From: Limnobacter sp. CACIAM 66H1
GTDB taxonomy: Bacteria > Pseudomonadota > Gammaproteobacteria > Burkholderiales > Burkholderiaceae_B
Reading direction: 5' to 3'
DNA: 52,086 bases
Assembly: GCF_001601825.1 (NCBI RefSeq)
Contig: NZ_LUJK01000019.1
Span: 1 to 52,086, forward strand
Part shown: piece after piece, positions 1 through 52,086 of the stretch
Layout: each line of letters begins with the position of its first letter
Position numbering within the stretch: position 1 is the stretch's first letter
Notes under the pieces: model-generated
The model's input: only the letters and a program-made list of their open reading frames with translations
Databases searched by the model: none
Told to the model about the DNA's origin: nothing
Translations under genes and position numbers: made by a program

Positions 1-2
1 TT

Positions 3-431
3 TCAGTTCCATGCCCAGTACACCAGGGTTGCTCCCGCTACCAGCAGTTGCACGCTGTTGATGATCACGCTAAGCCGGTGTTTGCGATTGAATTCTGCAC
101 CGGCTGCTGTGTCCCCAGCTAGTTCCCGGTCGCGAAGTTCATTGATTTGAGGCATCAGAATTTGCCGTGTGTACACGCTGGCCAAACCGACCAAAGCCGA
201 TGGAAGCAACACCCAAAAGCCGCTACCGGAAAGCCCTGCAAAAATGGCACTGAGAAAGCCGAACACGATCACATACAGGTAGTACCAGGGAAACACAGCG
301 CGAATGAATGGCCCCGCTTGTTCCATTGGCAATTTGGTGAACACCAGCGGTGCAAACAAGGCCGAGAAGGCCAGAATACCGCCGAACAAACCACCCAGGG
401 CCAAGGTTGTCAGTGCTTGAAACCATTCCAT
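3..431 (-). CDS. DUF4149 (TMEM205-like) membrane protein
   Basis: A 142-residue protein that is almost entirely hydrophobic, with four likely membrane segments (about residues 8-30, 46-66, 70-88 and 120-141). The third and fourth are separated by a charged, probably cytoplasmic stretch around residues 90-118 (rich in E, D, R). The pattern and the N-terminal 'LFAPLVFTKLP...AG' resemble the DUF4149/TMEM205 family found in many proteobacteria, whose function is unknown. The stop codon lies only two bases inside the window edge, so the gene is complete. It is divergent from the monooxygenase gene at 596. No function beyond inner-membrane location is inferred. Confidence 0.8.
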   Translation of the reverse strand: MEWFQALTTLALGGLFGGILAFSALFAPLVFTKLPMEQAGPFIRAVFPWYYLYVIVFGFLSAIFAGLSGSGFWVLLPSALVGLASVYTRQILMPQINELRDRELAGDTAAGAEFNRKHRLSVIINSVQLLVAGATLVYWAWN

Positions 432-595
432 ACATCACCTGCTGCAAAGTTACTTCGAGTATTGATTGTGCATCAGTGGGGTGAGTTTGTGGCCCAAATT
501 GACTCCAAAGTCGTCACTTTTCACACTCACGCCTGTTGCACCCAAACCTCTACACTGCATCTCATCGAAAACCAACACAACACGAGACACACCAC

Positions 596-2149
596 ATGGC
601 CAGCTCAAAAAAAGAAGCACAAAACATTCTTGAAGTTGCAATCGTCGGCGCGGGCGTATCAGGCCTGGGCATGGGTATTCAATTGCTCAAGGCAGGTGAA
701 ACCAATTTCAAGATTTTCGACAAAGGCCACGATGTGGGCGGCACCTGGCGTGATAACACCTACCCCGGTTGTGGTTGCGATGTTAAAAGCAGCCTGTACA
801 GCTATTCCTTCGAACCTTGGGCCGAGTGGAGCAACAGCTACGCCAAGCAGGGCGAAATTTACAAGTACCTGCGCCACTGCGCCACCAAGTATGGTGTGTA
901 CCCTTACATTCAATTCAACACCAGCATCACTGGTTCAGTATTCGATGAGCAAGCTGGTTTGTGGAATATCACCACAGCCGATGGCAAAACCATTCAGGCC
1001 CGCAATGTGGTAACGGCAGTGGGCCCGTTCAGCGCACCCAAGGTTGCAGAATTCAAGGGTGCCGAAAAGTTCAAAGGCAAAACGGTACACACCGCCGCTT
1101 GGGACCATTCCGTTGAACTGGAAGGCAAACGTGTTGGCCTGATTGGCACTGGCGCCACGGCCGTGCAGGTTGGCCCCGCCATTGCCGACAAGGTCAAAAA
1201 CCTGGTGGTGTTTCAGCGCACGGCCAACTGGATTATGCCGCGCCCAGACCGCAACATCGAAGAAGCTGAAAAAGCACTGAACCGCAAAACCCCGCTGAAC
1301 ATGAAAATGAACCGCCTGGGCGTGTATTGGTTCAATGAATTGACAGCACCGTTTTTGATTTTGAAGTACGACATGTTCAAGGCCCAGCCCGAGAAAATGG
1401 CCAGTAGCTACCTGGCCCGCAAGGTGAAAGACCCTGAACTGCGCAAGAAGCTGACGCCCACCTTCAAGTTCGGTTGCAAGCGTGTGTTGGTCAGTTCCGA
1501 CTGGTACCCCACCATGCAAAAAGAGCATGTGCATTTGGAAACAAATGCCATTGAATGCATCACTGAAAAAGGCATTCGCACCGCCGACGGTGTCGAACAC
1601 GAACTCGACGTGATCATTTACGCCACTGGCTATGAAGTGCGCCACACGGGTTCACCGATTGATGCCAAGGGTATCGGTGGCGCCAGTCTGAATGAGAAGT
1701 GGAAAGATGGTTCCGAAGCTTATCAAGGCATTTCAACTGCTGGTTTCCCCAACCTGTACTTCCTCGTGGGTCCGTTTACTGGCCCTGGCCACACCTCTGT
1801 GATTGCCTATGCGGAAGCGCAAATTGGCTATGTGATTCAGGCCATCAAGTTGCGCCAAAAGCGCAAGCTGAAAGCCATTTCTGTGAAGCCCGAGGTGGAA
1901 CAGAAGTTTGTAAATACCATGGATTTCCGCAGCGAACACACGGTGTGGAAAAGCGGTTGCGCAAGCTGGTACCTCAGCCCCAATGGCCGCAACAACACTT
2001 TGTACCCTGGTTTGAACGCTGAATATCGCATGCGAATTGCACGTTTCAACCCGGCAGAATATGTGCTGACGGCCAGCAATGGCAAAACGGTGAAGCCGAA
2101 GGTGACAGACCACATCAGCACCGGTTTGATGGCGATCAAAGCCGCATAA
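596..2149 (+). CDS. Flavin-containing monooxygenase, Baeyer-Villiger type
   Basis: A 517-residue class B flavoprotein monooxygenase. The FAD-binding GxGxxG (GAGVSG) is at residues 18-23. The Baeyer-Villiger fingerprint FxGxxxHxxxW[PD] is seen as FKGKTVHTAAWD near residues 158-169, and the NADPH-binding GTGATA near 184. 'ATGYE', close to residue 343, fits the C-terminal FMO motif. Such enzymes use NADPH and O2 to turn ketones into esters or lactones, or to oxidise heteroatoms; the substrate cannot be told from sequence. I chose ATG 596 over the upstream TTG at 536 because it begins just ahead of the Rossmann fold; the ribosome site is weak. It stands alone, divergent from the DUF4149 gene and convergent with the MazF-like gene. 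Confidence 0.88.
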   Translation: MASSKKEAQNILEVAIVGAGVSGLGMGIQLLKAGETNFKIFDKGHDVGGTWRDNTYPGCGCDVKSSLYSYSFEPWAEWSNSYAKQGEIYKYLRHCATKYGVYPYIQFNTSITGSVFDEQAGLWNITTADGKTIQARNVVTAVGPFSAPKVAEFKGAEKFKGKTVHTAAWDHSVELEGKRVGLIGTGATAVQVGPAIADKVKNLVVFQRTANWIMPRPDRNIEEAEKALNRKTPLNMKMNRLGVYWFNELTAPFLILKYDMFKAQPEKMASSYLARKVKDPELRKKLTPTFKFGCKRVLVSSDWYPTMQKEHVHLETNAIECITEKGIRTADGVEHELDVIIYATGYEVRHTGSPIDAKGIGGASLNEKWKDGSEAYQGISTAGFPNLYFLVGPFTGPGHTSVIAYAEAQIGYVIQAIKLRQKRKLKAISVKPEVEQKFVNTMDFRSEHTVWKSGCASWYLSPNGRNNTLYPGLNAEYRMRIARFNPAEYVLTASNGKTVKPKVTDHISTGLMAIKAA

Positions 2150-2170
2150 AAGCTTTACAAACCGGCGTGG

Positions 2171-2518
2171 CTATTCGAAAAGAATGGCCTCGAGCCGTGC
2201 CATCACATCGTTTAAAACATGTTGCGGCACGCTTTCTTTTGTTGCAGCTTTGCGGGCTCGCCAATCGAGTGATTTCAGCTGGTGGCAGTGCACTGCACCC
2301 TGCGTGTCGCTGCCGCACCCCATCAATGTAACCACGGTACCGAATGATCGTGCTGCGGCCGCGGCCCCTTGGGATATGGGGCAAATCATCGCCAATCCGC
2401 GTTGATTGAATGGTTTGCTACTGACTACCAAACCAAAGTGTGGTCCTTTCATTTCTTGTCCACTGGCGGGGTCGAATTGAAGGTGAACAATATCGCCGCG
2501 GTGAGGAACGTAGGGCAT
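2171..2518 (-). CDS. mazF: MazF/PemK-like endoribonuclease toxin
   Basis: A 115-residue MazF/PemK-family toxin. Family members cleave mRNA at short sequence motifs. The N-terminal 'PHRGDIVHLQFDP..GQEMKGPH' matches the conserved GD[IV] and GxE.K..RP region. 'GLAMICPIS' and the later 'GAVHCHQLKSLDW' match the T/S..PITS and 'DQ.rtvd' strands of the fold. A longer reading frame starts at 2557, but the ATG at 2518 overlaps the antitoxin stop (TGATG), which is typical for translational coupling in these pairs and precedes the conserved start of the fold, so I prefer it. The partner is the AbrB-type protein immediately upstream. Confidence 0.85.
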   Translation of the reverse strand: MPYVPHRGDIVHLQFDPASGQEMKGPHFGLVVSSKPFNQRGLAMICPISQGAAAAARSFGTVVTLMGCGSDTQGAVHCHQLKSLDWRARKAATKESVPQHVLNDVMARLEAILFE

Positions 2519-2763
2519 CAGTTCTTTTCCAAACCAGTTTCTTGCAATTCGTCCCACTGCTCGACCAATGGAAATTCTTGTGGCATTTCTGCAAGCAATT
2601 CGTTCAACTTGTACTTTGGCTTGGGCATTGCTTCCACCATCATCTTTTTTCCGCTCAATATCAGTTCCACTTGCGATCCTTCAGAGAGCCCGTTTTGGGC
2701 AACAAACGATTTTGGAATCGTCATCACCAACGATCCACCTGCCTTTCGTAAAGTTTGGCGCAT
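2518..2763 (-). CDS. mazE: MazE/ChpS-like AbrB-fold antitoxin
   Basis: An 81-residue antitoxin. The N-terminal half ('LRKAGGSLVMTIPKSFV...GLSEGSQVELIL') is a typical SpoVT/AbrB swapped-hairpin DNA-binding domain. The C-terminal half is acidic and probably unstructured (PLVEQWDELQETG), the usual toxin-binding tail. It is the first gene of a two-gene minus-strand operon and overlaps the MazF-like gene by one base. By family precedent it would neutralise the toxin and repress its own promoter; a candidate operator lies just upstream at 2793-2813. Confidence 0.85.
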   Translation of the reverse strand: MRQTLRKAGGSLVMTIPKSFVAQNGLSEGSQVELILSGKKMMVEAMPKPKYKLNELLAEMPQEFPLVEQWDELQETGLEKN

Positions 2764-2792
2764 GCTAGTTCCCGAAATGAAAGTGTAATTTT

Positions 2793-2813
2793 AGTAGAAC
2801 ATAAAATCCTACT
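2793..2813 (-). promoter_or_regulatory. Candidate mazEF operator (inverted repeat)
   Basis: AGTAG (2793-2797) and CTACT (2809-2813) form perfect 5-bp arms around an 11-bp AT-rich spacer, 30 bp upstream of the mazE-like start. Another CTACTAC follows at 2831-2837. The position suits an autoregulatory site, but the arms are short and no binding consensus is known to me. Confidence 0.3.
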
Positions 2814-2912
2814 TAAGTAAAACATCGGCTCTACTACCCAGAATGGATAAAGTTATTGATATTGAAATCTAACAGGCAGACACTGGTCGTTCCCCCAAAA
2901 AGGAGAGCGACC

Positions 2913-4568
2913 ATGTCGACCCAAGGCACCAAAGCATCTGATCTGTTTGTTCAGGCCCTGGAAGCAGAAGGCGTAAAGCACATATTCGCTGTGCCCGGCG
3001 AAGAAAACCTGGACATGGTCGAAAGCTTGCGCAACAGCAGCATCAAACTGGTGTTGACCCGCCACGAACAAGGGGCAGGCTTTATGGCCGCCACCTATGG
3101 TCGACTCACTGGCCGTGCCGGCGTGTGCATGGCCACCTTGGGCCCTGGGGCCACCAACTTCACCACACCCGCCGCCTATGCACACCTGGGTGCATTTCCA
3201 CTCATCATGATCACAGGGCAAAAGCCCATCAAGAAGTCCAAGCAAGGCCAATTTCAAATCATCGATGTGGTCAATCTGTTTGCGCCCATCTGCAAAATGA
3301 GCAAGCAAATCGTCCACGGCAACAACATTCCCGCTTTGGTACGTGAGGCCTTTCGAATTGCTGAAGAAGAGCGCCCCGGTGCGGTATTGCTTGAGCTGCC
3401 TGAGGACATTGCCGCTGAACAAACCACTGCGCCCATCATTCCCCGCAGTGAGCGCCACTATGCCGTGGCCGACGACGTGGTGCTCAACGAAGCGGTGTCC
3501 ATGATCCGCTCTGCCCGCATGCCGCTGGTGTTGCTGGGCGCAGGTGCTAACCGCAAACAAGCCAGGCTGGCTTTGCAAGAATTCATTGAAACCACCGGCA
3601 TTCCGTTTTTCAGCACACAAATGGGCAAGGGGGTGGTGGATGAGGGCTCTCCCCATTTTCTGGGCACTGCGGCATTGTCAGATGGCGATTATTTGCACTG
3701 CGCTATTGAACGTGCCGACCTCATTGTCAATGTGGGCCACGATGTGGTTGAAAAGCCGCCGTTTTTCATGGCCCATGGTGGAAAGAAAGTCATTCACGTG
3801 AATTACCGTTCCGCCAAAGTAGACCAGGTGTACTTTCCGCAATGCGAGGTGGTGGGGGATGTGGCCCGCTCCGTGCAAAAGCTGACCCAAAAAATTGGTG
3901 GCAAAGTGGTGTGCGACCTTGCCTACTTCAAGCGTATTCGCGAAGAAATTGAATTGCACATTAAAGAAGGTGCAGACGACGACCGCTTCCCCATCATTCC
4001 CCAGCGCTTGGTGGCTGAAACCCGCCGTGCCATGGGTGCCAAAGACATCATTGCGCTGGACAACGGCATTTACAAATTGTGGTACGCCCGCAATTACAAG
4101 GCTTATGAACCCAACACCGTGTTGCTGGACAATGCGCTGGCCACCATGGGAGCCGGTTTGCCCTCGGCCATGATGGCCGCCATGTTGTACCCCGACCGCC
4201 GGGTAATGGCCATTTGTGGTGACGGCGGCTTCATGATGAACTCGCAGGAAATTGAAACTGCGGTGCGCCTGAAGCTCAACCTGGTCGTTACCATTTTGAA
4301 CGACAGTTCGTACGGCATGATCCGCTGGAAACAAGAGCACGCGGGCTTTGCTGATTGGGGGCTTGAGTTTGGCAACCCCGACTTTGTGAAGTACGCCGAG
4401 GCCTATGGTGCAACGGGCCACCGGGTGGGAAGTGCCGCTGCACTGGTGCCCACCTTTGACCAGGCGTTCAAAGCCGGGGGCGTGCACATCGTAGACGTGC
4501 CCGTGGATTATTCTGAAAACAAACGTGTGCTGATTGACGAATTGGCCGCAAAGGTGTGTTTGATATGA
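2913..4568 (+). CDS. ThDP-dependent enzyme, acetolactate synthase large-subunit family
   Basis: A 551-residue thiamine-diphosphate enzyme with the three-domain layout of acetolactate synthases. The catalytic glutamate sits in 'TRHEQGAGFMA' (about Glu51). The cofactor motif GDG...N is 'GDGGFMMNSQE' near residue 435, with the closing Asn in 'LNDSSYGM' about 26 residues on. ATG 2913 has a strong AGGAGAG site 6 bp upstream; the frame is open from 2856 but that start lacks support. No regulatory (IlvH-type) subunit follows; instead the gene overlaps an aldehyde dehydrogenase by ATGA. The pairing suggests a catabolic or specialised carboligase/decarboxylase rather than branched-chain amino-acid synthesis. 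The exact substrate is unknown. Confidence 0.82.
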   Translation: MSTQGTKASDLFVQALEAEGVKHIFAVPGEENLDMVESLRNSSIKLVLTRHEQGAGFMAATYGRLTGRAGVCMATLGPGATNFTTPAAYAHLGAFPLIMITGQKPIKKSKQGQFQIIDVVNLFAPICKMSKQIVHGNNIPALVREAFRIAEEERPGAVLLELPEDIAAEQTTAPIIPRSERHYAVADDVVLNEAVSMIRSARMPLVLLGAGANRKQARLALQEFIETTGIPFFSTQMGKGVVDEGSPHFLGTAALSDGDYLHCAIERADLIVNVGHDVVEKPPFFMAHGGKKVIHVNYRSAKVDQVYFPQCEVVGDVARSVQKLTQKIGGKVVCDLAYFKRIREEIELHIKEGADDDRFPIIPQRLVAETRRAMGAKDIIALDNGIYKLWYARNYKAYEPNTVLLDNALATMGAGLPSAMMAAMLYPDRRVMAICGDGGFMMNSQEIETAVRLKLNLVVTILNDSSYGMIRWKQEHAGFADWGLEFGNPDFVKYAEAYGATGHRVGSAAALVPTFDQAFKAGGVHIVDVPVDYSENKRVLIDELAAKVCLI

Positions 4569-5965
4569 GTACCTCCATGAACAACGCGGTTTTGGAAGTA
4601 GTCAACCCCTTTGATCTAAAGCCGATTGGTGAAGTGAAGCTGGTCGATTGGCCCACCATCGATCTTTGGTTGAACACCGCCAGCCAATTGCACAAAACCC
4701 GCGCCAACTGGCTGCCCATGCACCAGCGAATCGCCATTCTCAAAAAAACGGCACAGCTGATGCAAGGCCGGTTTGATGAACTCGCCTTTCAAATTGCCAA
4801 CGAGGGCGGCAAGCCCTTGATGGATGCCAAGGTTGAGGTAACTCGCGCAATCGACGGGGTTGAACTGTGCATCAAAGAATTGGGCCACCTCACCGGCACG
4901 GAAATTCCCATGGACCTGACCGCAGCAGGTTCAGGCCGCATGGCATTTACCACCCGCGAGCCCATTGGCCCGGTGGTTGCCGTGTCTGCGTTCAATCACC
5001 CCTTGAACTTGATTGTTCACCAGGTGGGCCCCGCCATTGCCACGGGCTGCCCGGTGTTGGTAAAGCCGGCCAGTGCCACCCCCCTGAGTTGCCAGGCCTT
5101 TGTGAACATGCTGTACGAGGCGGGCTTGCCCGAAGAATGGTGCCGCTTTGCGCCTTGCAAAAGCGACGTGGCCGAGCAAATGGTGACTGATTCCCGAGTG
5201 GCATTTTTCAGTTTTATTGGTTCGGGTGCAGTCGGTTGGCGGCTAAAAAGCAAATTGGCGCCGGGTACGCGCTGTGCGCTTGAGCATGGCGGTGTGGCTC
5301 CGGTTATCGTGGACGACTGTGCCGACCTTGAGGCCATGATCCCTGCTTTGGTCAAGGGTGGTTTTTATCATTCCGGGCAGGTTTGTGTCAGCGTACAACG
5401 GGTTTACGTGCCCGAAGACATGGCCACCGCCTTGGCGCAAGCCATTGCTGACAAGGCTTCCACGCTGAAAGTGGGCAACGCCATATTGCCCGATACGGAA
5501 TGCGGTCCACTCGTCAACCCGAATGAAGTCAAGCGCGTTGAGCACTGGGTGAATGAGGCCGTAGCAGGTGGAGCACAGGTGTTGTGTGGTGCCCAAAGGT
5601 TGGGTGACACAACTTATGCACCCACTGTGTTGTTGAACCCGCCCCGCGATTCCAAGGTCAGTACCCAGGAAGTTTTTGGTCCCGTGGTGTGTGTTTATGG
5701 CACGGAATCGCTCACCGATGCGATTGCGCAGGCCAATAGCTTGCCTGTCGCATTTCAGGCTGCGGTGTTTACCCAAAAGTTAAAAGTGGCACTGCGTTGT
5801 GTGCGGGAAATTGATGCCACCGCGGTCATGGTCAATGACCACACTGCATTTCGTGTTGATTGGATGCCATTTGCCGGTCGTCGGCAGTCGGGGTACGGGG
5901 TTGGTGGCATTGGCCACACCATGCACGACATGACACAGGAAAAAATGGCAGTCATCAAGTTGTAA
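4565..5965 (+). CDS. NAD(P)-dependent aldehyde dehydrogenase
   Basis: A 466-residue member of the aldehyde dehydrogenase superfamily, close to the usual 470-500. The general-base glutamate is in 'LEHGG' (about residue 240; LELGG in most relatives). The catalytic cysteine is in 'GQVCVS' about 35 residues later. 'EVFGPV' appears near residue 370. It oxidises an aldehyde to an acid using NAD(P)+; the substrate is not predictable. The ATG at 4565 overlaps the stop of the preceding ThDP enzyme as ATGA; a second ATG at 4577 is also possible. Overlap implies coupled translation, so the aldehyde may be a product of the upstream carboligase/decarboxylase (inference). Confidence 0.85.
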   Translation: MSTSMNNAVLEVVNPFDLKPIGEVKLVDWPTIDLWLNTASQLHKTRANWLPMHQRIAILKKTAQLMQGRFDELAFQIANEGGKPLMDAKVEVTRAIDGVELCIKELGHLTGTEIPMDLTAAGSGRMAFTTREPIGPVVAVSAFNHPLNLIVHQVGPAIATGCPVLVKPASATPLSCQAFVNMLYEAGLPEEWCRFAPCKSDVAEQMVTDSRVAFFSFIGSGAVGWRLKSKLAPGTRCALEHGGVAPVIVDDCADLEAMIPALVKGGFYHSGQVCVSVQRVYVPEDMATALAQAIADKASTLKVGNAILPDTECGPLVNPNEVKRVEHWVNEAVAGGAQVLCGAQRLGDTTYAPTVLLNPPRDSKVSTQEVFGPVVCVYGTESLTDAIAQANSLPVAFQAAVFTQKLKVALRCVREIDATAVMVNDHTAFRVDWMPFAGRRQSGYGVGGIGHTMHDMTQEKMAVIKL

Positions 5966-5988
5966 TTACCAAGTAGATTCAAAACACT

Positions 5989-6270
5989 ATGGCACTGAAA
6001 AAAGTAAATCTGAGTGATGTCACCGTGCTGATTCGCACGCGCCGACGGGAATTGGGCCTCACCCAAAAACAATTGGGCGAGAGGCTTGGTATTGATCAGC
6101 GTACGGTGTCTTCTTTGGAGAAGAACCCGGGGTCGATCAGCGTGAACCGCCTGTTCGCTGTGCTTGATGCATTGCAAGTCAGCATGTATTCATCCACCGA
6201 CCCTCGCGATGAAAGCAGCCTGGCTCGTCTCACAGTTGACCAGCTTTTTAGAAACGCAAAAATCGTTTAA
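5989..6270 (+). CDS. XRE/HipB-like transcriptional regulator
   Basis: A 93-residue protein whose centre is a helix-turn-helix of the Cro/CI-HipB type: 'GLTQKQLGERLGIDQRTVSSLE' spans about residues 23-44. It resembles HipB antitoxins, yet no hipA kinase follows; the next gene is an unrelated RHS protein 124 bp downstream. It starts 23 bp after the aldehyde dehydrogenase stop and may be co-transcribed with it. Either it is a stand-alone regulator or a surviving antitoxin. Confidence 0.8.
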   Translation: MALKKVNLSDVTVLIRTRRRELGLTQKQLGERLGIDQRTVSSLEKNPGSISVNRLFAVLDALQVSMYSSTDPRDESSLARLTVDQLFRNAKIV

Positions 6271-6394
6271 CAACGTTCCAATCCAGCGCCGGGTGCTCAC
6301 CCTGTCACCCGGTAAATATCACCCAAACTGATTCAATTCGCCGAAATCCAGGCTGGCAAGTAACTTCGCACGGTTATTCGCCAGCACCGCTTTC

Positions 6395-8770
6395 ATGGAT
6401 TTCGTTCAACTTCCCGTTTTTGGTCAATCGGTAAAGCCTGGTTTGGGGCTGCGTTTTCGCGGCAACTATTGGGCGTTTTTCGACAAACGCACCGAACTCT
6501 CACCCTGGTTGGCGCTGCACCGAGAGTCGATCAACGACACCGAACTCGATGAACTGATGCTACATGGGATTCCGCGCACGCGAACCGGCGATACCGTCGA
6601 TTGCAAAGTGCTCACCCACTTTGGCCTGGTGCAGGGCGACATGTATGCCGATGGTTTTTTCGTGGGCCGCAGCGAAAGGCAGCGAACGGCCGCATTCACT
6701 GGCGATTTGCTGGTGGTGAAAATACCGCTGACAGTCAACCCGCAAAAAGACCTGCTCAACCCCAACAGCATTTACTGGGCCAGTGAGGCCAAACTGTTGG
6801 CTCACCCTGTGGGCAGCACTGAACACGAACGCGGAAAAGCACTGGTTGAAATGGCCAGTATTTTGCTGGCCCGTTGGCGCGAACACGACGCACAAAACCT
6901 CGAGTTCAAGGTGAAACACCGCATTCACGAACTGTGGGAAGAGGGCAAAGCCTTGGGGCAAGGCGCTGGTGCCGCCGCCATGGGTTTCATTGAAGGTTTG
7001 TGGAGCCTGATCAAGATCAGTGTTGAGTTCACTGTGAATGCGGTAAAAGCCACCTGCAACGGGCTGGAAACCCTGATCAATTCAAACTTTGCGCAAATTC
7101 AGCAAATGCTCGTGGGTGCAGGCATGGCTGCCTACAACACTGCGCAAGAAATGATCGCCACCGTGAAAGAGGGTATGCGGCTGTTCAACCTCATTGGCTC
7201 CGATCGCCTGTTGCGCACAGGCCTGTTCGAATTTCTGGACGGCTATTCCGAAAGCGTACCCCACCTTCGGCGCTTGCGCAATGCAGCCACGGTGGTGGTG
7301 GCCATTGGCATTGAAGTTTTGCTGGCCCTGGCCACTTTTGGAGGCAGCCTTGCAGTGGGCGCAGCGCGAGTGGGTGCCAGGGTTGCAAACGGAGCCAGCA
7401 AAGTGGGCCCATTTACCCAGGCTGCAATTCGACACCTGGCCAATTACGCCAAAGCGCTGGAAAAGGCACAGGCCTCCAAACTGCGTGCATCCGATAGTGC
7501 GCCCTCTGGCAACCGATCTTCAAAAAACAGCAACACCACCACCGCTGCGGGAAGGCCTGCTGAGCCCGGCAAGCCGGCAGCGAGCAATACACAAGGTGCA
7601 AACACACCCAAAGTGGCCGAGACCAAAACAGCCGGTGAACCCATCAGCATGATCAACGGTGAAGAACTGCTGCAATTGCTCGATTGCTCAATGCCCGGCC
7701 TGGTGGGCCTGAACTGGCAACGCACTTACCGCAGCAGCCTTGCAGAACAAGGATTCAATGCAGGGCTTGGGGCCGGTTGGGCGCACCCCTTAACCGATGC
7801 TGCAGGCTTTGAAGAACAGTACGTTTACAACGCACGCAATGTGCTGGTTCAGCGCACGCTAAAAAGCGGTTACAACATTTACTTTGAATGGGAGCAGGCG
7901 GGCGAACACTCCCGCTGTGTTCGCCAGTGGGGCGACCCCGTGGGCGGTCAACCCACCTACCACTACCGGTTTGAATGGGGTATTCACGGCACGACCACCA
8001 ACGTTGCCATGGATAGCCGCGGTGCCCGCACCGAATACCAATTCAATGCCCAAGGCTTGCCCGTGCTTGAAAAGGGCCCTGAAGGCGGCGTTACTTGTAC
8101 ACGCTACAACAGCAGTGGGCAGGTGTTGGAGCGCGTGGATGCCCTGGGCCACCGAGAGCAGTTTCAGTACAACAGCCAAGGCCATTTGGTGGCGTACACC
8201 AACAAGCTTGGGCAGCTGCACAGGTTTGAAGTCAACGCACAGGGGCAGGTGTTAAAGCACATCGATGCTGCAGGCCATGTGCGCAGCAACACTTACACAC
8301 TTGAAGGCTTGCTGGCCAGCCACACCGATGCCACAGGTGCCACCACACGTTACCGCTACAACCACCTGGGTTTGTTGTTTGAAGTAACAAACCCCTTGGG
8401 CCAAAGCACGCGCATGTTGTACAACGCGCAAGGCCAGCTGCAAGCGCAAACCAATGCACTGGGGCAAAGCAACACTTACCAATTCGACGCCTGGGGGCGG
8501 CTGGCAAGCATAAGCAACCCGCTGGGGCGCAGTGCCTATTACGCCTACGACTTACTGGGTCGATGCACCCGCGCCACCAACCACGAGGGCTTAAGCACCG
8601 AATACAGCTACGGCCCACTGGGCCAGCTTGAACGTATTACCGACCCCACCGGCCGCAGCACGGTTTACGAATATGCCGACAAATTAAGCCAGCCCACCGC
8701 ACGCATTGATGCACAAGGTTTTACCCATGGCACGCATGCACTTTTCCAGCCAGTCTGGTTTGTCCAATAA
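6395..8770 (+). CDS. RHS-repeat protein, 3'-truncated
   Basis: A 791-residue RHS protein. Residues 1-290 are a soluble N-terminal region without a PAAR motif. Residues about 295-335 are hydrophobic and small-residue rich (likely membrane-interacting). A low-complexity linker rich in S, N, T and A follows, then a DUF6531-type start ('GEPISMINGEELLQLLD') near residue 415. At least ten YD repeats ('YNSSGQVLERVDALGH' and so on) continue to the end. Full RHS proteins are usually 1,300 residues or more, with a conserved core and a variable toxin tip; both are missing. The last 14 or so residues read through the antisense of the AbiEii-like gene. RHS proteins deliver C-terminal toxins in contact-dependent or type VI competition; this copy is probably non-functional. 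Confidence 0.8.
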   Translation: MDFVQLPVFGQSVKPGLGLRFRGNYWAFFDKRTELSPWLALHRESINDTELDELMLHGIPRTRTGDTVDCKVLTHFGLVQGDMYADGFFVGRSERQRTAAFTGDLLVVKIPLTVNPQKDLLNPNSIYWASEAKLLAHPVGSTEHERGKALVEMASILLARWREHDAQNLEFKVKHRIHELWEEGKALGQGAGAAAMGFIEGLWSLIKISVEFTVNAVKATCNGLETLINSNFAQIQQMLVGAGMAAYNTAQEMIATVKEGMRLFNLIGSDRLLRTGLFEFLDGYSESVPHLRRLRNAATVVVAIGIEVLLALATFGGSLAVGAARVGARVANGASKVGPFTQAAIRHLANYAKALEKAQASKLRASDSAPSGNRSSKNSNTTTAAGRPAEPGKPAASNTQGANTPKVAETKTAGEPISMINGEELLQLLDCSMPGLVGLNWQRTYRSSLAEQGFNAGLGAGWAHPLTDAAGFEEQYVYNARNVLVQRTLKSGYNIYFEWEQAGEHSRCVRQWGDPVGGQPTYHYRFEWGIHGTTTNVAMDSRGARTEYQFNAQGLPVLEKGPEGGVTCTRYNSSGQVLERVDALGHREQFQYNSQGHLVAYTNKLGQLHRFEVNAQGQVLKHIDAAGHVRSNTYTLEGLLASHTDATGATTRYRYNHLGLLFEVTNPLGQSTRMLYNAQGQLQAQTNALGQSNTYQFDAWGRLASISNPLGRSAYYAYDLLGRCTRATNHEGLSTEYSYGPLGQLERITDPTGRSTVYEYADKLSQPTARIDAQGFTHGTHALFQPVWFVQ

Positions 8771-9364
8771 TTTACCAATTGCTTTATCAAGGTCTTGCTG
8801 AATACTCTGGCCGTAAGCCATTTCAGCTTTGGCAAGCGCTTTTGCAAACACGTCAAAACCTGGCCTCATCATCGCCAAGTCAATCAAGTCGCGATTGAAC
8901 ACACCTTCATCCGCCCAGCTGTCGGAATTCGCGAGCAATTTGCTTGCAAGCAAGTCAACAACACTCAGCGTGGCAACCCCGCACACTACATCAGTAGGTT
9001 TGGGCATCTCAAACTCTATCCAGCCTTCCAGCACAATTTCAAATTTGATGTTGTGTTGGCCCAGTCCAATTGCAGTGCGAATGCCGTATTGGTCTGCACG
9101 CACTTCTCGAAGTTGCGAAATCAAAGTGGTGTTTTCATTGAAAAGCCCCAGCACGTTTCCAGATTCCCGCACCAATGTACGCAAGGCCCTGTAGCTGGCA
9201 AGGTCAGACACCATCAAATCGATGTCCACTGACTCCCTGTATTCCCCATGTCGCAGCGCAATTGCCGTACCTCCGCCAAAGTAGCACTGGTGTGCTTTCA
9301 GCAAGTCGGCATTCATCAAGCGAAGTACCTGTTCAATTGCCTGGTGGTGTATGCGTTTAAACAT
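8684..9364 (-). CDS. AbiEii/AbiGii-family nucleotidyltransferase toxin
   Basis: A 226-residue protein of the AbiEii nucleotidyltransferase-like toxin family. The signature GG-T(A) then D-x-D is seen as 'GGGTAIAL' (about residues 30-37) and 'SVDIDLMVSD' (about 45-54), the metal- and NTP-binding site. Downstream 'VDLLASKLLANSDSW' and 'RDLIDLAMM' are also typical. Family members transfer nucleotides (for example to tRNA) and act in abortive infection. The start codon directly follows the stop of the HTH partner. The last ~14 residues are encoded by the antisense of rhs YD-repeat sequence, so the native C-terminus was probably replaced when this operon joined the rhs gene. Confidence 0.82.
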   Translation of the reverse strand: MFKRIHHQAIEQVLRLMNADLLKAHQCYFGGGTAIALRHGEYRESVDIDLMVSDLASYRALRTLVRESGNVLGLFNENTTLISQLREVRADQYGIRTAIGLGQHNIKFEIVLEGWIEFEMPKPTDVVCGVATLSVVDLLASKLLANSDSWADEGVFNRDLIDLAMMRPGFDVFAKALAKAEMAYGQSIQQDLDKAIGKLLDKPDWLEKCMRAMGKTLCINACGGLA

Positions 9365-9835
9365 TCAGGCACCGTCCTTCGAACCAGGTTCAAACTTCGT
9401 CCGCAGTCGCTCGATCAACTGTTGTTCATCCGCAGTTATTTTCGTTTCATCAATATGCCGCCAGTTGCGCACATAAATATCCCAGGCTTGCCGGGGAGTA
9501 ATCGATTCAGCCCCCTGCACATGCCAGGCAAGCGATTTCAATTGAGGGTAGTTGCCCAAAGCGATCACTTCAGGAATCGGTGCAGTTCTATCATCGCAAG
9601 CACTCACAATTCCGCACCTTAAGCCCAGTGCGGCCACAGCAGCCCAATAGGCGCCCGCGGCTACAGAGGGCTCCCCCAGTTCAATCCGGTGCAGAGTAGT
9701 TCGTGAAAGACCCGCGGCAGTGGCCACCGCCTCGGCACTTAATTTGTTGGCCTTGCGGTATTGCTTCAATTGTTTGCCCAAAGCAAGCAATTGATCTCGC
9801 GGTGTGGCAGTTTGTAAATTGAATTTGGCTGGCAT
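9365..9835 (-). CDS. HTH-type antitoxin partner of the AbiEii toxin
   Basis: A 156-residue protein with an XRE helix-turn-helix near residues 28-52 ('LSAEAVATAAGLSRTTLHRIE') and an alanine-rich and then charged C-terminal half ending in 'ERLRTKFEPG'. It is not the classic AbiEi wHTH but occupies the antitoxin position, with zero spacing to the toxin gene. The frame opens at 9886, but a perfect palindrome (9850-9873) overlaps that extension, so the true start is ATG 9835 (preceded by GAGAAA) or ATG 9847. It probably represses its own promoter through that palindrome. Confidence 0.75.
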   Translation of the reverse strand: MPAKFNLQTATPRDQLLALGKQLKQYRKANKLSAEAVATAAGLSRTTLHRIELGEPSVAAGAYWAAVAALGLRCGIVSACDDRTAPIPEVIALGNYPQLKSLAWHVQGAESITPRQAWDIYVRNWRHIDETKITADEQQLIERLRTKFEPGSKDGA

Positions 9836-9849
9836 AGTGTTTCTCATTC

Positions 9850-9873
9850 TATACAAAAATAGAATTTTGTATA
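9850..9873 (-). promoter_or_regulatory. Perfect inverted repeat, likely toxin-antitoxin operator
   Basis: Arms TATACAAAA (9850-9858) and TTTTGTATA (9865-9873) are perfect 9-bp complements around a 6-bp spacer, ending 14 bp upstream of the HTH gene start. Long, AT-rich, symmetrical and promoter-proximal, it is what an XRE dimer operator looks like. Confidence 0.65.
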
Positions 9874-9894
9874 CAACCAGAAACAAATTGTCGC

Positions 9895-10251
9895 TTATTC
9901 CACCGAAAAGCTCGACCCACAGCCGCAGGTGCTCTTTGCCTGCGGATTGTTGAATACAAAACGCGAAGCCAGGGTGTGGGCTTCATAGTCGATGGTGGTG
10001 CCTTCCAGGTAGGGTGCGCTAACGGGGTCTACATAAATGTGAATGTAGGGGTTGATTTGCACCAAAATGTCGTCCTCGTCCGTTTCTTTGGCGAGGTCGA
10101 TTTTGTATTCAAAACCTGAACAGCCACCACCCTGCACATACAGGCGGATCATGGCCGGTTTGTGCATGTTGTCGCGCAGGTCCAGAATTCTCTCCTGCGC
10201 TGCGTCGGTCAAGGCAATGTTACAAGTGGGTGTTGCTGCTTCAGTAGTCAT
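9895..10251 (-). CDS. erpA: Iron-sulfur cluster insertion protein ErpA
   Basis: A 118-residue A-type Fe-S carrier of usual length. The three cluster-binding cysteines are present: one in 'GGGCSGFEY' (about residue 44) and two in 'STCGCGSSF' near the C-terminus. ErpA hands [Fe-S] clusters to apoproteins such as IspG/H and respiratory enzymes. Start ATG 10251 is separated from the stop of the DUF4864 gene by a single base, so the two are likely co-transcribed and coupled. Confidence 0.95.
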   Translation of the reverse strand: MTTEAATPTCNIALTDAAQERILDLRDNMHKPAMIRLYVQGGGCSGFEYKIDLAKETDEDDILVQINPYIHIYVDPVSAPYLEGTTIDYEAHTLASRFVFNNPQAKSTCGCGSSFSVE

Positions 10252-10252
10252 G

Positions 10253-10753
10253 TCAAATCAGGTCGGTTTCCGCTTTCTCGGTCTCACAGCTGGAAATTCT
10301 CCAGCTGCCGTCCGGGCGCTTCTGTAATACGTAGTATACGTTCCAAAGCGTTTTTTGGCGGTCAACCATCTGCACCGCGTGTAGTGCATTCATTCCATCG
10401 GTCTCAAATTTCACAAAGCGGACCGAGGCGGGGCGGTATACCACGTCATAGCCGTCACGCACCATTTGCATAAAGGTGTCGGCATCGCCAAACATGGTTT
10501 GAATATTGGGGGTTGCGTAGGAAAAGGCTTTTGGGCCATCGCCTTGCTTGAAGGCTTCGAGTTGGGCTTCAATCACTGCCCTGGTTTGCTGTTGGTCTTC
10601 GGCATCGCCTGCGTGGGTCAGGCTGGTGGTAAACAATGTTGCTAAGCCAGCTGCAAAAAAAACCAACCACAACTTCCAAATTTTTTGCCTGAAACTGCTT
10701 TCTTTGTCCAAGGTTTGTTTACGCCTGGGAACTTCATTGACTTGATTCGGCAT
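10253..10753 (-). CDS. DUF4864 domain protein with N-terminal membrane anchor
   Basis: A 166-residue protein. Residues 1-25 are basic, about 26-47 form one hydrophobic segment (signal anchor or signal peptide ending near 'THAGDA'). The remainder matches the DUF4864 pattern: 'VIEAQLEAFKQGDG..AFSYATPNIQTMF' then 'YYVLQKRPDGSWRISSCE'. The fold is related to the NTF2-like/SnoaL group. Function is unknown; probably periplasmic. It precedes erpA with a one-base gap. Confidence 0.8.
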   Translation of the reverse strand: MPNQVNEVPRRKQTLDKESSFRQKIWKLWLVFFAAGLATLFTTSLTHAGDAEDQQQTRAVIEAQLEAFKQGDGPKAFSYATPNIQTMFGDADTFMQMVRDGYDVVYRPASVRFVKFETDGMNALHAVQMVDRQKTLWNVYYVLQKRPDGSWRISSCETEKAETDLI

Positions 10754-10961
10754 TTACCCACTACCTCCAATGGAATCAATCGCTTGGCGTTTAAGTGTGC
10801 CATGAAGTGTCCTGCTGAACAAGACACTTTACATCGCTGTGCGGAAACCCGCATCCAGCTTTGTTCAGCGCCTGTTCAGGCTGACATATTTCTTTAAAGA
10901 AACACTCACATCCATGTAACACAGCGGCCAGACAATCCGGGGGTCTTAAACGGAGGTCGAG

Positions 10962-13208
10962 ATGTCATCACTAACCAAAAAAGAAATGGAAATCCTTTCC
11001 AGCCCTACATTCCAGCAAATCATTAACCAGCACTTGGAAAACCCTTCACGTCGAACCATTTTGAAAGGTTCCGTGGGTGTCGCTGCTTTGGGCTTTCTTG
11101 GCCTGGCAGGTTGTGGCGGTGGTGATGGCGCGGTGGCTGGTGCGCCCCGCAGCACCCAACTCAACGCGGTGGGTTTTAGTTCAACATCCTTGAGCACTGC
11201 TGACTCGGTGATCGTTGCTGAAGGTTACCAATACCAGGTTCTGTACAAGTTGGGTGATCCTATTGCCGCGGGCGTAGCCGATTACATGAACGACGGTTCA
11301 GACGCAGCCAACAACCCTTCGGAATTCCAGTTCCGTTCCGGTGATCACCATGACGGCATGTACTTCTTCGGCATTGGCTCAAACAACGCATGGGATCCAG
11401 AAGCCAGCGACCGTGGTCTTTTGGTGGTCAATCATGAAGCCATTACGCCTTTGTTCCTGCACGTGAACGGCCCCACGAGCGTCGCGGGTGTTCGCGATGC
11501 CAACGAAGCATTGAAAGAAATGTATATTCACGGTGTGTCGGTAGTGGAAGTACGCCGTGGCAGCAATGGCCAGTACAGCGTGGTTCAGAACAGCCTGTTC
11601 AACCGCCGCATTCACACATTGACCGACATGGAAATCAGCGGACCGCTGCGCGGCAATCCATTCATGGTCACCAAGTACTCGCCAAATGGCACACGCACTC
11701 GCGGTACCATCAACAACTGTGCAAGCGGTTACACACCGTGGGGCACTTACCTGGCCTGTGAAGAAAACTGGGCAGGCTATTTTGGCAACAGCAACCCTGG
11801 AACCCGCACATCCAACGAACAGGCTTCAATGCGCCGTTATGGCGTGCGTGCCACTGTGGGTAATGGTCGTGAAGGCTGGAACACTGCCAGCGAAGTGGGT
11901 CAGGTGGGCGAGCCATTCAGCCGCTGGAACGTAGGAATCGTCGGTGCAACTGCGGCTGACGACTATCGCAATGCCGCAAATACGTATGGCTGGAACGTTG
12001 AAATTGACCCGTTCCGCCCAAACAGCATTCCCAAGAAGCGCACCGCCATGGGCCGCTTCGCACACGAGGGTGCATGGGTAGGCCCCGTTGAGGCCGGCAA
12101 GCCAGTGGTGTTCTACATGGGCTGCGATTCTCGCTACGAATACATTTACAAGTTTGTATCGACTGCCAACTGGGACCCCGCCGACATGATGGGTGGCCTG
12201 CAAGCTGGCGACAAATACCTCGACTTCGGTAAGTTGTATGTTGCGAAGTTTGATGCGGACTTCACCGGTGAGTGGATTGACCTGACCACTGTGGCCAATG
12301 GCACAACAATCACTGCCGTGCGTGGTTCAGGCTCTTTGAGCACAGCTCCGATTACCTACACCGTGACTGATTCCAACGAACAGTTCTGGAATACACGTTT
12401 GCTGGCTGACATTGCAGGCGGTACGCCAATGGATCGCCCAGAGTGGGGTGGCGTGAACCCGCGCAACGGCGAGGTGTACATGACATTGACCAACAACACC
12501 AGCCGCCGTGTAGCCGATCCAGCCAACCCACGTGTGTATTTCGACAATGACACCGATGGCGATGGTGTTGGTGATGCGGGTTCTCAGGGCAACGTCAACG
12601 GCCACGTCATTCGCTGGAGAGAAGACGGTAGTGACCCTGCAGCCACCAGCTTCGAATGGGATATCTACCTGTTCGGCGCGGAAGACGATGACATCGACAA
12701 TCCGAACGTAAACCTCTCTGGTTTGACCACAGAAAACGTACTGTCCAGCCCTGATGGTCTGTGGTTCTCTGAAAAAACAGGTGTGTTGTACATCCAGACC
12801 GACGACGGCGCCTTCACAGACACCACCAACTGTATGTTAGTGGCTGCCGTGCCCGGTGAAGTGGGCGACGGTGCAGAAGTGGACGTGGACAATACGGCAG
12901 GCGGTGCCGGTGTAGTACGCACGAAAGTGGGTGCTGTGGGTACACTGCGCCGTCTGGTGGTGGGTCCAAAAGACTGTGAAATCACAGGTTTGACTGAAAG
13001 CGGCGACGGCAAAGCGCTGTTCATCAACATTCAGCACCCCGGCGAAGAAACCAGCGATCTCGCCAATCCAACCAGCTCCTGGCCTTATCCGCTGGCTGGT
13101 GGTGGTTTCGGTAACCCTGCGGCTGGAGTAACGCCATCAGGTACCATCCGCCCACGTTCGGCCACCATTGTGCTGACACGTATTGATGGGGGCTTGATCG
13201 GTCAGTAA
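10962..13208 (+). CDS. phoX: PhoX-family (DUF839) alkaline phosphatase, Tat-exported
   Basis: A 748-residue PhoX-type phosphatase, the calcium/iron enzyme that releases phosphate from organic phosphoesters outside the cytoplasm. A twin-arginine motif 'SRRTILKG' is at residues 29-36, followed by a hydrophobic stretch. Right at the end of that stretch is a lipobox-like LAGC (Cys51), so the enzyme may be a Tat-exported lipoprotein. The PhoX hallmark 'C..GYTPWGTYLACEENW' is near residues 252-268, and 'GRFAHEGAW' is around 365. The start has a good GGAGG site. It is a single-gene unit followed by a strong hairpin at 13250. Confidence 0.9.
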   Translation: MSSLTKKEMEILSSPTFQQIINQHLENPSRRTILKGSVGVAALGFLGLAGCGGGDGAVAGAPRSTQLNAVGFSSTSLSTADSVIVAEGYQYQVLYKLGDPIAAGVADYMNDGSDAANNPSEFQFRSGDHHDGMYFFGIGSNNAWDPEASDRGLLVVNHEAITPLFLHVNGPTSVAGVRDANEALKEMYIHGVSVVEVRRGSNGQYSVVQNSLFNRRIHTLTDMEISGPLRGNPFMVTKYSPNGTRTRGTINNCASGYTPWGTYLACEENWAGYFGNSNPGTRTSNEQASMRRYGVRATVGNGREGWNTASEVGQVGEPFSRWNVGIVGATAADDYRNAANTYGWNVEIDPFRPNSIPKKRTAMGRFAHEGAWVGPVEAGKPVVFYMGCDSRYEYIYKFVSTANWDPADMMGGLQAGDKYLDFGKLYVAKFDADFTGEWIDLTTVANGTTITAVRGSGSLSTAPITYTVTDSNEQFWNTRLLADIAGGTPMDRPEWGGVNPRNGEVYMTLTNNTSRRVADPANPRVYFDNDTDGDGVGDAGSQGNVNGHVIRWREDGSDPAATSFEWDIYLFGAEDDDIDNPNVNLSGLTTENVLSSPDGLWFSEKTGVLYIQTDDGAFTDTTNCMLVAAVPGEVGDGAEVDVDNTAGGAGVVRTKVGAVGTLRRLVVGPKDCEITGLTESGDGKALFINIQHPGEETSDLANPTSSWPYPLAGGGFGNPAAGVTPSGTIRPRSATIVLTRIDGGLIGQ

Positions 13209-13249
13209 GCGGTCAATCAACAGGCAGTAGTTACGAAGTAGTACCCAAT

Positions 13250-13279
13250 CACCCCGCAGTGTGCACGCACTGTGGGGTG
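13250..13279 (+). terminator. Hairpin after phoX
   Basis: Arms 13250-13261 (CACCCCGCAGTG) and 13268-13279 (CACTGTGGGGTG) pair over 12 bp with one G-T wobble and a 6-nt loop, 42 bp after the phoX stop. No T-run follows, so it may be a factor-dependent terminator or an mRNA 3'-end stabiliser. Confidence 0.5.
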
Positions 13280-13347
13280 AATCCGTTCTGAAGCTTCAAG
13301 GGTAAGAACAGATAGTTGAGCAGGCTATCAAAAACCAGGGGACAGAT

Positions 13348-15366
13348 GTGAAGTTGTATGTGAAGGTTTCCACATCGCTGATGTGCATGGTGGGTTTGGT
13401 GCAATTGGCGAATGTGCATGCGAACCCGGTAACAACCCCAGCCACCACCACAGCCACGCCCACGCCAATGCGCTGGGTAGTCAATATGGGCAATCAAACC
13501 CAAGGCACCGCTCCCGCTGGCATGTTGCAAACTTTGCAAAACACCCTGGGTGTTCCGGTCAAGCTGGTTCGTCCGCTGTTGCAGCCCGACAGTTATCTGG
13601 TTGAAATGCAAAGCCTGCCTGTGCTGGGCAGTTTGCAAACACCCCAAGCCATTCGTGCGGCGCTTCAAGCCTTGCCAGGTGTGCGCTTTGCCAGCCCCGA
13701 CATTCAATTGCAACGCACGGCAGTGCCTTCGCCTAACGACGGCGCTTACTCGGTCAACCAAGCCAGTTACATGCACACCGGCGCGTATGCCTCCCTGCGC
13801 ATGCAGGATGTATGGGAGCAAACCCGCGGCAGCAGCAATGTGGTGATTGCCGTGCTCGATTCGGGTGTTTTGTTTGACAACCCCGAATTGAAGGGGCGCT
13901 TGTTACCCGGCTACGACTTTGTCAGCAACGTGACCCCACCCACCGGCACTCGGGAAAACGGCACTGTATTTGACTCGGGTTCGAATGACGGCAATGGCCG
14001 CGACCCCGACCCTTCCGATCCCGGTGATGCGCCACCCTCAGGCTTTAACTGCCCAGATGGTTCAACCACCAGCTCGTGGCATGGCACCACCGTGGCCTCT
14101 GTTGCGGCTGCGCAGTCCAACAACGGGCAATTTCTCGCCGGTATGGACTGGAATGCCAAGGTACTGCCGGTGCGTGTTTCTGGGCGGTGCGGCATTGCCA
14201 CCAGTTCCGATATTGTGGATGCATTTTACTGGGCCACTGGCTCGGGGCGTGTGGACCCCACCATTGGCGTGAACCCCAACCCAGCCAATGTAATCAACCT
14301 CAGTTTCGCCACTGACACACCTCTGTTTGGCGGTGGTTGCGCTGCAAACGACATGGTGGCGCTGGCCATTGCCGATGCAAGGGCGCGCAATGTGTCTGTG
14401 GTGGTATCCGCAGGCAACAATTCCGGCGGGGCCGTGCAATACCCGGCCAACTGCGCGGGCACCATTGCTGCCGGGGCAGCCGAGCAAGATGGTCAGCTGG
14501 CAAACTACTCTGCCAAAGGTGGTAGCAGCAACTTCCTCACCCTGCATGCACCGGGCAACTCAAACGGCTTGTACGTCGGCGCCAGCAACACCGGTGGTTC
14601 TACGCCCAGCGCCAATGGCAGCACGGCATTTTTGTTCGCAGGCACCAGTTTTTCCGCGCCCATGGTGGCGGGTGCCATTTCACTGCTCAAGGCGGTGCGC
14701 CCCAGCCTTACCCCCAGTCAAATTGACACCTTGTTGCGCAATAGCGCCCGGCCTTATCCGGCCAACGCCAGTAATTCAACGGGTTTGTTTGGGCGTTTGG
14801 ACTGCACGCCCACAAGTTGTGGGGCGGGTTTGCTCAATGTGCTCGGTGCGGTTCAGGCTGCCCGGGCATTGAGCAACCCCTTGCCGGTGGCCAATGTCCA
14901 GCAATCGGCTGCGGTGGCCAGCAATGGCCCGTTTGTGCTGGATGCGGCTTTGTCTACCAACAGCGCTGGTGGCAATGCCAACCTCACCTTCAGTTGGCAA
15001 CAGGTGTTTGGCAACCCGGTGGTTTTGGCTGGCACCAGCACCAGCGCCTTGCAGGTGCAGTCGGGCATGGCCGGCAACATTGCTGAATTCGCGCTCACAG
15101 TCACCGACACCAGCACCAATCGCAGCAATACCAGCGTGGTTCGTTTGGCCAACACCGCAGTGAACGAACGCACCTTTACCCCCAGCAGCACCGGGGGCAG
15201 CGGCACCAGCACTGGCGGGTCAGGCACTTCCACCCCCTCGTCGACCACTACACCGGTGGCCGCAAGCTCGGGTGGGGGTGGCGGCGGCGGAGCATTGGGG
15301 CTGCCCGGCTTGTTGGCGATGTTGATGCTATTGGGGCTTTGGCGGCAAAGGGCTGGGGTTGCCTGA
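13348..15366 (+). CDS. S8 (subtilisin-like) serine peptidase with GlyGly-CTERM-like tail
   Basis: A 672-residue secreted protease. Residues 1-25 are a signal peptide (cleavage likely after 'NVHA'); a propeptide follows. The catalytic triad is Asp171 ('VLDSG'), His245 ('WHGT') and Ser434 ('GTSFSAPMVAG'). After about 515 comes a PKD-like domain ('LDAALSTNSAGG...FSWQQ'), then a Gly/Ser/Thr linker. The C-terminus is GGGGGGG, a hydrophobic helix ('LGLPGLLAMLMLLGL') and a basic end 'WRQR', the tripartite GlyGly-CTERM arrangement processed by rhombosortase. Start is GTG 13348; ATG 13381 would shorten the signal peptide. It is followed at 65 bp by the AI-2E transporter. Confidence 0.88.
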   Translation: MKLYVKVSTSLMCMVGLVQLANVHANPVTTPATTTATPTPMRWVVNMGNQTQGTAPAGMLQTLQNTLGVPVKLVRPLLQPDSYLVEMQSLPVLGSLQTPQAIRAALQALPGVRFASPDIQLQRTAVPSPNDGAYSVNQASYMHTGAYASLRMQDVWEQTRGSSNVVIAVLDSGVLFDNPELKGRLLPGYDFVSNVTPPTGTRENGTVFDSGSNDGNGRDPDPSDPGDAPPSGFNCPDGSTTSSWHGTTVASVAAAQSNNGQFLAGMDWNAKVLPVRVSGRCGIATSSDIVDAFYWATGSGRVDPTIGVNPNPANVINLSFATDTPLFGGGCAANDMVALAIADARARNVSVVVSAGNNSGGAVQYPANCAGTIAAGAAEQDGQLANYSAKGGSSNFLTLHAPGNSNGLYVGASNTGGSTPSANGSTAFLFAGTSFSAPMVAGAISLLKAVRPSLTPSQIDTLLRNSARPYPANASNSTGLFGRLDCTPTSCGAGLLNVLGAVQAARALSNPLPVANVQQSAAVASNGPFVLDAALSTNSAGGNANLTFSWQQVFGNPVVLAGTSTSALQVQSGMAGNIAEFALTVTDTSTNRSNTSVVRLANTAVNERTFTPSSTGGSGTSTGGSGTSTPSSTTTPVAASSGGGGGGGALGLPGLLAMLMLLGLWRQRAGVA

Positions 15367-15431
15367 AAAAGTTGGGATAGAATCGGGATTCACTTGGTCA
15401 TACCCCAACCAACAATCAGCCAAGAATCCAA

Positions 15432-16514
15432 ATGCCCAGCCCAGTACCGCAGCATCAAGAACACACCACCCTTCGTTGGGAATATGCGTCCGTAGTTGGC
15501 ATTTTGGCCATTTGGGTCAGCATGTTGAGCCTCAAAATCGGGGTTGGGCTCATCGCGGGTCTCGCCATTTTTGCCCTTACCCGCTTTACCCGCCGTGGCT
15601 TTGTGCGCCTGTTGCAGCCACACATCAACAAATTCAAGGGCCGCTTCATGCGAGTCCTGTTTGGCTGGTTGCCCACCTTTTTAACCACCGCAGTGGTGGC
15701 AGCAGCCATCGTATTGCTGGGCATTGGTTTAAACAGCGGCGTTCGCTTTGTGCTGGCCACGATGACCCAGCAAGGCCCCCAGTTGGTTGAGGAGGCGCTG
15801 CGCAATCTGAATTCGGTCACCGCCAGCCTGCCGCAGGCCATTAAGGAACACATACCGGGCAAACCCAGCGAATTGTTTCGCATGATCAGCAAAGACGACA
15901 GCGACTTCGTGGGCTACATCCGCAGCTTCGGCGGCGCCAGTTTCTTCATTTTCCTGCAATTTGTGTTTGCCCTTATTCTCGGTGTCTCCGCGGCGCTCAT
16001 GGTGCCCTCACCAGCGGCGGGTGGGCCCTCCAAGCCTTTGGCTGATGCCTGGCTTGAAACCCTTGAGCGTTACGTACGCTGCTTCACGCTGCTGATGGGC
16101 GCACAGGTGTATGTCAGCATCTGGAACACTTTCTGCACGGCCGTGTTTATTTACGGCATTTTGCCCGCGTTTGATGTGGTGCTTCCTTTCCGTGAGCTGT
16201 TGCTCATGTTCACCGCCGTGGCCAGCCTTATTCCTGCGGCCGGCAACATCATGGCCAACACCCTTATTCTGGTCCTTACCATTCGCTACGGCGTTTTTGT
16301 GGCTTTGGGCTCGGTCATGTATTTGTTCATCATTCACAAGCTTGAGTATTTTGTGAACGGCTACATCATTGGCCGCAATGTGCGCGCCAGCGTGCCTGAA
16401 ATGCTGATTGCCATCATTCTCGGTGAAGTGGCTTTTGGCTTGCCGGGGCTGATTACCGCGCCGGTGACTTATGCATTTTTGAAAATGCACTGGCAACGGT
16501 GGGGGTGGGTTTGA
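15432..16514 (+). CDS. AI-2E family transporter (YdiK/PerM-like)
   Basis: A 360-residue inner-membrane protein with about eight hydrophobic segments. The usual AI-2E-family layout is visible: two N-terminal helices, a third after a basic loop, a soluble stretch ('LNSVTASLPQAIKEHIPG'), then clustered helices. The conserved C-terminal region has 'ASLIPAAGNIMANT' and 'YFVNGYIIGRNV'. The family includes the AI-2 exporter TqsA and other exporters or sodium/proton antiporters; the substrate here is unknown. It follows the S8 peptidase in the same direction. Confidence 0.85.
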   Translation: MPSPVPQHQEHTTLRWEYASVVGILAIWVSMLSLKIGVGLIAGLAIFALTRFTRRGFVRLLQPHINKFKGRFMRVLFGWLPTFLTTAVVAAAIVLLGIGLNSGVRFVLATMTQQGPQLVEEALRNLNSVTASLPQAIKEHIPGKPSELFRMISKDDSDFVGYIRSFGGASFFIFLQFVFALILGVSAALMVPSPAAGGPSKPLADAWLETLERYVRCFTLLMGAQVYVSIWNTFCTAVFIYGILPAFDVVLPFRELLLMFTAVASLIPAAGNIMANTLILVLTIRYGVFVALGSVMYLFIIHKLEYFVNGYIIGRNVRASVPEMLIAIILGEVAFGLPGLITAPVTYAFLKMHWQRWGWV

Positions 16515-16652
16515 CCCCCGCATTTGAGTATCCTCCAAAACGCGTAGAGACATCCCTTACTGCAAAAATGACGATTGTGTGAATTGACGCTCGCATTCAA
16601 TATTGGCCACGTAATTATTATTTTGTTAAACAAATAATTAAAAGGTCGAGAG

Positions 16653-19064
16653 ATGAGTCAATTCAACAAACTAACAAAACTTGCTATTGCGGTTTCCGTC
16701 TGCATTGGCTTGGCATCCTGCGGTGGTGGTGGTGGTGGCGACAGTGGCGCCTCTTCTGGTGGTGGCGGTGGAACAGTCAGTGGTGCCGCGGCCAAGGGCA
16801 TTATTCAAAACGGCATCGTCACCTTGTTTGATGGTGCTGGCAACCCCCTGAGTACCACTTCAAGTCCAATTCGCACCAGCGCAAATGGAAGCTACACCGC
16901 CACCTTGAGCAATGCAAGTTATGCAGGTCCGTTATTTGTTGAAATCTCGGCTGACGGCATGACCACCATTCTGAACGAAGCCACTGGTAGTTCAGATCCA
17001 GCAACTGGATTGTCCGGCGCGTTGATCAAGTCAGTAGGCAACATCAACGCAGGGCAACCGGTCAGCATCAACGCCACACCATTTACCACGATTGTTGCCG
17101 AGCTAGTGGAGCGTTCCCGGGGCAGTGGCAACGCAACCCCTTTGCTTGTTCAACAAGCCCAAGTCGCAATCACAACCACCTTGGGTTTCAACCCCGTGGC
17201 AACCCAGCCCGTCAACCCTCGCGATCCTGCCAGTTCTGATGCAAGTCCAGAAGCAAAAAAACAGGCCATCTTGCTGGCTGCTTTGGCGCAACTCAGCCAA
17301 GGAATCGCTGATGCAGATTGCCCAGAAGGTACTACCCCCGCAGCCAAACAAATTTGTGCAGCCAACAGTCTGGCCATGGCCTATGCCGGCTCGAGCATTG
17401 CCAATAACCAGGCCACAGTTTCTATTGATGGCTCACAAATTCAAGGTTTTACCGCGGCTATTAGTGCCGTCTCAAGCAACCTGTCAATCAATCAGACTGG
17501 CGCTTCAGTGGACCCCGCAACCGACCCTGCCACTGACGAAATTCGCATGGCGGAAATGAACCCGAATGAACCTCAAACTACCGAGGTTGCAACACCTGAA
17601 CAAGGTTTCAATGAAACTGACGTGGCGGCGGTCAAAACCCTGTTCAACAACCTTCGGTCCAATGCAGCCGCACTGGATAACGATGAACTGAACGGTCCGC
17701 TGGAAACACAGCTTGCAGACTTCGCCGACAGCTTGACCAGCCAGGCGACCGGTCTTGAACCTGGCCCGTTTGATATCACCGAGGCTACGGCTTTGGGGAT
17801 CGAGCTTTGGGCGACTCACCAGTTCTTTGCAGCTCAGGATCCGCAATCCTCCCGTCCAGTTTTCTTTTCTGCCGGCTCTGCCGCTTGTCTGGTTCTGTCT
17901 TCTGTTACACGCGAGCCTGATCAACCAGTCACGGGTGTGGTGTTTGCAAATTCCTCGGGCGCAAACAATGCCAGATTTGTGGGTTGTACCGTATTTGGCG
18001 ACGGCGCAAGTCGCCCTCAGGGGAACGGTTTCCTTGAGTTGCGAAACTACGTATTGATGACACCAATTTCCGGTCAGGTAAACACCTTCAATGTGGAAAG
18101 CGACTCTCGTTTTTGTGACATAGATTTCAATCAGGACAATTCATTTGACCGTTGCCTGAGCCTTGAAGGAAACAGTCGCGTGATCGGCGGTGTTGCGGGT
18201 GCCAATGTGGCTACCGCCAGTGGCAACAAGACCTTTGACAGCATGGGTGTCACAACCAGCATGACCGGTTCATTTAGCGGAATGGTGGCTCCGCCCATTG
18301 AATTCGATTTTAGTGATTCAGCAAACCCGACTGCGGTTGAACTTGCTGACACGACAAACGTGGATATCGACTTTACCGCCACGTTCCCTGATGAAAACAG
18401 TGTGACCTTGGTCGGCAGCGGCTCATTCACTACCACTTCTGGTGATCAAACGATTACCACTGCTTTGAGCAGCTTCAATGTAAGTGGCACTGAGGATCCC
18501 GAGACCCAGGAGTCAACCGGTTCAATCGAAGCACAGGGGCGAATTGAGACTCAATTGGGTGCCTTGCGCGGCAGCTTCTCTGCTGACAGTGATGCAGGGG
18601 TTATCGAATTCACGGGTGCGGTTGATTTGAAAGAGGGTAGTGCTACAAATACCTTGTTTGAAGGTGCAGTAACCCTCAGTGGCACCCCAGCCACTGAAAC
18701 AATGCCCGCTACCGCCTCAGTTCTGTTCGACGGTACACTCAGCTTGCCCAATCGCCCGGAGCTGGTCGTAGAGCTTCAGGTGAACAACGCGGTGTTGAAC
18801 GACACCATGGATGGGGTTGACACTGGGTCACTGGCATTCACTTATCAGCAAAACGGCACCACCGTAATCCTGAACGCATCGAGAAATGAACAGGGTGTGG
18901 AATCCATTACCATCAGCTCACCCACCAGCATGGTTACAGTTGGGCCTTTCAATCCTGACTCTGCGCAAACCGTGGATGTGTTGCGAGATGGTCGACTGGC
19001 GGCACGCTACAATGTGGCCGATGCCCGGGTCAATTACGTGGATGGTACGTTTGAACAATTCTAA
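16653..19064 (+). CDS. Large surface lipoprotein of unknown function
   Basis: An 803-residue predicted lipoprotein: a basic N-terminus, hydrophobic core and lipobox LASC with Cys23, then a flexible run of Gly and Ser. Residues about 45-110 ('AAAKGIIQNGIVTLFD..GNPL') look like a carboxypeptidase-regulatory/Ig-like beta sandwich. Then comes an Ala/Gln-rich helical part (about 130-290) and a long Thr/Ser-rich beta-type region to the end. I recognise no catalytic motif. An AAGGT site precedes ATG 16653. Its last 23 bases overlap the next gene, and a textbook intrinsic terminator begins 13 bases after its stop. Role inferred only as an outer-membrane-attached structural protein. Confidence 0.7.
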   Translation: MSQFNKLTKLAIAVSVCIGLASCGGGGGGDSGASSGGGGGTVSGAAAKGIIQNGIVTLFDGAGNPLSTTSSPIRTSANGSYTATLSNASYAGPLFVEISADGMTTILNEATGSSDPATGLSGALIKSVGNINAGQPVSINATPFTTIVAELVERSRGSGNATPLLVQQAQVAITTTLGFNPVATQPVNPRDPASSDASPEAKKQAILLAALAQLSQGIADADCPEGTTPAAKQICAANSLAMAYAGSSIANNQATVSIDGSQIQGFTAAISAVSSNLSINQTGASVDPATDPATDEIRMAEMNPNEPQTTEVATPEQGFNETDVAAVKTLFNNLRSNAAALDNDELNGPLETQLADFADSLTSQATGLEPGPFDITEATALGIELWATHQFFAAQDPQSSRPVFFSAGSAACLVLSSVTREPDQPVTGVVFANSSGANNARFVGCTVFGDGASRPQGNGFLELRNYVLMTPISGQVNTFNVESDSRFCDIDFNQDNSFDRCLSLEGNSRVIGGVAGANVATASGNKTFDSMGVTTSMTGSFSGMVAPPIEFDFSDSANPTAVELADTTNVDIDFTATFPDENSVTLVGSGSFTTTSGDQTITTALSSFNVSGTEDPETQESTGSIEAQGRIETQLGALRGSFSADSDAGVIEFTGAVDLKEGSATNTLFEGAVTLSGTPATETMPATASVLFDGTLSLPNRPELVVELQVNNAVLNDTMDGVDTGSLAFTYQQNGTTVILNASRNEQGVESITISSPTSMVTVGPFNPDSAQTVDVLRDGRLAARYNVADARVNYVDGTFEQF

Positions 19065-20163
19065 TTTCAGTCTCAAGGCCGCCGCTGTGGCGGCGGCCTT
19101 TTTTATTTCAGATACGGCAAGCGCCAGCGATTCCGGGCAGTACCTGCTCGAATTCAGTGGTCAAACCTATCAGGCCAACAACGCAACATCAATTGATCAG
19201 TTCGACGATCAATTCACCGGGTACAGCCCGAGGCACAGCCAGGTATTTGGCCTGGCCGAGAATGCTGCATATCTGCAAGCCAGTCGAAATGGGTTTACCT
19301 TGCAAGCCTACAAGCGGCAGGAAATTTTTATCAATGCAGGCCGAGAAACCGGTCAGCTTTACGCCGACATTAATGCACGCGTACCACCCAACACCAATCG
19401 CGCTTACGCGGTTGATTTCGATGGTTATGGAATTGAACACACTGGTTTAAGTTTCGCCAAAACCCTGAAGTTGCCGAGTGTTGAAATATCACCTGCATTT
19501 CGGGTTTACAACATCGACCGGTACCGTGAAATTCAGGCCAAAGGCTTCGCTGCGGCTCGCGCAGATGGCAGCTACGACATCAATGTCAATACCGTAGAGC
19601 GCGACACGGAAGCCGATTTTCAGTTTCCTGCTGGTCCTAGCCCAAGTGGCCTGGGTTACGCCCTGGACCTGGCTGTGCAATGGCAGGCCAGGCCCAATAT
19701 TCTGATGTTTGCCAACGTTCAGAACCTGTTTAATAGCAATGAAATTGACAGTACCCCCACCACTGTCCAAACCATCAACAGCAATGTCAATCAGTTCGAT
19801 TCTGATGGTTTCCTCAACTACAACTCAGCCATTCAGGGGCGCAATAGTCGAGAAAACTACACCTTCAGCTTGCCTGTCAAAACCCACGTCGGTGGGCTTT
19901 ACTCCACAGGCGCAGCACATGTTCACCAACTCGGTTTTGATGTCAAACACATCAACGGCTTGGTTTTACCCCGCCTGAGCGCGGGCTGGCAGCAACCTTT
20001 CCCTTGGCTCGAAGGTATCACTGTGGGCTATGAAACGCACTTCGAGGCATTCGATTTTGCGGCGTACTTCAAACATGGCGGGGTCAAGTTTGGGTTCGAT
20101 ACCTTGAGTGATGAAAGTCGCCGAGTGGAGTACTTGCAGTTTTTTTGGCTGGCCAAGCTGTAA
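19042..20163 (+). CDS. Probable outer-membrane beta-barrel protein
   Basis: A 373-residue exported protein. Residues 1-28 form a clean signal peptide: basic start, h-region 'AAAVAAAFFI', cleavage after 'TASA'. The mature part alternates polar and hydrophobic residues, is rich in Tyr/Phe, and ends '..EYLQFFWLAKL', which fits a porin-like beta barrel, but no family is recognised. The frame is open from 18886, yet only ATG 19042 gives the signal peptide; this start lies within the 3' end of the lipoprotein gene (23-nt overlap). The hairpin and T-run of a strong terminator fall on codons 12-21. Likely works with the lipoprotein encoded upstream (inference from overlap). Confidence 0.65.
   Translation: MVRLNNSNFSLKAAAVAAAFFISDTASASDSGQYLLEFSGQTYQANNATSIDQFDDQFTGYSPRHSQVFGLAENAAYLQASRNGFTLQAYKRQEIFINAGRETGQLYADINARVPPNTNRAYAVDFDGYGIEHTGLSFAKTLKLPSVEISPAFRVYNIDRYREIQAKGFAAARADGSYDINVNTVERDTEADFQFPAGPSPSGLGYALDLAVQWQARPNILMFANVQNLFNSNEIDSTPTTVQTINSNVNQFDSDGFLNYNSAIQGRNSRENYTFSLPVKTHVGGLYSTGAAHVHQLGFDVKHINGLVLPRLSAGWQQPFPWLEGITVGYETHFEAFDFAAYFKHGGVKFGFDTLSDESRRVEYLQFFWLAKL
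19077..19104 (+). terminator. Canonical intrinsic terminator within a coding sequence
   Basis: Perfect 9-bp GC-only stem GGCCGCCGC (19077-19085) and GCGGCGGCC (19090-19098), TGTG loop, then six T (19099-19104). It is placed ideally to end the lipoprotein transcript (stop at 19062-19064) but sits inside the next gene, encoding its signal-peptide core. Confidence 0.85.
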
Positions 20164-20199
20164 AATCGAGCAATTCTTCCTATCTTCAGGGGTAATTGC

Positions 20200-21396
20200 T
20201 TGAATTGGTTTCAGCGAATCAACCCAGCCTGGTTTCTGGCAGGGGTGGCGTTTTTTTTGCCGATTAAGCCGGCGCCGGTGAATTTGCTGTTGGCTATTGC
20301 AATTCTATTTTCGTTAATTAATTCTGAATGTCGTCAAACTATTGGTCGTTTGTTCACTCGAGTAGAGTTAGTTCCCCTTTGGCTGCTTCTCGGGTATTTG
20401 GCACTCACGTTTTTTCATCCTGGCAATGATGAATCCAACTATTCAGAGTTCATTAGCAAGTATGGGCGACTGTCTCTAATTCCGTTTCTAGCCAGTATCC
20501 TGATCAATCCAGAAAACAGGCATCTGGTTGGTAAAGGATTCTTGGCTGGAATGGGGGTAGTACTGGCTTTGTCGTACGCTGTTTGGTTCGGGGTTGATCC
20601 GTCGTATTTCGGCGCCAAGGCAACCGACATGTATGCCATTCCAAGTAATCCAACCGTATTCAAATCGCACATCACACATAACTTCTTTTTGGTTGTCGCA
20701 ATTTATCTGTGGATCTTGTCTATCTTTCGCTCGGAAAAACTGCTTTCCAAATTGATCTTCGCTTTGCTAACCTTACTCGCGCTGGTTAATTTGTTTGGCA
20801 TGATCGATGGGCGTACAGGCTGGCTCGTTTTCATGGTCGTCCCTTTGTATTTTGGTTATCAAAAACTTGGGTTGAAAGGTTTCGTAATTGCTGGTGTTGC
20901 GTTTGTCGCTTTATTGGTTTCAGCGTATTTTTTAGTCGACAATGTACACGACCGTTTTTCCACCACTTGGTTGGAAGTTCAACAAGTGCTTCAGGATAAA
21001 CCTCAGCAGGAAACCAGTATTGGAGAACGCGTTATGTACTTGACCGCCAGTTGGTCTGCTTTCATCAACGCTCCTCTATTCGGTTACGGGTTGGGTGGAA
21101 TTCAGGCTGCTGTTCAACCATTTACCTCGGCGGCAGGTTGGCCGCCTTTTTACAACCCTCACAACCAGTTTCTAATGTTGGTGTTGCAGGGTGGTTTGCT
21201 GGCGCTTGTTTTGTATATTTGGTTCTTCGGTGTTGCGGTTTATCGAAGTAGTCAAAATACGTGGTCGAGTACTTACGTTCTACCCTTGATGATGTTCTAT
21301 CTGGTTGGAAACATGCTGAACTCATTCCACTTTGATTTTGCTGAAAGTGTGGGTTTTTTGATTTTATATTCAGCGTATCTGGGTAGTGCAAAATGA
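20200..21396 (+). CDS. O-antigen ligase/polymerase family membrane protein (Wzy_C)
   Basis: A 398-residue polytopic protein with about 11 hydrophobic segments and a large periplasmic loop around residues 245-300. 'GRTGWLVF' (about 208) and 'NPHNQFLMLVLQGG' (about 320) are the Arg and His motifs of the Wzy_C family, which holds both WaaL ligases (joining O-antigen to lipid A-core) and Wzy polymerases. It begins with TTG 20200 behind an AGGGG site. It heads the polysaccharide operon and its stop overlaps the next gene (ATGA at 21393). Ligase and polymerase cannot be separated from sequence alone. Confidence 0.82.
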   Translation: MNWFQRINPAWFLAGVAFFLPIKPAPVNLLLAIAILFSLINSECRQTIGRLFTRVELVPLWLLLGYLALTFFHPGNDESNYSEFISKYGRLSLIPFLASILINPENRHLVGKGFLAGMGVVLALSYAVWFGVDPSYFGAKATDMYAIPSNPTVFKSHITHNFFLVVAIYLWILSIFRSEKLLSKLIFALLTLLALVNLFGMIDGRTGWLVFMVVPLYFGYQKLGLKGFVIAGVAFVALLVSAYFLVDNVHDRFSTTWLEVQQVLQDKPQQETSIGERVMYLTASWSAFINAPLFGYGLGGIQAAVQPFTSAAGWPPFYNPHNQFLMLVLQGGLLALVLYIWFFGVAVYRSSQNTWSSTYVLPLMMFYLVGNMLNSFHFDFAESVGFLILYSAYLGSAK

Positions 21397-22421
21397 CCTT
21401 GTTTATTCATGCACCCAATGTGCATCAAGGGGGCGGCCGAACCTTGCTGAGCGCTCTTCTGGGGCAAGTGGATAAAACTGCTTGTTGCGTGTTGGACGAA
21501 CGCATGAATAAAAGTGATGCAGTTTTTAATCCTGCAACTCATTCGATCAAGCCAACACTGTTTGATCGACTTTGCGCTGAAATTTTTCTGGCAAAGAACG
21601 CGAAAGCCGATGATATTGTGCTGTGCTTTGGTAATTTGCCCCCTTTGTTTAAATCACGCGCCAAGGTGACTGTTTTTCTTCAAAACCGGTACATGTTTGG
21701 CACCCACGATTTTTCCCGATTCGCACTAGGTACCAAGTTGCGTTTATGGTTGGAGCGTTGGTGGTTCTGCACCCGTATGCGGTCGAACTATCAAATCATT
21801 GTTCAATCGGTAACTATGCAGCGTGAACTACAGTCTAGCCTCGGTTTTAAAGCAACGGTTTTACCTTTTCTTGCGGCTAATGATGAGCCAAGCATAATCA
21901 CTGCCGAGAGTTTTCAAAACAAAGAATTTGATTTCGTATACGTGTCTTCGGCCGAGCCACACAAAAACCATGCAGCACTTCTGGAAGCGTGGGTGTTGTT
22001 GGCTGAGCAGGGTATAAAGCCAACCCTTGCGCTTACCGTAAGCGGGCAAACTGCCGCGAATGTTGCCCAGTTAATTGAGCAGAAAAAAACTGCACATGGC
22101 TTGCAAATTACCAACTTTGGTACTTTAAAGCATGGCGATGTTCACAATCTATACCGCGCTTCAAACGCCTTGATCTTCCCCTCAAAGCTGGAATCATTTG
22201 GCCTTCCATTGCTTGAGGCCAGCAAGTTGGGTATGCCGGTTCTTGCACCAGAACTGGACTATGTTCGTGACGTAATCGAGCCTGCTCAAACTTTTGATCC
22301 AAATTCTCCTACTTCGATTGCCCGGGCTGTTTTGCGTCATCTCAATATACATTTGCCCAAAACGGAAACTGTTGATGCCAAGGCATTTCTGGCCCACGTC
22401 TTGCAGCAGGACAAGCAATGA
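21393..22421 (+). CDS. Family 4 glycosyltransferase
   Basis: A 342-residue GT-B glycosyltransferase. The C-terminal nucleotide-sugar half is clear: 'DFVYVSSAEPHKNHAALLEAW' (about 172), 'FGTLKHGDVHNLYRASNALIFPS' and the E-x7-E motif in 'ESFGLPLLEASKLG' (about 268). The N-terminal half is divergent. It overlaps both neighbours by 4 bases. It would add one sugar to the lipid-linked repeat on the cytoplasmic face of the membrane; donor and acceptor are unknown. Confidence 0.82.
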   Translation: MTLFIHAPNVHQGGGRTLLSALLGQVDKTACCVLDERMNKSDAVFNPATHSIKPTLFDRLCAEIFLAKNAKADDIVLCFGNLPPLFKSRAKVTVFLQNRYMFGTHDFSRFALGTKLRLWLERWWFCTRMRSNYQIIVQSVTMQRELQSSLGFKATVLPFLAANDEPSIITAESFQNKEFDFVYVSSAEPHKNHAALLEAWVLLAEQGIKPTLALTVSGQTAANVAQLIEQKKTAHGLQITNFGTLKHGDVHNLYRASNALIFPSKLESFGLPLLEASKLGMPVLAPELDYVRDVIEPAQTFDPNSPTSIARAVLRHLNIHLPKTETVDAKAFLAHVLQQDKQ

Positions 22422-23647
22422 GAATACTGATAGTCACCCAGTATTTTTGGCCTGAAAGTTTCATGATCAACGAAGTGGTCAAGGCCTTGGTTAAACAGGG
22501 CCATCAAGTAGTGGTTGCTACAGGTAAACCCAATTATCCCGACGGTAATATTTTCCCAGGCTACAGGGCCAATGGGGTTCAGCGAGAACTGTTTGGCGAA
22601 CAAACGCTCATAGTACGAGTTCCCACATGGCCGCGTAAACATGGTGGTGCCAAAAATCTTATCTTGAACTACCTGGTATTTGTTTTTGCGGGCATGTTCT
22701 GTTTGCCTTGGGCTTTGCGCGGTTTGAAGTTCGATGCAATATTGGTGTACGCACCTTCACCCATCACGCAAACTATTCCAGCAATTCTATTGAAGTGGAT
22801 TAAACGTGCGCCACTGGCTTTGTGGGTTCAAGACTTATGGCCGGAAAGTTTGCAGGCCACAGGTTTCGTACGCAATAAGAAAGCACTGACCGCCGTAGGT
22901 TATATGGTTTACTGGATTTACAAGGGTTGCGACCTGCTGCTGGCCCAGTCCAAGGCATTTATTGCACCATTGAATAAATATGCAAACCTTAGCAAGATTC
23001 GTTATCAACCCAACTCTTTTCCAGAACAGAGCACAGAAGCGCTTGTTGATGGGCCTGCGGCATTGCTAGCCACCCTGGAAAACAGATTCTGCGTAGTTTT
23101 TGCCGGAAACCTTGGGCAGGTTCAAGCACTGGATTGTGTTATCGATGCAGCTGAATTGTTGAAAGATCACCCTGATATTTCAATCGTACTTGTTGGAAGC
23201 GGCAGTAAAAGCGAATGGCTCGCCCAACAAAAACGGGAACGGGGCCTTGACAACCTTGAGTTACCTGGCCGGTTTCCAATGCAAACCATGCCTTCCATTT
23301 TCAATAGGGCGGGTGCGTTACTCGTCTCCTTAGAGGATGATCCTATTTTTGAACTAACGATCCCTAGTAAAGTTCAGGCTTATTTGGCTGCGGGGAAACC
23401 AGTATTGGCCAGTTTGAATGGCGAGGGTGCACAGGTCGTGCTTGAGGCCAAAGCTGGTCTAGCGTCGCCCGCCGGAGACAGTGCGGCGTTGGCAGCAAAT
23501 ATTTTGAAGATTAAGCAGATGCCGAGTGACGAACGCGATACATTGGGCCGCCAGGGGAAGTTGTATTTCCTTGAGTATTTTGAAACTGAAAGCCAAGCCC
23601 GTCACTTGGCTGAAACGCTCAGTGCCATGGGAAAGGGTAAAAAATGA
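22418..23647 (+). CDS. wbuB: WbuB-like glycosyltransferase (L-FucNAc/L-QuiNAc transferase)
   Basis: A 409-residue GT4 enzyme resembling WbuB. Typical elements are 'ILIVTQYFWPESFMINE' at the start, 'GKPNYPDGNIFPGY' (about 48), a membrane-associating segment 'YLVFVFAGMFCLPWAL' (about 86) and 'LWVQDLWPESLQATG' (about 136). WbuB proteins transfer N-acetyl-L-fucosamine in several O-antigens. It sits directly beside genes for a UDP-L-6-deoxy-HexNAc pathway, which supports that donor class. It overlaps the genes on both sides by four bases. Confidence 0.82.
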   Translation: MRILIVTQYFWPESFMINEVVKALVKQGHQVVVATGKPNYPDGNIFPGYRANGVQRELFGEQTLIVRVPTWPRKHGGAKNLILNYLVFVFAGMFCLPWALRGLKFDAILVYAPSPITQTIPAILLKWIKRAPLALWVQDLWPESLQATGFVRNKKALTAVGYMVYWIYKGCDLLLAQSKAFIAPLNKYANLSKIRYQPNSFPEQSTEALVDGPAALLATLENRFCVVFAGNLGQVQALDCVIDAAELLKDHPDISIVLVGSGSKSEWLAQQKRERGLDNLELPGRFPMQTMPSIFNRAGALLVSLEDDPIFELTIPSKVQAYLAAGKPVLASLNGEGAQVVLEAKAGLASPAGDSAALAANILKIKQMPSDERDTLGRQGKLYFLEYFETESQARHLAETLSAMGKGKK

Positions 23648-24507
23648 AAATTCTGGTGTTGGGTATTACAGGCATGTTGGGTAGTGCAGTGTTCAAAGCG
23701 CTGTGTGAAAGCAAACAATTTCAGGTGTGGGGCAGTCAACGCAGCCTTAGCTGTCACCCAAAGCTTGCTGCCTTGCCCTCGGCGGGCATTCTCACCGGGG
23801 TGGATGTCCTGGATCAGGACACGTTGGTGAACACTTTTGCAAAGGTTAAGCCCGATGTGGTCATCAACTGCGTGGGGCTGATCAAGCAACTTGAGCAAGC
23901 CAACGACCCGCTAAGCGTTTTGCCAATTAATGCCATGCTACCGCATCGTCTATTGCGCCTGTGTAGCTTGGGTGGTGCCCGCCTGGTACATATCAGTACC
24001 GATTGCGTGTTCAATGGCAAGAAGGGCAATTACCTTGAAAGTGATCCTTCTGATGCCGAGGATCTGTATGGTCGGTCAAAGTACATCGGCGAGCTTACTG
24101 ACAGCCCAAGCGCAATTACCCTGCGAACCTCCATTATTGGGCATGAGTTGGGCACCAGCTTCGCTCTGCTTGAGTGGTTTCTGGCGCAGCAAGGCAGCGT
24201 GAAAGGTTTTTCCAAAGCAATATTCTCCGGTGTACCCACTTGCGAACTGGCCAGAATCATCATTGAATATGTTCTGTCAAAGCCTCAGTTGCATGGTCTG
24301 TATCATGTGGCCGCTGAACCCATTTCCAAGCTGAGCCTGCTGCAACTGGTGGCCAAAGAGTATGGCGTACAAACCACAATCAATCCCGACAGCGGCTTGG
24401 TCATCGATCGATCACTTTGCGCTGCGCGCTTCCAGCAGGCAAGCGGGTATACTGCCCCTAAATGGCCTGATTTGATTCACAAAATGCGCCAATCCCGAAT
24501 TCAATAA
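23644..24507 (+). CDS. RmlD-like NAD(P)H-dependent sugar reductase
   Basis: A 287-residue short-chain dehydrogenase of the RmlD type: 'GITGMLGS' nucleotide-binding loop at the N-terminus, 'DVVINCVGLIKQ' (about 76), the YxxxK pair in 'YGRSKYIGE' (about 140). FnlB/WbjC/Cap5F reductases of UDP-L-FucNAc synthesis are about 370 residues with a C-terminal cupin; this protein has no cupin. That matches WbvR-type reductases of the UDP-L-RhaNAc/UDP-L-QuiNAc route. It lies between wbuB and an fnlA-like gene. A true RmlD role is less likely because no rmlB is nearby. Confidence 0.75.
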   Translation: MKILVLGITGMLGSAVFKALCESKQFQVWGSQRSLSCHPKLAALPSAGILTGVDVLDQDTLVNTFAKVKPDVVINCVGLIKQLEQANDPLSVLPINAMLPHRLLRLCSLGGARLVHISTDCVFNGKKGNYLESDPSDAEDLYGRSKYIGELTDSPSAITLRTSIIGHELGTSFALLEWFLAQQGSVKGFSKAIFSGVPTCELARIIIEYVLSKPQLHGLYHVAAEPISKLSLLQLVAKEYGVQTTINPDSGLVIDRSLCAARFQQASGYTAPKWPDLIHKMRQSRIQ

Positions 24508-24523
24508 ATACTGACGAGTCCCC

Positions 24524-25534
24524 ATGTTCGACGGAAAAGTACTCATGATCACCGGTGGTACAGGGTCGTTTGGCCACACCGTGCTGAAGCGTTTTATCGA
24601 AACTGAAGTGAAAGAAATCCGCATCTTCAGTCGTGATGAAAAAAAGCAGGAAGACATGCGCATTGCCTTGGGCTGCGACAAGGTCAAGTTCTACATCGGT
24701 GATGTTCGCGATTATGACAGTCTTGCGCAAGCCATGACTGGCGTTGATTACGTGTTCCATGCTGCCGCCTTGAAGCAGGTGCCTTCCTGCGAGTTTTACC
24801 CTATGGAGGCCGTGCGCACCAACGTGTTGGGGACCGAGAACATGCTGAACGCGGCCATTGCCAAGGGTGTTAGTCGCGTGGTGGTTTTAAGTACCGACAA
24901 AGCGGTGTATCCCATCAACGCCATGGGAATTTCAAAGGCAATGGCGGAAAAGCTCATGGTTGCGAAGTCCCGCACCATCCCCGAGGGAGGTACTGTGGTG
25001 TGTGCCACCCGATATGGCAACGTCATGGCCAGTCGCGGCTCAGTCATTCCCTTGTTCATCCAGCAGTTGCTGGATGGTCAGGAAATCACGGTTACCGACC
25101 CCAGCATGACCCGTTTTTTGATGTCACTTGAAGAGTCGGTTGATCTGGTTTTGCATGCGTTTGAACATGGTCAGCAAGGCGATATTTTTATTCAAAAAGC
25201 ACCAGCCTCTACTGTGGCGGATCTTGCCCAAGCATTGAAAGAACTTCTGAACAAAAACAACCCGGTTAAAGTCATCGGTACCCGGCATGGTGAAAAACTT
25301 TATGAGTCCTTGGTGTCGCGCGAAGAAATGGCCAAAGCTGAAGACATGGGCAGATATTTCCGCATCCCAGCAGATAATCGCGACCTGAACTACAAAAAGT
25401 ATTTTGTAGAAGGCGAACAGCGTATTTCCGAATTCGATGACTACACGTCTCACAACACACATCGCCTGGATTTGCAGGGCGTAATGGATGTACTCAAAAA
25501 GCTCGACTATGTGCAGGAGTTTTTGAATGCTTAA
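24524..25534 (+). CDS. fnlA: UDP-GlcNAc 4,6-dehydratase/5-epimerase (FnlA/WbjB/CapE type)
   Basis: A 336-residue extended SDR enzyme of full family length. 'GGTGSFGHTV' binds NAD(P) at residues 11-20. 'AAALKQVPSCEFYPMEA' and 'STDKAVYPINAMGISKAMAEK' (about 125-145) are hallmarks, with MxxxK replacing YxxxK as in this subfamily. It starts UDP-L-FucNAc/L-QuiNAc synthesis by dehydrating UDP-GlcNAc at C4/C6 with C5 (and C3) epimerisation. It lies 16 bp after the reductase gene and overlaps the 2-epimerase gene. Confidence 0.9.
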   Translation: MFDGKVLMITGGTGSFGHTVLKRFIETEVKEIRIFSRDEKKQEDMRIALGCDKVKFYIGDVRDYDSLAQAMTGVDYVFHAAALKQVPSCEFYPMEAVRTNVLGTENMLNAAIAKGVSRVVVLSTDKAVYPINAMGISKAMAEKLMVAKSRTIPEGGTVVCATRYGNVMASRGSVIPLFIQQLLDGQEITVTDPSMTRFLMSLEESVDLVLHAFEHGQQGDIFIQKAPASTVADLAQALKELLNKNNPVKVIGTRHGEKLYESLVSREEMAKAEDMGRYFRIPADNRDLNYKKYFVEGEQRISEFDDYTSHNTHRLDLQGVMDVLKKLDYVQEFLNA

Positions 25535-26651
25535 GGTCATGACCCTAGTTGGTACCCGGCCTGAACTCATCAAGATGAGCCGCGTAATTGCGGAGCTGGA
25601 CACGCACACAGAACACACCCTCGTGCACACTGGCCAAAACTACGACTATGAATTGAATCAGGTTTTTTTTGATGATCTGGGTATTCGAAAACCTGATTTT
25701 TTTCTTGAAGCTGTGGGCGAAAATGCAGCACAAACGATTGCTCGCATAATTGAAAAATCGGATGCAGTTCTTGAACAGATCAAGCCCGATGCGCTGATGC
25801 TGTACGGCGATACCAACTCGTGTTTGGCTGTAATTTCTGCCAAACGCCGCAAGGTGCCCGTGTTTCACATGGAGGCGGGCAATCGTTGTTTTGATCAGCG
25901 TGTACCCGAAGAATTGAACCGCAAAGTGCTGGACCACCTCAGCGACATCAATATGGTATTAACCGAGCACGCCCGTCGTTATTTGATCGCTGAAGGTATT
26001 CGCCCTGAAACAATCATCAAAACCGGCTCGCACATGCGTGAAGTGCTGAATTATTACATGCCCAAAATTCAGCAAAGCAAAGTGCTTCAAACCATGAAGC
26101 TGGAAGAGGGAAAGTTTTTCATCGTGAGCGCACACCGCGAAGAAAACGTAGACAGCCCAGAGAATGTGGCTGATTTGCTTGAAACCTTGAATGCCATGGC
26201 TGAGCAATACAAGTACCCCGTAATCGTTTCCACCCACCCGCGCACTCAAAAACGCTTGGCAGAACTTGACTTAAGCAGCATGAATCCGCTGATTCAGTTC
26301 CTGAAGCCATTTGGGTTCACCGATTATATTCGCTTGCAAATGGCCGCCTCCTGCGTGATTTCTGACAGCGGCACTATCACTGAAGAAACCTCATTGCTTG
26401 GATTGAAGGCTATTACCATTCGCAATGCACATGAGCGGCCCGAGGGTATGGACGAAGGCATTCTCATCATGTCAGGGCTGAAAAAAGCCCGTGTACTGGA
26501 TGCTGTTCGAGTTGTGATTGAACAGAAAGCTGTGCAACCGAGTGTGGCTCCCGTGGTAAAAGACTACGAGAACCCCCATGTGGCCCGCCAGGTACTGCGA
26601 GTAGTGCTTAGTTACACCGACTACATCAATCGCACTGTGTGGTCCAAGTGA
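25527..26651 (+). CDS. fnlC: UDP-HexNAc 2-epimerase, FnlC/WbjD type (WecB family)
   Basis: A 374-residue non-hydrolysing 2-epimerase. 'VGTRPELIKMSRVI' (residues 7-20), 'LMLYGDTNSCLAV' (about 91), 'MEAGNRCFDQRVPEE' (about 115) and 'SAHREENVDSPENV' (about 202) are family signatures. In this setting it performs the last step, C2 epimerisation to UDP-L-FucNAc or UDP-L-QuiNAc. It overlaps the fnlA-like gene by 8 bases and the next gene by GTGA. Confidence 0.9.
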   Translation: MLKVMTLVGTRPELIKMSRVIAELDTHTEHTLVHTGQNYDYELNQVFFDDLGIRKPDFFLEAVGENAAQTIARIIEKSDAVLEQIKPDALMLYGDTNSCLAVISAKRRKVPVFHMEAGNRCFDQRVPEELNRKVLDHLSDINMVLTEHARRYLIAEGIRPETIIKTGSHMREVLNYYMPKIQQSKVLQTMKLEEGKFFIVSAHREENVDSPENVADLLETLNAMAEQYKYPVIVSTHPRTQKRLAELDLSSMNPLIQFLKPFGFTDYIRLQMAASCVISDSGTITEETSLLGLKAITIRNAHERPEGMDEGILIMSGLKKARVLDAVRVVIEQKAVQPSVAPVVKDYENPHVARQVLRVVLSYTDYINRTVWSK

Positions 26652-27601
26652 ATGGTCAGCGTATCCTGGTAACCGGCGCTACTGGCTTTGTAGGCCAGCG
26701 GGTATGCCAACTGTTGGAAAACCTTGGGGCGGTGGTTGTTAAAACCACCAGGGCGCCTTCCAGCCAGCCCAATACATTTCAGGTTGCACCATTGGGTCCA
26801 AATACAGATTGGAATGAAGCATTGCAGGGTTGTAAGGCAGTGGTTCATCTTGCTGCCCGCGTGCATGTGATGAACGACCAGGCCGCCGACCCTTTGTTCG
26901 AATTCAGGCAGGCCAACACGCTCGGCACTTTGCAACTTGCCAGGCACGCGGTCCAATGTGGTGTTAGGCGATTGGTATTCATTAGCTCTATTAAAGTGAA
27001 TGGCGAAGCGGGCGATTTCACGGCCAACGCCATACCGAACCCGATTGACCCCTATGGAATCTCAAAGTTTGAGGCCGAGCAACAGTTACTCGAACTGAGC
27101 CGTCAAAGTGGTTTGGAGGTGGTTATACTGCGTCCACCATTGGTGTATGGCCCCGGTGTAGGGGCCAACTTCCTGAAACTGCTTGGCGTTGTGGCTCGGG
27201 GAATACCATTGCCATTTGGAGCCGTGAACAACCAACGCAGCTTGGTGTATGTGGGTAATTTGGCCGATGCTATTGCTATCTGCCTGAATCATTCGAACGC
27301 GGTTGGAAAAACCTATTTGGTTTCTGACAATTCAGATGTTTCTACTCCACAGCTAGTTCGAGAAATGGCAATGGCCTTGGGGCGAAAAGCCAACCTTATT
27401 AATATCTCGCCTTGGCTAATTGAGTCCCTGGCCGCTTTGCTGGGTAAGCGTGCAGCTGCCCAGCGCCTATTGGGTAACCTTACGGTGAGCCCTCAGGCGC
27501 TGCATGAAGATTTGGATTGGGAGCCACCGTACAGCCTGCAGATAGGCATGAAAGAAACGGCTGAATGGTACATGCAGCAAGGCCAATTGAAACTACGATG
27601 A
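26648..27601 (+). CDS. WbpV-like SDR reductase/epimerase
   Basis: A 317-residue extended SDR. 'LVTGATGFVGQRV' is at the N-terminus, 'VVHLAARVHVM' near 64, 'SSIKVNGE' then 'YGISKFEAE' (YxxxK, about 138). It resembles WbpV/WreQ, which reduces the 4-keto sugar made by WbpM to UDP-D-QuiNAc, rather than GalE proper. The order wbpV-like, initiating transferase, wbpM matches D-QuiNAc O-antigen loci. I prefer GTG 26648, which overlaps the previous stop as GTGA; GTG 26639 is also open. Confidence 0.75.
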   Translation: MNGQRILVTGATGFVGQRVCQLLENLGAVVVKTTRAPSSQPNTFQVAPLGPNTDWNEALQGCKAVVHLAARVHVMNDQAADPLFEFRQANTLGTLQLARHAVQCGVRRLVFISSIKVNGEAGDFTANAIPNPIDPYGISKFEAEQQLLELSRQSGLEVVILRPPLVYGPGVGANFLKLLGVVARGIPLPFGAVNNQRSLVYVGNLADAIAICLNHSNAVGKTYLVSDNSDVSTPQLVREMAMALGRKANLINISPWLIESLAALLGKRAAAQRLLGNLTVSPQALHEDLDWEPPYSLQIGMKETAEWYMQQGQLKLR

Positions 27602-28161
27602 TGAAACGTTTGTTCGACTTGTTATTGGGTGTTGTTGTGTTGGCAATTCTCGCTTTGCCAATTCTTGTTGTTGCATTTGCGGTACGCGTAACTTCCAAAG
27701 GTCCGGTTTTGTACTGGAGTGATCGAGTTGGCATTCACAACCAAATTTTTAAAATGCCGAAGTTTCGCAGCATGCGCGTGGGTACGCCAGCAGTTGCGAC
27801 ACATCTGCTCAGTGATCCTCATTCGCATCTAACGCCCATTGGCTCTTTTATTCGTAGAACCAGTCTGGATGAATTACCGCAATTGTGGAGCATTTTAAAA
27901 GGTGATATGAGTTTCGTGGGCCCGCGCCCAGCGTTGTTTAATCAGCACGACTTAATTGAATTGCGCACAGAAAAAGGTGTACACCATATTCTTCCTGGTT
28001 TGACGGGTTGGGCTCAAGTGAATGGTCGTGACGACATACCTATTCCCCGCAAAGTACAGTTGGATTATGAATACTTGCAAAAGCAAAGTTTGTTGTTCGA
28101 CATTCAAATACTTTGGCTTACATTCCTGAAAGTGATTAAACGCGACGGTGTTTCGCACTAA
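27598..28161 (+). CDS. Polyprenyl-phosphate sugar phosphotransferase (PglC/WcaJ-type)
   Basis: A 187-residue monotopic phosphoglycosyl transferase. One N-terminal hydrophobic helix ('[21 protein letters not shown]') is followed by the catalytic domain: '[13 protein letters not shown]', 'KFRSMR', the Asp-Glu dyad in '[10 protein letters not shown]' (about 83), '[12 protein letters not shown]' and '[14 protein letters not shown]'. It attaches the first sugar-phosphate to undecaprenyl phosphate. Small size is PglC/WbaP-core-like. ATG 27598 overlaps the previous stop. Placed between wbpV-like and wbpM-like genes, its donor is probably UDP-D-QuiNAc or a related sugar (inference). Confidence 0.88.
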
Positions 28162-28175
28162 GGCACACGTTCAAC

Positions 28176-30095
28176 ATGTTTCTTTCAAAATTCGCCAGTC
28201 CTGTTCTTAATTTGCCCCGCGTCGCCAAGCGACTAATCGTGTTGGCAGTGGATGCAAGCCTCTGTGTTCTCACGGTTTGGCTTGCCTATTATTTGCGTCT
28301 TGATTACTGGATCTCATTGACCAATCCTGATTTTGGCTGGAATCCAATGGCAGCTGTGGGGATGAGCCTTCTAATCGCGATTCCACTGTTCATCGTCAAT
28401 GGTTTCTATCGGGCAATATTCAGGTATTCAGGTTTGTCTGCCATATTTACTGTCTCCAAAGTGATTGCGGTTTATGGCGTTATTTATGCGGCTATTTTCA
28501 CTGCCATGGGTGTATCGGGTGTGCCGCGTACAGTGGGTATTATTCAGCCAATATTGCTTATGGTGTTTGTGGGCCTTACTCGCCTGTTTGCCCGGTTTTG
28601 GTTGGGTGGCTTGTACCGTAATCAATTGCAGTTGGCCAATTTGCCACGTGTGCTTATCTATGGTGCCGGCGCCACAGGCAGGCAACTGGCAGGTGCCTTG
28701 GCCAACAGCCATGAAATGCGCGTTGTAGGCTTTATTGACGACAACAAAGCTTTGCACAAACAAACCATCAATGATCTGAAAATTTTTAATCCGCAAGATC
28801 TGCAGGGTCTTGTTGAAACACTAGGCGTGAATACTGTGTTGCTCGCATTCAATGCTGCAAGTCGCAAACGTAGAAATGAAATTCTCGACAGTATTTCAAA
28901 AAGCAAAGTAGCGGTTCGAACTTTGCCGCGGGTTACTGAAATAGCAGCAGGAAAAATCAGTGTTTCTGATCTGCGCGAACTTGATATCGATGATCTTCTG
29001 GGGCGTGACCCGGTTAGCCCTGACCCCGAATTACTTTCAAAAAATATTCTTGGCAAAGTAGTTTTGGTGACTGGCGCAGGTGGCTCTATCGGCAGTGAGC
29101 TGTGTCGTCAAATTTTGAAAGTAGGTCCAGCGCAGCTTTTACTCGTTGAGCAAAGTGAATTCGCCTTGTATCAAATTCACCAAGAACTTGAGCAGAAGCC
29201 AGTAGCGAATAATCACGGGCAGGTTGTCTTAATTCCCTTTCTGGCCTCAGTTCGGGATGAAGTCCGTATGGACAGTATTCTTGCCAAATTTAAACCGCAC
29301 ACAATATTTCATGCCGCTGCCTATAAGCATGTGCCGTTGGTTGAACACAACTTGAGTGAAGGCATTCATAACAACGTATTCGGTACTTTCACAATGGCCA
29401 AGCTGGCCTTGAAGCATAGTACGGAAAATTTCGTGTTGATTAGTACCGACAAAGCGGTTCGCCCGACTAATGTCATGGGTGCCACCAAGCGCCTTGCAGA
29501 AATGTCGTTACAGGCCCTAGCTGAAACATCAAGCACAACCGTTTTTTCTATGGTGCGTTTTGGAAACGTACTTGGCTCATCGGGTTCAGTTGTTCCATTG
29601 TTTCGCCAGCAAATTCGCGATGGTGGGCCAATCACCCTCACTCACCAAGACATTACCCGTTACTTCATGACGATACCCGAAGCAGCGCAGCTGGTGATTC
29701 AAGCCAGCGCTTTGGCAAAGGGCGGGGATGTGTTTTTGCTCGATATGGGGGAGCCAATCAAAATTTACGATCTCGCTGTTCGAATGATTGAGCTATCCGG
29801 CCTCACCTTGAAGGATGAATCCAATCCCGAGGGCGATATTGAAATTCAGATTACAGGGCTACGGCCAGGTGAGAAGTTGTATGAAGAGTTGTTGATTGGG
29901 AATGAACCAAAACAAACAGTTCATTCGAGGATCCTGATGGGAACAGAATCATATCTACCTATACGGGAATTTGAACTCGAACTTCTTGAATTGTCTCGTT
30001 TCTTGAATCAGGGAAAACTTCGAGAGGCATCCGAAACTCTATGTCGGTGTGTTGAGGGTTATTCAGCAGGCGGAGTGGTGGACTGGGTCTTCTGA
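28176..30095 (+). CDS. wbpM: UDP-GlcNAc 4,6-dehydratase, WbpM/FlaA1 type, membrane-bound
   Basis: A 639-residue protein, the full WbpM/PglF length. Four membrane helices occupy about residues 15-125. A CoA-binding-like Rossmann domain ('YGAGATGRQLAGAL') follows at about 160. The C-terminal SDR domain has 'TGAGGSIGSELC' near 298 and the catalytic TDK with MxxxK (Met434/Lys438) in 'STDKAVRPTNVMGATK'. It makes UDP-2-acetamido-2,6-dideoxy-4-hexulose, the precursor of D-QuiNAc and of bacillosamine- or legionaminic-type sugars. It is the last gene of the tightly packed first block. Confidence 0.92.
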   Translation: MFLSKFASPVLNLPRVAKRLIVLAVDASLCVLTVWLAYYLRLDYWISLTNPDFGWNPMAAVGMSLLIAIPLFIVNGFYRAIFRYSGLSAIFTVSKVIAVYGVIYAAIFTAMGVSGVPRTVGIIQPILLMVFVGLTRLFARFWLGGLYRNQLQLANLPRVLIYGAGATGRQLAGALANSHEMRVVGFIDDNKALHKQTINDLKIFNPQDLQGLVETLGVNTVLLAFNAASRKRRNEILDSISKSKVAVRTLPRVTEIAAGKISVSDLRELDIDDLLGRDPVSPDPELLSKNILGKVVLVTGAGGSIGSELCRQILKVGPAQLLLVEQSEFALYQIHQELEQKPVANNHGQVVLIPFLASVRDEVRMDSILAKFKPHTIFHAAAYKHVPLVEHNLSEGIHNNVFGTFTMAKLALKHSTENFVLISTDKAVRPTNVMGATKRLAEMSLQALAETSSTTVFSMVRFGNVLGSSGSVVPLFRQQIRDGGPITLTHQDITRYFMTIPEAAQLVIQASALAKGGDVFLLDMGEPIKIYDLAVRMIELSGLTLKDESNPEGDIEIQITGLRPGEKLYEELLIGNEPKQTVHSRILMGTESYLPIREFELELLELSRFLNQGKLREASETLCRCVEGYSAGGVVDWVF

Positions 30096-30113
30096 AGAAA
30101 TCAAATTATTTTT

Positions 30114-31217
30114 TTATTCTATGCGACTGATTGCTTGTTCAACTCTTTGCTGAATTGCATAGGGTGAAAATAACCTCAGGTAGTATTCTCTTGCTTTTGA
30201 ATCGGTGTTTGAGTCGCAGTTCTGTATGGTGTTTAAAAAGGTCTCGTCATCGTCAGTCCTTATTAAGACACTATTGGGTACATCTTCATAGCCAACTGCT
30301 GCGAAATTTGATGCAAGCACCATTTTGTTGAACATTAGGGCCTCAGCAATTTTTACTTTCATCCCTCCTCCCGAAAATATCGGGGCTACAACGATTTGGG
30401 CTTGTGTGTAGAAGTCAGCGATATCGTCCACCCTTCCTCGAACATCAAGATTCTTGAATTGATGTGCATACTTATCAATCCCGTTGCCGATCGCAATAAT
30501 TTTCTTATTGTTAAGCCTAGGGGCAATTTTGAAATTCAAGTATGCAAGTGCTTCAACATTTGGTGGAAAGTCAGATCCAACAAAGAGTGCATAAGGAATA
30601 TCTACATGTCTAGGAGCTAGTTGCACTTGAATGTTTCTAAAGCCGTCCTTGATTGAGACGGGGATGCAACAGGTTAAGGCGGACGAGTTTCTTCTCTTCA
30701 ATATTGCTTCATCTGTTTGCTGTATCGCAATTAGTAAATCGGACCCTTTGATTGAGAGGTATTCATTGGCTGCAGTTGCCAAATATGAAATCCAGTAAGA
30801 GGGTTGTCTCTTTGCGTAATGTTTTATGATTGGTGTCTCAATATTGTGGAAATAGCAAATAATTTTGCTTCGCCGGCTTAGAAATCTTATTAGCGGGATC
30901 AGGATGCCGAACAAAGACGAATCGAGCCAGATTAGTTCTGGCTGTTCTTTTCTGATCCGGCTAATCAAAAAATAGGCCCCCTTAGGGCTTAATGTCGCGC
31001 AAAGTAGGCATAGGTTTGCCAATGCCGTACCAACTTTATTGTGGGTAGTTGGCACTTTCACGCAGTCTGAAGATGCGTTTCTATTTACAGATAAAGCTGT
31101 GGTCGAATAGCTTTGCAACACCCTAGACAATGCCTCAAGGTTTGATTTGGCCACCACGGAGCCGCCGTAGTTCTTGTCTTCAAGACTAGGGGAAATGTAA
31201 AAAAGACTTTTAGCCAT
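30114..31217 (-). CDS. Family 4 glycosyltransferase on the opposite strand
   Basis: A 367-residue GT-B glycosyltransferase. C-terminal signals include 'ALFVGSDFPPNVEALAYL' (about 210), 'VRGRVDDIADFYTQAQIVVAPIFSGGGMKVKIAEALMFNK' in pieces near 255-295 (the conserved GGG.K.K..EA loop) and 'VLASNFAAVGYEDVPN'. The DNA is visibly AT-richer than the flanking block and runs against every neighbouring biosynthesis gene. Its start overlaps the end of the gene upstream on the minus strand by 8 bases. Donor and acceptor unknown. Confidence 0.8.
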   Translation of the reverse strand: MAKSLFYISPSLEDKNYGGSVVAKSNLEALSRVLQSYSTTALSVNRNASSDCVKVPTTHNKVGTALANLCLLCATLSPKGAYFLISRIRKEQPELIWLDSSLFGILIPLIRFLSRRSKIICYFHNIETPIIKHYAKRQPSYWISYLATAANEYLSIKGSDLLIAIQQTDEAILKRRNSSALTCCIPVSIKDGFRNIQVQLAPRHVDIPYALFVGSDFPPNVEALAYLNFKIAPRLNNKKIIAIGNGIDKYAHQFKNLDVRGRVDDIADFYTQAQIVVAPIFSGGGMKVKIAEALMFNKMVLASNFAAVGYEDVPNSVLIRTDDDETFLNTIQNCDSNTDSKAREYYLRLFSPYAIQQRVEQAISRIE

Positions 31218-32001
31218 TTTTCTTTGTGTGGAGTTTTTCTAAAAAATTGTCTAACCTGACAAAAAGTCGCGGTGCTTGATTCATGGCACTGTGTATCTCA
31301 ATTCCTTTGTTTAACAAACGTAGTGACAACATTTTTTCATTAACAATGGCGCGGGCTTTAAATTTCGCCACATCGCTGTAGTTTTCGACACATTGCTTAC
31401 TTTTATACCATCCCCCGCCGAAAAGCCATTCCTCTAGACGCTTCTTTAAATTGTTGGACATTGACGATGGGAAAATCGAGTCATCAACTGTCTCCCCCTG
31501 TTGTTGGTGAACCAGCTCACTGTTAACTGTGAAATCAATCTTCTCGATGGCTTCATTGCCCAAGTAAAAACAGTACGTACTCATCCACCGATCCCCTGAC
31601 AGTCCGTAAATCGAAAAAGTCTCTCCTTTGTGTAATTTGTCAGTAAAACCAACTGCATGCTTGATATTTTGCTTGATACAACTTTTAAAAAAATGAAATC
31701 GAATGTGACTGAACTTCCTGTGCGAATTCACGGTATCGTTGACAAAAATGTATCCGTACCTCGGTTTTGGCGAATGTTCTAGGCTCCAGTTAAGGCCTTC
31801 TTGCCATGCTGAAAATTCGCCTGCGTGGTTTGAGCCGTGCAGGGCTGTCCAAGAATTATCAAAGTCAGAGAGCCGTACATCAGGGGAGTTGCAAACAACA
31901 ATCTTCTTGCTATTGACAAATCGTTGGCAGAAGGCTTTGGTGCGTTCAGTATTTTTCGGGTAGTAACTAGCCAAAATCAAGGTGTAGTCGCCGCTTCGCA
32001 T
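31210..32001 (-). CDS. Glycosyltransferase-like protein of uncertain family
   Basis: A 263-residue protein without a signal peptide. 'HGSNHAGEFSAWQEGLNW' (about 54) and 'YGYIFVNDTVNSHRKF' (about 83) resemble the glycan-binding core of RgpF/rhamnan-type glycosyltransferase-like proteins, where an FxND[ST]V motif is common. The rest is poorly recognisable. It overlaps the GT4 gene downstream, so the pair is one minus-strand unit. A sugar-transfer role is an inference from context and weak motif similarity. Confidence 0.5.
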   Translation of the reverse strand: MRSGDYTLILASYYPKNTERTKAFCQRFVNSKKIVVCNSPDVRLSDFDNSWTALHGSNHAGEFSAWQEGLNWSLEHSPKPRYGYIFVNDTVNSHRKFSHIRFHFFKSCIKQNIKHAVGFTDKLHKGETFSIYGLSGDRWMSTYCFYLGNEAIEKIDFTVNSELVHQQQGETVDDSIFPSSMSNNLKKRLEEWLFGGGWYKSKQCVENYSDVAKFKARAIVNEKMLSLRLLNKGIEIHSAMNQAPRLFVRLDNFLEKLHTKKNG

Positions 32002-32108
32002 ACAATATTATTTTCCTGGCCCAAATGATTTATGAGAACTAGCACTGTACCTGTAAATCTCCTTAGATTACATCCGTCTGGATGCCCACTGCTTCACGCG
32101 GTACATGA

Positions 32109-33596
32109 ATGAGCCGGCACTCATATAAGCCTGCCTCCTCGCGATTATTGGCAAAAAACGCAGTCTGGAACTTCACTGGACTAATTGCGCCACTAATCGT
32201 TGCGTTGTACGCGATTCCGATTCTAATCGAAGGAATGGGTAGTGAGCGATTTGGTTTGTTGGCTGTTATTTGGGTAGGAGTTGGCTATTTTAGCCTGTTC
32301 GATTTTGGTCTTGGCCGAGCCCTAACAAAACTGGTCTCCGAGAGACTTGGAAGTGGCCAAATTTCCGACCTTGGCTCGCTAATCTGGACCGCTTTGGTGG
32401 TTTTATTTGCGGTCAGCTTAGTCGGATCGTTCTTGATTGCAACTTGCAATGCAATCCTGGTCGAGAGGTTGTTGGATGTGAATCATACGCTCAATGATGA
32501 AGCCAGGATTGCATTTTATTTGTTGGCCGTTGGAATACCCGTGGTGGTTTTAACCACTGGTTTTATTGGTGTTCTGGAAGCGCATCAACAGTTCAAAGTC
32601 ATCGCCAAGATTCGCATGCCATTGGGGATTTTTACCTATCTAGGGCCACTGCTCACCCTGCAGCTCACGCCGGACGTTGCATGGGCCACTGGCATTCTGC
32701 TGTTCGGTCGTATGGTGGCCGCCATTTTTTACTATCGCGCTGCTTGTAAGGCCGAACATTCACTTGCAAAATTCATTCGACCCCAAAGGCTTTTTATTAA
32801 GCCACTTACAAGTTTTGGTGGATGGATTACAGTCACTAATATCATTGGACCACTGATGACCTACATGGATCGGTTTTTCATTGGTGCGATTACTGGCTTG
32901 TCGGCTGTGACGTATTACGTGACTCCCTACGAAATCTTAGTGCGCCTGCAAATGGTTTCACAGGCAATTGTTGGTGTTATTTTTCCTGCGGTATCCTCAG
33001 CATACGTTTCCAACATGGAGCGGTTTAATGCGCTTTACGTTCAAGGTAGTAAAGTCCTTTATTGGTTGATGTTGCCTCTATTATCGGGCGTAGTATTGTT
33101 TGGTCCTGAGGCTTTGGAATTTTGGCTTGGCGGTGAATTTCATGAAATTTCTGTCCCCATCCTCTACTGGTTGTCCATCGGATGGATGGTGAATATCATC
33201 GCGCAGCCGGCTTCTGTGATACTGCAGGCTGCGGGTAGGCCTGACTTAACCGCAAAGGCGCACATGGTCGAGTTCGTTTTCTATTCAATTGGCTTGGTGT
33301 TGTTGCTTAAAAATTTTGGCATAGTCGGTGCAGCTATGGCATGGGTTATTAGAGTCGTTATGGACACCTTGGCGCTTAATTGCTTGGTAATGAGGGTTCT
33401 CCCGGTGGCAAAGGCGCATGCTATGCGGACGATATTTGTCACGATTTGTACCATAGTATTCATGGCCGCTCTTGTCTGGGTTGAAAGCCATTATTTCAGG
33501 GCGTTGGTATTGGTTGCCGTAATTTGTAGTTCGCTAGCTTTTGCTGTACCTTTTGCTCGCACTTTTATCAGAAAGTCTCATGCTAATAGTATTTAA
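32109..33596 (+). CDS. wzx: Wzx-type oligosaccharide flippase
   Basis: A 495-residue MATE/MOP-superfamily protein with about 12-14 hydrophobic helices and very few charged residues between them. The N-terminal 'SRLLAKNAVWNFTGLIAPLIVALYAIPILIEGMG' region is typical of PST/Wzx proteins (only key part cited). Wzx moves undecaprenyl-linked repeat units across the inner membrane. It restarts the plus-strand direction after the inverted pair and is 32 bp from the methyltransferase gene. Confidence 0.85.
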   Translation: MSRHSYKPASSRLLAKNAVWNFTGLIAPLIVALYAIPILIEGMGSERFGLLAVIWVGVGYFSLFDFGLGRALTKLVSERLGSGQISDLGSLIWTALVVLFAVSLVGSFLIATCNAILVERLLDVNHTLNDEARIAFYLLAVGIPVVVLTTGFIGVLEAHQQFKVIAKIRMPLGIFTYLGPLLTLQLTPDVAWATGILLFGRMVAAIFYYRAACKAEHSLAKFIRPQRLFIKPLTSFGGWITVTNIIGPLMTYMDRFFIGAITGLSAVTYYVTPYEILVRLQMVSQAIVGVIFPAVSSAYVSNMERFNALYVQGSKVLYWLMLPLLSGVVLFGPEALEFWLGGEFHEISVPILYWLSIGWMVNIIAQPASVILQAAGRPDLTAKAHMVEFVFYSIGLVLLLKNFGIVGAAMAWVIRVVMDTLALNCLVMRVLPVAKAHAMRTIFVTICTIVFMAALVWVESHYFRALVLVAVICSSLAFAVPFARTFIRKSHANSI

Positions 33597-33628
33597 CTTC
33601 AAGCACGAAGGATTAAGGTTTTAAGAAA

Positions 33629-34705
33629 ATGCAAACATTCCCTGAATCGCATTCGGTGCAAGGCTCTAGCACTTGGCCTCAAGATGGTTTGGAGAGGGTT
33701 AAAATTTGCCCAGTTTGCTCCAGTGAGCGCCGTCATTTGCTGCACAAGGATTTGTCTGACAAAATTTTTAAGTGCGCCCCGGGCTCGTGGGACATGTTTC
33801 AATGTCAGGCCTGTCGCAGTGCATATCTTGATCCCAGGCCAACGGTCTCCACCATAGGAATGGCTTACACCACTTATTTTACGCACTCCCAGTCCGTGCA
33901 GAATGACTATCGAGATTTAGGCTTTTTGCGGCGTTTGAAACGAGCACTGGCCAATGGCTATCGCAATAAAAGATTCGGAACCAATCTGCATCCTTCGACC
34001 AAACTTGGTGTGGTGTTTGCTTATTTCTCACCTGGATTTCGAAATCTTTTGGATGCTGAGCGGCGTTGCATCCCGTTCGGAGGACGAGGGCACAGATTAC
34101 TCGATGTCGGTTGCGGTAATGGCGACTTTTTGTTGCTTGCCTCTCAGGCCGGGTGGGAGGTGGTTGGTCTTGAGCCAGACCCAAAGGCAGCACAGGCTGC
34201 GCGCAATCATGGAATTGATGTGAGGCAAGATTCGATCGAATCGTTAGATCCAGCGATTGAGAGTTTTGACGGTATAACATTGAGCCATGTAATTGAACAT
34301 ATGCACGATCCGGCTGCCGCTCTGCGTCATTGTTATGCTTTGTTAAAACCAAACGGTTGGATTTGGATTGAAACCCCCAATGTTGATGCTCAGGGGCATG
34401 AAAGTTTTGGGCCTTCGTGGCGGGGCTTGGAGCCACCCCGGCATTTGGTTCTTTTCAATCGACCATCTTTGTTCGATTTGCTCAGGAAGATTGGATTTGC
34501 TGAGCTTGAAGATCTTCCTTATCGCCCATTGTGTGATTACCTTTTTAAAGAAAGTAATAAGATCGCGGGGGAACTAAATGATCAATCTAGCTGCGCTACG
34601 CCGAGCAATTTGGCGCGAAAGATTGCAATAGCAGAGCGACGTGCCAAACGAAATGCAGGGTTGAGAGAATTTGTGACGGTTCGTGCAATTAAACCAGCCG
34701 ATTAG
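33629..34705 (+). CDS. Class I SAM-dependent methyltransferase with N-terminal Cys motif
   Basis: A 358-residue protein. The N-terminus holds a putative zinc ribbon: 'CPVC' (about residue 28) and 'CQAC' (about 58). The methyltransferase core starts with 'LLDVGCGNGDFLLLA' (about 158, SAM-binding), 'VVGLEPDPKA' (motif II) and 'ITLSHVIEHMHDP' (motif IV). 'PNGWIWIETPN' follows. This architecture is common in sugar C- or O-methyltransferases and in glycan-capping enzymes. The substrate is unknown; context suggests a sugar or the glycan end. Confidence 0.82.
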   Translation: MQTFPESHSVQGSSTWPQDGLERVKICPVCSSERRHLLHKDLSDKIFKCAPGSWDMFQCQACRSAYLDPRPTVSTIGMAYTTYFTHSQSVQNDYRDLGFLRRLKRALANGYRNKRFGTNLHPSTKLGVVFAYFSPGFRNLLDAERRCIPFGGRGHRLLDVGCGNGDFLLLASQAGWEVVGLEPDPKAAQAARNHGIDVRQDSIESLDPAIESFDGITLSHVIEHMHDPAAALRHCYALLKPNGWIWIETPNVDAQGHESFGPSWRGLEPPRHLVLFNRPSLFDLLRKIGFAELEDLPYRPLCDYLFKESNKIAGELNDQSSCATPSNLARKIAIAERRAKRNAGLREFVTVRAIKPAD

Positions 34706-34785
34706 GTTGTGGTTGAGGATCAAATATCGTCTACTCTCGAAACTGTAGTGAAAATAGTTGCTTAATTTAGAAAGGCGTAACCGTG

Positions 34786-35661
34786 ATGAGCATTGATCGG
34801 AAAGGATTAGTTCTTGCCGGTGGGTCGGGTACTCGCTTGTATCCCATTACTCAGGCCATCAGCAAACAACTGATGCCAGTGTACGACAAACCCATGATTT
34901 ATTACCCGCTGAGCACCCTGATGCTTGCAGGAATCCGTGATGTATTGGTTATTAGTACTCCACATGATACCCCCCGGTTTGCCGAATTATTGGGGGATGG
35001 GGAACAGTGGGGTATGAATATCCAATACGCGGTTCAACCCTCACCAGATGGCCTCGCACAGGCTTTTATTATTGGAAAATCTTTCATCGACAACAATCCA
35101 AGTGCGCTAGTTTTAGGCGACAACATTTTTTATGGTCACGACCTTGTTAAACGACTTCGCAGTGCAAACTCAAAAGTCAATGGCGCAAGTGTATTTGCTT
35201 ATCACGTAAATGATCCCCAGCGTTATGGCGTAGTAGAGTTTGACCTACAAAAGAGAGCGGTCAGTATCGAAGAAAAACCAGCCAAACCCAAAAGCAATTT
35301 TGCGGTAACCGGGCTTTATTTTTATGATCAGCAGGTATGCGATATTGCTGCGGAAATCAAGCCCTCAGCTCGTGGTGAGCTGGAGATTACGGATATCAAT
35401 CAGCGATACCTTGAATCAGGAGAACTTGACGTTGAAATTATGGGACGAGGGTTTGCCTGGCTGGACACTGGGACACACGATAGTCTTCTTGAAGCTGCCA
35501 GCTTCATCGCGACACTTCAAAAGCGGCAGGGTTTGCAAGTCGCCTGTCCTGAGGAAATTGCCTTTCAGCAAGGGTGGATTGACGCTGAAGCCTTAAACAA
35601 ACTTGCGCTCCCACTTGCCAAAGGCGTTTACGGCCAGTATTTATTGAATTTATTAAGATGA
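34786..35661 (+). CDS. rmlA: Glucose-1-phosphate thymidylyltransferase RmlA
   Basis: A 291-residue RmlA of normal length. '[13 protein letters not shown]' (about 9-21), '[21 protein letters not shown]', '[11 protein letters not shown]' and 'YGVVEFD' are diagnostic. It makes dTDP-glucose from glucose-1-phosphate and dTTP, the first step of dTDP-L-rhamnose and other dTDP-deoxysugars. ATG 34786 is preferred to GTG 34783. rmlC follows after 3 bp; rmlB and rmlD are not in the window. Confidence 0.95.
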
Positions 35662-35664
35662 ACT

Positions 35665-36213
35665 ATGCCATATCTTGTTTCTAAAACCAGCTTGCCCGAA
35701 GTGTTGATGTTGGAGCCGAAAGTGTTCGGTGATGAACGCGGTTTCTTTTTTGAAAGCTTCAATCAACGTGATTTCATCGACGCGACAGGCTTTGATGTTG
35801 ATTTCGTTCAAGATAACCACAGTCGCTCCGAAAGAGGCGTTCTTCGGGGGCTTCATTATCAAATCAAGCACCCTCAGGGAAAGTTGGTGCGGGTTGTTAG
35901 CGGAGCAGTATTTGACGTTGCTGTCGACATGCGTAAAACGTCGGCGAATTTCGGTAAATGGGCTGGTGTTGAATTGACAGCCGAGAATAAACGAATGCTC
36001 TGGGTACCTGAGGGGTTTGCCCATGGTTTTTTGGTTTTAAGCGACTTTGCCGATTTTTTATATAAGACGACCGACTACTGGTATCCGGAGCACGAGCGGA
36101 GCATTTGCTGGAATGATCCCGATATTGGAATTCAGTGGCCTTTAGAAGATGTGCCGAAACTTTCTGTAAAAGATGCGGCTGCCGGAAGTTTTAATCTATG
36201 TGAAGTATTTTGA
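35665..36213 (+). CDS. rmlC: dTDP-4-dehydrorhamnose 3,5-epimerase RmlC
   Basis: A 182-residue cupin-fold epimerase. 'DERGFFFESFN' (about 24), 'QDNHSRSERGVLRGLHYQ' (about 49, with the catalytic His in GLHYQ), 'DVAVDMRK' (catalytic Asp region) and 'VPEGFAHGFLVLSD' are present. It epimerises C3 and C5 of the 4-keto-6-deoxy sugar. It is the last gene before the scar region. Confidence 0.95.
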   Translation: MPYLVSKTSLPEVLMLEPKVFGDERGFFFESFNQRDFIDATGFDVDFVQDNHSRSERGVLRGLHYQIKHPQGKLVRVVSGAVFDVAVDMRKTSANFGKWAGVELTAENKRMLWVPEGFAHGFLVLSDFADFLYKTTDYWYPEHERSICWNDPDIGIQWPLEDVPKLSVKDAAAGSFNLCEVF

Positions 36214-36263
36214 AATTAATAGTGCTCTGCAGCCTGAGATTGGCAAAATCAACTGCATTGGCT

Positions 36264-36430
36264 TCAGATCAACCGCTTCCGTAACTTTGGAATGTGACCC
36301 AATGCACCGCTCGCATTGACCAGCAGTTGCTGTTTCCACTCAATGATTTGGTTGGGTGTAGTTCAAACTGCTGGCAAAGCTCAGCCAGCGTTGTGTCTTC
36401 TCGCAACGCGGCCAAGTCCACTTCTATATC
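36264..36430 (-). pseudogene. IS3-family transposase OrfA remnant, frameshifted
   Basis: On the minus strand, 'REDTTLAELCQQFELHP' reads as the helix-turn-helix start of an IS3-family OrfA. After a shift of one base at about 36350 the other frame continues 'IIEWKQQLLVNASG' and 'GHIPKLRKRLI' to a stop at 36264-36266. This is exactly the next part of OrfA, so a base was lost. No OrfB, inverted repeats or N-terminal methionine remain. It abuts the vapC stop. Confidence 0.75.
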
Positions 36431-36434
36431 AAAT

Positions 36435-36722
36435 CTATTCAGCCACCCAATCCTCAACCGCCAGCCCTTTCACTCTTAAAAATTCTTTGGTGTTGTGGGT
36501 TACCAGCGTTGCATTCTCGCCCAGTGCATGGCACGCAATCCACAAGTCATTTGCTCCTATGGGAGTTCCCGCATCTTTCAATTGCATAAATTGTTCTGCC
36601 CAAGTAATAAAACTCATGGCGAGTTTTGCATCTGTGGGTAGCGAATGTACTTTCTGCGCAATGGTTGGTGGTTGATTTTTGATCAGGTAAATCAGAATGT
36701 TGGTGTCAAGCAGGTAAGTCAC
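36435..36722 (-). CDS. vapC: VapC-like PIN toxin with an internal in-frame deletion
   Basis: A 95-residue PIN-domain protein. The first acidic residue is in 'LLDTNILIYLI', the second in 'SFITWAE', the third in 'TPIGANDLWIACHAL', then 'THNTKEF'. Normal VapC proteins of this type are about 130 residues, with roughly 50 between the second and third acidic positions; here only 14 remain. About 38 residues are missing with the frame kept, so the fold is probably broken. GTG start overlaps the vapB stop as GTGA. Family role is ribonuclease toxin, often cutting initiator tRNA. Confidence 0.75.
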   Translation of the reverse strand: MTYLLDTNILIYLIKNQPPTIAQKVHSLPTDAKLAMSFITWAEQFMQLKDAGTPIGANDLWIACHALGENATLVTHNTKEFLRVKGLAVEDWVAE

Positions 36723-36988
36723 AGCATCTCGCGATCTTGCATGGGTTGGCTGTTCTCCTGCTCGGCTTCCAGTACAGCGATAAATTGCTCGTCAACTTCA
36801 CCCAAAGCTTGCAGTGCCTGCAACAAAGCCTGCCCGCGCTCGGCAGGTATGGGGTGAATAACAAGGTCGCCGTGTTCATTGCGGCTAATTTGAACCTGCT
36901 CAGTATTCAAGCGAAACTCGGCGGGAATGCTCACCGCTTGGCTGTTGCCATTGTTGAAAACCCGAGTTGTAGAAACAGGTGAAGCCAT
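36719..36988 (-). CDS. vapB: VapB-like AbrB-fold antitoxin
   Basis: An 89-residue antitoxin. 'TTRVFNNGNSQAVSIPAEF' near the N-terminus is the classic VapB AbrB-type DNA-binding hairpin. The C-terminal part is acidic (EVDEQFIAVLEAEQEN), consistent with toxin binding. ATG 36988 has an AGAGG site; an upstream GTG at 36994 is possible. It is divergent from the lipase gene. Since its toxin is internally deleted it may serve only as a repressor or protect against related VapC toxins. Confidence 0.82.
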   Translation of the reverse strand: MASPVSTTRVFNNGNSQAVSIPAEFRLNTEQVQISRNEHGDLVIHPIPAERGQALLQALQALGEVDEQFIAVLEAEQENSQPMQDREML

Positions 36989-37037
36989 TGGCACCTCTAG
37001 GGACTCAATTGCGCTTAAAGATCAGTTGGGGATTTCG

Positions 37038-38120
37038 ATGCCGTTCATTGATCTCAATTCTCTAAAACTTATCACCGCCACCTCTGGCCTCATCACCCCC
37101 GTCTCCAGCGGCTTTGGCTTCATGGCCCAGCTCAACGGTGGTCGCTCCCGTGAAATTATCATTGCCACTCGTGGCACAGCCACTTGGGCTGATGCAGGCA
37201 CCGACATCAACGCAATCCCCACTCTCGGTCCCACAGGCCACGCCATTCACAAAGGCTTTGGCACCACCTTCAAAAGCTATGTGCACCAGCTCAATGAATT
37301 CATCCAGCAACAAAACCTGGGTTTCAAACCCACCGCAGTGCACTGCATGGGCCACAGCCTGGGCGGCGCGCTGGCCAACCTCAATGCGGCGGCCTGCGCC
37401 GAATTGGGCCTGAATTCCTACCTGTATACGGTGGCCGCTCCCCGCGTGGGCATGGTGCCGTATGCTGAGCACCTGAGTAAGAAAATGAAAGCCGCCCATG
37501 TGTACCGCGTGGCCAATGAAGCAGACATTGTCACCATGGTGCCTTGCTACCCCTTTGTGCATTCTCCCTATGTGCACGGTACATACCTGCTCGAGGGTGG
37601 CATGCTAAAAATCAACCCCATGCAACACATGCTGGCCAACGGTTACGGAAGCATGATCAATGCCAGCTGGAAGCAAATGCAAAGCCTTACTCAAGGCAAA
37701 CAACAGCAGTTAGAAAACTCGCTGTACCCCGCCAACAACAAAGAAGCAGGGCAGTTTGAACAACTCGCCAAAATGCCCGGTGCCATGTTCAGTGGGCGCT
37801 TGCTTAAACTGATCAACAAAGCCATTCACGACATGCTTGCCCGCCTGGGCGCACAAAGCCTGCTCAGTGTGGCCCAATATCGCACGGGCGCATTCACGGT
37901 GCTCGATCAAATGGCCGAAATACTCGCCCGCTACGCCCAAGCCGGCCACAAACAGGCCAAAGAGGTCGCGGGCATGCTCAACGCCATCATGGCTTACCTG
38001 GGGCGCGCAACTCACACTGTGGCCGATGCCTCAGTGGCCACCATTCGCTGGGTGTTCAACCTGCTGCACCTGTCGGTCACCACCATGGCCAAACAGGCCA
38101 TTCAGCTAGTGGGGCGGTAA
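37038..38120 (+). CDS. Class 3 (alpha/beta-hydrolase) lipase
   Basis: A 360-residue lipase_3 protein. The nucleophile elbow 'GHSLGGA' is near residues 109-115; 'RGTATWADAGTD' (about 45) fits the oxyanion region. The acid is likely in 'NEADIVTMVP' (about 160), and a His follows in 'FVHSPYVHG'. Residues about 230-360 form an extra helical region (Ala, Gln and Lys rich) of unknown role. No signal peptide is seen. The frame opens at 36927 but ATG 37038 precedes the fold. A cytoplasmic lipase without export signal could be a type VI effector, but no VgrG, PAAR or immunity gene adjoins. Confidence 0.8.
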   Translation: MPFIDLNSLKLITATSGLITPVSSGFGFMAQLNGGRSREIIIATRGTATWADAGTDINAIPTLGPTGHAIHKGFGTTFKSYVHQLNEFIQQQNLGFKPTAVHCMGHSLGGALANLNAAACAELGLNSYLYTVAAPRVGMVPYAEHLSKKMKAAHVYRVANEADIVTMVPCYPFVHSPYVHGTYLLEGGMLKINPMQHMLANGYGSMINASWKQMQSLTQGKQQQLENSLYPANNKEAGQFEQLAKMPGAMFSGRLLKLINKAIHDMLARLGAQSLLSVAQYRTGAFTVLDQMAEILARYAQAGHKQAKEVAGMLNAIMAYLGRATHTVADASVATIRWVFNLLHLSVTTMAKQAIQLVGR

Positions 38121-38126
38121 GTTTCG

Positions 38127-38148
38127 CAAGCTTATTGCTGCTTGTTTT
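38127..38148 (+). terminator. Weak hairpin with T-run after the lipase
   Basis: CAAGC (38127-38131) and GCTTG (38140-38144) form a 5-bp stem with an 8-nt loop followed by TTTT. It starts 7 bp after the lipase stop. The stem is short. Confidence 0.35.
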
Positions 38149-38176
38149 CATTTGAGGAAATGAGGGTTAAAATATA

Positions 38177-38192
38177 CGCATACAATAATGCG
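38177..38192 (+). promoter_or_regulatory. Candidate ccdAB promoter/operator
   Basis: CGCAT (38177-38181) and ATGCG (38188-38192) are perfect arms around ACAATA, with a -10-like TACAAT at 38181-38186 inside. It lies 12 bp before the ccdA start, so a bound antitoxin would cover the promoter. Confidence 0.35.
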
Positions 38193-38204
38193 CATGAGGT
38201 TTCG

Positions 38205-38468
38205 ATGGCCGTGATCAAACGCAAGCTTCCCTCCCGGCCCGGGACATCGGGCAAGCGGGCGGCAAACTTAACCTTAAGCGCGGATGTTTTGGAGTCTGCC
38301 AAATCCTTGGGGATCAATATTTCTCAGGTTTGCGACAACTACCTTCGAGAAGTGGTTCGCAAAGAACAAGAGCGCCGTTGGAAGCAAGATCATTCTGAAT
38401 TTATTGCTGCATACAACTCAATCGTTGAGGAAGAGGGTTTGCCATTGGACCAATGGAGAAGTTTCTAG
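38205..38468 (+). CDS. ccdA: CcdA-like antitoxin
   Basis: An 87-residue protein. The N-terminal 'KRAANLTLSADVLESAKSLGINISQVCDNYL' region is the ribbon-helix-helix domain of CcdA (positions about 15-47). The C-terminal half is charged and ends '..EEEGLPLDQWRSF', the toxin-wrapping tail with the usual Trp-Arg-x-Phe end. ATG 38205 has an AGGT site; the frame opens at 38142. It binds and neutralises CcdB and represses the operon. Its TAG stop shares a base with the ccdB start. Confidence 0.87.
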   Translation: MAVIKRKLPSRPGTSGKRAANLTLSADVLESAKSLGINISQVCDNYLREVVRKEQERRWKQDHSEFIAAYNSIVEEEGLPLDQWRSF

Positions 38469-38785
38469 TGGCGCGTTTTGATGTGTACTCCAACCCCGGT
38501 AACCACAAGCTGACCACTCCGTATTTATTGGACGTTCAGGCAGATTTATTCGATAGCCTGGACAGTCGCATGGTTATTCCTTTGCGCAGCATGGATAACT
38601 TCCCCAACGTCAAGTTGCCCACAAGGCTTACCCCTGTGCTCACCATCATGGGGAAAGAGTATTTGCTTGAAGTGCCCAAAATGGGCGCAGTACCCAAACG
38701 CGTACTGAAAACACCTGTTGTGTCGTTGGTAGATGAACAGGTCAAGATCATTTCAGCCCTCGACTTTTTGTTTCAGGGTTATTAG
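38468..38785 (+). CDS. ccdB: CcdB-like gyrase toxin
   Basis: A 105-residue CcdB homolog. 'ARFDVYSNPG' at the N-terminus, 'YLLDVQADLFDSLDSRMVIPL' (about 22-42) and 'ISALDFLFQGY' at the end match the family. CcdB poisons DNA gyrase; F-plasmid CcdB ends FWGI, where the Trp is needed for killing, whereas this one ends FQGY. GTG 38468 overlaps the ccdA stop (TAGTG) and has a GGAGAAG site; ATG 38453 would add five residues. Confidence 0.85.
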   Translation: MARFDVYSNPGNHKLTTPYLLDVQADLFDSLDSRMVIPLRSMDNFPNVKLPTRLTPVLTIMGKEYLLEVPKMGAVPKRVLKTPVVSLVDEQVKIISALDFLFQGY

Positions 38786-39065
38786 AAAGCCAATGCGGTG
38801 GCGGTATTCAATTAATTCCTGCCAACCAATTTTCCACTCGCCCGTTAGCGTTTAATGGCCTCTAGCTGAATCCAAAAGGCTGTAACACGTGTAATAAAGG
38901 TGGGCGTATACTTGCATTTAGGGTGCGTCGTCACACACCTGCCATGAAGCAGGTGCAATAATTACGAAATATTACCTGTAGCAATTCGCCTCTAGGGCGC
39001 TTTTACTTATCCAATCAAATTGTGCTTGCCCGCCCGCAAGCACTGTTTCATGTGTGTGGAGCATC

Positions 39066-40178
39066 ATGCAAACAGCAGCGGCGCTAAGCTTGAACTGGCC
39101 TTCGGCCATGGTAGGGCTGTTATGTAGCTTTCTAGTGGCCTTGTTTATTGTTTTAACTAAAAAATGGCATGGCCGCCTTACACTCGATGCCCCCCAAGGC
39201 ATTCAGAAGTTTCACACCATTCCAACGCCCCGCATTGGCGGTATCGCGCTGGCCGTGGGCCTAATCGCGGCCTGGTCCTTCCTGCCCACTGGCGGCACGC
39301 GCCAATACCTGCTCGGTTTGTTGCTGCTGGGCGCCTTGCCAGCGTTCGCCTTTGGCCTGGCCGAAGATGTTACCAAGCGCGTTAGCGTGAAAGCCCGCCT
39401 GCTGGCCACGATTGCCAGCGGTTTAATCGCTGCCTTGCTTACCGGCTACTGGGTTAGTTTTGTGAATGTACCAGGCGTAGACATGTTGCTGGCACTTGCC
39501 CCAATTGGCCTGTTGTTCACCGCCTTTGCCGTGGCGGGTATTGCTAACAGCGTGAACATTGTGGACGGGTTTAACGGCTTGGCCGGTGGCGTGGTGGTGC
39601 TCATGCTGCTTACGCTGGCCACCATTGCCTGGCGTGTCGACGACTTTGTCATCATTCAACTCGCGCTACTGGGTGTATCCGTAACTTTGGGTTTTTTGTT
39701 CATCAACTACCCCAAGGGCCATTTGTTCCTCGGCGATGCTGGCGCTTACTTCCTTGGCTATTACGTGGCCATGCTGGCTGTAATGCTGGCCATGCGCAAC
39801 CCTATCGACGTAAGCCCTTGGGCCATGCTGTTGGTGTGCGGTTACCCGGTGATTGAAACGCTGTTTAGCATTTACCGCCGCACCACCCGCAAACGCAGGC
39901 ACAACCCCGGCACACCCGACGCCAGCCACCTGCACAGCCTTGTGTACCGCCGTGTGGTTAGCCGCAAGTTGTTGCCATATGCGCCCGCTTGGCAGCGCAA
40001 TGCTGCCACTTCACCTCTTATGTGGATTTACGCCGCGGTGCCCATGCTGGGCGCTGTGTTCTGGCCTGAAAGCTTGGGCATGGTACTGGTGTGGTTGGCT
40101 TTCAGTATCGTGGCCTATGTGCGGCTGTACCGCCGCATGCTGGTTCTGGGTATTTTCTTTCACAGGCGTGTGGGGTGA
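39066..40178 (+). CDS. WecA/MraY-family polyprenyl-phosphate glycosyl-1-phosphate transferase
   Basis: A 370-residue polytopic protein of the PNPT superfamily. 'KFHTIPTPRIGG' (about 48) is the substrate loop; 'FGLAEDVTKR' the first acidic motif; 'NSVNIVDGFNGLAGG' (about 160) and 'LFLGDAGAYFLG' (about 218) the catalytic aspartates; 'DASHLHSLVYRR' (about 285) the His motif. It loads a HexNAc-1-phosphate on undecaprenyl phosphate. The frame opens at GTG 39054; ATG 39066 is preferred. This is the second initiating transferase of the locus. The 280 bp before it hold only short repeats such as ACACGTGT at 38885 and no gene. Confidence 0.87.
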   Translation: MQTAAALSLNWPSAMVGLLCSFLVALFIVLTKKWHGRLTLDAPQGIQKFHTIPTPRIGGIALAVGLIAAWSFLPTGGTRQYLLGLLLLGALPAFAFGLAEDVTKRVSVKARLLATIASGLIAALLTGYWVSFVNVPGVDMLLALAPIGLLFTAFAVAGIANSVNIVDGFNGLAGGVVVLMLLTLATIAWRVDDFVIIQLALLGVSVTLGFLFINYPKGHLFLGDAGAYFLGYYVAMLAVMLAMRNPIDVSPWAMLLVCGYPVIETLFSIYRRTTRKRRHNPGTPDASHLHSLVYRRVVSRKLLPYAPAWQRNAATSPLMWIYAAVPMLGAVFWPESLGMVLVWLAFSIVAYVRLYRRMLVLGIFFHRRVG

Positions 40179-40206
40179 AAGCCCAGTTTAAAAAAACTGT
40201 TTCACC
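40174..40206. terminator. Bidirectional hairpin between convergent genes
   Basis: Outer arms GGTGAAA (40174-40180) and TTTCACC (40200-40206), inner arms CAGTTT (40184-40189) and AAACTG (40194-40199), AAAA loop, one 3-nt bulge. It covers the ends of both convergent coding regions (40178 and 40188). Confidence 0.45.
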
Positions 40207-40928
40207 TTGCTCAGGTTTTTTAATACCAAAGTACCAAACCCGCCCACGCCGTTGTTGCGCAGGGCGGTCATGTCTTCACGGCTTTTCTGCATAATTTTTT
40301 TCAGCGACTTGTTGCTCTCGCCGCCCACCCGCATTTTCACCAACACACGCGGAATATATGCCAGTTGAATTTGCCCCTTGTGCAGGTAGCGCAGCATGGC
40401 GTCGTAATCGGCCGCAATGCGCAGGCTGGTGTCATAGCCGCCCCATTGCTCAATTACCTCGCGCTTTAAAAACAGGGTAGGGTGCGGTGGCATCCACCCG
40501 CGCTTTAGTTTACTGGGGTGGTATTGGCCCGACTCCCAATGGCGAATTACTTTGTTGGTGTCGTCTTTCGATACATACTGTAAATCGCCATACACCCCGT
40601 GCACACCGGGCTGGCTCAATGCCTGTGCCACATCGCGCAGCACATGCGGGTCGGCCAAAAAGTCGTCTGAATGTACCAGCCCAATTACATCGCCAGTGGC
40701 CAGTTTCAAGCCCTTGTTTAGCGCGTCGTAAATGCCACCATCGCGCTCACTCACAAATACATCGTGCGCGCGCACGCGTTGCTGAATCAGTTCAACAGAC
40801 CCATCGCTTGAAGCGCCATCCACCAACACATGTTCCGTGTTGGCATAGCACTGTGTTTGCACAGAATCGATTGAGCTGTTCAGTGTGCTGGCGCGGTTGT
40901 ATACAGCGGTGATAATGGAAATTTTCAT
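40188..40928 (-). CDS. Family 2 glycosyltransferase (WcaA-like)
   Basis: A 246-residue GT-A enzyme. 'ISIITAVYNRASTL' begins the fold, 'HVLVDGASSDGSVELI' (about 33), 'SERDGGIYDALNKGLKLATGD' (about 60) and the metal-binding 'HSDD' (about 86) follow, then 'WMPPHPTLFLKREV'. It transfers one sugar in glycan assembly. It faces the WecA-like gene convergently and is divergent from galE. Confidence 0.88.
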   Translation of the reverse strand: MKISIITAVYNRASTLNSSIDSVQTQCYANTEHVLVDGASSDGSVELIQQRVRAHDVFVSERDGGIYDALNKGLKLATGDVIGLVHSDDFLADPHVLRDVAQALSQPGVHGVYGDLQYVSKDDTNKVIRHWESGQYHPSKLKRGWMPPHPTLFLKREVIEQWGGYDTSLRIAADYDAMLRYLHKGQIQLAYIPRVLVKMRVGGESNKSLKKIMQKSREDMTALRNNGVGGFGTLVLKNLSKVKQFF

Positions 40929-40948
40929 AAATAGATAGGTGTGTATTG

Positions 40949-40977
40949 TTTACACTATAGGCAATCATCAGTTTAAT
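40949..40977 (+). promoter_or_regulatory. Sigma-70-type promoter for galE
   Basis: -35 TTTACA (40949-40954) and -10 TTTAAT (40972-40977), 17 bp apart, each 5 of 6 with consensus, 47 bp before the galE start. Confidence 0.5.
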
Positions 40978-41024
40978 TATTTTGCACTGCGGCAAGTAGT
41001 GTTATTTCATTCTAAAGTTTTTAT

Positions 41025-42008
41025 ATGAACATTCTGGTTTGTGGTGGTGCGGGTTACATTGGCTCGCACATGGTCAAAATGCTTGGCAACAAAGGTTGTA
41101 ATGTAATCACCTTCGATAACCTTTCAAGTGGCCATGCAGATGCAGTGCTGAGCGGCACTTTGGTACAGGGTTGCCTTTCAAATACCCAGGCACTTCGTGA
41201 TCTATTCCAGCAGCACTAATTTGATGCGGTTATGCATTTCGCCTCGTATATACAGGTGGGCGAGTCGGTTCTAAAACCAGCCATCTATTACCAAAACAAT
41301 GTGGCCAACACCCTTAACCTATTGCAGGTTATGGCTGAGTTCAAGGTGAAGCATTTTATTTTTTCGTCTACAGCCGCTACTTTTGGCGAGCCACAGTACA
41401 CCCCGATCGACGAACAACACCCGCAGCAGCCCATTAACCCTTATGGCCGCAGCAAGTGGTTAATTGAGCAGGCATTGCCCGACTTTGATCAGGCTTACGG
41501 TATGAAGTCGGTGTGTTTGCGCTACTTCAATGCTGCAGGGGCTGACCCCGATGGCGAACTGGGTGAACGCCATGAACCAGAAACGCATTTGATTCCTTTG
41601 GTTCTACAAGCTGCTTCTGGGCGCCGCAAAAATATTTCCGTGTTTGGTACTGATTACGATACTCCCGATGGCACTTGCATTCGCGATTACATTCATGTGC
41701 AAGACCTTTGCGAGGCCCACTGGTTGGTACTGCAATACCTTCAACAAGGTGGTGTCAGCCAAAACTTCAACTTGGGGAATGGGCAGGGGTTCTCTGTTAA
41801 ACAGGTTATTGATACCGCAAAAGCAATAACCGGGAAAAATATCGAAGTGGTATACGCTAATCGCAGGGCGGGCGACCCCGCGCGTTTGGTAGCAGACTCA
41901 TCTGCTGCGCAGGCCACTTTGGGTTGGAAGCCCATGTTGGCGGATCTTTCTACTCTTGTTCAACACGCTTGGGCATGGGAAAGAAAGCAAGTGGCAACTA
42001 ACCAATAA
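41025..42008 (+). pseudogene. galE: UDP-glucose 4-epimerase interrupted by an in-frame stop
   Basis: The frame encodes a full-length (327-codon) GalE apart from a single TAA at 41217-41219 (codon 65). Before it: '[14 protein letters not shown]' and '[13 protein letters not shown]'. After it, in the same frame with no gap: 'FDAVMHFASYIQVGESV', 'YYQNNVANTLNLL', 'YGRSKWLIEQ' (YxxxK), 'GERHEPETHLIPL' and 'DYIHVQDL'. Relatives have a residue such as I, F or Q at that point followed by D[AT]V.HFA. An ATG at 41232 could restart translation but would lack the NAD-binding loop. The gene would interconvert UDP-Glc/Gal (or HexNAc forms). Either a recent nonsense mutation or a sequencing error; reading continues undamaged after the stop, so the event is young. 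Confidence 0.85.
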
Positions 42009-42024
42009 TCAGTAATTTACTGAT

Positions 42025-42040
42025 CCCCGCAAATGCGGGG
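42025..42040 (+). terminator. Hairpin after galE
   Basis: CCCCGC (42025-42030) and GCGGGG (42035-42040) with loop AAAT, 17 bp after the galE stop; a pyrimidine stretch with TTTT starts 8 bp later. Possible terminator separating galE from the next unit. Confidence 0.4.
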
Positions 42041-42124
42041 GTATGCCCTTTTGTCCCTTCTCTTTGGTATGTGCAGTGCAGCAATGTCATAGACACGTAA
42101 CGCTGTGCGCTTTATTATTCAGAA

Positions 42125-42140
42125 TGTTCAATATTGAACA
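42125..42140. promoter_or_regulatory. Perfect 16-bp palindrome upstream of the MarR-type regulator
   Basis: TGTTCAATATTGAACA is fully symmetrical and lies 92 bp before the GTG start of the EPS-associated MarR-type gene. A likely operator for that regulator or for another dimeric repressor. TTGAAC within it could also serve as a -35 element. Confidence 0.55.
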
Positions 42141-42198
42141 CAGTCTTTCCCTTTTCCATTCAAATGCACATACCCGCTTGTTGATCGGCGCACAACAT

Positions 42199-42211
42199 GG
42201 CGGTAGCGTGC
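42199..42211 (+). promoter_or_regulatory. ops element (RfaH/NusG-paralog recruitment site)
   Basis: GGCGGTAGCGTGC at 42199-42211 agrees with the ops core (GGCGGTAGCGTGC followed by T; here C). It is in the leader, 21 bp before the GTG of the first gene, on the transcribed strand direction of the second block. In known systems ops pauses RNA polymerase and loads RfaH, letting it read long polysaccharide operons. Confidence 0.75.
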
Positions 42212-42232
42212 CAGAAAGCTTAATCAAATACA

Positions 42233-42592
42233 GTGTCTGATCGACTAGAACAACAACGTGAAGAAGTACGCTTTCGCGTACTCCGCTTAATCGAAAGTAA
42301 CCCTGAAATTTCGCAACGCGAGTTGGCCGATGAACTGGGCGTAAGTCTTGGGCAAATCAATTACCAATTGAAAGCGCTAAAAGAGCGGGGGTTAATCAAG
42401 GTAGGCAACTTCTTAAGAAGCGACAACAAGTTGGCCTATGTGTATTTACTCACGCCAAAAGGTGTGGCGGACAAACTGGCAATCACGAAACATTTTTTAG
42501 AGCGCAAACGAAATGAATTTTCGTTGCTGAAAGCTGAGCTTGAAGAACTTGAGCAGGAGACTCGGAGTCTTAAAGAGCCCAAAGTAAAGTAA
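42233..42592 (+). CDS. EPS-associated MarR-type transcriptional regulator
   Basis: A 119-residue protein with a winged helix: 'EISQRELADELGVSLGQINYQLKALKERGLIK' spans about residues 25-56, with wing 'YLLTPKGVADK', and a C-terminal coiled-coil 'FSLLKAELEELEQETRSL' likely for dimerisation. It fits the MarR family regulators that occur in exopolysaccharide loci. GTG 42233 is the start. Upstream are a 16-bp palindrome and an ops element. It probably governs the second block; the mechanism is unproven. Confidence 0.85.
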   Translation: MSDRLEQQREEVRFRVLRLIESNPEISQRELADELGVSLGQINYQLKALKERGLIKVGNFLRSDNKLAYVYLLTPKGVADKLAITKHFLERKRNEFSLLKAELEELEQETRSLKEPKVK

Positions 42593-42688
42593 CTGAGAAA
42601 TGAAACTTAAAAAAATTGATAATGGGTGTGGGAATGCCCCAGTGGAAATTGAAATTCTCTCGTCGATAGACTTCTACTTGACTATTAA

Positions 42689-42946
42689 ATGCAAACTATG
42701 AATTTAGATGATAAGAAACTCGCCATCGTTGGGTTTGAATATGTCGGTCTACCCTTGGCTGTAGCGTTTGGCAGTCAACGACCTGTTATTGACTTTGATA
42801 TTAATCAATCCCGCATCGATGAGCTGCGTTGCGGCCAAGATCACACTCTGGAGTGTGATCCCGCCGATTTGGCGAAGGCTGTGCATTTACTTACACGGCA
42901 GATGTGAATGAATTGCATTCTGCGCAAGTTTATATAGTTACAGTAG
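42689..42946 (+). pseudogene. 5' remnant of a UDP-HexNAc dehydrogenase (TviB/WbpO) gene
   Basis: 'LAIVGFEYVGLPLAVAFG' then 'DINQSRIDELRCGQDHTLE' reads as a TviB/WbpO N-terminus, with GFEY replacing the usual GLGY. Frame 1 stops at 42907 (72 codons). Shifted by one base from about 42885 the reading continues 'FTYTADVNELHSAQVYIVTV', the next part of the same family. After that the similarity ends abruptly, about 85 residues into a protein of about 425. A frameshift plus a large deletion have removed it. Confidence 0.8.
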
Positions 42947-43065
42947 GCATTCGCAGGCCGATATTTCTAAAGCGAAAAAGCTATTGGGTTATGAACCAAA
43001 GTACAATTGTCGATGGTGTAACTGAAGCGATGCCGTGGTACCACGGCAGTATTGTTGATAAGTAA
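42947..43065 (+). pseudogene. 3' remnant of a UDP-GlcNAc 4-epimerase (TviC/WbpP) gene
   Basis: 'HSQADISKAKKLLGYEPKYN' then, after a frameshift near 43005, 'VDGVTEAMPWYHGSIVDK' to a stop at 43063-43065. These are the last ~38 residues of TviC/WbpP-type epimerases. It directly follows the TviB remnant, so one deletion of roughly 2 kb fused the two genes of a UDP-GalNAcA pathway. Confidence 0.78.
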
Positions 43066-43092
43066 CCCCACATCGAGAAATCCCGCATGATT

Positions 43093-43108
43093 TTGACTCT
43101 GGAGTCAA
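43093..43108. repeat. Inverted repeat before the ABC transporter
   Basis: TTGACTC and GAGTCAA (perfect 7-bp arms, TG centre), 42 bp ahead of the TTG start of the ABC transporter. Its core ACTCTGGAGT also occurs in a longer inverted repeat at 42839-42860. Role unknown. Confidence 0.35.
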
Positions 43109-43150
43109 GTCGTTTAGCGCATCTGCCAATTACACTTTGTTGAATTCGCT

Positions 43151-44899
43151 TTGAAAATTTATCAAGATTTAAAATTACTCTGGCCGCATGTAAGTCCGCA
43201 AAGGCGTAAGCATCTGGTCGGGCTCCTGTTTTTGATGCTTATCGGAGCCTGTGCCGAGTTGATTTCGCTAGGAGCAATCGTTCCTTTCATCGCTGTATTA
43301 AGTAACCCCGAGAAAGCTCTGGAAATCGAGGGTATTCGATTACTTCTGGATCTAACCAACTCAGGCCAGGCGCAACTAGGAATCGTAGTCAGCATAGCCT
43401 TGGCCATGATTGTGGGGCTAGCAACTGTCGTACGTCTTGTGTTGCTATGGGCTACCAATAAGGTTGTTTTTGGCATTGGTTATGACATTGGGGTAGGGGT
43501 TTTCTCAAAAACCTTACATCGCCCCTATTCTTGGCACGTAAGCCGAAACAGCAGTGAAGTGCTGGGCGGGTTGACCAAAGCGCAGATTGTGGTCCAGGGT
43601 TATTTGCTCCCATTGTTAAACGCGATTGTTGCAGTGGTTTTGGCAACTGGAATGATAGCTATGCTCGTTTATGTTGATCCGTTCGTGGCTGTAACGGGTG
43701 CTGGAGCCTTTGGATTGTTGTATTTCGCTATGGCGCTTTCTATCCGTAAAAAAATAGCGATAAATGGAGAAAAAATCGCTGAGTCTAACAACAAAAGAAT
43801 TCAGGAGATGCAAGAGGGGATCGGCGGTATTCGTGACGTAATCCTCGACTCCTCTCAGCAAATTTACATCAACAGATTTGCTTCTGTCGATGAAACAATG
43901 AGGCAAGCGCAGGCAAGCAACACATTTTTGGCCAACAGCCCTCGTTTGGCTATCGAAGGGTTGGGCTTAATGATCATCGCTGGGTTTGCCTTGATTGCGA
44001 CTAAGGCCGGCGATCTAAACGAGCTACTACCAGTGCTCGGCGCCCTTGGGCTAGGCGCGCAAAAGCTAATGCCCTTAATTCAGCAAGTTTATATGGGGTG
44101 GAATTCGGCCACAGTAAATCGCCGCTCATTGTTTGATGTTTTAGATTTGCTAGGGCAGCCTGATTATTCAATCGAACCGAGTCCAGTCACCTTTAAGCAA
44201 TCCCTGACCTTACTTAATATTACTTACCATTATCCAACCACCCCAGACAGGCCAGCGCTTGAGCAGATTGATTTGAACATTAAAAAGGGACAGGTTGTAG
44301 GAATTGTTGGGAAAACGGGTAGTGGAAAAAGTACCTTAGTTGATTTGCTTATGGGTCTAATCCCTGCTTCTGAAGGTGATTTTTTAGTTGATGAGAATAG
44401 GCTGGATTCCGAATCGAAATTACGAGGATGGAGTTCTTTGGTGGCACATGTTCCTCAATCAATATTTCTGGCGGACTGCTCTATTGCACAAAATATTGCA
44501 TTGGGCGTTTGCGAGTCAGAAATCGATGAGTCAAAGTTAAGAAAAGCTGCCAAAGCAGCAGAAATTGATGGATATATTAATTCTTTGAGTGGTGGCTATA
44601 AAACTGAAGTGGGTGAGCGCGGTGTGCGCCTATCTGGAGGGCAACGCCAGAGAATTGGTATCGCCAGGGCCCTATACCGACACGCTGAGGTTTTGGTATT
44701 GGACGAGGCTACCAGTGCCTTGGATGATGCAACCGAAAAAAAGGTGATTGATAATATCCACTCTACCTATCCTCATTTAACGATCGTAATGGTGGCGCAT
44801 CGGCTGACCACACTAAGGCAATGCGACTTCATCGTACAAATGGTTGATGGCGCAGTTTCCAAACTCCTCTCTTACAACGAGCTAACCGCAACAAATTAA
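43151..44899 (+). CDS. ABC transporter, permease-ATPase fusion (PglK/MsbA-like flippase)
   Basis: A 582-residue half-transporter. Six membrane helices fill about residues 18-310. The ATPase has Walker A 'GKTGSGKST' (about 386), signature 'LSGGQRQRIG' (about 492), Walker B 'VLVLDEATSAL' (about 514) and the H-loop 'VMVAHRLTT'. PglK, which flips lipid-linked oligosaccharide, has this size and form. Placed at the head of the legionaminic-acid genes, it probably exports a lipid-linked glycan; it is the second flippase in the locus. TTG 43151 is the start by frame; no good ribosome site is seen. Confidence 0.85.
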   Translation: MKIYQDLKLLWPHVSPQRRKHLVGLLFLMLIGACAELISLGAIVPFIAVLSNPEKALEIEGIRLLLDLTNSGQAQLGIVVSIALAMIVGLATVVRLVLLWATNKVVFGIGYDIGVGVFSKTLHRPYSWHVSRNSSEVLGGLTKAQIVVQGYLLPLLNAIVAVVLATGMIAMLVYVDPFVAVTGAGAFGLLYFAMALSIRKKIAINGEKIAESNNKRIQEMQEGIGGIRDVILDSSQQIYINRFASVDETMRQAQASNTFLANSPRLAIEGLGLMIIAGFALIATKAGDLNELLPVLGALGLGAQKLMPLIQQVYMGWNSATVNRRSLFDVLDLLGQPDYSIEPSPVTFKQSLTLLNITYHYPTTPDRPALEQIDLNIKKGQVVGIVGKTGSGKSTLVDLLMGLIPASEGDFLVDENRLDSESKLRGWSSLVAHVPQSIFLADCSIAQNIALGVCESEIDESKLRKAAKAAEIDGYINSLSGGYKTEVGERGVRLSGGQRQRIGIARALYRHAEVLVLDEATSALDDATEKKVIDNIHSTYPHLTIVMVAHRLTTLRQCDFIVQMVDGAVSKLLSYNELTATN

Positions 44900-44915
44900 A
44901 TCAAAGTCAAAATTT

Positions 44916-45896
44916 ATGAAGAATATTTTAGTTACTGGTGCAGATGGGTTTATAGGCTCTCACCTCGTTGAGTCGTTGGTCAAGCAAGGGTACAGGGTAA
45001 AGGCGCTTTCTCAATATAACTCTTTTAACTATTGGGGTTGGCTTGAAGATATCGAATGCCTCAATGATGTTGAGGTGTTGAATGGAGACGTAAGGGACCC
45101 TCATTACTGCAAACATATTACTAAAGATGTCGATACGGTCTTTCATTTGGCAGCTTTAATCGCGATTCCATACTCTTATGTGGCGCCAGATAGTTATGTC
45201 GATACAAATGTTAAAGGCACCCTGAATATTTGTCAGGCCTCACTGGAGAATGGTGTGCAACGGGTTATACACACCTCGACCAGCGAAGTTTATGGCACTG
45301 CTCAGTATGTACCTATAGACGAGAAACATCCTCTACAGCCCCAGTCTCCATACAGTGCGTCAAAGATTGGTGCCGATGCCATGGCGATGAGCTTTTTTAA
45401 TGCCTTCAATTTGCCTGTCACTATTGCAAGGCCATTTAACACCTATGGACCAAGGCAGTCTGCAAGAGCAGTCATTCCGACAATCATCACTCAAATTGCG
45501 AACGGCAAAAAGGAAATTCAGTTAGGCGATGTTTCTCCAACCAGGGACTTTAATTACGTTCTTGATACGTGTAAGGGATTTATTGAACTGGCGCGTTGTG
45601 ATCAGGCGGTTGGCGAAACAGTGAATGTGGGGTCCAACTATGAAATTTCTGTAGGTGATACTCTCGAACTGATCCGAGAGTTGATGGATAGCGACGTAAA
45701 GTTCATCACGGACGAGCAAAGAATACGCCCAGAAAAATCTGAAGTATTCAGACTATGGTGTGATAACACTAAAATCAGAGAAATGACAGGCTTTAAGCCA
45801 AGCTTTAATATTCGTCAGGGTCTACAGGCGACGATAGATTGGTTCTCTATTCCAGAGAATTTGCAAAAATACAAGTCAGACATCTATAACGTGTGA
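44916..45896 (+). CDS. legB: LegB, nucleotide-GlcNAc 4,6-dehydratase
   Basis: A 326-residue extended SDR. 'VTGADGFIGSHLVE' at the start, 'DTVFHLAALIAIPYSYVAP' (about 71), 'TSTSEVYGTA' and the YxxxK at Tyr146/Lys150 ('YSASKIGAD'), 'RPFNTYGPRQSARAVIPTI' (about 170). These identify LegB-type dehydratases, which make the 4-keto-6-deoxy sugar (GDP-linked in Campylobacter) that starts legionaminic acid synthesis. It begins a run of seven closely spaced genes; legC follows after 9 bp. Confidence 0.9.
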   Translation: MKNILVTGADGFIGSHLVESLVKQGYRVKALSQYNSFNYWGWLEDIECLNDVEVLNGDVRDPHYCKHITKDVDTVFHLAALIAIPYSYVAPDSYVDTNVKGTLNICQASLENGVQRVIHTSTSEVYGTAQYVPIDEKHPLQPQSPYSASKIGADAMAMSFFNAFNLPVTIARPFNTYGPRQSARAVIPTIITQIANGKKEIQLGDVSPTRDFNYVLDTCKGFIELARCDQAVGETVNVGSNYEISVGDTLELIRELMDSDVKFITDEQRIRPEKSEVFRLWCDNTKIREMTGFKPSFNIRQGLQATIDWFSIPENLQKYKSDIYNV

Positions 45897-45905
45897 GTTG
45901 ATTTT

Positions 45906-47051
45906 ATGGATTCTCTGATTCGCTTTGTGCGTGAGCAGTATCGAACGAACGAGTTTATCCCATTGCATGCCCCCCAATTTTTCGGGCGCGAGCGTGAAAT
46001 GGTTTTGGACACTATAGAGTCGACTTTCGTATCAAGCGTTGGTTCTTACGTTGACCGTTTTGAACGGGAAATTGCAGAACTTACAGGTTGCGAACGAGCA
46101 GTTGCCGTGGTGAACGGTACAGCAGGTATTCATGTCGCCTTGAAACTAGCAGGTGTCGCGGCCGGTGATTTGGTCGTGACTCAAGCATTGACATTTGTGG
46201 CCACCTGTAACGCCATTAATTATTGCAATGCGGAACCACTATTTATCGACGTTGATCGTCATACCCTTGGGCTCTCCCCCAAAAGTCTAGAGGCTTGGCT
46301 CTCAGAGCATGCATTACTTGATGACAACGGTGAATGTAGAACTAAATCTGAGCATCGCAGAGTTTCAGCATGCCTCCCAATGCATACTTTTGGACACCCT
46401 GTTGAGCTAGACCAGTTAATCAGTGTATGTAATCGCTGGAACCTGGCTCTAATTGAAGATGCAGCCGAGTCTTTGGGAAGCTATTACAAAGGAATCCATA
46501 CTGGAACCTTCGGCAAGATTGGAGTGCTGAGTCTTAACGGTAATAAAATTATCACAACCGGTGGTGGTGGCATGTTGTTAACCAACGATGAATTGGGGCA
46601 GCGGGCCAAGCACCTCACAACAACTGCCAAGCTTCCACACCCGTACGAGTTTGTTCATGATGAGGTTGGTTACAACTATCGTATGCCAAATCTTAACGCT
46701 GCTCTCGGATGTGCCCAGTTAGCTCAATTACCAATTTTTCTCAAGTCGAAACGTCTACTTGCTAATAGATACATTGAATTTTTTGCAGATAGTGATTTCA
46801 GACCCGTAGTCGAACCCGAGCACTGTCAATCAAACTACTGGCTGAATGCCGTGATATGCCCAGATCGCTCCTCCAGAGATGAGTTGTTAAAAGCAACTAA
46901 CGATGCAGGAGTTATGACTAGACCGTTGTGGGCCTTAATGTCTAGCTTGCAACCCTACAAAGAGGCGTTGAAGGGTTCACTCGATAACTCTAAATGGCTT
47001 GAAGATCGAGTTGTAAATCTGCCCAGTAGTGTTTTGCCGTCAGGAGAATAA
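45906..47051 (+). CDS. legC: LegC, PLP-dependent sugar 4-aminotransferase
   Basis: A 381-residue DegT/DnrJ/EryC1-family enzyme of normal LegC length. 'PLHAPQFFGREREMV' (about 19), 'AVVNGTAGIHVAL', 'ALIEDAAESLGSYY' (about 185) and the PLP lysine Lys214 in 'LSLNGNKIITTGGGG' are present. It aminates the 4-keto group formed by LegB. An AGGAGA inside its last codons serves as ribosome site for the next gene. Confidence 0.9.
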   Translation: MDSLIRFVREQYRTNEFIPLHAPQFFGREREMVLDTIESTFVSSVGSYVDRFEREIAELTGCERAVAVVNGTAGIHVALKLAGVAAGDLVVTQALTFVATCNAINYCNAEPLFIDVDRHTLGLSPKSLEAWLSEHALLDDNGECRTKSEHRRVSACLPMHTFGHPVELDQLISVCNRWNLALIEDAAESLGSYYKGIHTGTFGKIGVLSLNGNKIITTGGGGMLLTNDELGQRAKHLTTTAKLPHPYEFVHDEVGYNYRMPNLNAALGCAQLAQLPIFLKSKRLLANRYIEFFADSDFRPVVEPEHCQSNYWLNAVICPDRSSRDELLKATNDAGVMTRPLWALMSSLQPYKEALKGSLDNSKWLEDRVVNLPSSVLPSGE

Positions 47052-47055
47052 GAGC

Positions 47056-48219
47056 TTGCGAGTAGCTTTCTTTACCAGCACACGGGCTGAGTATGGTTTA
47101 TTAAAGCCCATCATGAAAGAGGCTAGCGCCCGTATATGCGTAGACGTTCAGCTTATTGTATCTGGCACACATCTTTCAAAAGCCCACGGTGACACATTGA
47201 GTGAAATTCTTGAAGATGGCTTTTCTGTCGATGCCTACGTTGATATGTCTCCTATTCTAGATGACGCTTTGAGCGTGTCTAGGTCGGGTGCAAAAGTTTT
47301 GTCTGGAGTTGCTGATGCTCTGGTTAAACTAAAGCCCGATGTGTTGCTGCTGCTGGGTGATCGCTATGAACTTCTGGCTGCAGCGCAGGCTGCTCTCCTT
47401 TGCGGCGTGCCAATTGCGCATATTCATGGCGGAGAAATTACTGAAGGTGCTATTGACGACGCTATCCGTCATTCAATAACAAAATTGGCACACTGGCATT
47501 TCGCAGCTGCTGAGTCTTATGCCGAAAGAATTCAGCAAATGGGAGAGTCCCCCGAGCGAGTATGGAATGTTGGTGCTCCGGCAATGGACAATATTTTTTC
47601 GCTAGATGCAGTGCCAAAATCAGAGATTGAAGATTATTTGGGTGTATCGTTGAAGTCGCCAAGCTTTCTTGTCACTTATCACCCCGTTACTGTGGATCGG
47701 AAAGGCGGTGTGGCTGCTATGAATGCCTTGATAGCTGCGCTTGATTCGACAAAGGGCACTGTGATAATAACCGGTGTTAATGCGGATCCGGGGGCTGGTG
47801 ACATTCGAAATACTCTAAATAACTTTGCGGCACACAATTCGAATACAGTAAAGTTGGTTGAGTCCCTTGGCTCTCGCCGGTATCTAAGCTTAATGCGATA
47901 TGTCGATGTTGTTTTAGGTAATTCCTCCAGTGGGTTACTTGAGGCGCCCGCAATAGGTGTTCCCACCGTTGATATTGGTGCACGACAGAGGGGGCGGCTA
48001 AGAGCGCCCTCTGTCATTCATTGCGAGGGCGAATATTCTGAGATCGTTGCGGCGATTGAGAAAGCTTTGTCTAAAGAACACAGAGCGGTGGCGTCAATGT
48101 GCCAATCTCCTTACGGTCAAGCAGGTGTGTCGCGCAAGATTGTCGATACTCTTACGTCAGTCGATCTGAAAAATACCTTCAAGCGATTTGTTGACCGCCC
48201 CATAATGCCCAAAAACTAG
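47056..48219 (+). CDS. legG: LegG/NeuC-type hydrolysing NDP-sugar 2-epimerase
   Basis: A 387-residue hydrolysing epimerase. 'VAFFTSTRAEYGLLKPIM' (start), 'VSGTHLSKAHG', 'LLLLGDRYELLAAAQAAL' (about 95), 'HIHGGEITEGAIDDAIRHSITK' in part (about 121) and 'LGNSSSGLLEAPAIGVPTVDIG' (about 290) are characteristic. It removes the nucleotide and inverts C2 to give the 2,4-diacetamido-mannose-type sugar used by NeuB. TTG 47056 is preferred: AGGAGA lies 8 bp upstream, and the start is 4 bp after legC. The GTG at 47029 would lack a site. Confidence 0.9.
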   Translation: MRVAFFTSTRAEYGLLKPIMKEASARICVDVQLIVSGTHLSKAHGDTLSEILEDGFSVDAYVDMSPILDDALSVSRSGAKVLSGVADALVKLKPDVLLLLGDRYELLAAAQAALLCGVPIAHIHGGEITEGAIDDAIRHSITKLAHWHFAAAESYAERIQQMGESPERVWNVGAPAMDNIFSLDAVPKSEIEDYLGVSLKSPSFLVTYHPVTVDRKGGVAAMNALIAALDSTKGTVIITGVNADPGAGDIRNTLNNFAAHNSNTVKLVESLGSRRYLSLMRYVDVVLGNSSSGLLEAPAIGVPTVDIGARQRGRLRAPSVIHCEGEYSEIVAAIEKALSKEHRAVASMCQSPYGQAGVSRKIVDTLTSVDLKNTFKRFVDRPIMPKN

Positions 48220-48247
48220 ACTGCGATATCTCTTATTGGATTAATCA

Positions 48248-49330
48248 ATGAATAAAGTCTATATAGTCGCTGAAGCAGGCGTAAATCATAATGGTCAATT
48301 GGCACTCGCTCGAGACTTGGTGAATGTTGCCGCAGACTCTGGTGCAGATGCGGTTAAGTTTCAAACTTTTGATGCAAAAAAGTTAGCTACCTCCGCAGCT
48401 CCCAAAGCTGCTTATCAAGTGAATACAACTGATGCTGAAGAGTCTCAACTAGAGATGCTGCAAATGTTAGAACTCCCGCACGAATGGCATTGGGAGCTTG
48501 CAGATCTCGCTCGTTCTCGCGGAATTGAGTTTCTTTCTACGGCCTTTGATTCAGATAGCTTGAGCTTTTTAGAAAAGCTGAATATGCCTTTTTACAAAGT
48601 TCCATCTGGCGAGCTGACTAATGGGCCATTACTTTGGAAGTTCGCTCGAACGCGTCGCCCTTTGGTAGTTTCTACTGGCATGGCGACTTTGTCAGAGGTT
48701 GAGGAAGCTCTCGCCATTATCAACCACGCTTTAAACGCGGATGAGGAGCCACAAAATATTCAGGAGGTGTGGAGAGGCTGGAGTAATTCAACTTGGAGAA
48801 CCAAGCTTCTAGGTAGGGTTACTCTGCTTCACTGCACCTCTCAGTATCCAACGCCAATAGCTGAGTGCAACCTGCGGGCAATGGACGCTTTGGGTGTTTT
48901 CGGGTTACCTGTCGGTTATTCAGATCATACTGAGGGCACTCTTGTTCCAGTGGCCGCTGTGGCCCGAGGCGCAACATTTATAGAAAAACACTTCACTCTT
49001 GACCGTACTATGCCGGGGCCCGATCACAAAGCCTCTCTTGAGCCTGGTGAATTAGTCAATATGGTCAAGCAGATTCGTGATGTTGAAAGAGCCATGGGTG
49101 ATTCAATGAAATGCCCACAGCAAAGCGAGTGGAACACTCGATTAGCTGCTCGACAATCCGTGGTGGCGGCCCGGCCCATAAAAGCAGGTCACCTGTTCTC
49201 TCGTGATGATCTTAAGACGGCGCGAAGTGGCGGGCAGGGAATTCCTCCAAATTCCCTCTGGGAGCTTGTCGGAGCTACCGCGATGAAGGATTGCGGTGTG
49301 GGTGAGCCGATATCTAGATGGCCAAAATAG
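48248..49330 (+). CDS. legI: LegI/NeuB-type legionaminic acid synthase
   Basis: A 360-residue NeuB-family enzyme with a C-terminal SAF (antifreeze-like) domain. 'YIVAEAGVNHNGQLALA' (start), 'GADAVKFQTF', 'YKVPSGELTN' (about 117), 'HCTSQYPTP' (about 197), 'GYSDHTEGT', 'IEKHFTLDRTMPGPDHKASLEP' in part (about 244) and a C-terminal 'RQSVVAARPIKAG'. It condenses phosphoenolpyruvate with the six-carbon sugar to form a nonulosonic acid. An inserted charged stretch (about 163-187) distinguishes it from sialate synthases. Its end overlaps the acetyltransferase by 13 bases. Confidence 0.92.
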   Translation: MNKVYIVAEAGVNHNGQLALARDLVNVAADSGADAVKFQTFDAKKLATSAAPKAAYQVNTTDAEESQLEMLQMLELPHEWHWELADLARSRGIEFLSTAFDSDSLSFLEKLNMPFYKVPSGELTNGPLLWKFARTRRPLVVSTGMATLSEVEEALAIINHALNADEEPQNIQEVWRGWSNSTWRTKLLGRVTLLHCTSQYPTPIAECNLRAMDALGVFGLPVGYSDHTEGTLVPVAAVARGATFIEKHFTLDRTMPGPDHKASLEPGELVNMVKQIRDVERAMGDSMKCPQQSEWNTRLAARQSVVAARPIKAGHLFSRDDLKTARSGGQGIPPNSLWELVGATAMKDCGVGEPISRWPK

Positions 49331-49965
49331 TTCCTCCCTTTGTATTGCTTGGTGCAGGAGGGCATTCTCGTGTAATCCTGGCGTTGGCGCGCGCTGCCAA
49401 CTACGAAGTATTGGGTGTTTGCGACCCAGTATTGGAAGAGCAAAAGGTATCTGACTGGGAAGGTCTTAAAGTGCTGGGTGGCGACAATGTCTTGACCGAG
49501 TTTGAGCCCGAAGAAGTTTCATTGATGTTAGGAGTGGGGCCGCTGCCTAGAAATAATCTGAGGGAAAGGCTCTTTGACCTTTGGTCTGGCCGTGGCTACA
49601 ACTTTCCGGCACTTGTGCATCCCGCCTCTTGGGTTGCTCCTGATGTAATGCTTCATCGAGGAGTTCAGATAATGGCAGGAGCCATTATCCAACCAGGTAC
49701 TCTAATTGGTGAGAACAGCACGATAAACACTCATGCTAGCGTCGATCACGATTGCACTTTGGGTAAACACGTGCATGTAGCTCCCGGGGCTACAATCTGC
49801 GGATCTGTTTGCGTGGGTGACAGCGCATTTATAGGAGCAGGTTCAACTGTGATCCAACAATTAGACATTGGCACCAAGGCTTTAGTTGGCGCCGGCACAA
49901 CGGTAATAAGAAACTTGAAACCCGGGGAGCATCTCGTGGATAAGCTAAAGAGTTCTACCAAATGA
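49318..49965 (+). CDS. NeuD/PglD-type sugar O/N-acetyltransferase
   Basis: A 215-residue protein. The N-terminal 'VLLGAGGHSRVILALARAA' is the PglD-like nucleotide-sugar-binding domain. Residues about 95-200 are hexapeptide repeats of a left-handed beta helix ('VQIMAGAIIQPGTLIGENS', 'INTHASVDHDCTLG' with the catalytic His). It likely acetylates the C4 amino group (LegH role) or an O-position of the nonulosonic acid. No other acetyltransferase is in the cluster, which favours the LegH role (inference). Confidence 0.85.
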   Translation: MAKIVPPFVLLGAGGHSRVILALARAANYEVLGVCDPVLEEQKVSDWEGLKVLGGDNVLTEFEPEEVSLMLGVGPLPRNNLRERLFDLWSGRGYNFPALVHPASWVAPDVMLHRGVQIMAGAIIQPGTLIGENSTINTHASVDHDCTLGKHVHVAPGATICGSVCVGDSAFIGAGSTVIQQLDIGTKALVGAGTTVIRNLKPGEHLVDKLKSSTK

Positions 49966-50052
49966 AATGTTTGCTTAACCCTAGAAAACTATTTTCAAGA
50001 ATACTTCGAGTACATGAATTTATGACGATAAAAATTGAGAGAGTCACGCGAA

Positions 50053-51102
50053 ATGAGCTCAATTAGTATGACTTGGAAAAAGGCATTACTAAATGAGTCA
50101 GCGACTATCAAAGATGCTATCAAATGCCTAGATCAGGCTGCGATGAAGATCGCTTTGGTTGTTAATTCAGAGCTAAAGCTTACTGGTACGATTTCCGATG
50201 GAGACATTCGTAGAGGTTTGCTTCGTGGTCTCAACATGGACAGCCCGATCGGTTTGGTGTTGCATGGCAACCCCTTTGTTGTCAATCCTGAGATAAACAG
50301 AGAAACAGTCCTTCAATTGATGAAGGCAAATAAAATTCAGCAAATTCCTGTTGTCGATCACGAGGGGCATGTTTTAGGACTTCACCTTTGGGACGACGTA
50401 TGTCTTCCAAAAGCCCGATCAAACACCATGATAATTATGGCTGGGGGCAAGGGAACTCGTTTACGTCCATATACGGAGAACTGTCCGAAACCTATGCTTC
50501 CCGTGGCAGGCCGCCCAATGCTTGAACATATCATTGAGAGAGCCGTTCATAACGGCTTTAATCATTTTATCTTGGCAGTTCATTACCTTGGCCATATGGT
50601 TGAAGAGTACTTTGGTGATGGTAAGAAGTTCAACGTATCAATTGAGTATTTGAGAGAACAAGCACCTCTTGGTACCGCTGGTGCGCTAAGCCTGTTAGAA
50701 CAAAAGCCGACTGAACCAATCGTCGTTACTAACGGTGATGTGTTGACTGACCTTAATTATGCCGAGTTGCTAGATTTTCATTTGATGCACCAGGCTTCAG
50801 CTACTATGGCTGTGCGAACTCATGAGTGGCAGCACCCGTTTGGTGTCGTCCAAACTAAAGGTGTTGACATCACAGGGTTCGAAGAAAAGCCCATCTCGCG
50901 TACTCATATCAATGCGGGTGTTTATGTTCTTGATCCAATATCCCTGGACTCATTAGACAATGCTTGCCATTGTGACATGCCAACTTTATTCGAGAGACTT
51001 CAGTTAAAAGGACTTCGTACGGTAGCCTATCCAATGCATGAGCCCTGGCTTGATGTGGGTCGTCCAGCAGATTATGAGTCGGCACAGAGAAGCGCAGAGT
51101 AA
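50053..51102 (+). CDS. CBS-domain nucleotidyltransferase (PtmE-like)
   Basis: A 349-residue protein. Residues about 10-125 are two CBS domains ('IALVVNSELKLTGTISDGDI' and 'IPVVDHEGHVLGL'). From about 130 a nucleotidyltransferase follows: 'MAGGKGTRLRPYT', 'CPKPMLPVAGRPMLEHII', 'APLGTAGAL', 'VTNGDVLTD', 'EPWLDVGRPADYE'. In Campylobacter, PtmE of this make-up forms GDP-glucosamine for the GDP-linked legionaminic route. ATG 50053 is preferred to the TTG at 50035; ATG 50068 is possible. PtmA and PtmF partners are not in the window. 4 bp separate it from legF. Confidence 0.85.
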   Translation: MSSISMTWKKALLNESATIKDAIKCLDQAAMKIALVVNSELKLTGTISDGDIRRGLLRGLNMDSPIGLVLHGNPFVVNPEINRETVLQLMKANKIQQIPVVDHEGHVLGLHLWDDVCLPKARSNTMIIMAGGKGTRLRPYTENCPKPMLPVAGRPMLEHIIERAVHNGFNHFILAVHYLGHMVEEYFGDGKKFNVSIEYLREQAPLGTAGALSLLEQKPTEPIVVTNGDVLTDLNYAELLDFHLMHQASATMAVRTHEWQHPFGVVQTKGVDITGFEEKPISRTHINAGVYVLDPISLDSLDNACHCDMPTLFERLQLKGLRTVAYPMHEPWLDVGRPADYESAQRSAE

Positions 51103-51105
51103 ACT

Positions 51106-51798
51106 ATGAAAATATTAGCCTTAATTCCTGCGCGCGGTGGTTCTAAGAGACTACCGAATAAGAATCTGCTTCCACTGGGAGGAAAGCCTCTTATCACATG
51201 GAGTATAGAAACCGCCAAGGATATTCCCGAAATAGTGGATATCTTAGTTTCAACTGATTGTGAAAAGATTGCTTCAGTAGCTAAAACAGCTGGTGCTTGT
51301 GTGCCATGGCTGCGTCCATCACACTTGGCTACGGATACGGCGTCATCGATAGATGTATGCATGCATGGATTGGACTGGTATTTAGAGAATCGAGAAAAAG
51401 TTGATGGTTTGTTGTTATTGCAACCTACCTCGCCTTTTCGGACTCGAGAGACCATCAAAAAGGCAATGAAGATATTTTCGAAGTATCCAAATAGCGCAGT
51501 AGTATCATTTTCAGCGGCTGAGTCGCATCCGTATTGGTGTTTTCGGCCCACAGAAGGGAAGATGATACCGTTTTTAAGCGACGCGTTTTCTCTAGAAACT
51601 CGCTCTCAAGATTTGCCAGAGGCTTACGTAATTAATGGGTCACTTTACTTGAGCAGTCCAGATTATTTGAAGACTCACCTGAGTTTCTTTGGTGCAGATG
51701 TTAAGCCGATATTTATAGATAATCGGACTGAGTCCATTGATATAGACACACAATGGGACTTTTTTATTGCGACATCTGTCCTGTCCTCGAGGAACTAA
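51106..51798 (+). CDS. legF: LegF/NeuA-type CMP-nonulosonate cytidylyltransferase
   Basis: A 230-residue CMP-sugar synthetase of full length. 'LALIPARGGSKRLPNKNLLPLGGKPL' in part (start, CTP-binding), 'DILVSTDCEKIASVA' (about 45), 'LLLLQPTSPFRTRETI' (about 100), 'SQDLPEAYVINGSLYL' (about 168) and 'SIDIDTQWDFFIA' near the end. It activates legionaminic acid as CMP-Leg for the glycosyltransferase. Its stop overlaps the start of a homologous fragment (TAATG). Confidence 0.92.
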   Translation: MKILALIPARGGSKRLPNKNLLPLGGKPLITWSIETAKDIPEIVDILVSTDCEKIASVAKTAGACVPWLRPSHLATDTASSIDVCMHGLDWYLENREKVDGLLLLQPTSPFRTRETIKKAMKIFSKYPNSAVVSFSAAESHPYWCFRPTEGKMIPFLSDAFSLETRSQDLPEAYVINGSLYLSSPDYLKTHLSFFGADVKPIFIDNRTESIDIDTQWDFFIATSVLSSRN

Positions 51799-52086
51799 TG
51801 TTCCACCTTGGTGCGGAGGCACAACTTGAACCGATACTTGGCAGGTTTGAAACTCAATCGAGAAGATCCCAAGATTTACCCCCGGTCTATCAACTGAATG
51901 GATCTTTGTATATGATCAATTCGGCCTTGTTCAGACAGGAGCGACCTTTCTTTATAGAATTGACCACAGCACTAGTATTTGAACGCGATTTGGAATCGAT
52001 TTATATCGCTGAAGCCTTTGATATTGCGCAGGTACAGAAAGCACAAACCGAAGCCCCAGTTACGCTGCGCTGTGGTCAGTCGAATC
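51798..52086 (+). pseudogene. C-terminal fragment of a second CMP-sugar synthetase (open at window end)
   Basis: At least 96 codons, open at the right edge, starting with an ATG that overlaps the legF stop. 'RRSQDLPPVYQLNGSLYMINSALF' in part and 'ESIYIAEAFDIAQV' align with 'TRSQDLPEAYVINGSLYL' and 'ESIDIDTQWDFFIA' of LegF, so it is the last third of a homologous cytidylyltransferase but too diverged to be a copy. The N-terminal CTP-binding part is absent. Probably the leftover of an older gene replaced by the present legF. The remainder beyond the window is unseen. Confidence 0.72.

What the first reader, a model, noticed from the sequence alone, without database searches (positions are those of the whole stretch)
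19042..19104. A perfect intrinsic terminator encodes the signal-peptide core of the next gene
Sequence: a 9-bp all-GC stem with 4-nt loop and six T lies 13 bases after the lipoprotein stop, exactly where a terminator belongs, but the downstream gene already started at 19042 and reads the hairpin as K-A-A-A-V-A-A-A-F-F, the hydrophobic core of a clean signal peptide. Inference: most transcripts would end about 60 nt into the second gene unless ribosomes translating codons 1-12 melt the stem. That would make a translation-coupled attenuator setting the lipoprotein:barrel ratio, with one sequence serving RNA and protein.
Basis: partly seen in the sequence, partly recalled or inferred. Interest (0 to 1): 0.75.

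Follow-up and report, generated by a model that had tools for sequence, protein, structure and literature searches.

The report
Terminator doubling as signal-peptide code
Between a lipoprotein gene and its neighbour lies a predicted transcription stop signal that is kept across distant bacteria, and in the window and some other lineages the same bases also spell part of the neighbour protein's export signal.

Summary
In detail: a 9-bp all-GC stem with six T (19077-19104) lies inside the second ORF and encodes residues 12-21 of a clean signal peptide. It is not isolated. Homologous lipoprotein-barrel pairs occur in 20 genera. A strict terminator rule is met after the lipoprotein stop in 25 of 31 pairs (15 of 20 genera), against 3 of 287 other same-strand junctions. 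In 19 of 31 pairs the barrel is judged to start after the hairpin, as in Limnobacter alexandrii. In 12 of 31 (window clade plus nine genera, five of them clear) it starts before, so the terminator is signal-peptide code; the tree needs at least 4-5 switches. Synonymous recodings match these stems in 0-1.6%. Best reading: a conserved leaky intra-operon terminator keeping lipoprotein above barrel, absorbed into the barrel ORF in some lineages. It is not excluded for coding lineages. No RNA data were available, so termination itself is inferred.

The parts
16653..19064 (+). lipoprotein gene, 803 aa, lipobox LASC, C-terminus VNYVDGTFEQF
   Evidence: the upstream proteins of 30 of 31 pairs fall into one blastp group (L097 does not); a lipobox pattern was found in 22 of 31, one of them doubtful, some loci being cut short
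19042..20163 (+). barrel-like exported protein, 373 aa, start ATG 19042 (or TTG 19051), overlaps the lipoprotein end by 23 nt
   Evidence: no Pfam or NCBIfam match above cut-off; beta-rich but low-confidence model; that it is an outer-membrane barrel is not shown
19042..19125 (+). signal-peptide codons, MVRLNNSNFSLKAAAVAAAFFISDTASA; cleavage judged by eye
19075..19100 (+). terminator stem-loop; all-GC core 19077-19085 with 19090-19098, loop TGTG
19099..19108 (+). U tract TTTTTTATTT, also read as Phe-Phe-Ile codons
19062..19064 (+). lipoprotein stop codon; stem begins 10 nt (12 for the GC core) after it

Best explanation
The hairpin is the lipoprotein gene's own intrinsic terminator, kept between the two genes of a lipoprotein-barrel operon. 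It ends most transcripts after the lipoprotein; the barrel is made from the read-through fraction, so lipoprotein exceeds barrel. In 16 of the 19 non-coding pairs the barrel start lies 13-27 nt after the stem (farther in L084, L087, L095). In the window clade, and separately in other lineages, the start lies before the stem, so the terminator became coding: GC stem as charged n-region or Ala core, T tract as Phe/Leu of the hydrophobic core. Shown: presence, position, conservation, pairing kept beyond the needs of the peptide, repeated switching. Inferred: that it terminates in the cell, that it leaks, that the ratio is what is selected.
For: Terminator within 114 nt of the lipoprotein stop in 25 of 31 pairs (strict) and 30 of 31 (lax), against 3 and 19 of 287 other same-strand junctions (by genus 15 of 20, Fisher p about 1e-18 as a rough guide). 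A first count with the stretch tied to the predicted start gave 14 of 22 against 5 of 311. Stop-to-stem distance median 24 nt in 29 of 31 measured. Upstream proteins homologous in 30 of 31. A barrel without the lipoprotein (L106) has no terminator. L. alexandrii and six rows of the same order, the window clade's nearest rows, are judged non-coding. Coding stems exceed synonymous recodings: 0-80 of 5000 in 11 loci. Two of ten stem pairs changed on both sides, 40 of 40 cells paired. In coding lineages every mRNA that holds the barrel start must cross the hairpin (sequence logic).
Against: No RNA data. Six pairs miss the strict rule: L084 and L087 (loops over 10 nt), L094 and L097 (few GC pairs), L095 and L096 (weak T tract). 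Covariation rests on 4 rows and 32 of 500 shuffles reach it. Sequence homology of the alexandrii and window terminators is not shown: score 34, while an unrelated terminator reaches 37. Start sites are judged, not measured; 8 of 19 non-coding rows have an in-frame start before the stem. Gain or loss is clear only within Limnobacter. An internal promoter for the barrel cannot be excluded, nor is the barrel fold shown.
Confidence: 0.7

Rival explanations
1. Translation-coupled attenuator: the ribosome that ends the lipoprotein re-initiates at the barrel start and melts the stem in time, so that polymerase passes only when translation follows closely.
For: In coding lineages the start lies 7-16 nt after the stop, or overlaps it by 23 nt, and in 6 of 10 genera 15-19 nt before the stem. 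Precedents: in S. gallolyticus pil1, translation of a leader peptide through a terminator raises transcription (PMC3894217, passages); close ribosomes prevent intrinsic terminators in E. coli (PMC5021804, abstract and passages).
Against: The hairpin is kept where no in-frame start precedes the stem, 11 of 31 pairs, and where the judged start follows it, 19 of 31. Terminators in the first 100 nt of ORFs are reported at close to 100% efficiency (PMC7858274, passages). The start-stem spacing follows in part from the stop-stem spacing and is not separate evidence.
Confidence: 0.17
2. Chance: an Ala-rich signal peptide coded with GCC and GCG makes a hairpin by itself.
For: 2414 of 20000 synonymous recodings of this peptide hold some terminator-like site.
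Against: Only 58 of 5000 are as strong; the same junction has a strict terminator in 15 of 20 genera, with quite different stems and peptides.
Confidence: 0.03
3. The hairpin is an mRNA-stabilising or processing element between the two cistrons, not a terminator.
For: Internal hairpins can also affect the stability of upstream transcripts (PMC9045158, abstract and passages).
Against: A T tract of 5 or more in 8 follows the stem in the 25 of 31 pairs that meet the strict rule.
Confidence: 0.1

Closest known systems
Internal terminators of ABC-importer operons in Clostridia (PMC9045158; abstract and passages)
   Same: Hairpin straight after the gene of an abundant extracellular partner, leaky, sets its excess over the membrane partner
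   Different: Reported there in intergenic regions; here the hairpin is, in several lineages, code for the next protein's signal peptide
nlpD1-penA of Burkholderia pseudomallei (PMC6045580; abstract and outline only)
   Same: The upstream gene's terminator serves as attenuator of the downstream gene; NlpD1 being a lipoprotein is recalled
   Different: Different genes; nothing in the abstract about overlap with signal-peptide codons
E. coli frd-ampC attenuator (recalled, no paper read)
   Same: Terminator of one operon is the attenuator of the next gene
   Different: Lies in the leader, not in codons
pil1 leader attenuation in Streptococcus gallolyticus (PMC3894217; passages)
   Same: Reading frame running up to or through a terminator
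   Different: Separate leader peptide, repeat-length switch
Intrinsic terminators inside E. coli genes such as narY and rsxC (PMC5021804; passages)
   Same: Terminator signal within a coding sequence, held open by close ribosomes; 49 of 255 genes examined there had a predicted one
   Different: No junction of two genes, no signal peptide, no conservation described in the passages seen
DUF560/Slam (TXISS) lipoprotein exporters (PMC8406197; abstract)
   Same: Lipoprotein and outer-membrane partner
   Different: No DUF560 match in the barrels scanned

Membership tests
intrinsic (Rho-independent) terminator | GC-rich stem, short loop, U tract directly after | tested here: met
intrinsic (Rho-independent) terminator | releases RNA at the U tract | not testable with these tools
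   no RNA data held
intra-operon ratio-setting terminator | sits between genes of one conserved pair, beyond chance | tested here: met
   25 of 31 against 3 of 287; 14 of 22 against 5 of 311 by an earlier rule
intra-operon ratio-setting terminator | partial read-through, upstream RNA in excess | not testable with these tools
   needs RNA-seq
ribosome-mediated attenuator | translated frame of the regulated gene runs into the terminator in all members | tested here: not met
   judged non-coding in 19 of 31 pairs, 11 of them with no in-frame start before the stem
ribosome-mediated attenuator | alternative antiterminator structure or ribosome-dependent melting | not tested
   no antiterminator search was made
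DUF560/Slam exporters | Pfam DUF560 domain | tested here: not met
   no match in P0001 at E up to 1, nor in 4 related barrels at E up to 0.1
DUF5723 family | score above Pfam's cut-off 26.8 bits | tested here: not met
   24.3 and 18.9 bits in two of four relatives, none in P0001

The most novel reading that the evidence does not exclude
Terminators are a recurrent raw material for signal peptides: the stem gives a charged or small-residue start, the T tract gives Phe/Leu. Once absorbed, one sequence is held by two selections, and in those lineages re-initiation by the lipoprotein ribosome makes barrel transcription depend on lipoprotein translation.
Probability: 0.2. Interest if true: 0.85.

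Novelty: new variant of a known kind. Interest (0 to 1): 0.7.

Why it matters
Ratio-setting terminators between genes of an operon are known, and so are terminator signals inside genes. Here a terminator position is kept across a gene family while the coding role of the same bases switches on and off. That gives a natural series for asking how ribosomes, polymerase and secretion signals share one stretch of RNA, and how a secretion signal can arise from non-coding RNA structure. It also points to a lipoprotein-barrel pair for which neither Pfam nor NCBIfam names the window's two proteins.

Tried and rejected
Structure prediction of barrel and lipoprotein gave mean pLDDT 31 and 41, too poor for a fold search, so none was run. 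Solved-structure searches gave no match and one at E 0.84. Rfam gave four matches, all below gathering scores. Viral contigs gave no relative. A MAFFT alignment of the Limnobacter junctions put alexandrii out of register; I compared by hand and by local alignment. Alignment A6 misplaced L102 by a codon; it was left out of A7, so the pair count covers 4 of those 5 rows. A start after the hairpin was rejected for the window: none gives a signal peptide. Four coding rows (L091, L104, L093, L099) stay doubtful because GTG or TTG codons follow the stem; without them the tree still needs 4 changes. L096 has an ATG inside the stem and is a weak non-coding row. Not in the pair table: L070 and L082 (partial matches), L050 and L051 (genus of L106; no lipoprotein seen in the stretch printed).

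Full report
What is there. The window's nearest named relatives are Limnobacter records; that this lies in Burkholderiales and in Gammaproteobacteria sensu GTDB is recalled. The lipoprotein gene ends at 19064. The barrel gene opens at ATG 19042, which falls inside the lipoprotein's conserved Asp-Gly codons, or at TTG 19051. Between 19075 and 19104 lie an 11-bp stem (9 GC), a 4-nt loop and six T, folding at -23.4 kcal/mol. They encode KAAAVAAAFF, the core of a clean signal peptide.

Close relatives. A MAG (L005) and Limnobacter sp. P1 (L006) keep start, frame and hairpin; the one change in the stem turns a C-G into a U-G pair and Ala into Val, and both carry the same change. L. alexandrii (L007), 66% identical in the barrel and 48% in the lipoprotein, has another terminator 24 nt after the lipoprotein stop, and its barrel starts 18 nt after the stem with a signal peptide of its own. 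The terminator is shared in place, its coding use is not; sequence homology of the two hairpins is not shown.

Distant relatives. The single protein hit 4 of 60 relatives and 3 of 268 genomes of the family. Profiles found the barrel in 5 and 7 of 399 genomes of the order, 16 of 369 of the class in each of two searches, apparently of the same draw, and 3 of 5, 10 of 24 and 1 of 3 in three smaller orders. I tabled 32 barrels; 31 have a large protein gene of this kind directly upstream, and 30 of these 31 fall into one blastp group, L097 not. L106 has the barrel alone and no terminator.

Enrichment. With one rule for all (7 bp, 6 GC, loop 3-8, 5 T of 8, within 114 nt after a stop), 25 of 31 pairs have a terminator, against 3 of 287 other same-strand junctions and 25 of 639 other gene ends in the same stretches; with a lax rule 30 of 31 against 19 of 287 and 60 of 639. 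An earlier count tied to predicted starts gave 14 of 22 against 5 of 311. By genus, my grouping, 15 of 20. Gene calls for the controls were longest-ORF calls, and 20 of the 48 control stretches plus the window come from this genome.

Coding or not. In 12 of 31 pairs the start lies before the stem: window, L006, L109, L089, L091, L093, L098, L099, L100, L101, L102, L104; in 19 it is judged to lie after. For the window clade, L089, L098, L100, L101 and L102 no later start gives a plausible signal peptide; the other four are doubtful. Of the 19, eight have an in-frame start codon before the stem as well (L063, L065, L067, L105, L107, L103, L086, L092), eleven have none. On a tree of the barrels without the signal region the state needs at least 5 changes, 4 without the doubtful rows. 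Within Limnobacter the direction is clear: alexandrii and six rows of the same order are non-coding. Genome G891 holds two copies, one of each kind.

Selection on pairing. Synonymous recodings as strong as the real stem: window 58, L109 80, L089 9, L091 0, L104 1, L093 3, L098 3, L099 19, L100 2, L101 4, L102 10, each of 5000. In four related coding rows 40 of 40 stem cells pair and two of ten pairs changed on both sides; between L100 and L101 these changes alter amino acids in both arms (Asn/Lys with Val/Leu; Arg/Gln with Pro/Leu). A fifth row, L102, has U-A where these have G-C or A-U, read by eye. The shuffle control is weak with four rows: 32 of 500 reach it.

How it works. Shown: a conserved hairpin with T tract a short way after the lipoprotein stop, under selection as RNA. 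Inferred: partial termination, barrel from read-through. The scan lists no promoter-like site on the + strand between 15000 and 21341, weak evidence, since it finds fewer sites than shuffles do. In coding lineages any mRNA with the barrel start must cross the hairpin. Translation melting is possible but not needed: the hairpin is also kept where nothing in frame precedes it, and a review reports near-complete termination in the first 100 nt of ORFs (PMC7858274, passages). On the other side stands the finding that close ribosomes prevent intrinsic terminators (PMC5021804).

What is known. Internal terminators that set partner ratios are described for Clostridial ABC importers (PMC9045158, abstract and passages), a terminator acting as the next gene's attenuator for nlpD1-penA (PMC6045580, abstract), and translation through a terminator for pil1 (PMC3894217, passages). 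Seven paper searches touched this question; in the rows listed (20 of 400 papers, all rows in the others, none) I saw no title or abstract start about a terminator that doubles as signal-peptide code. Searches asked other questions. The library lacks most subscription papers.

Noticed in passing
L092:4929-7502 (+) and L094:9244-11940 (-): A second large lipoprotein-like protein lies directly upstream of the paired lipoprotein in two genomes, suggesting lipoprotein-lipoprotein-barrel sets.
   Followed up: partly
L106, L050, L051 (G730, G958, G856): Barrel homologue without the lipoprotein partner; in L106 the upstream gene looks like Mpl (recalled) and no terminator is found.
   Followed up: partly
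L063, L065, L067, L103, L105, L107: Rows judged non-coding whose barrel frame is open through the terminator, with TTG, GTG or ATG 2-6 nt before the stem: a shift of start would make the terminator coding.
   Followed up: partly
window 21129-21146: A weaker terminator-like hairpin (6 bp, TTTTT) inside the next membrane-protein gene, 20200-21396.
   Followed up: no
window 20200-23647 and L032:1-1437: O-antigen-ligase-like and glycosyltransferase-like genes (names recalled, not searched) beside the pair in two genomes; the neighbours printed for 19 loci showed no recurrent third gene by eye.
   Followed up: partly
L092:9874-9960: In the second copy of G891 two hairpins stand in series between lipoprotein and barrel.
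   Followed up: no
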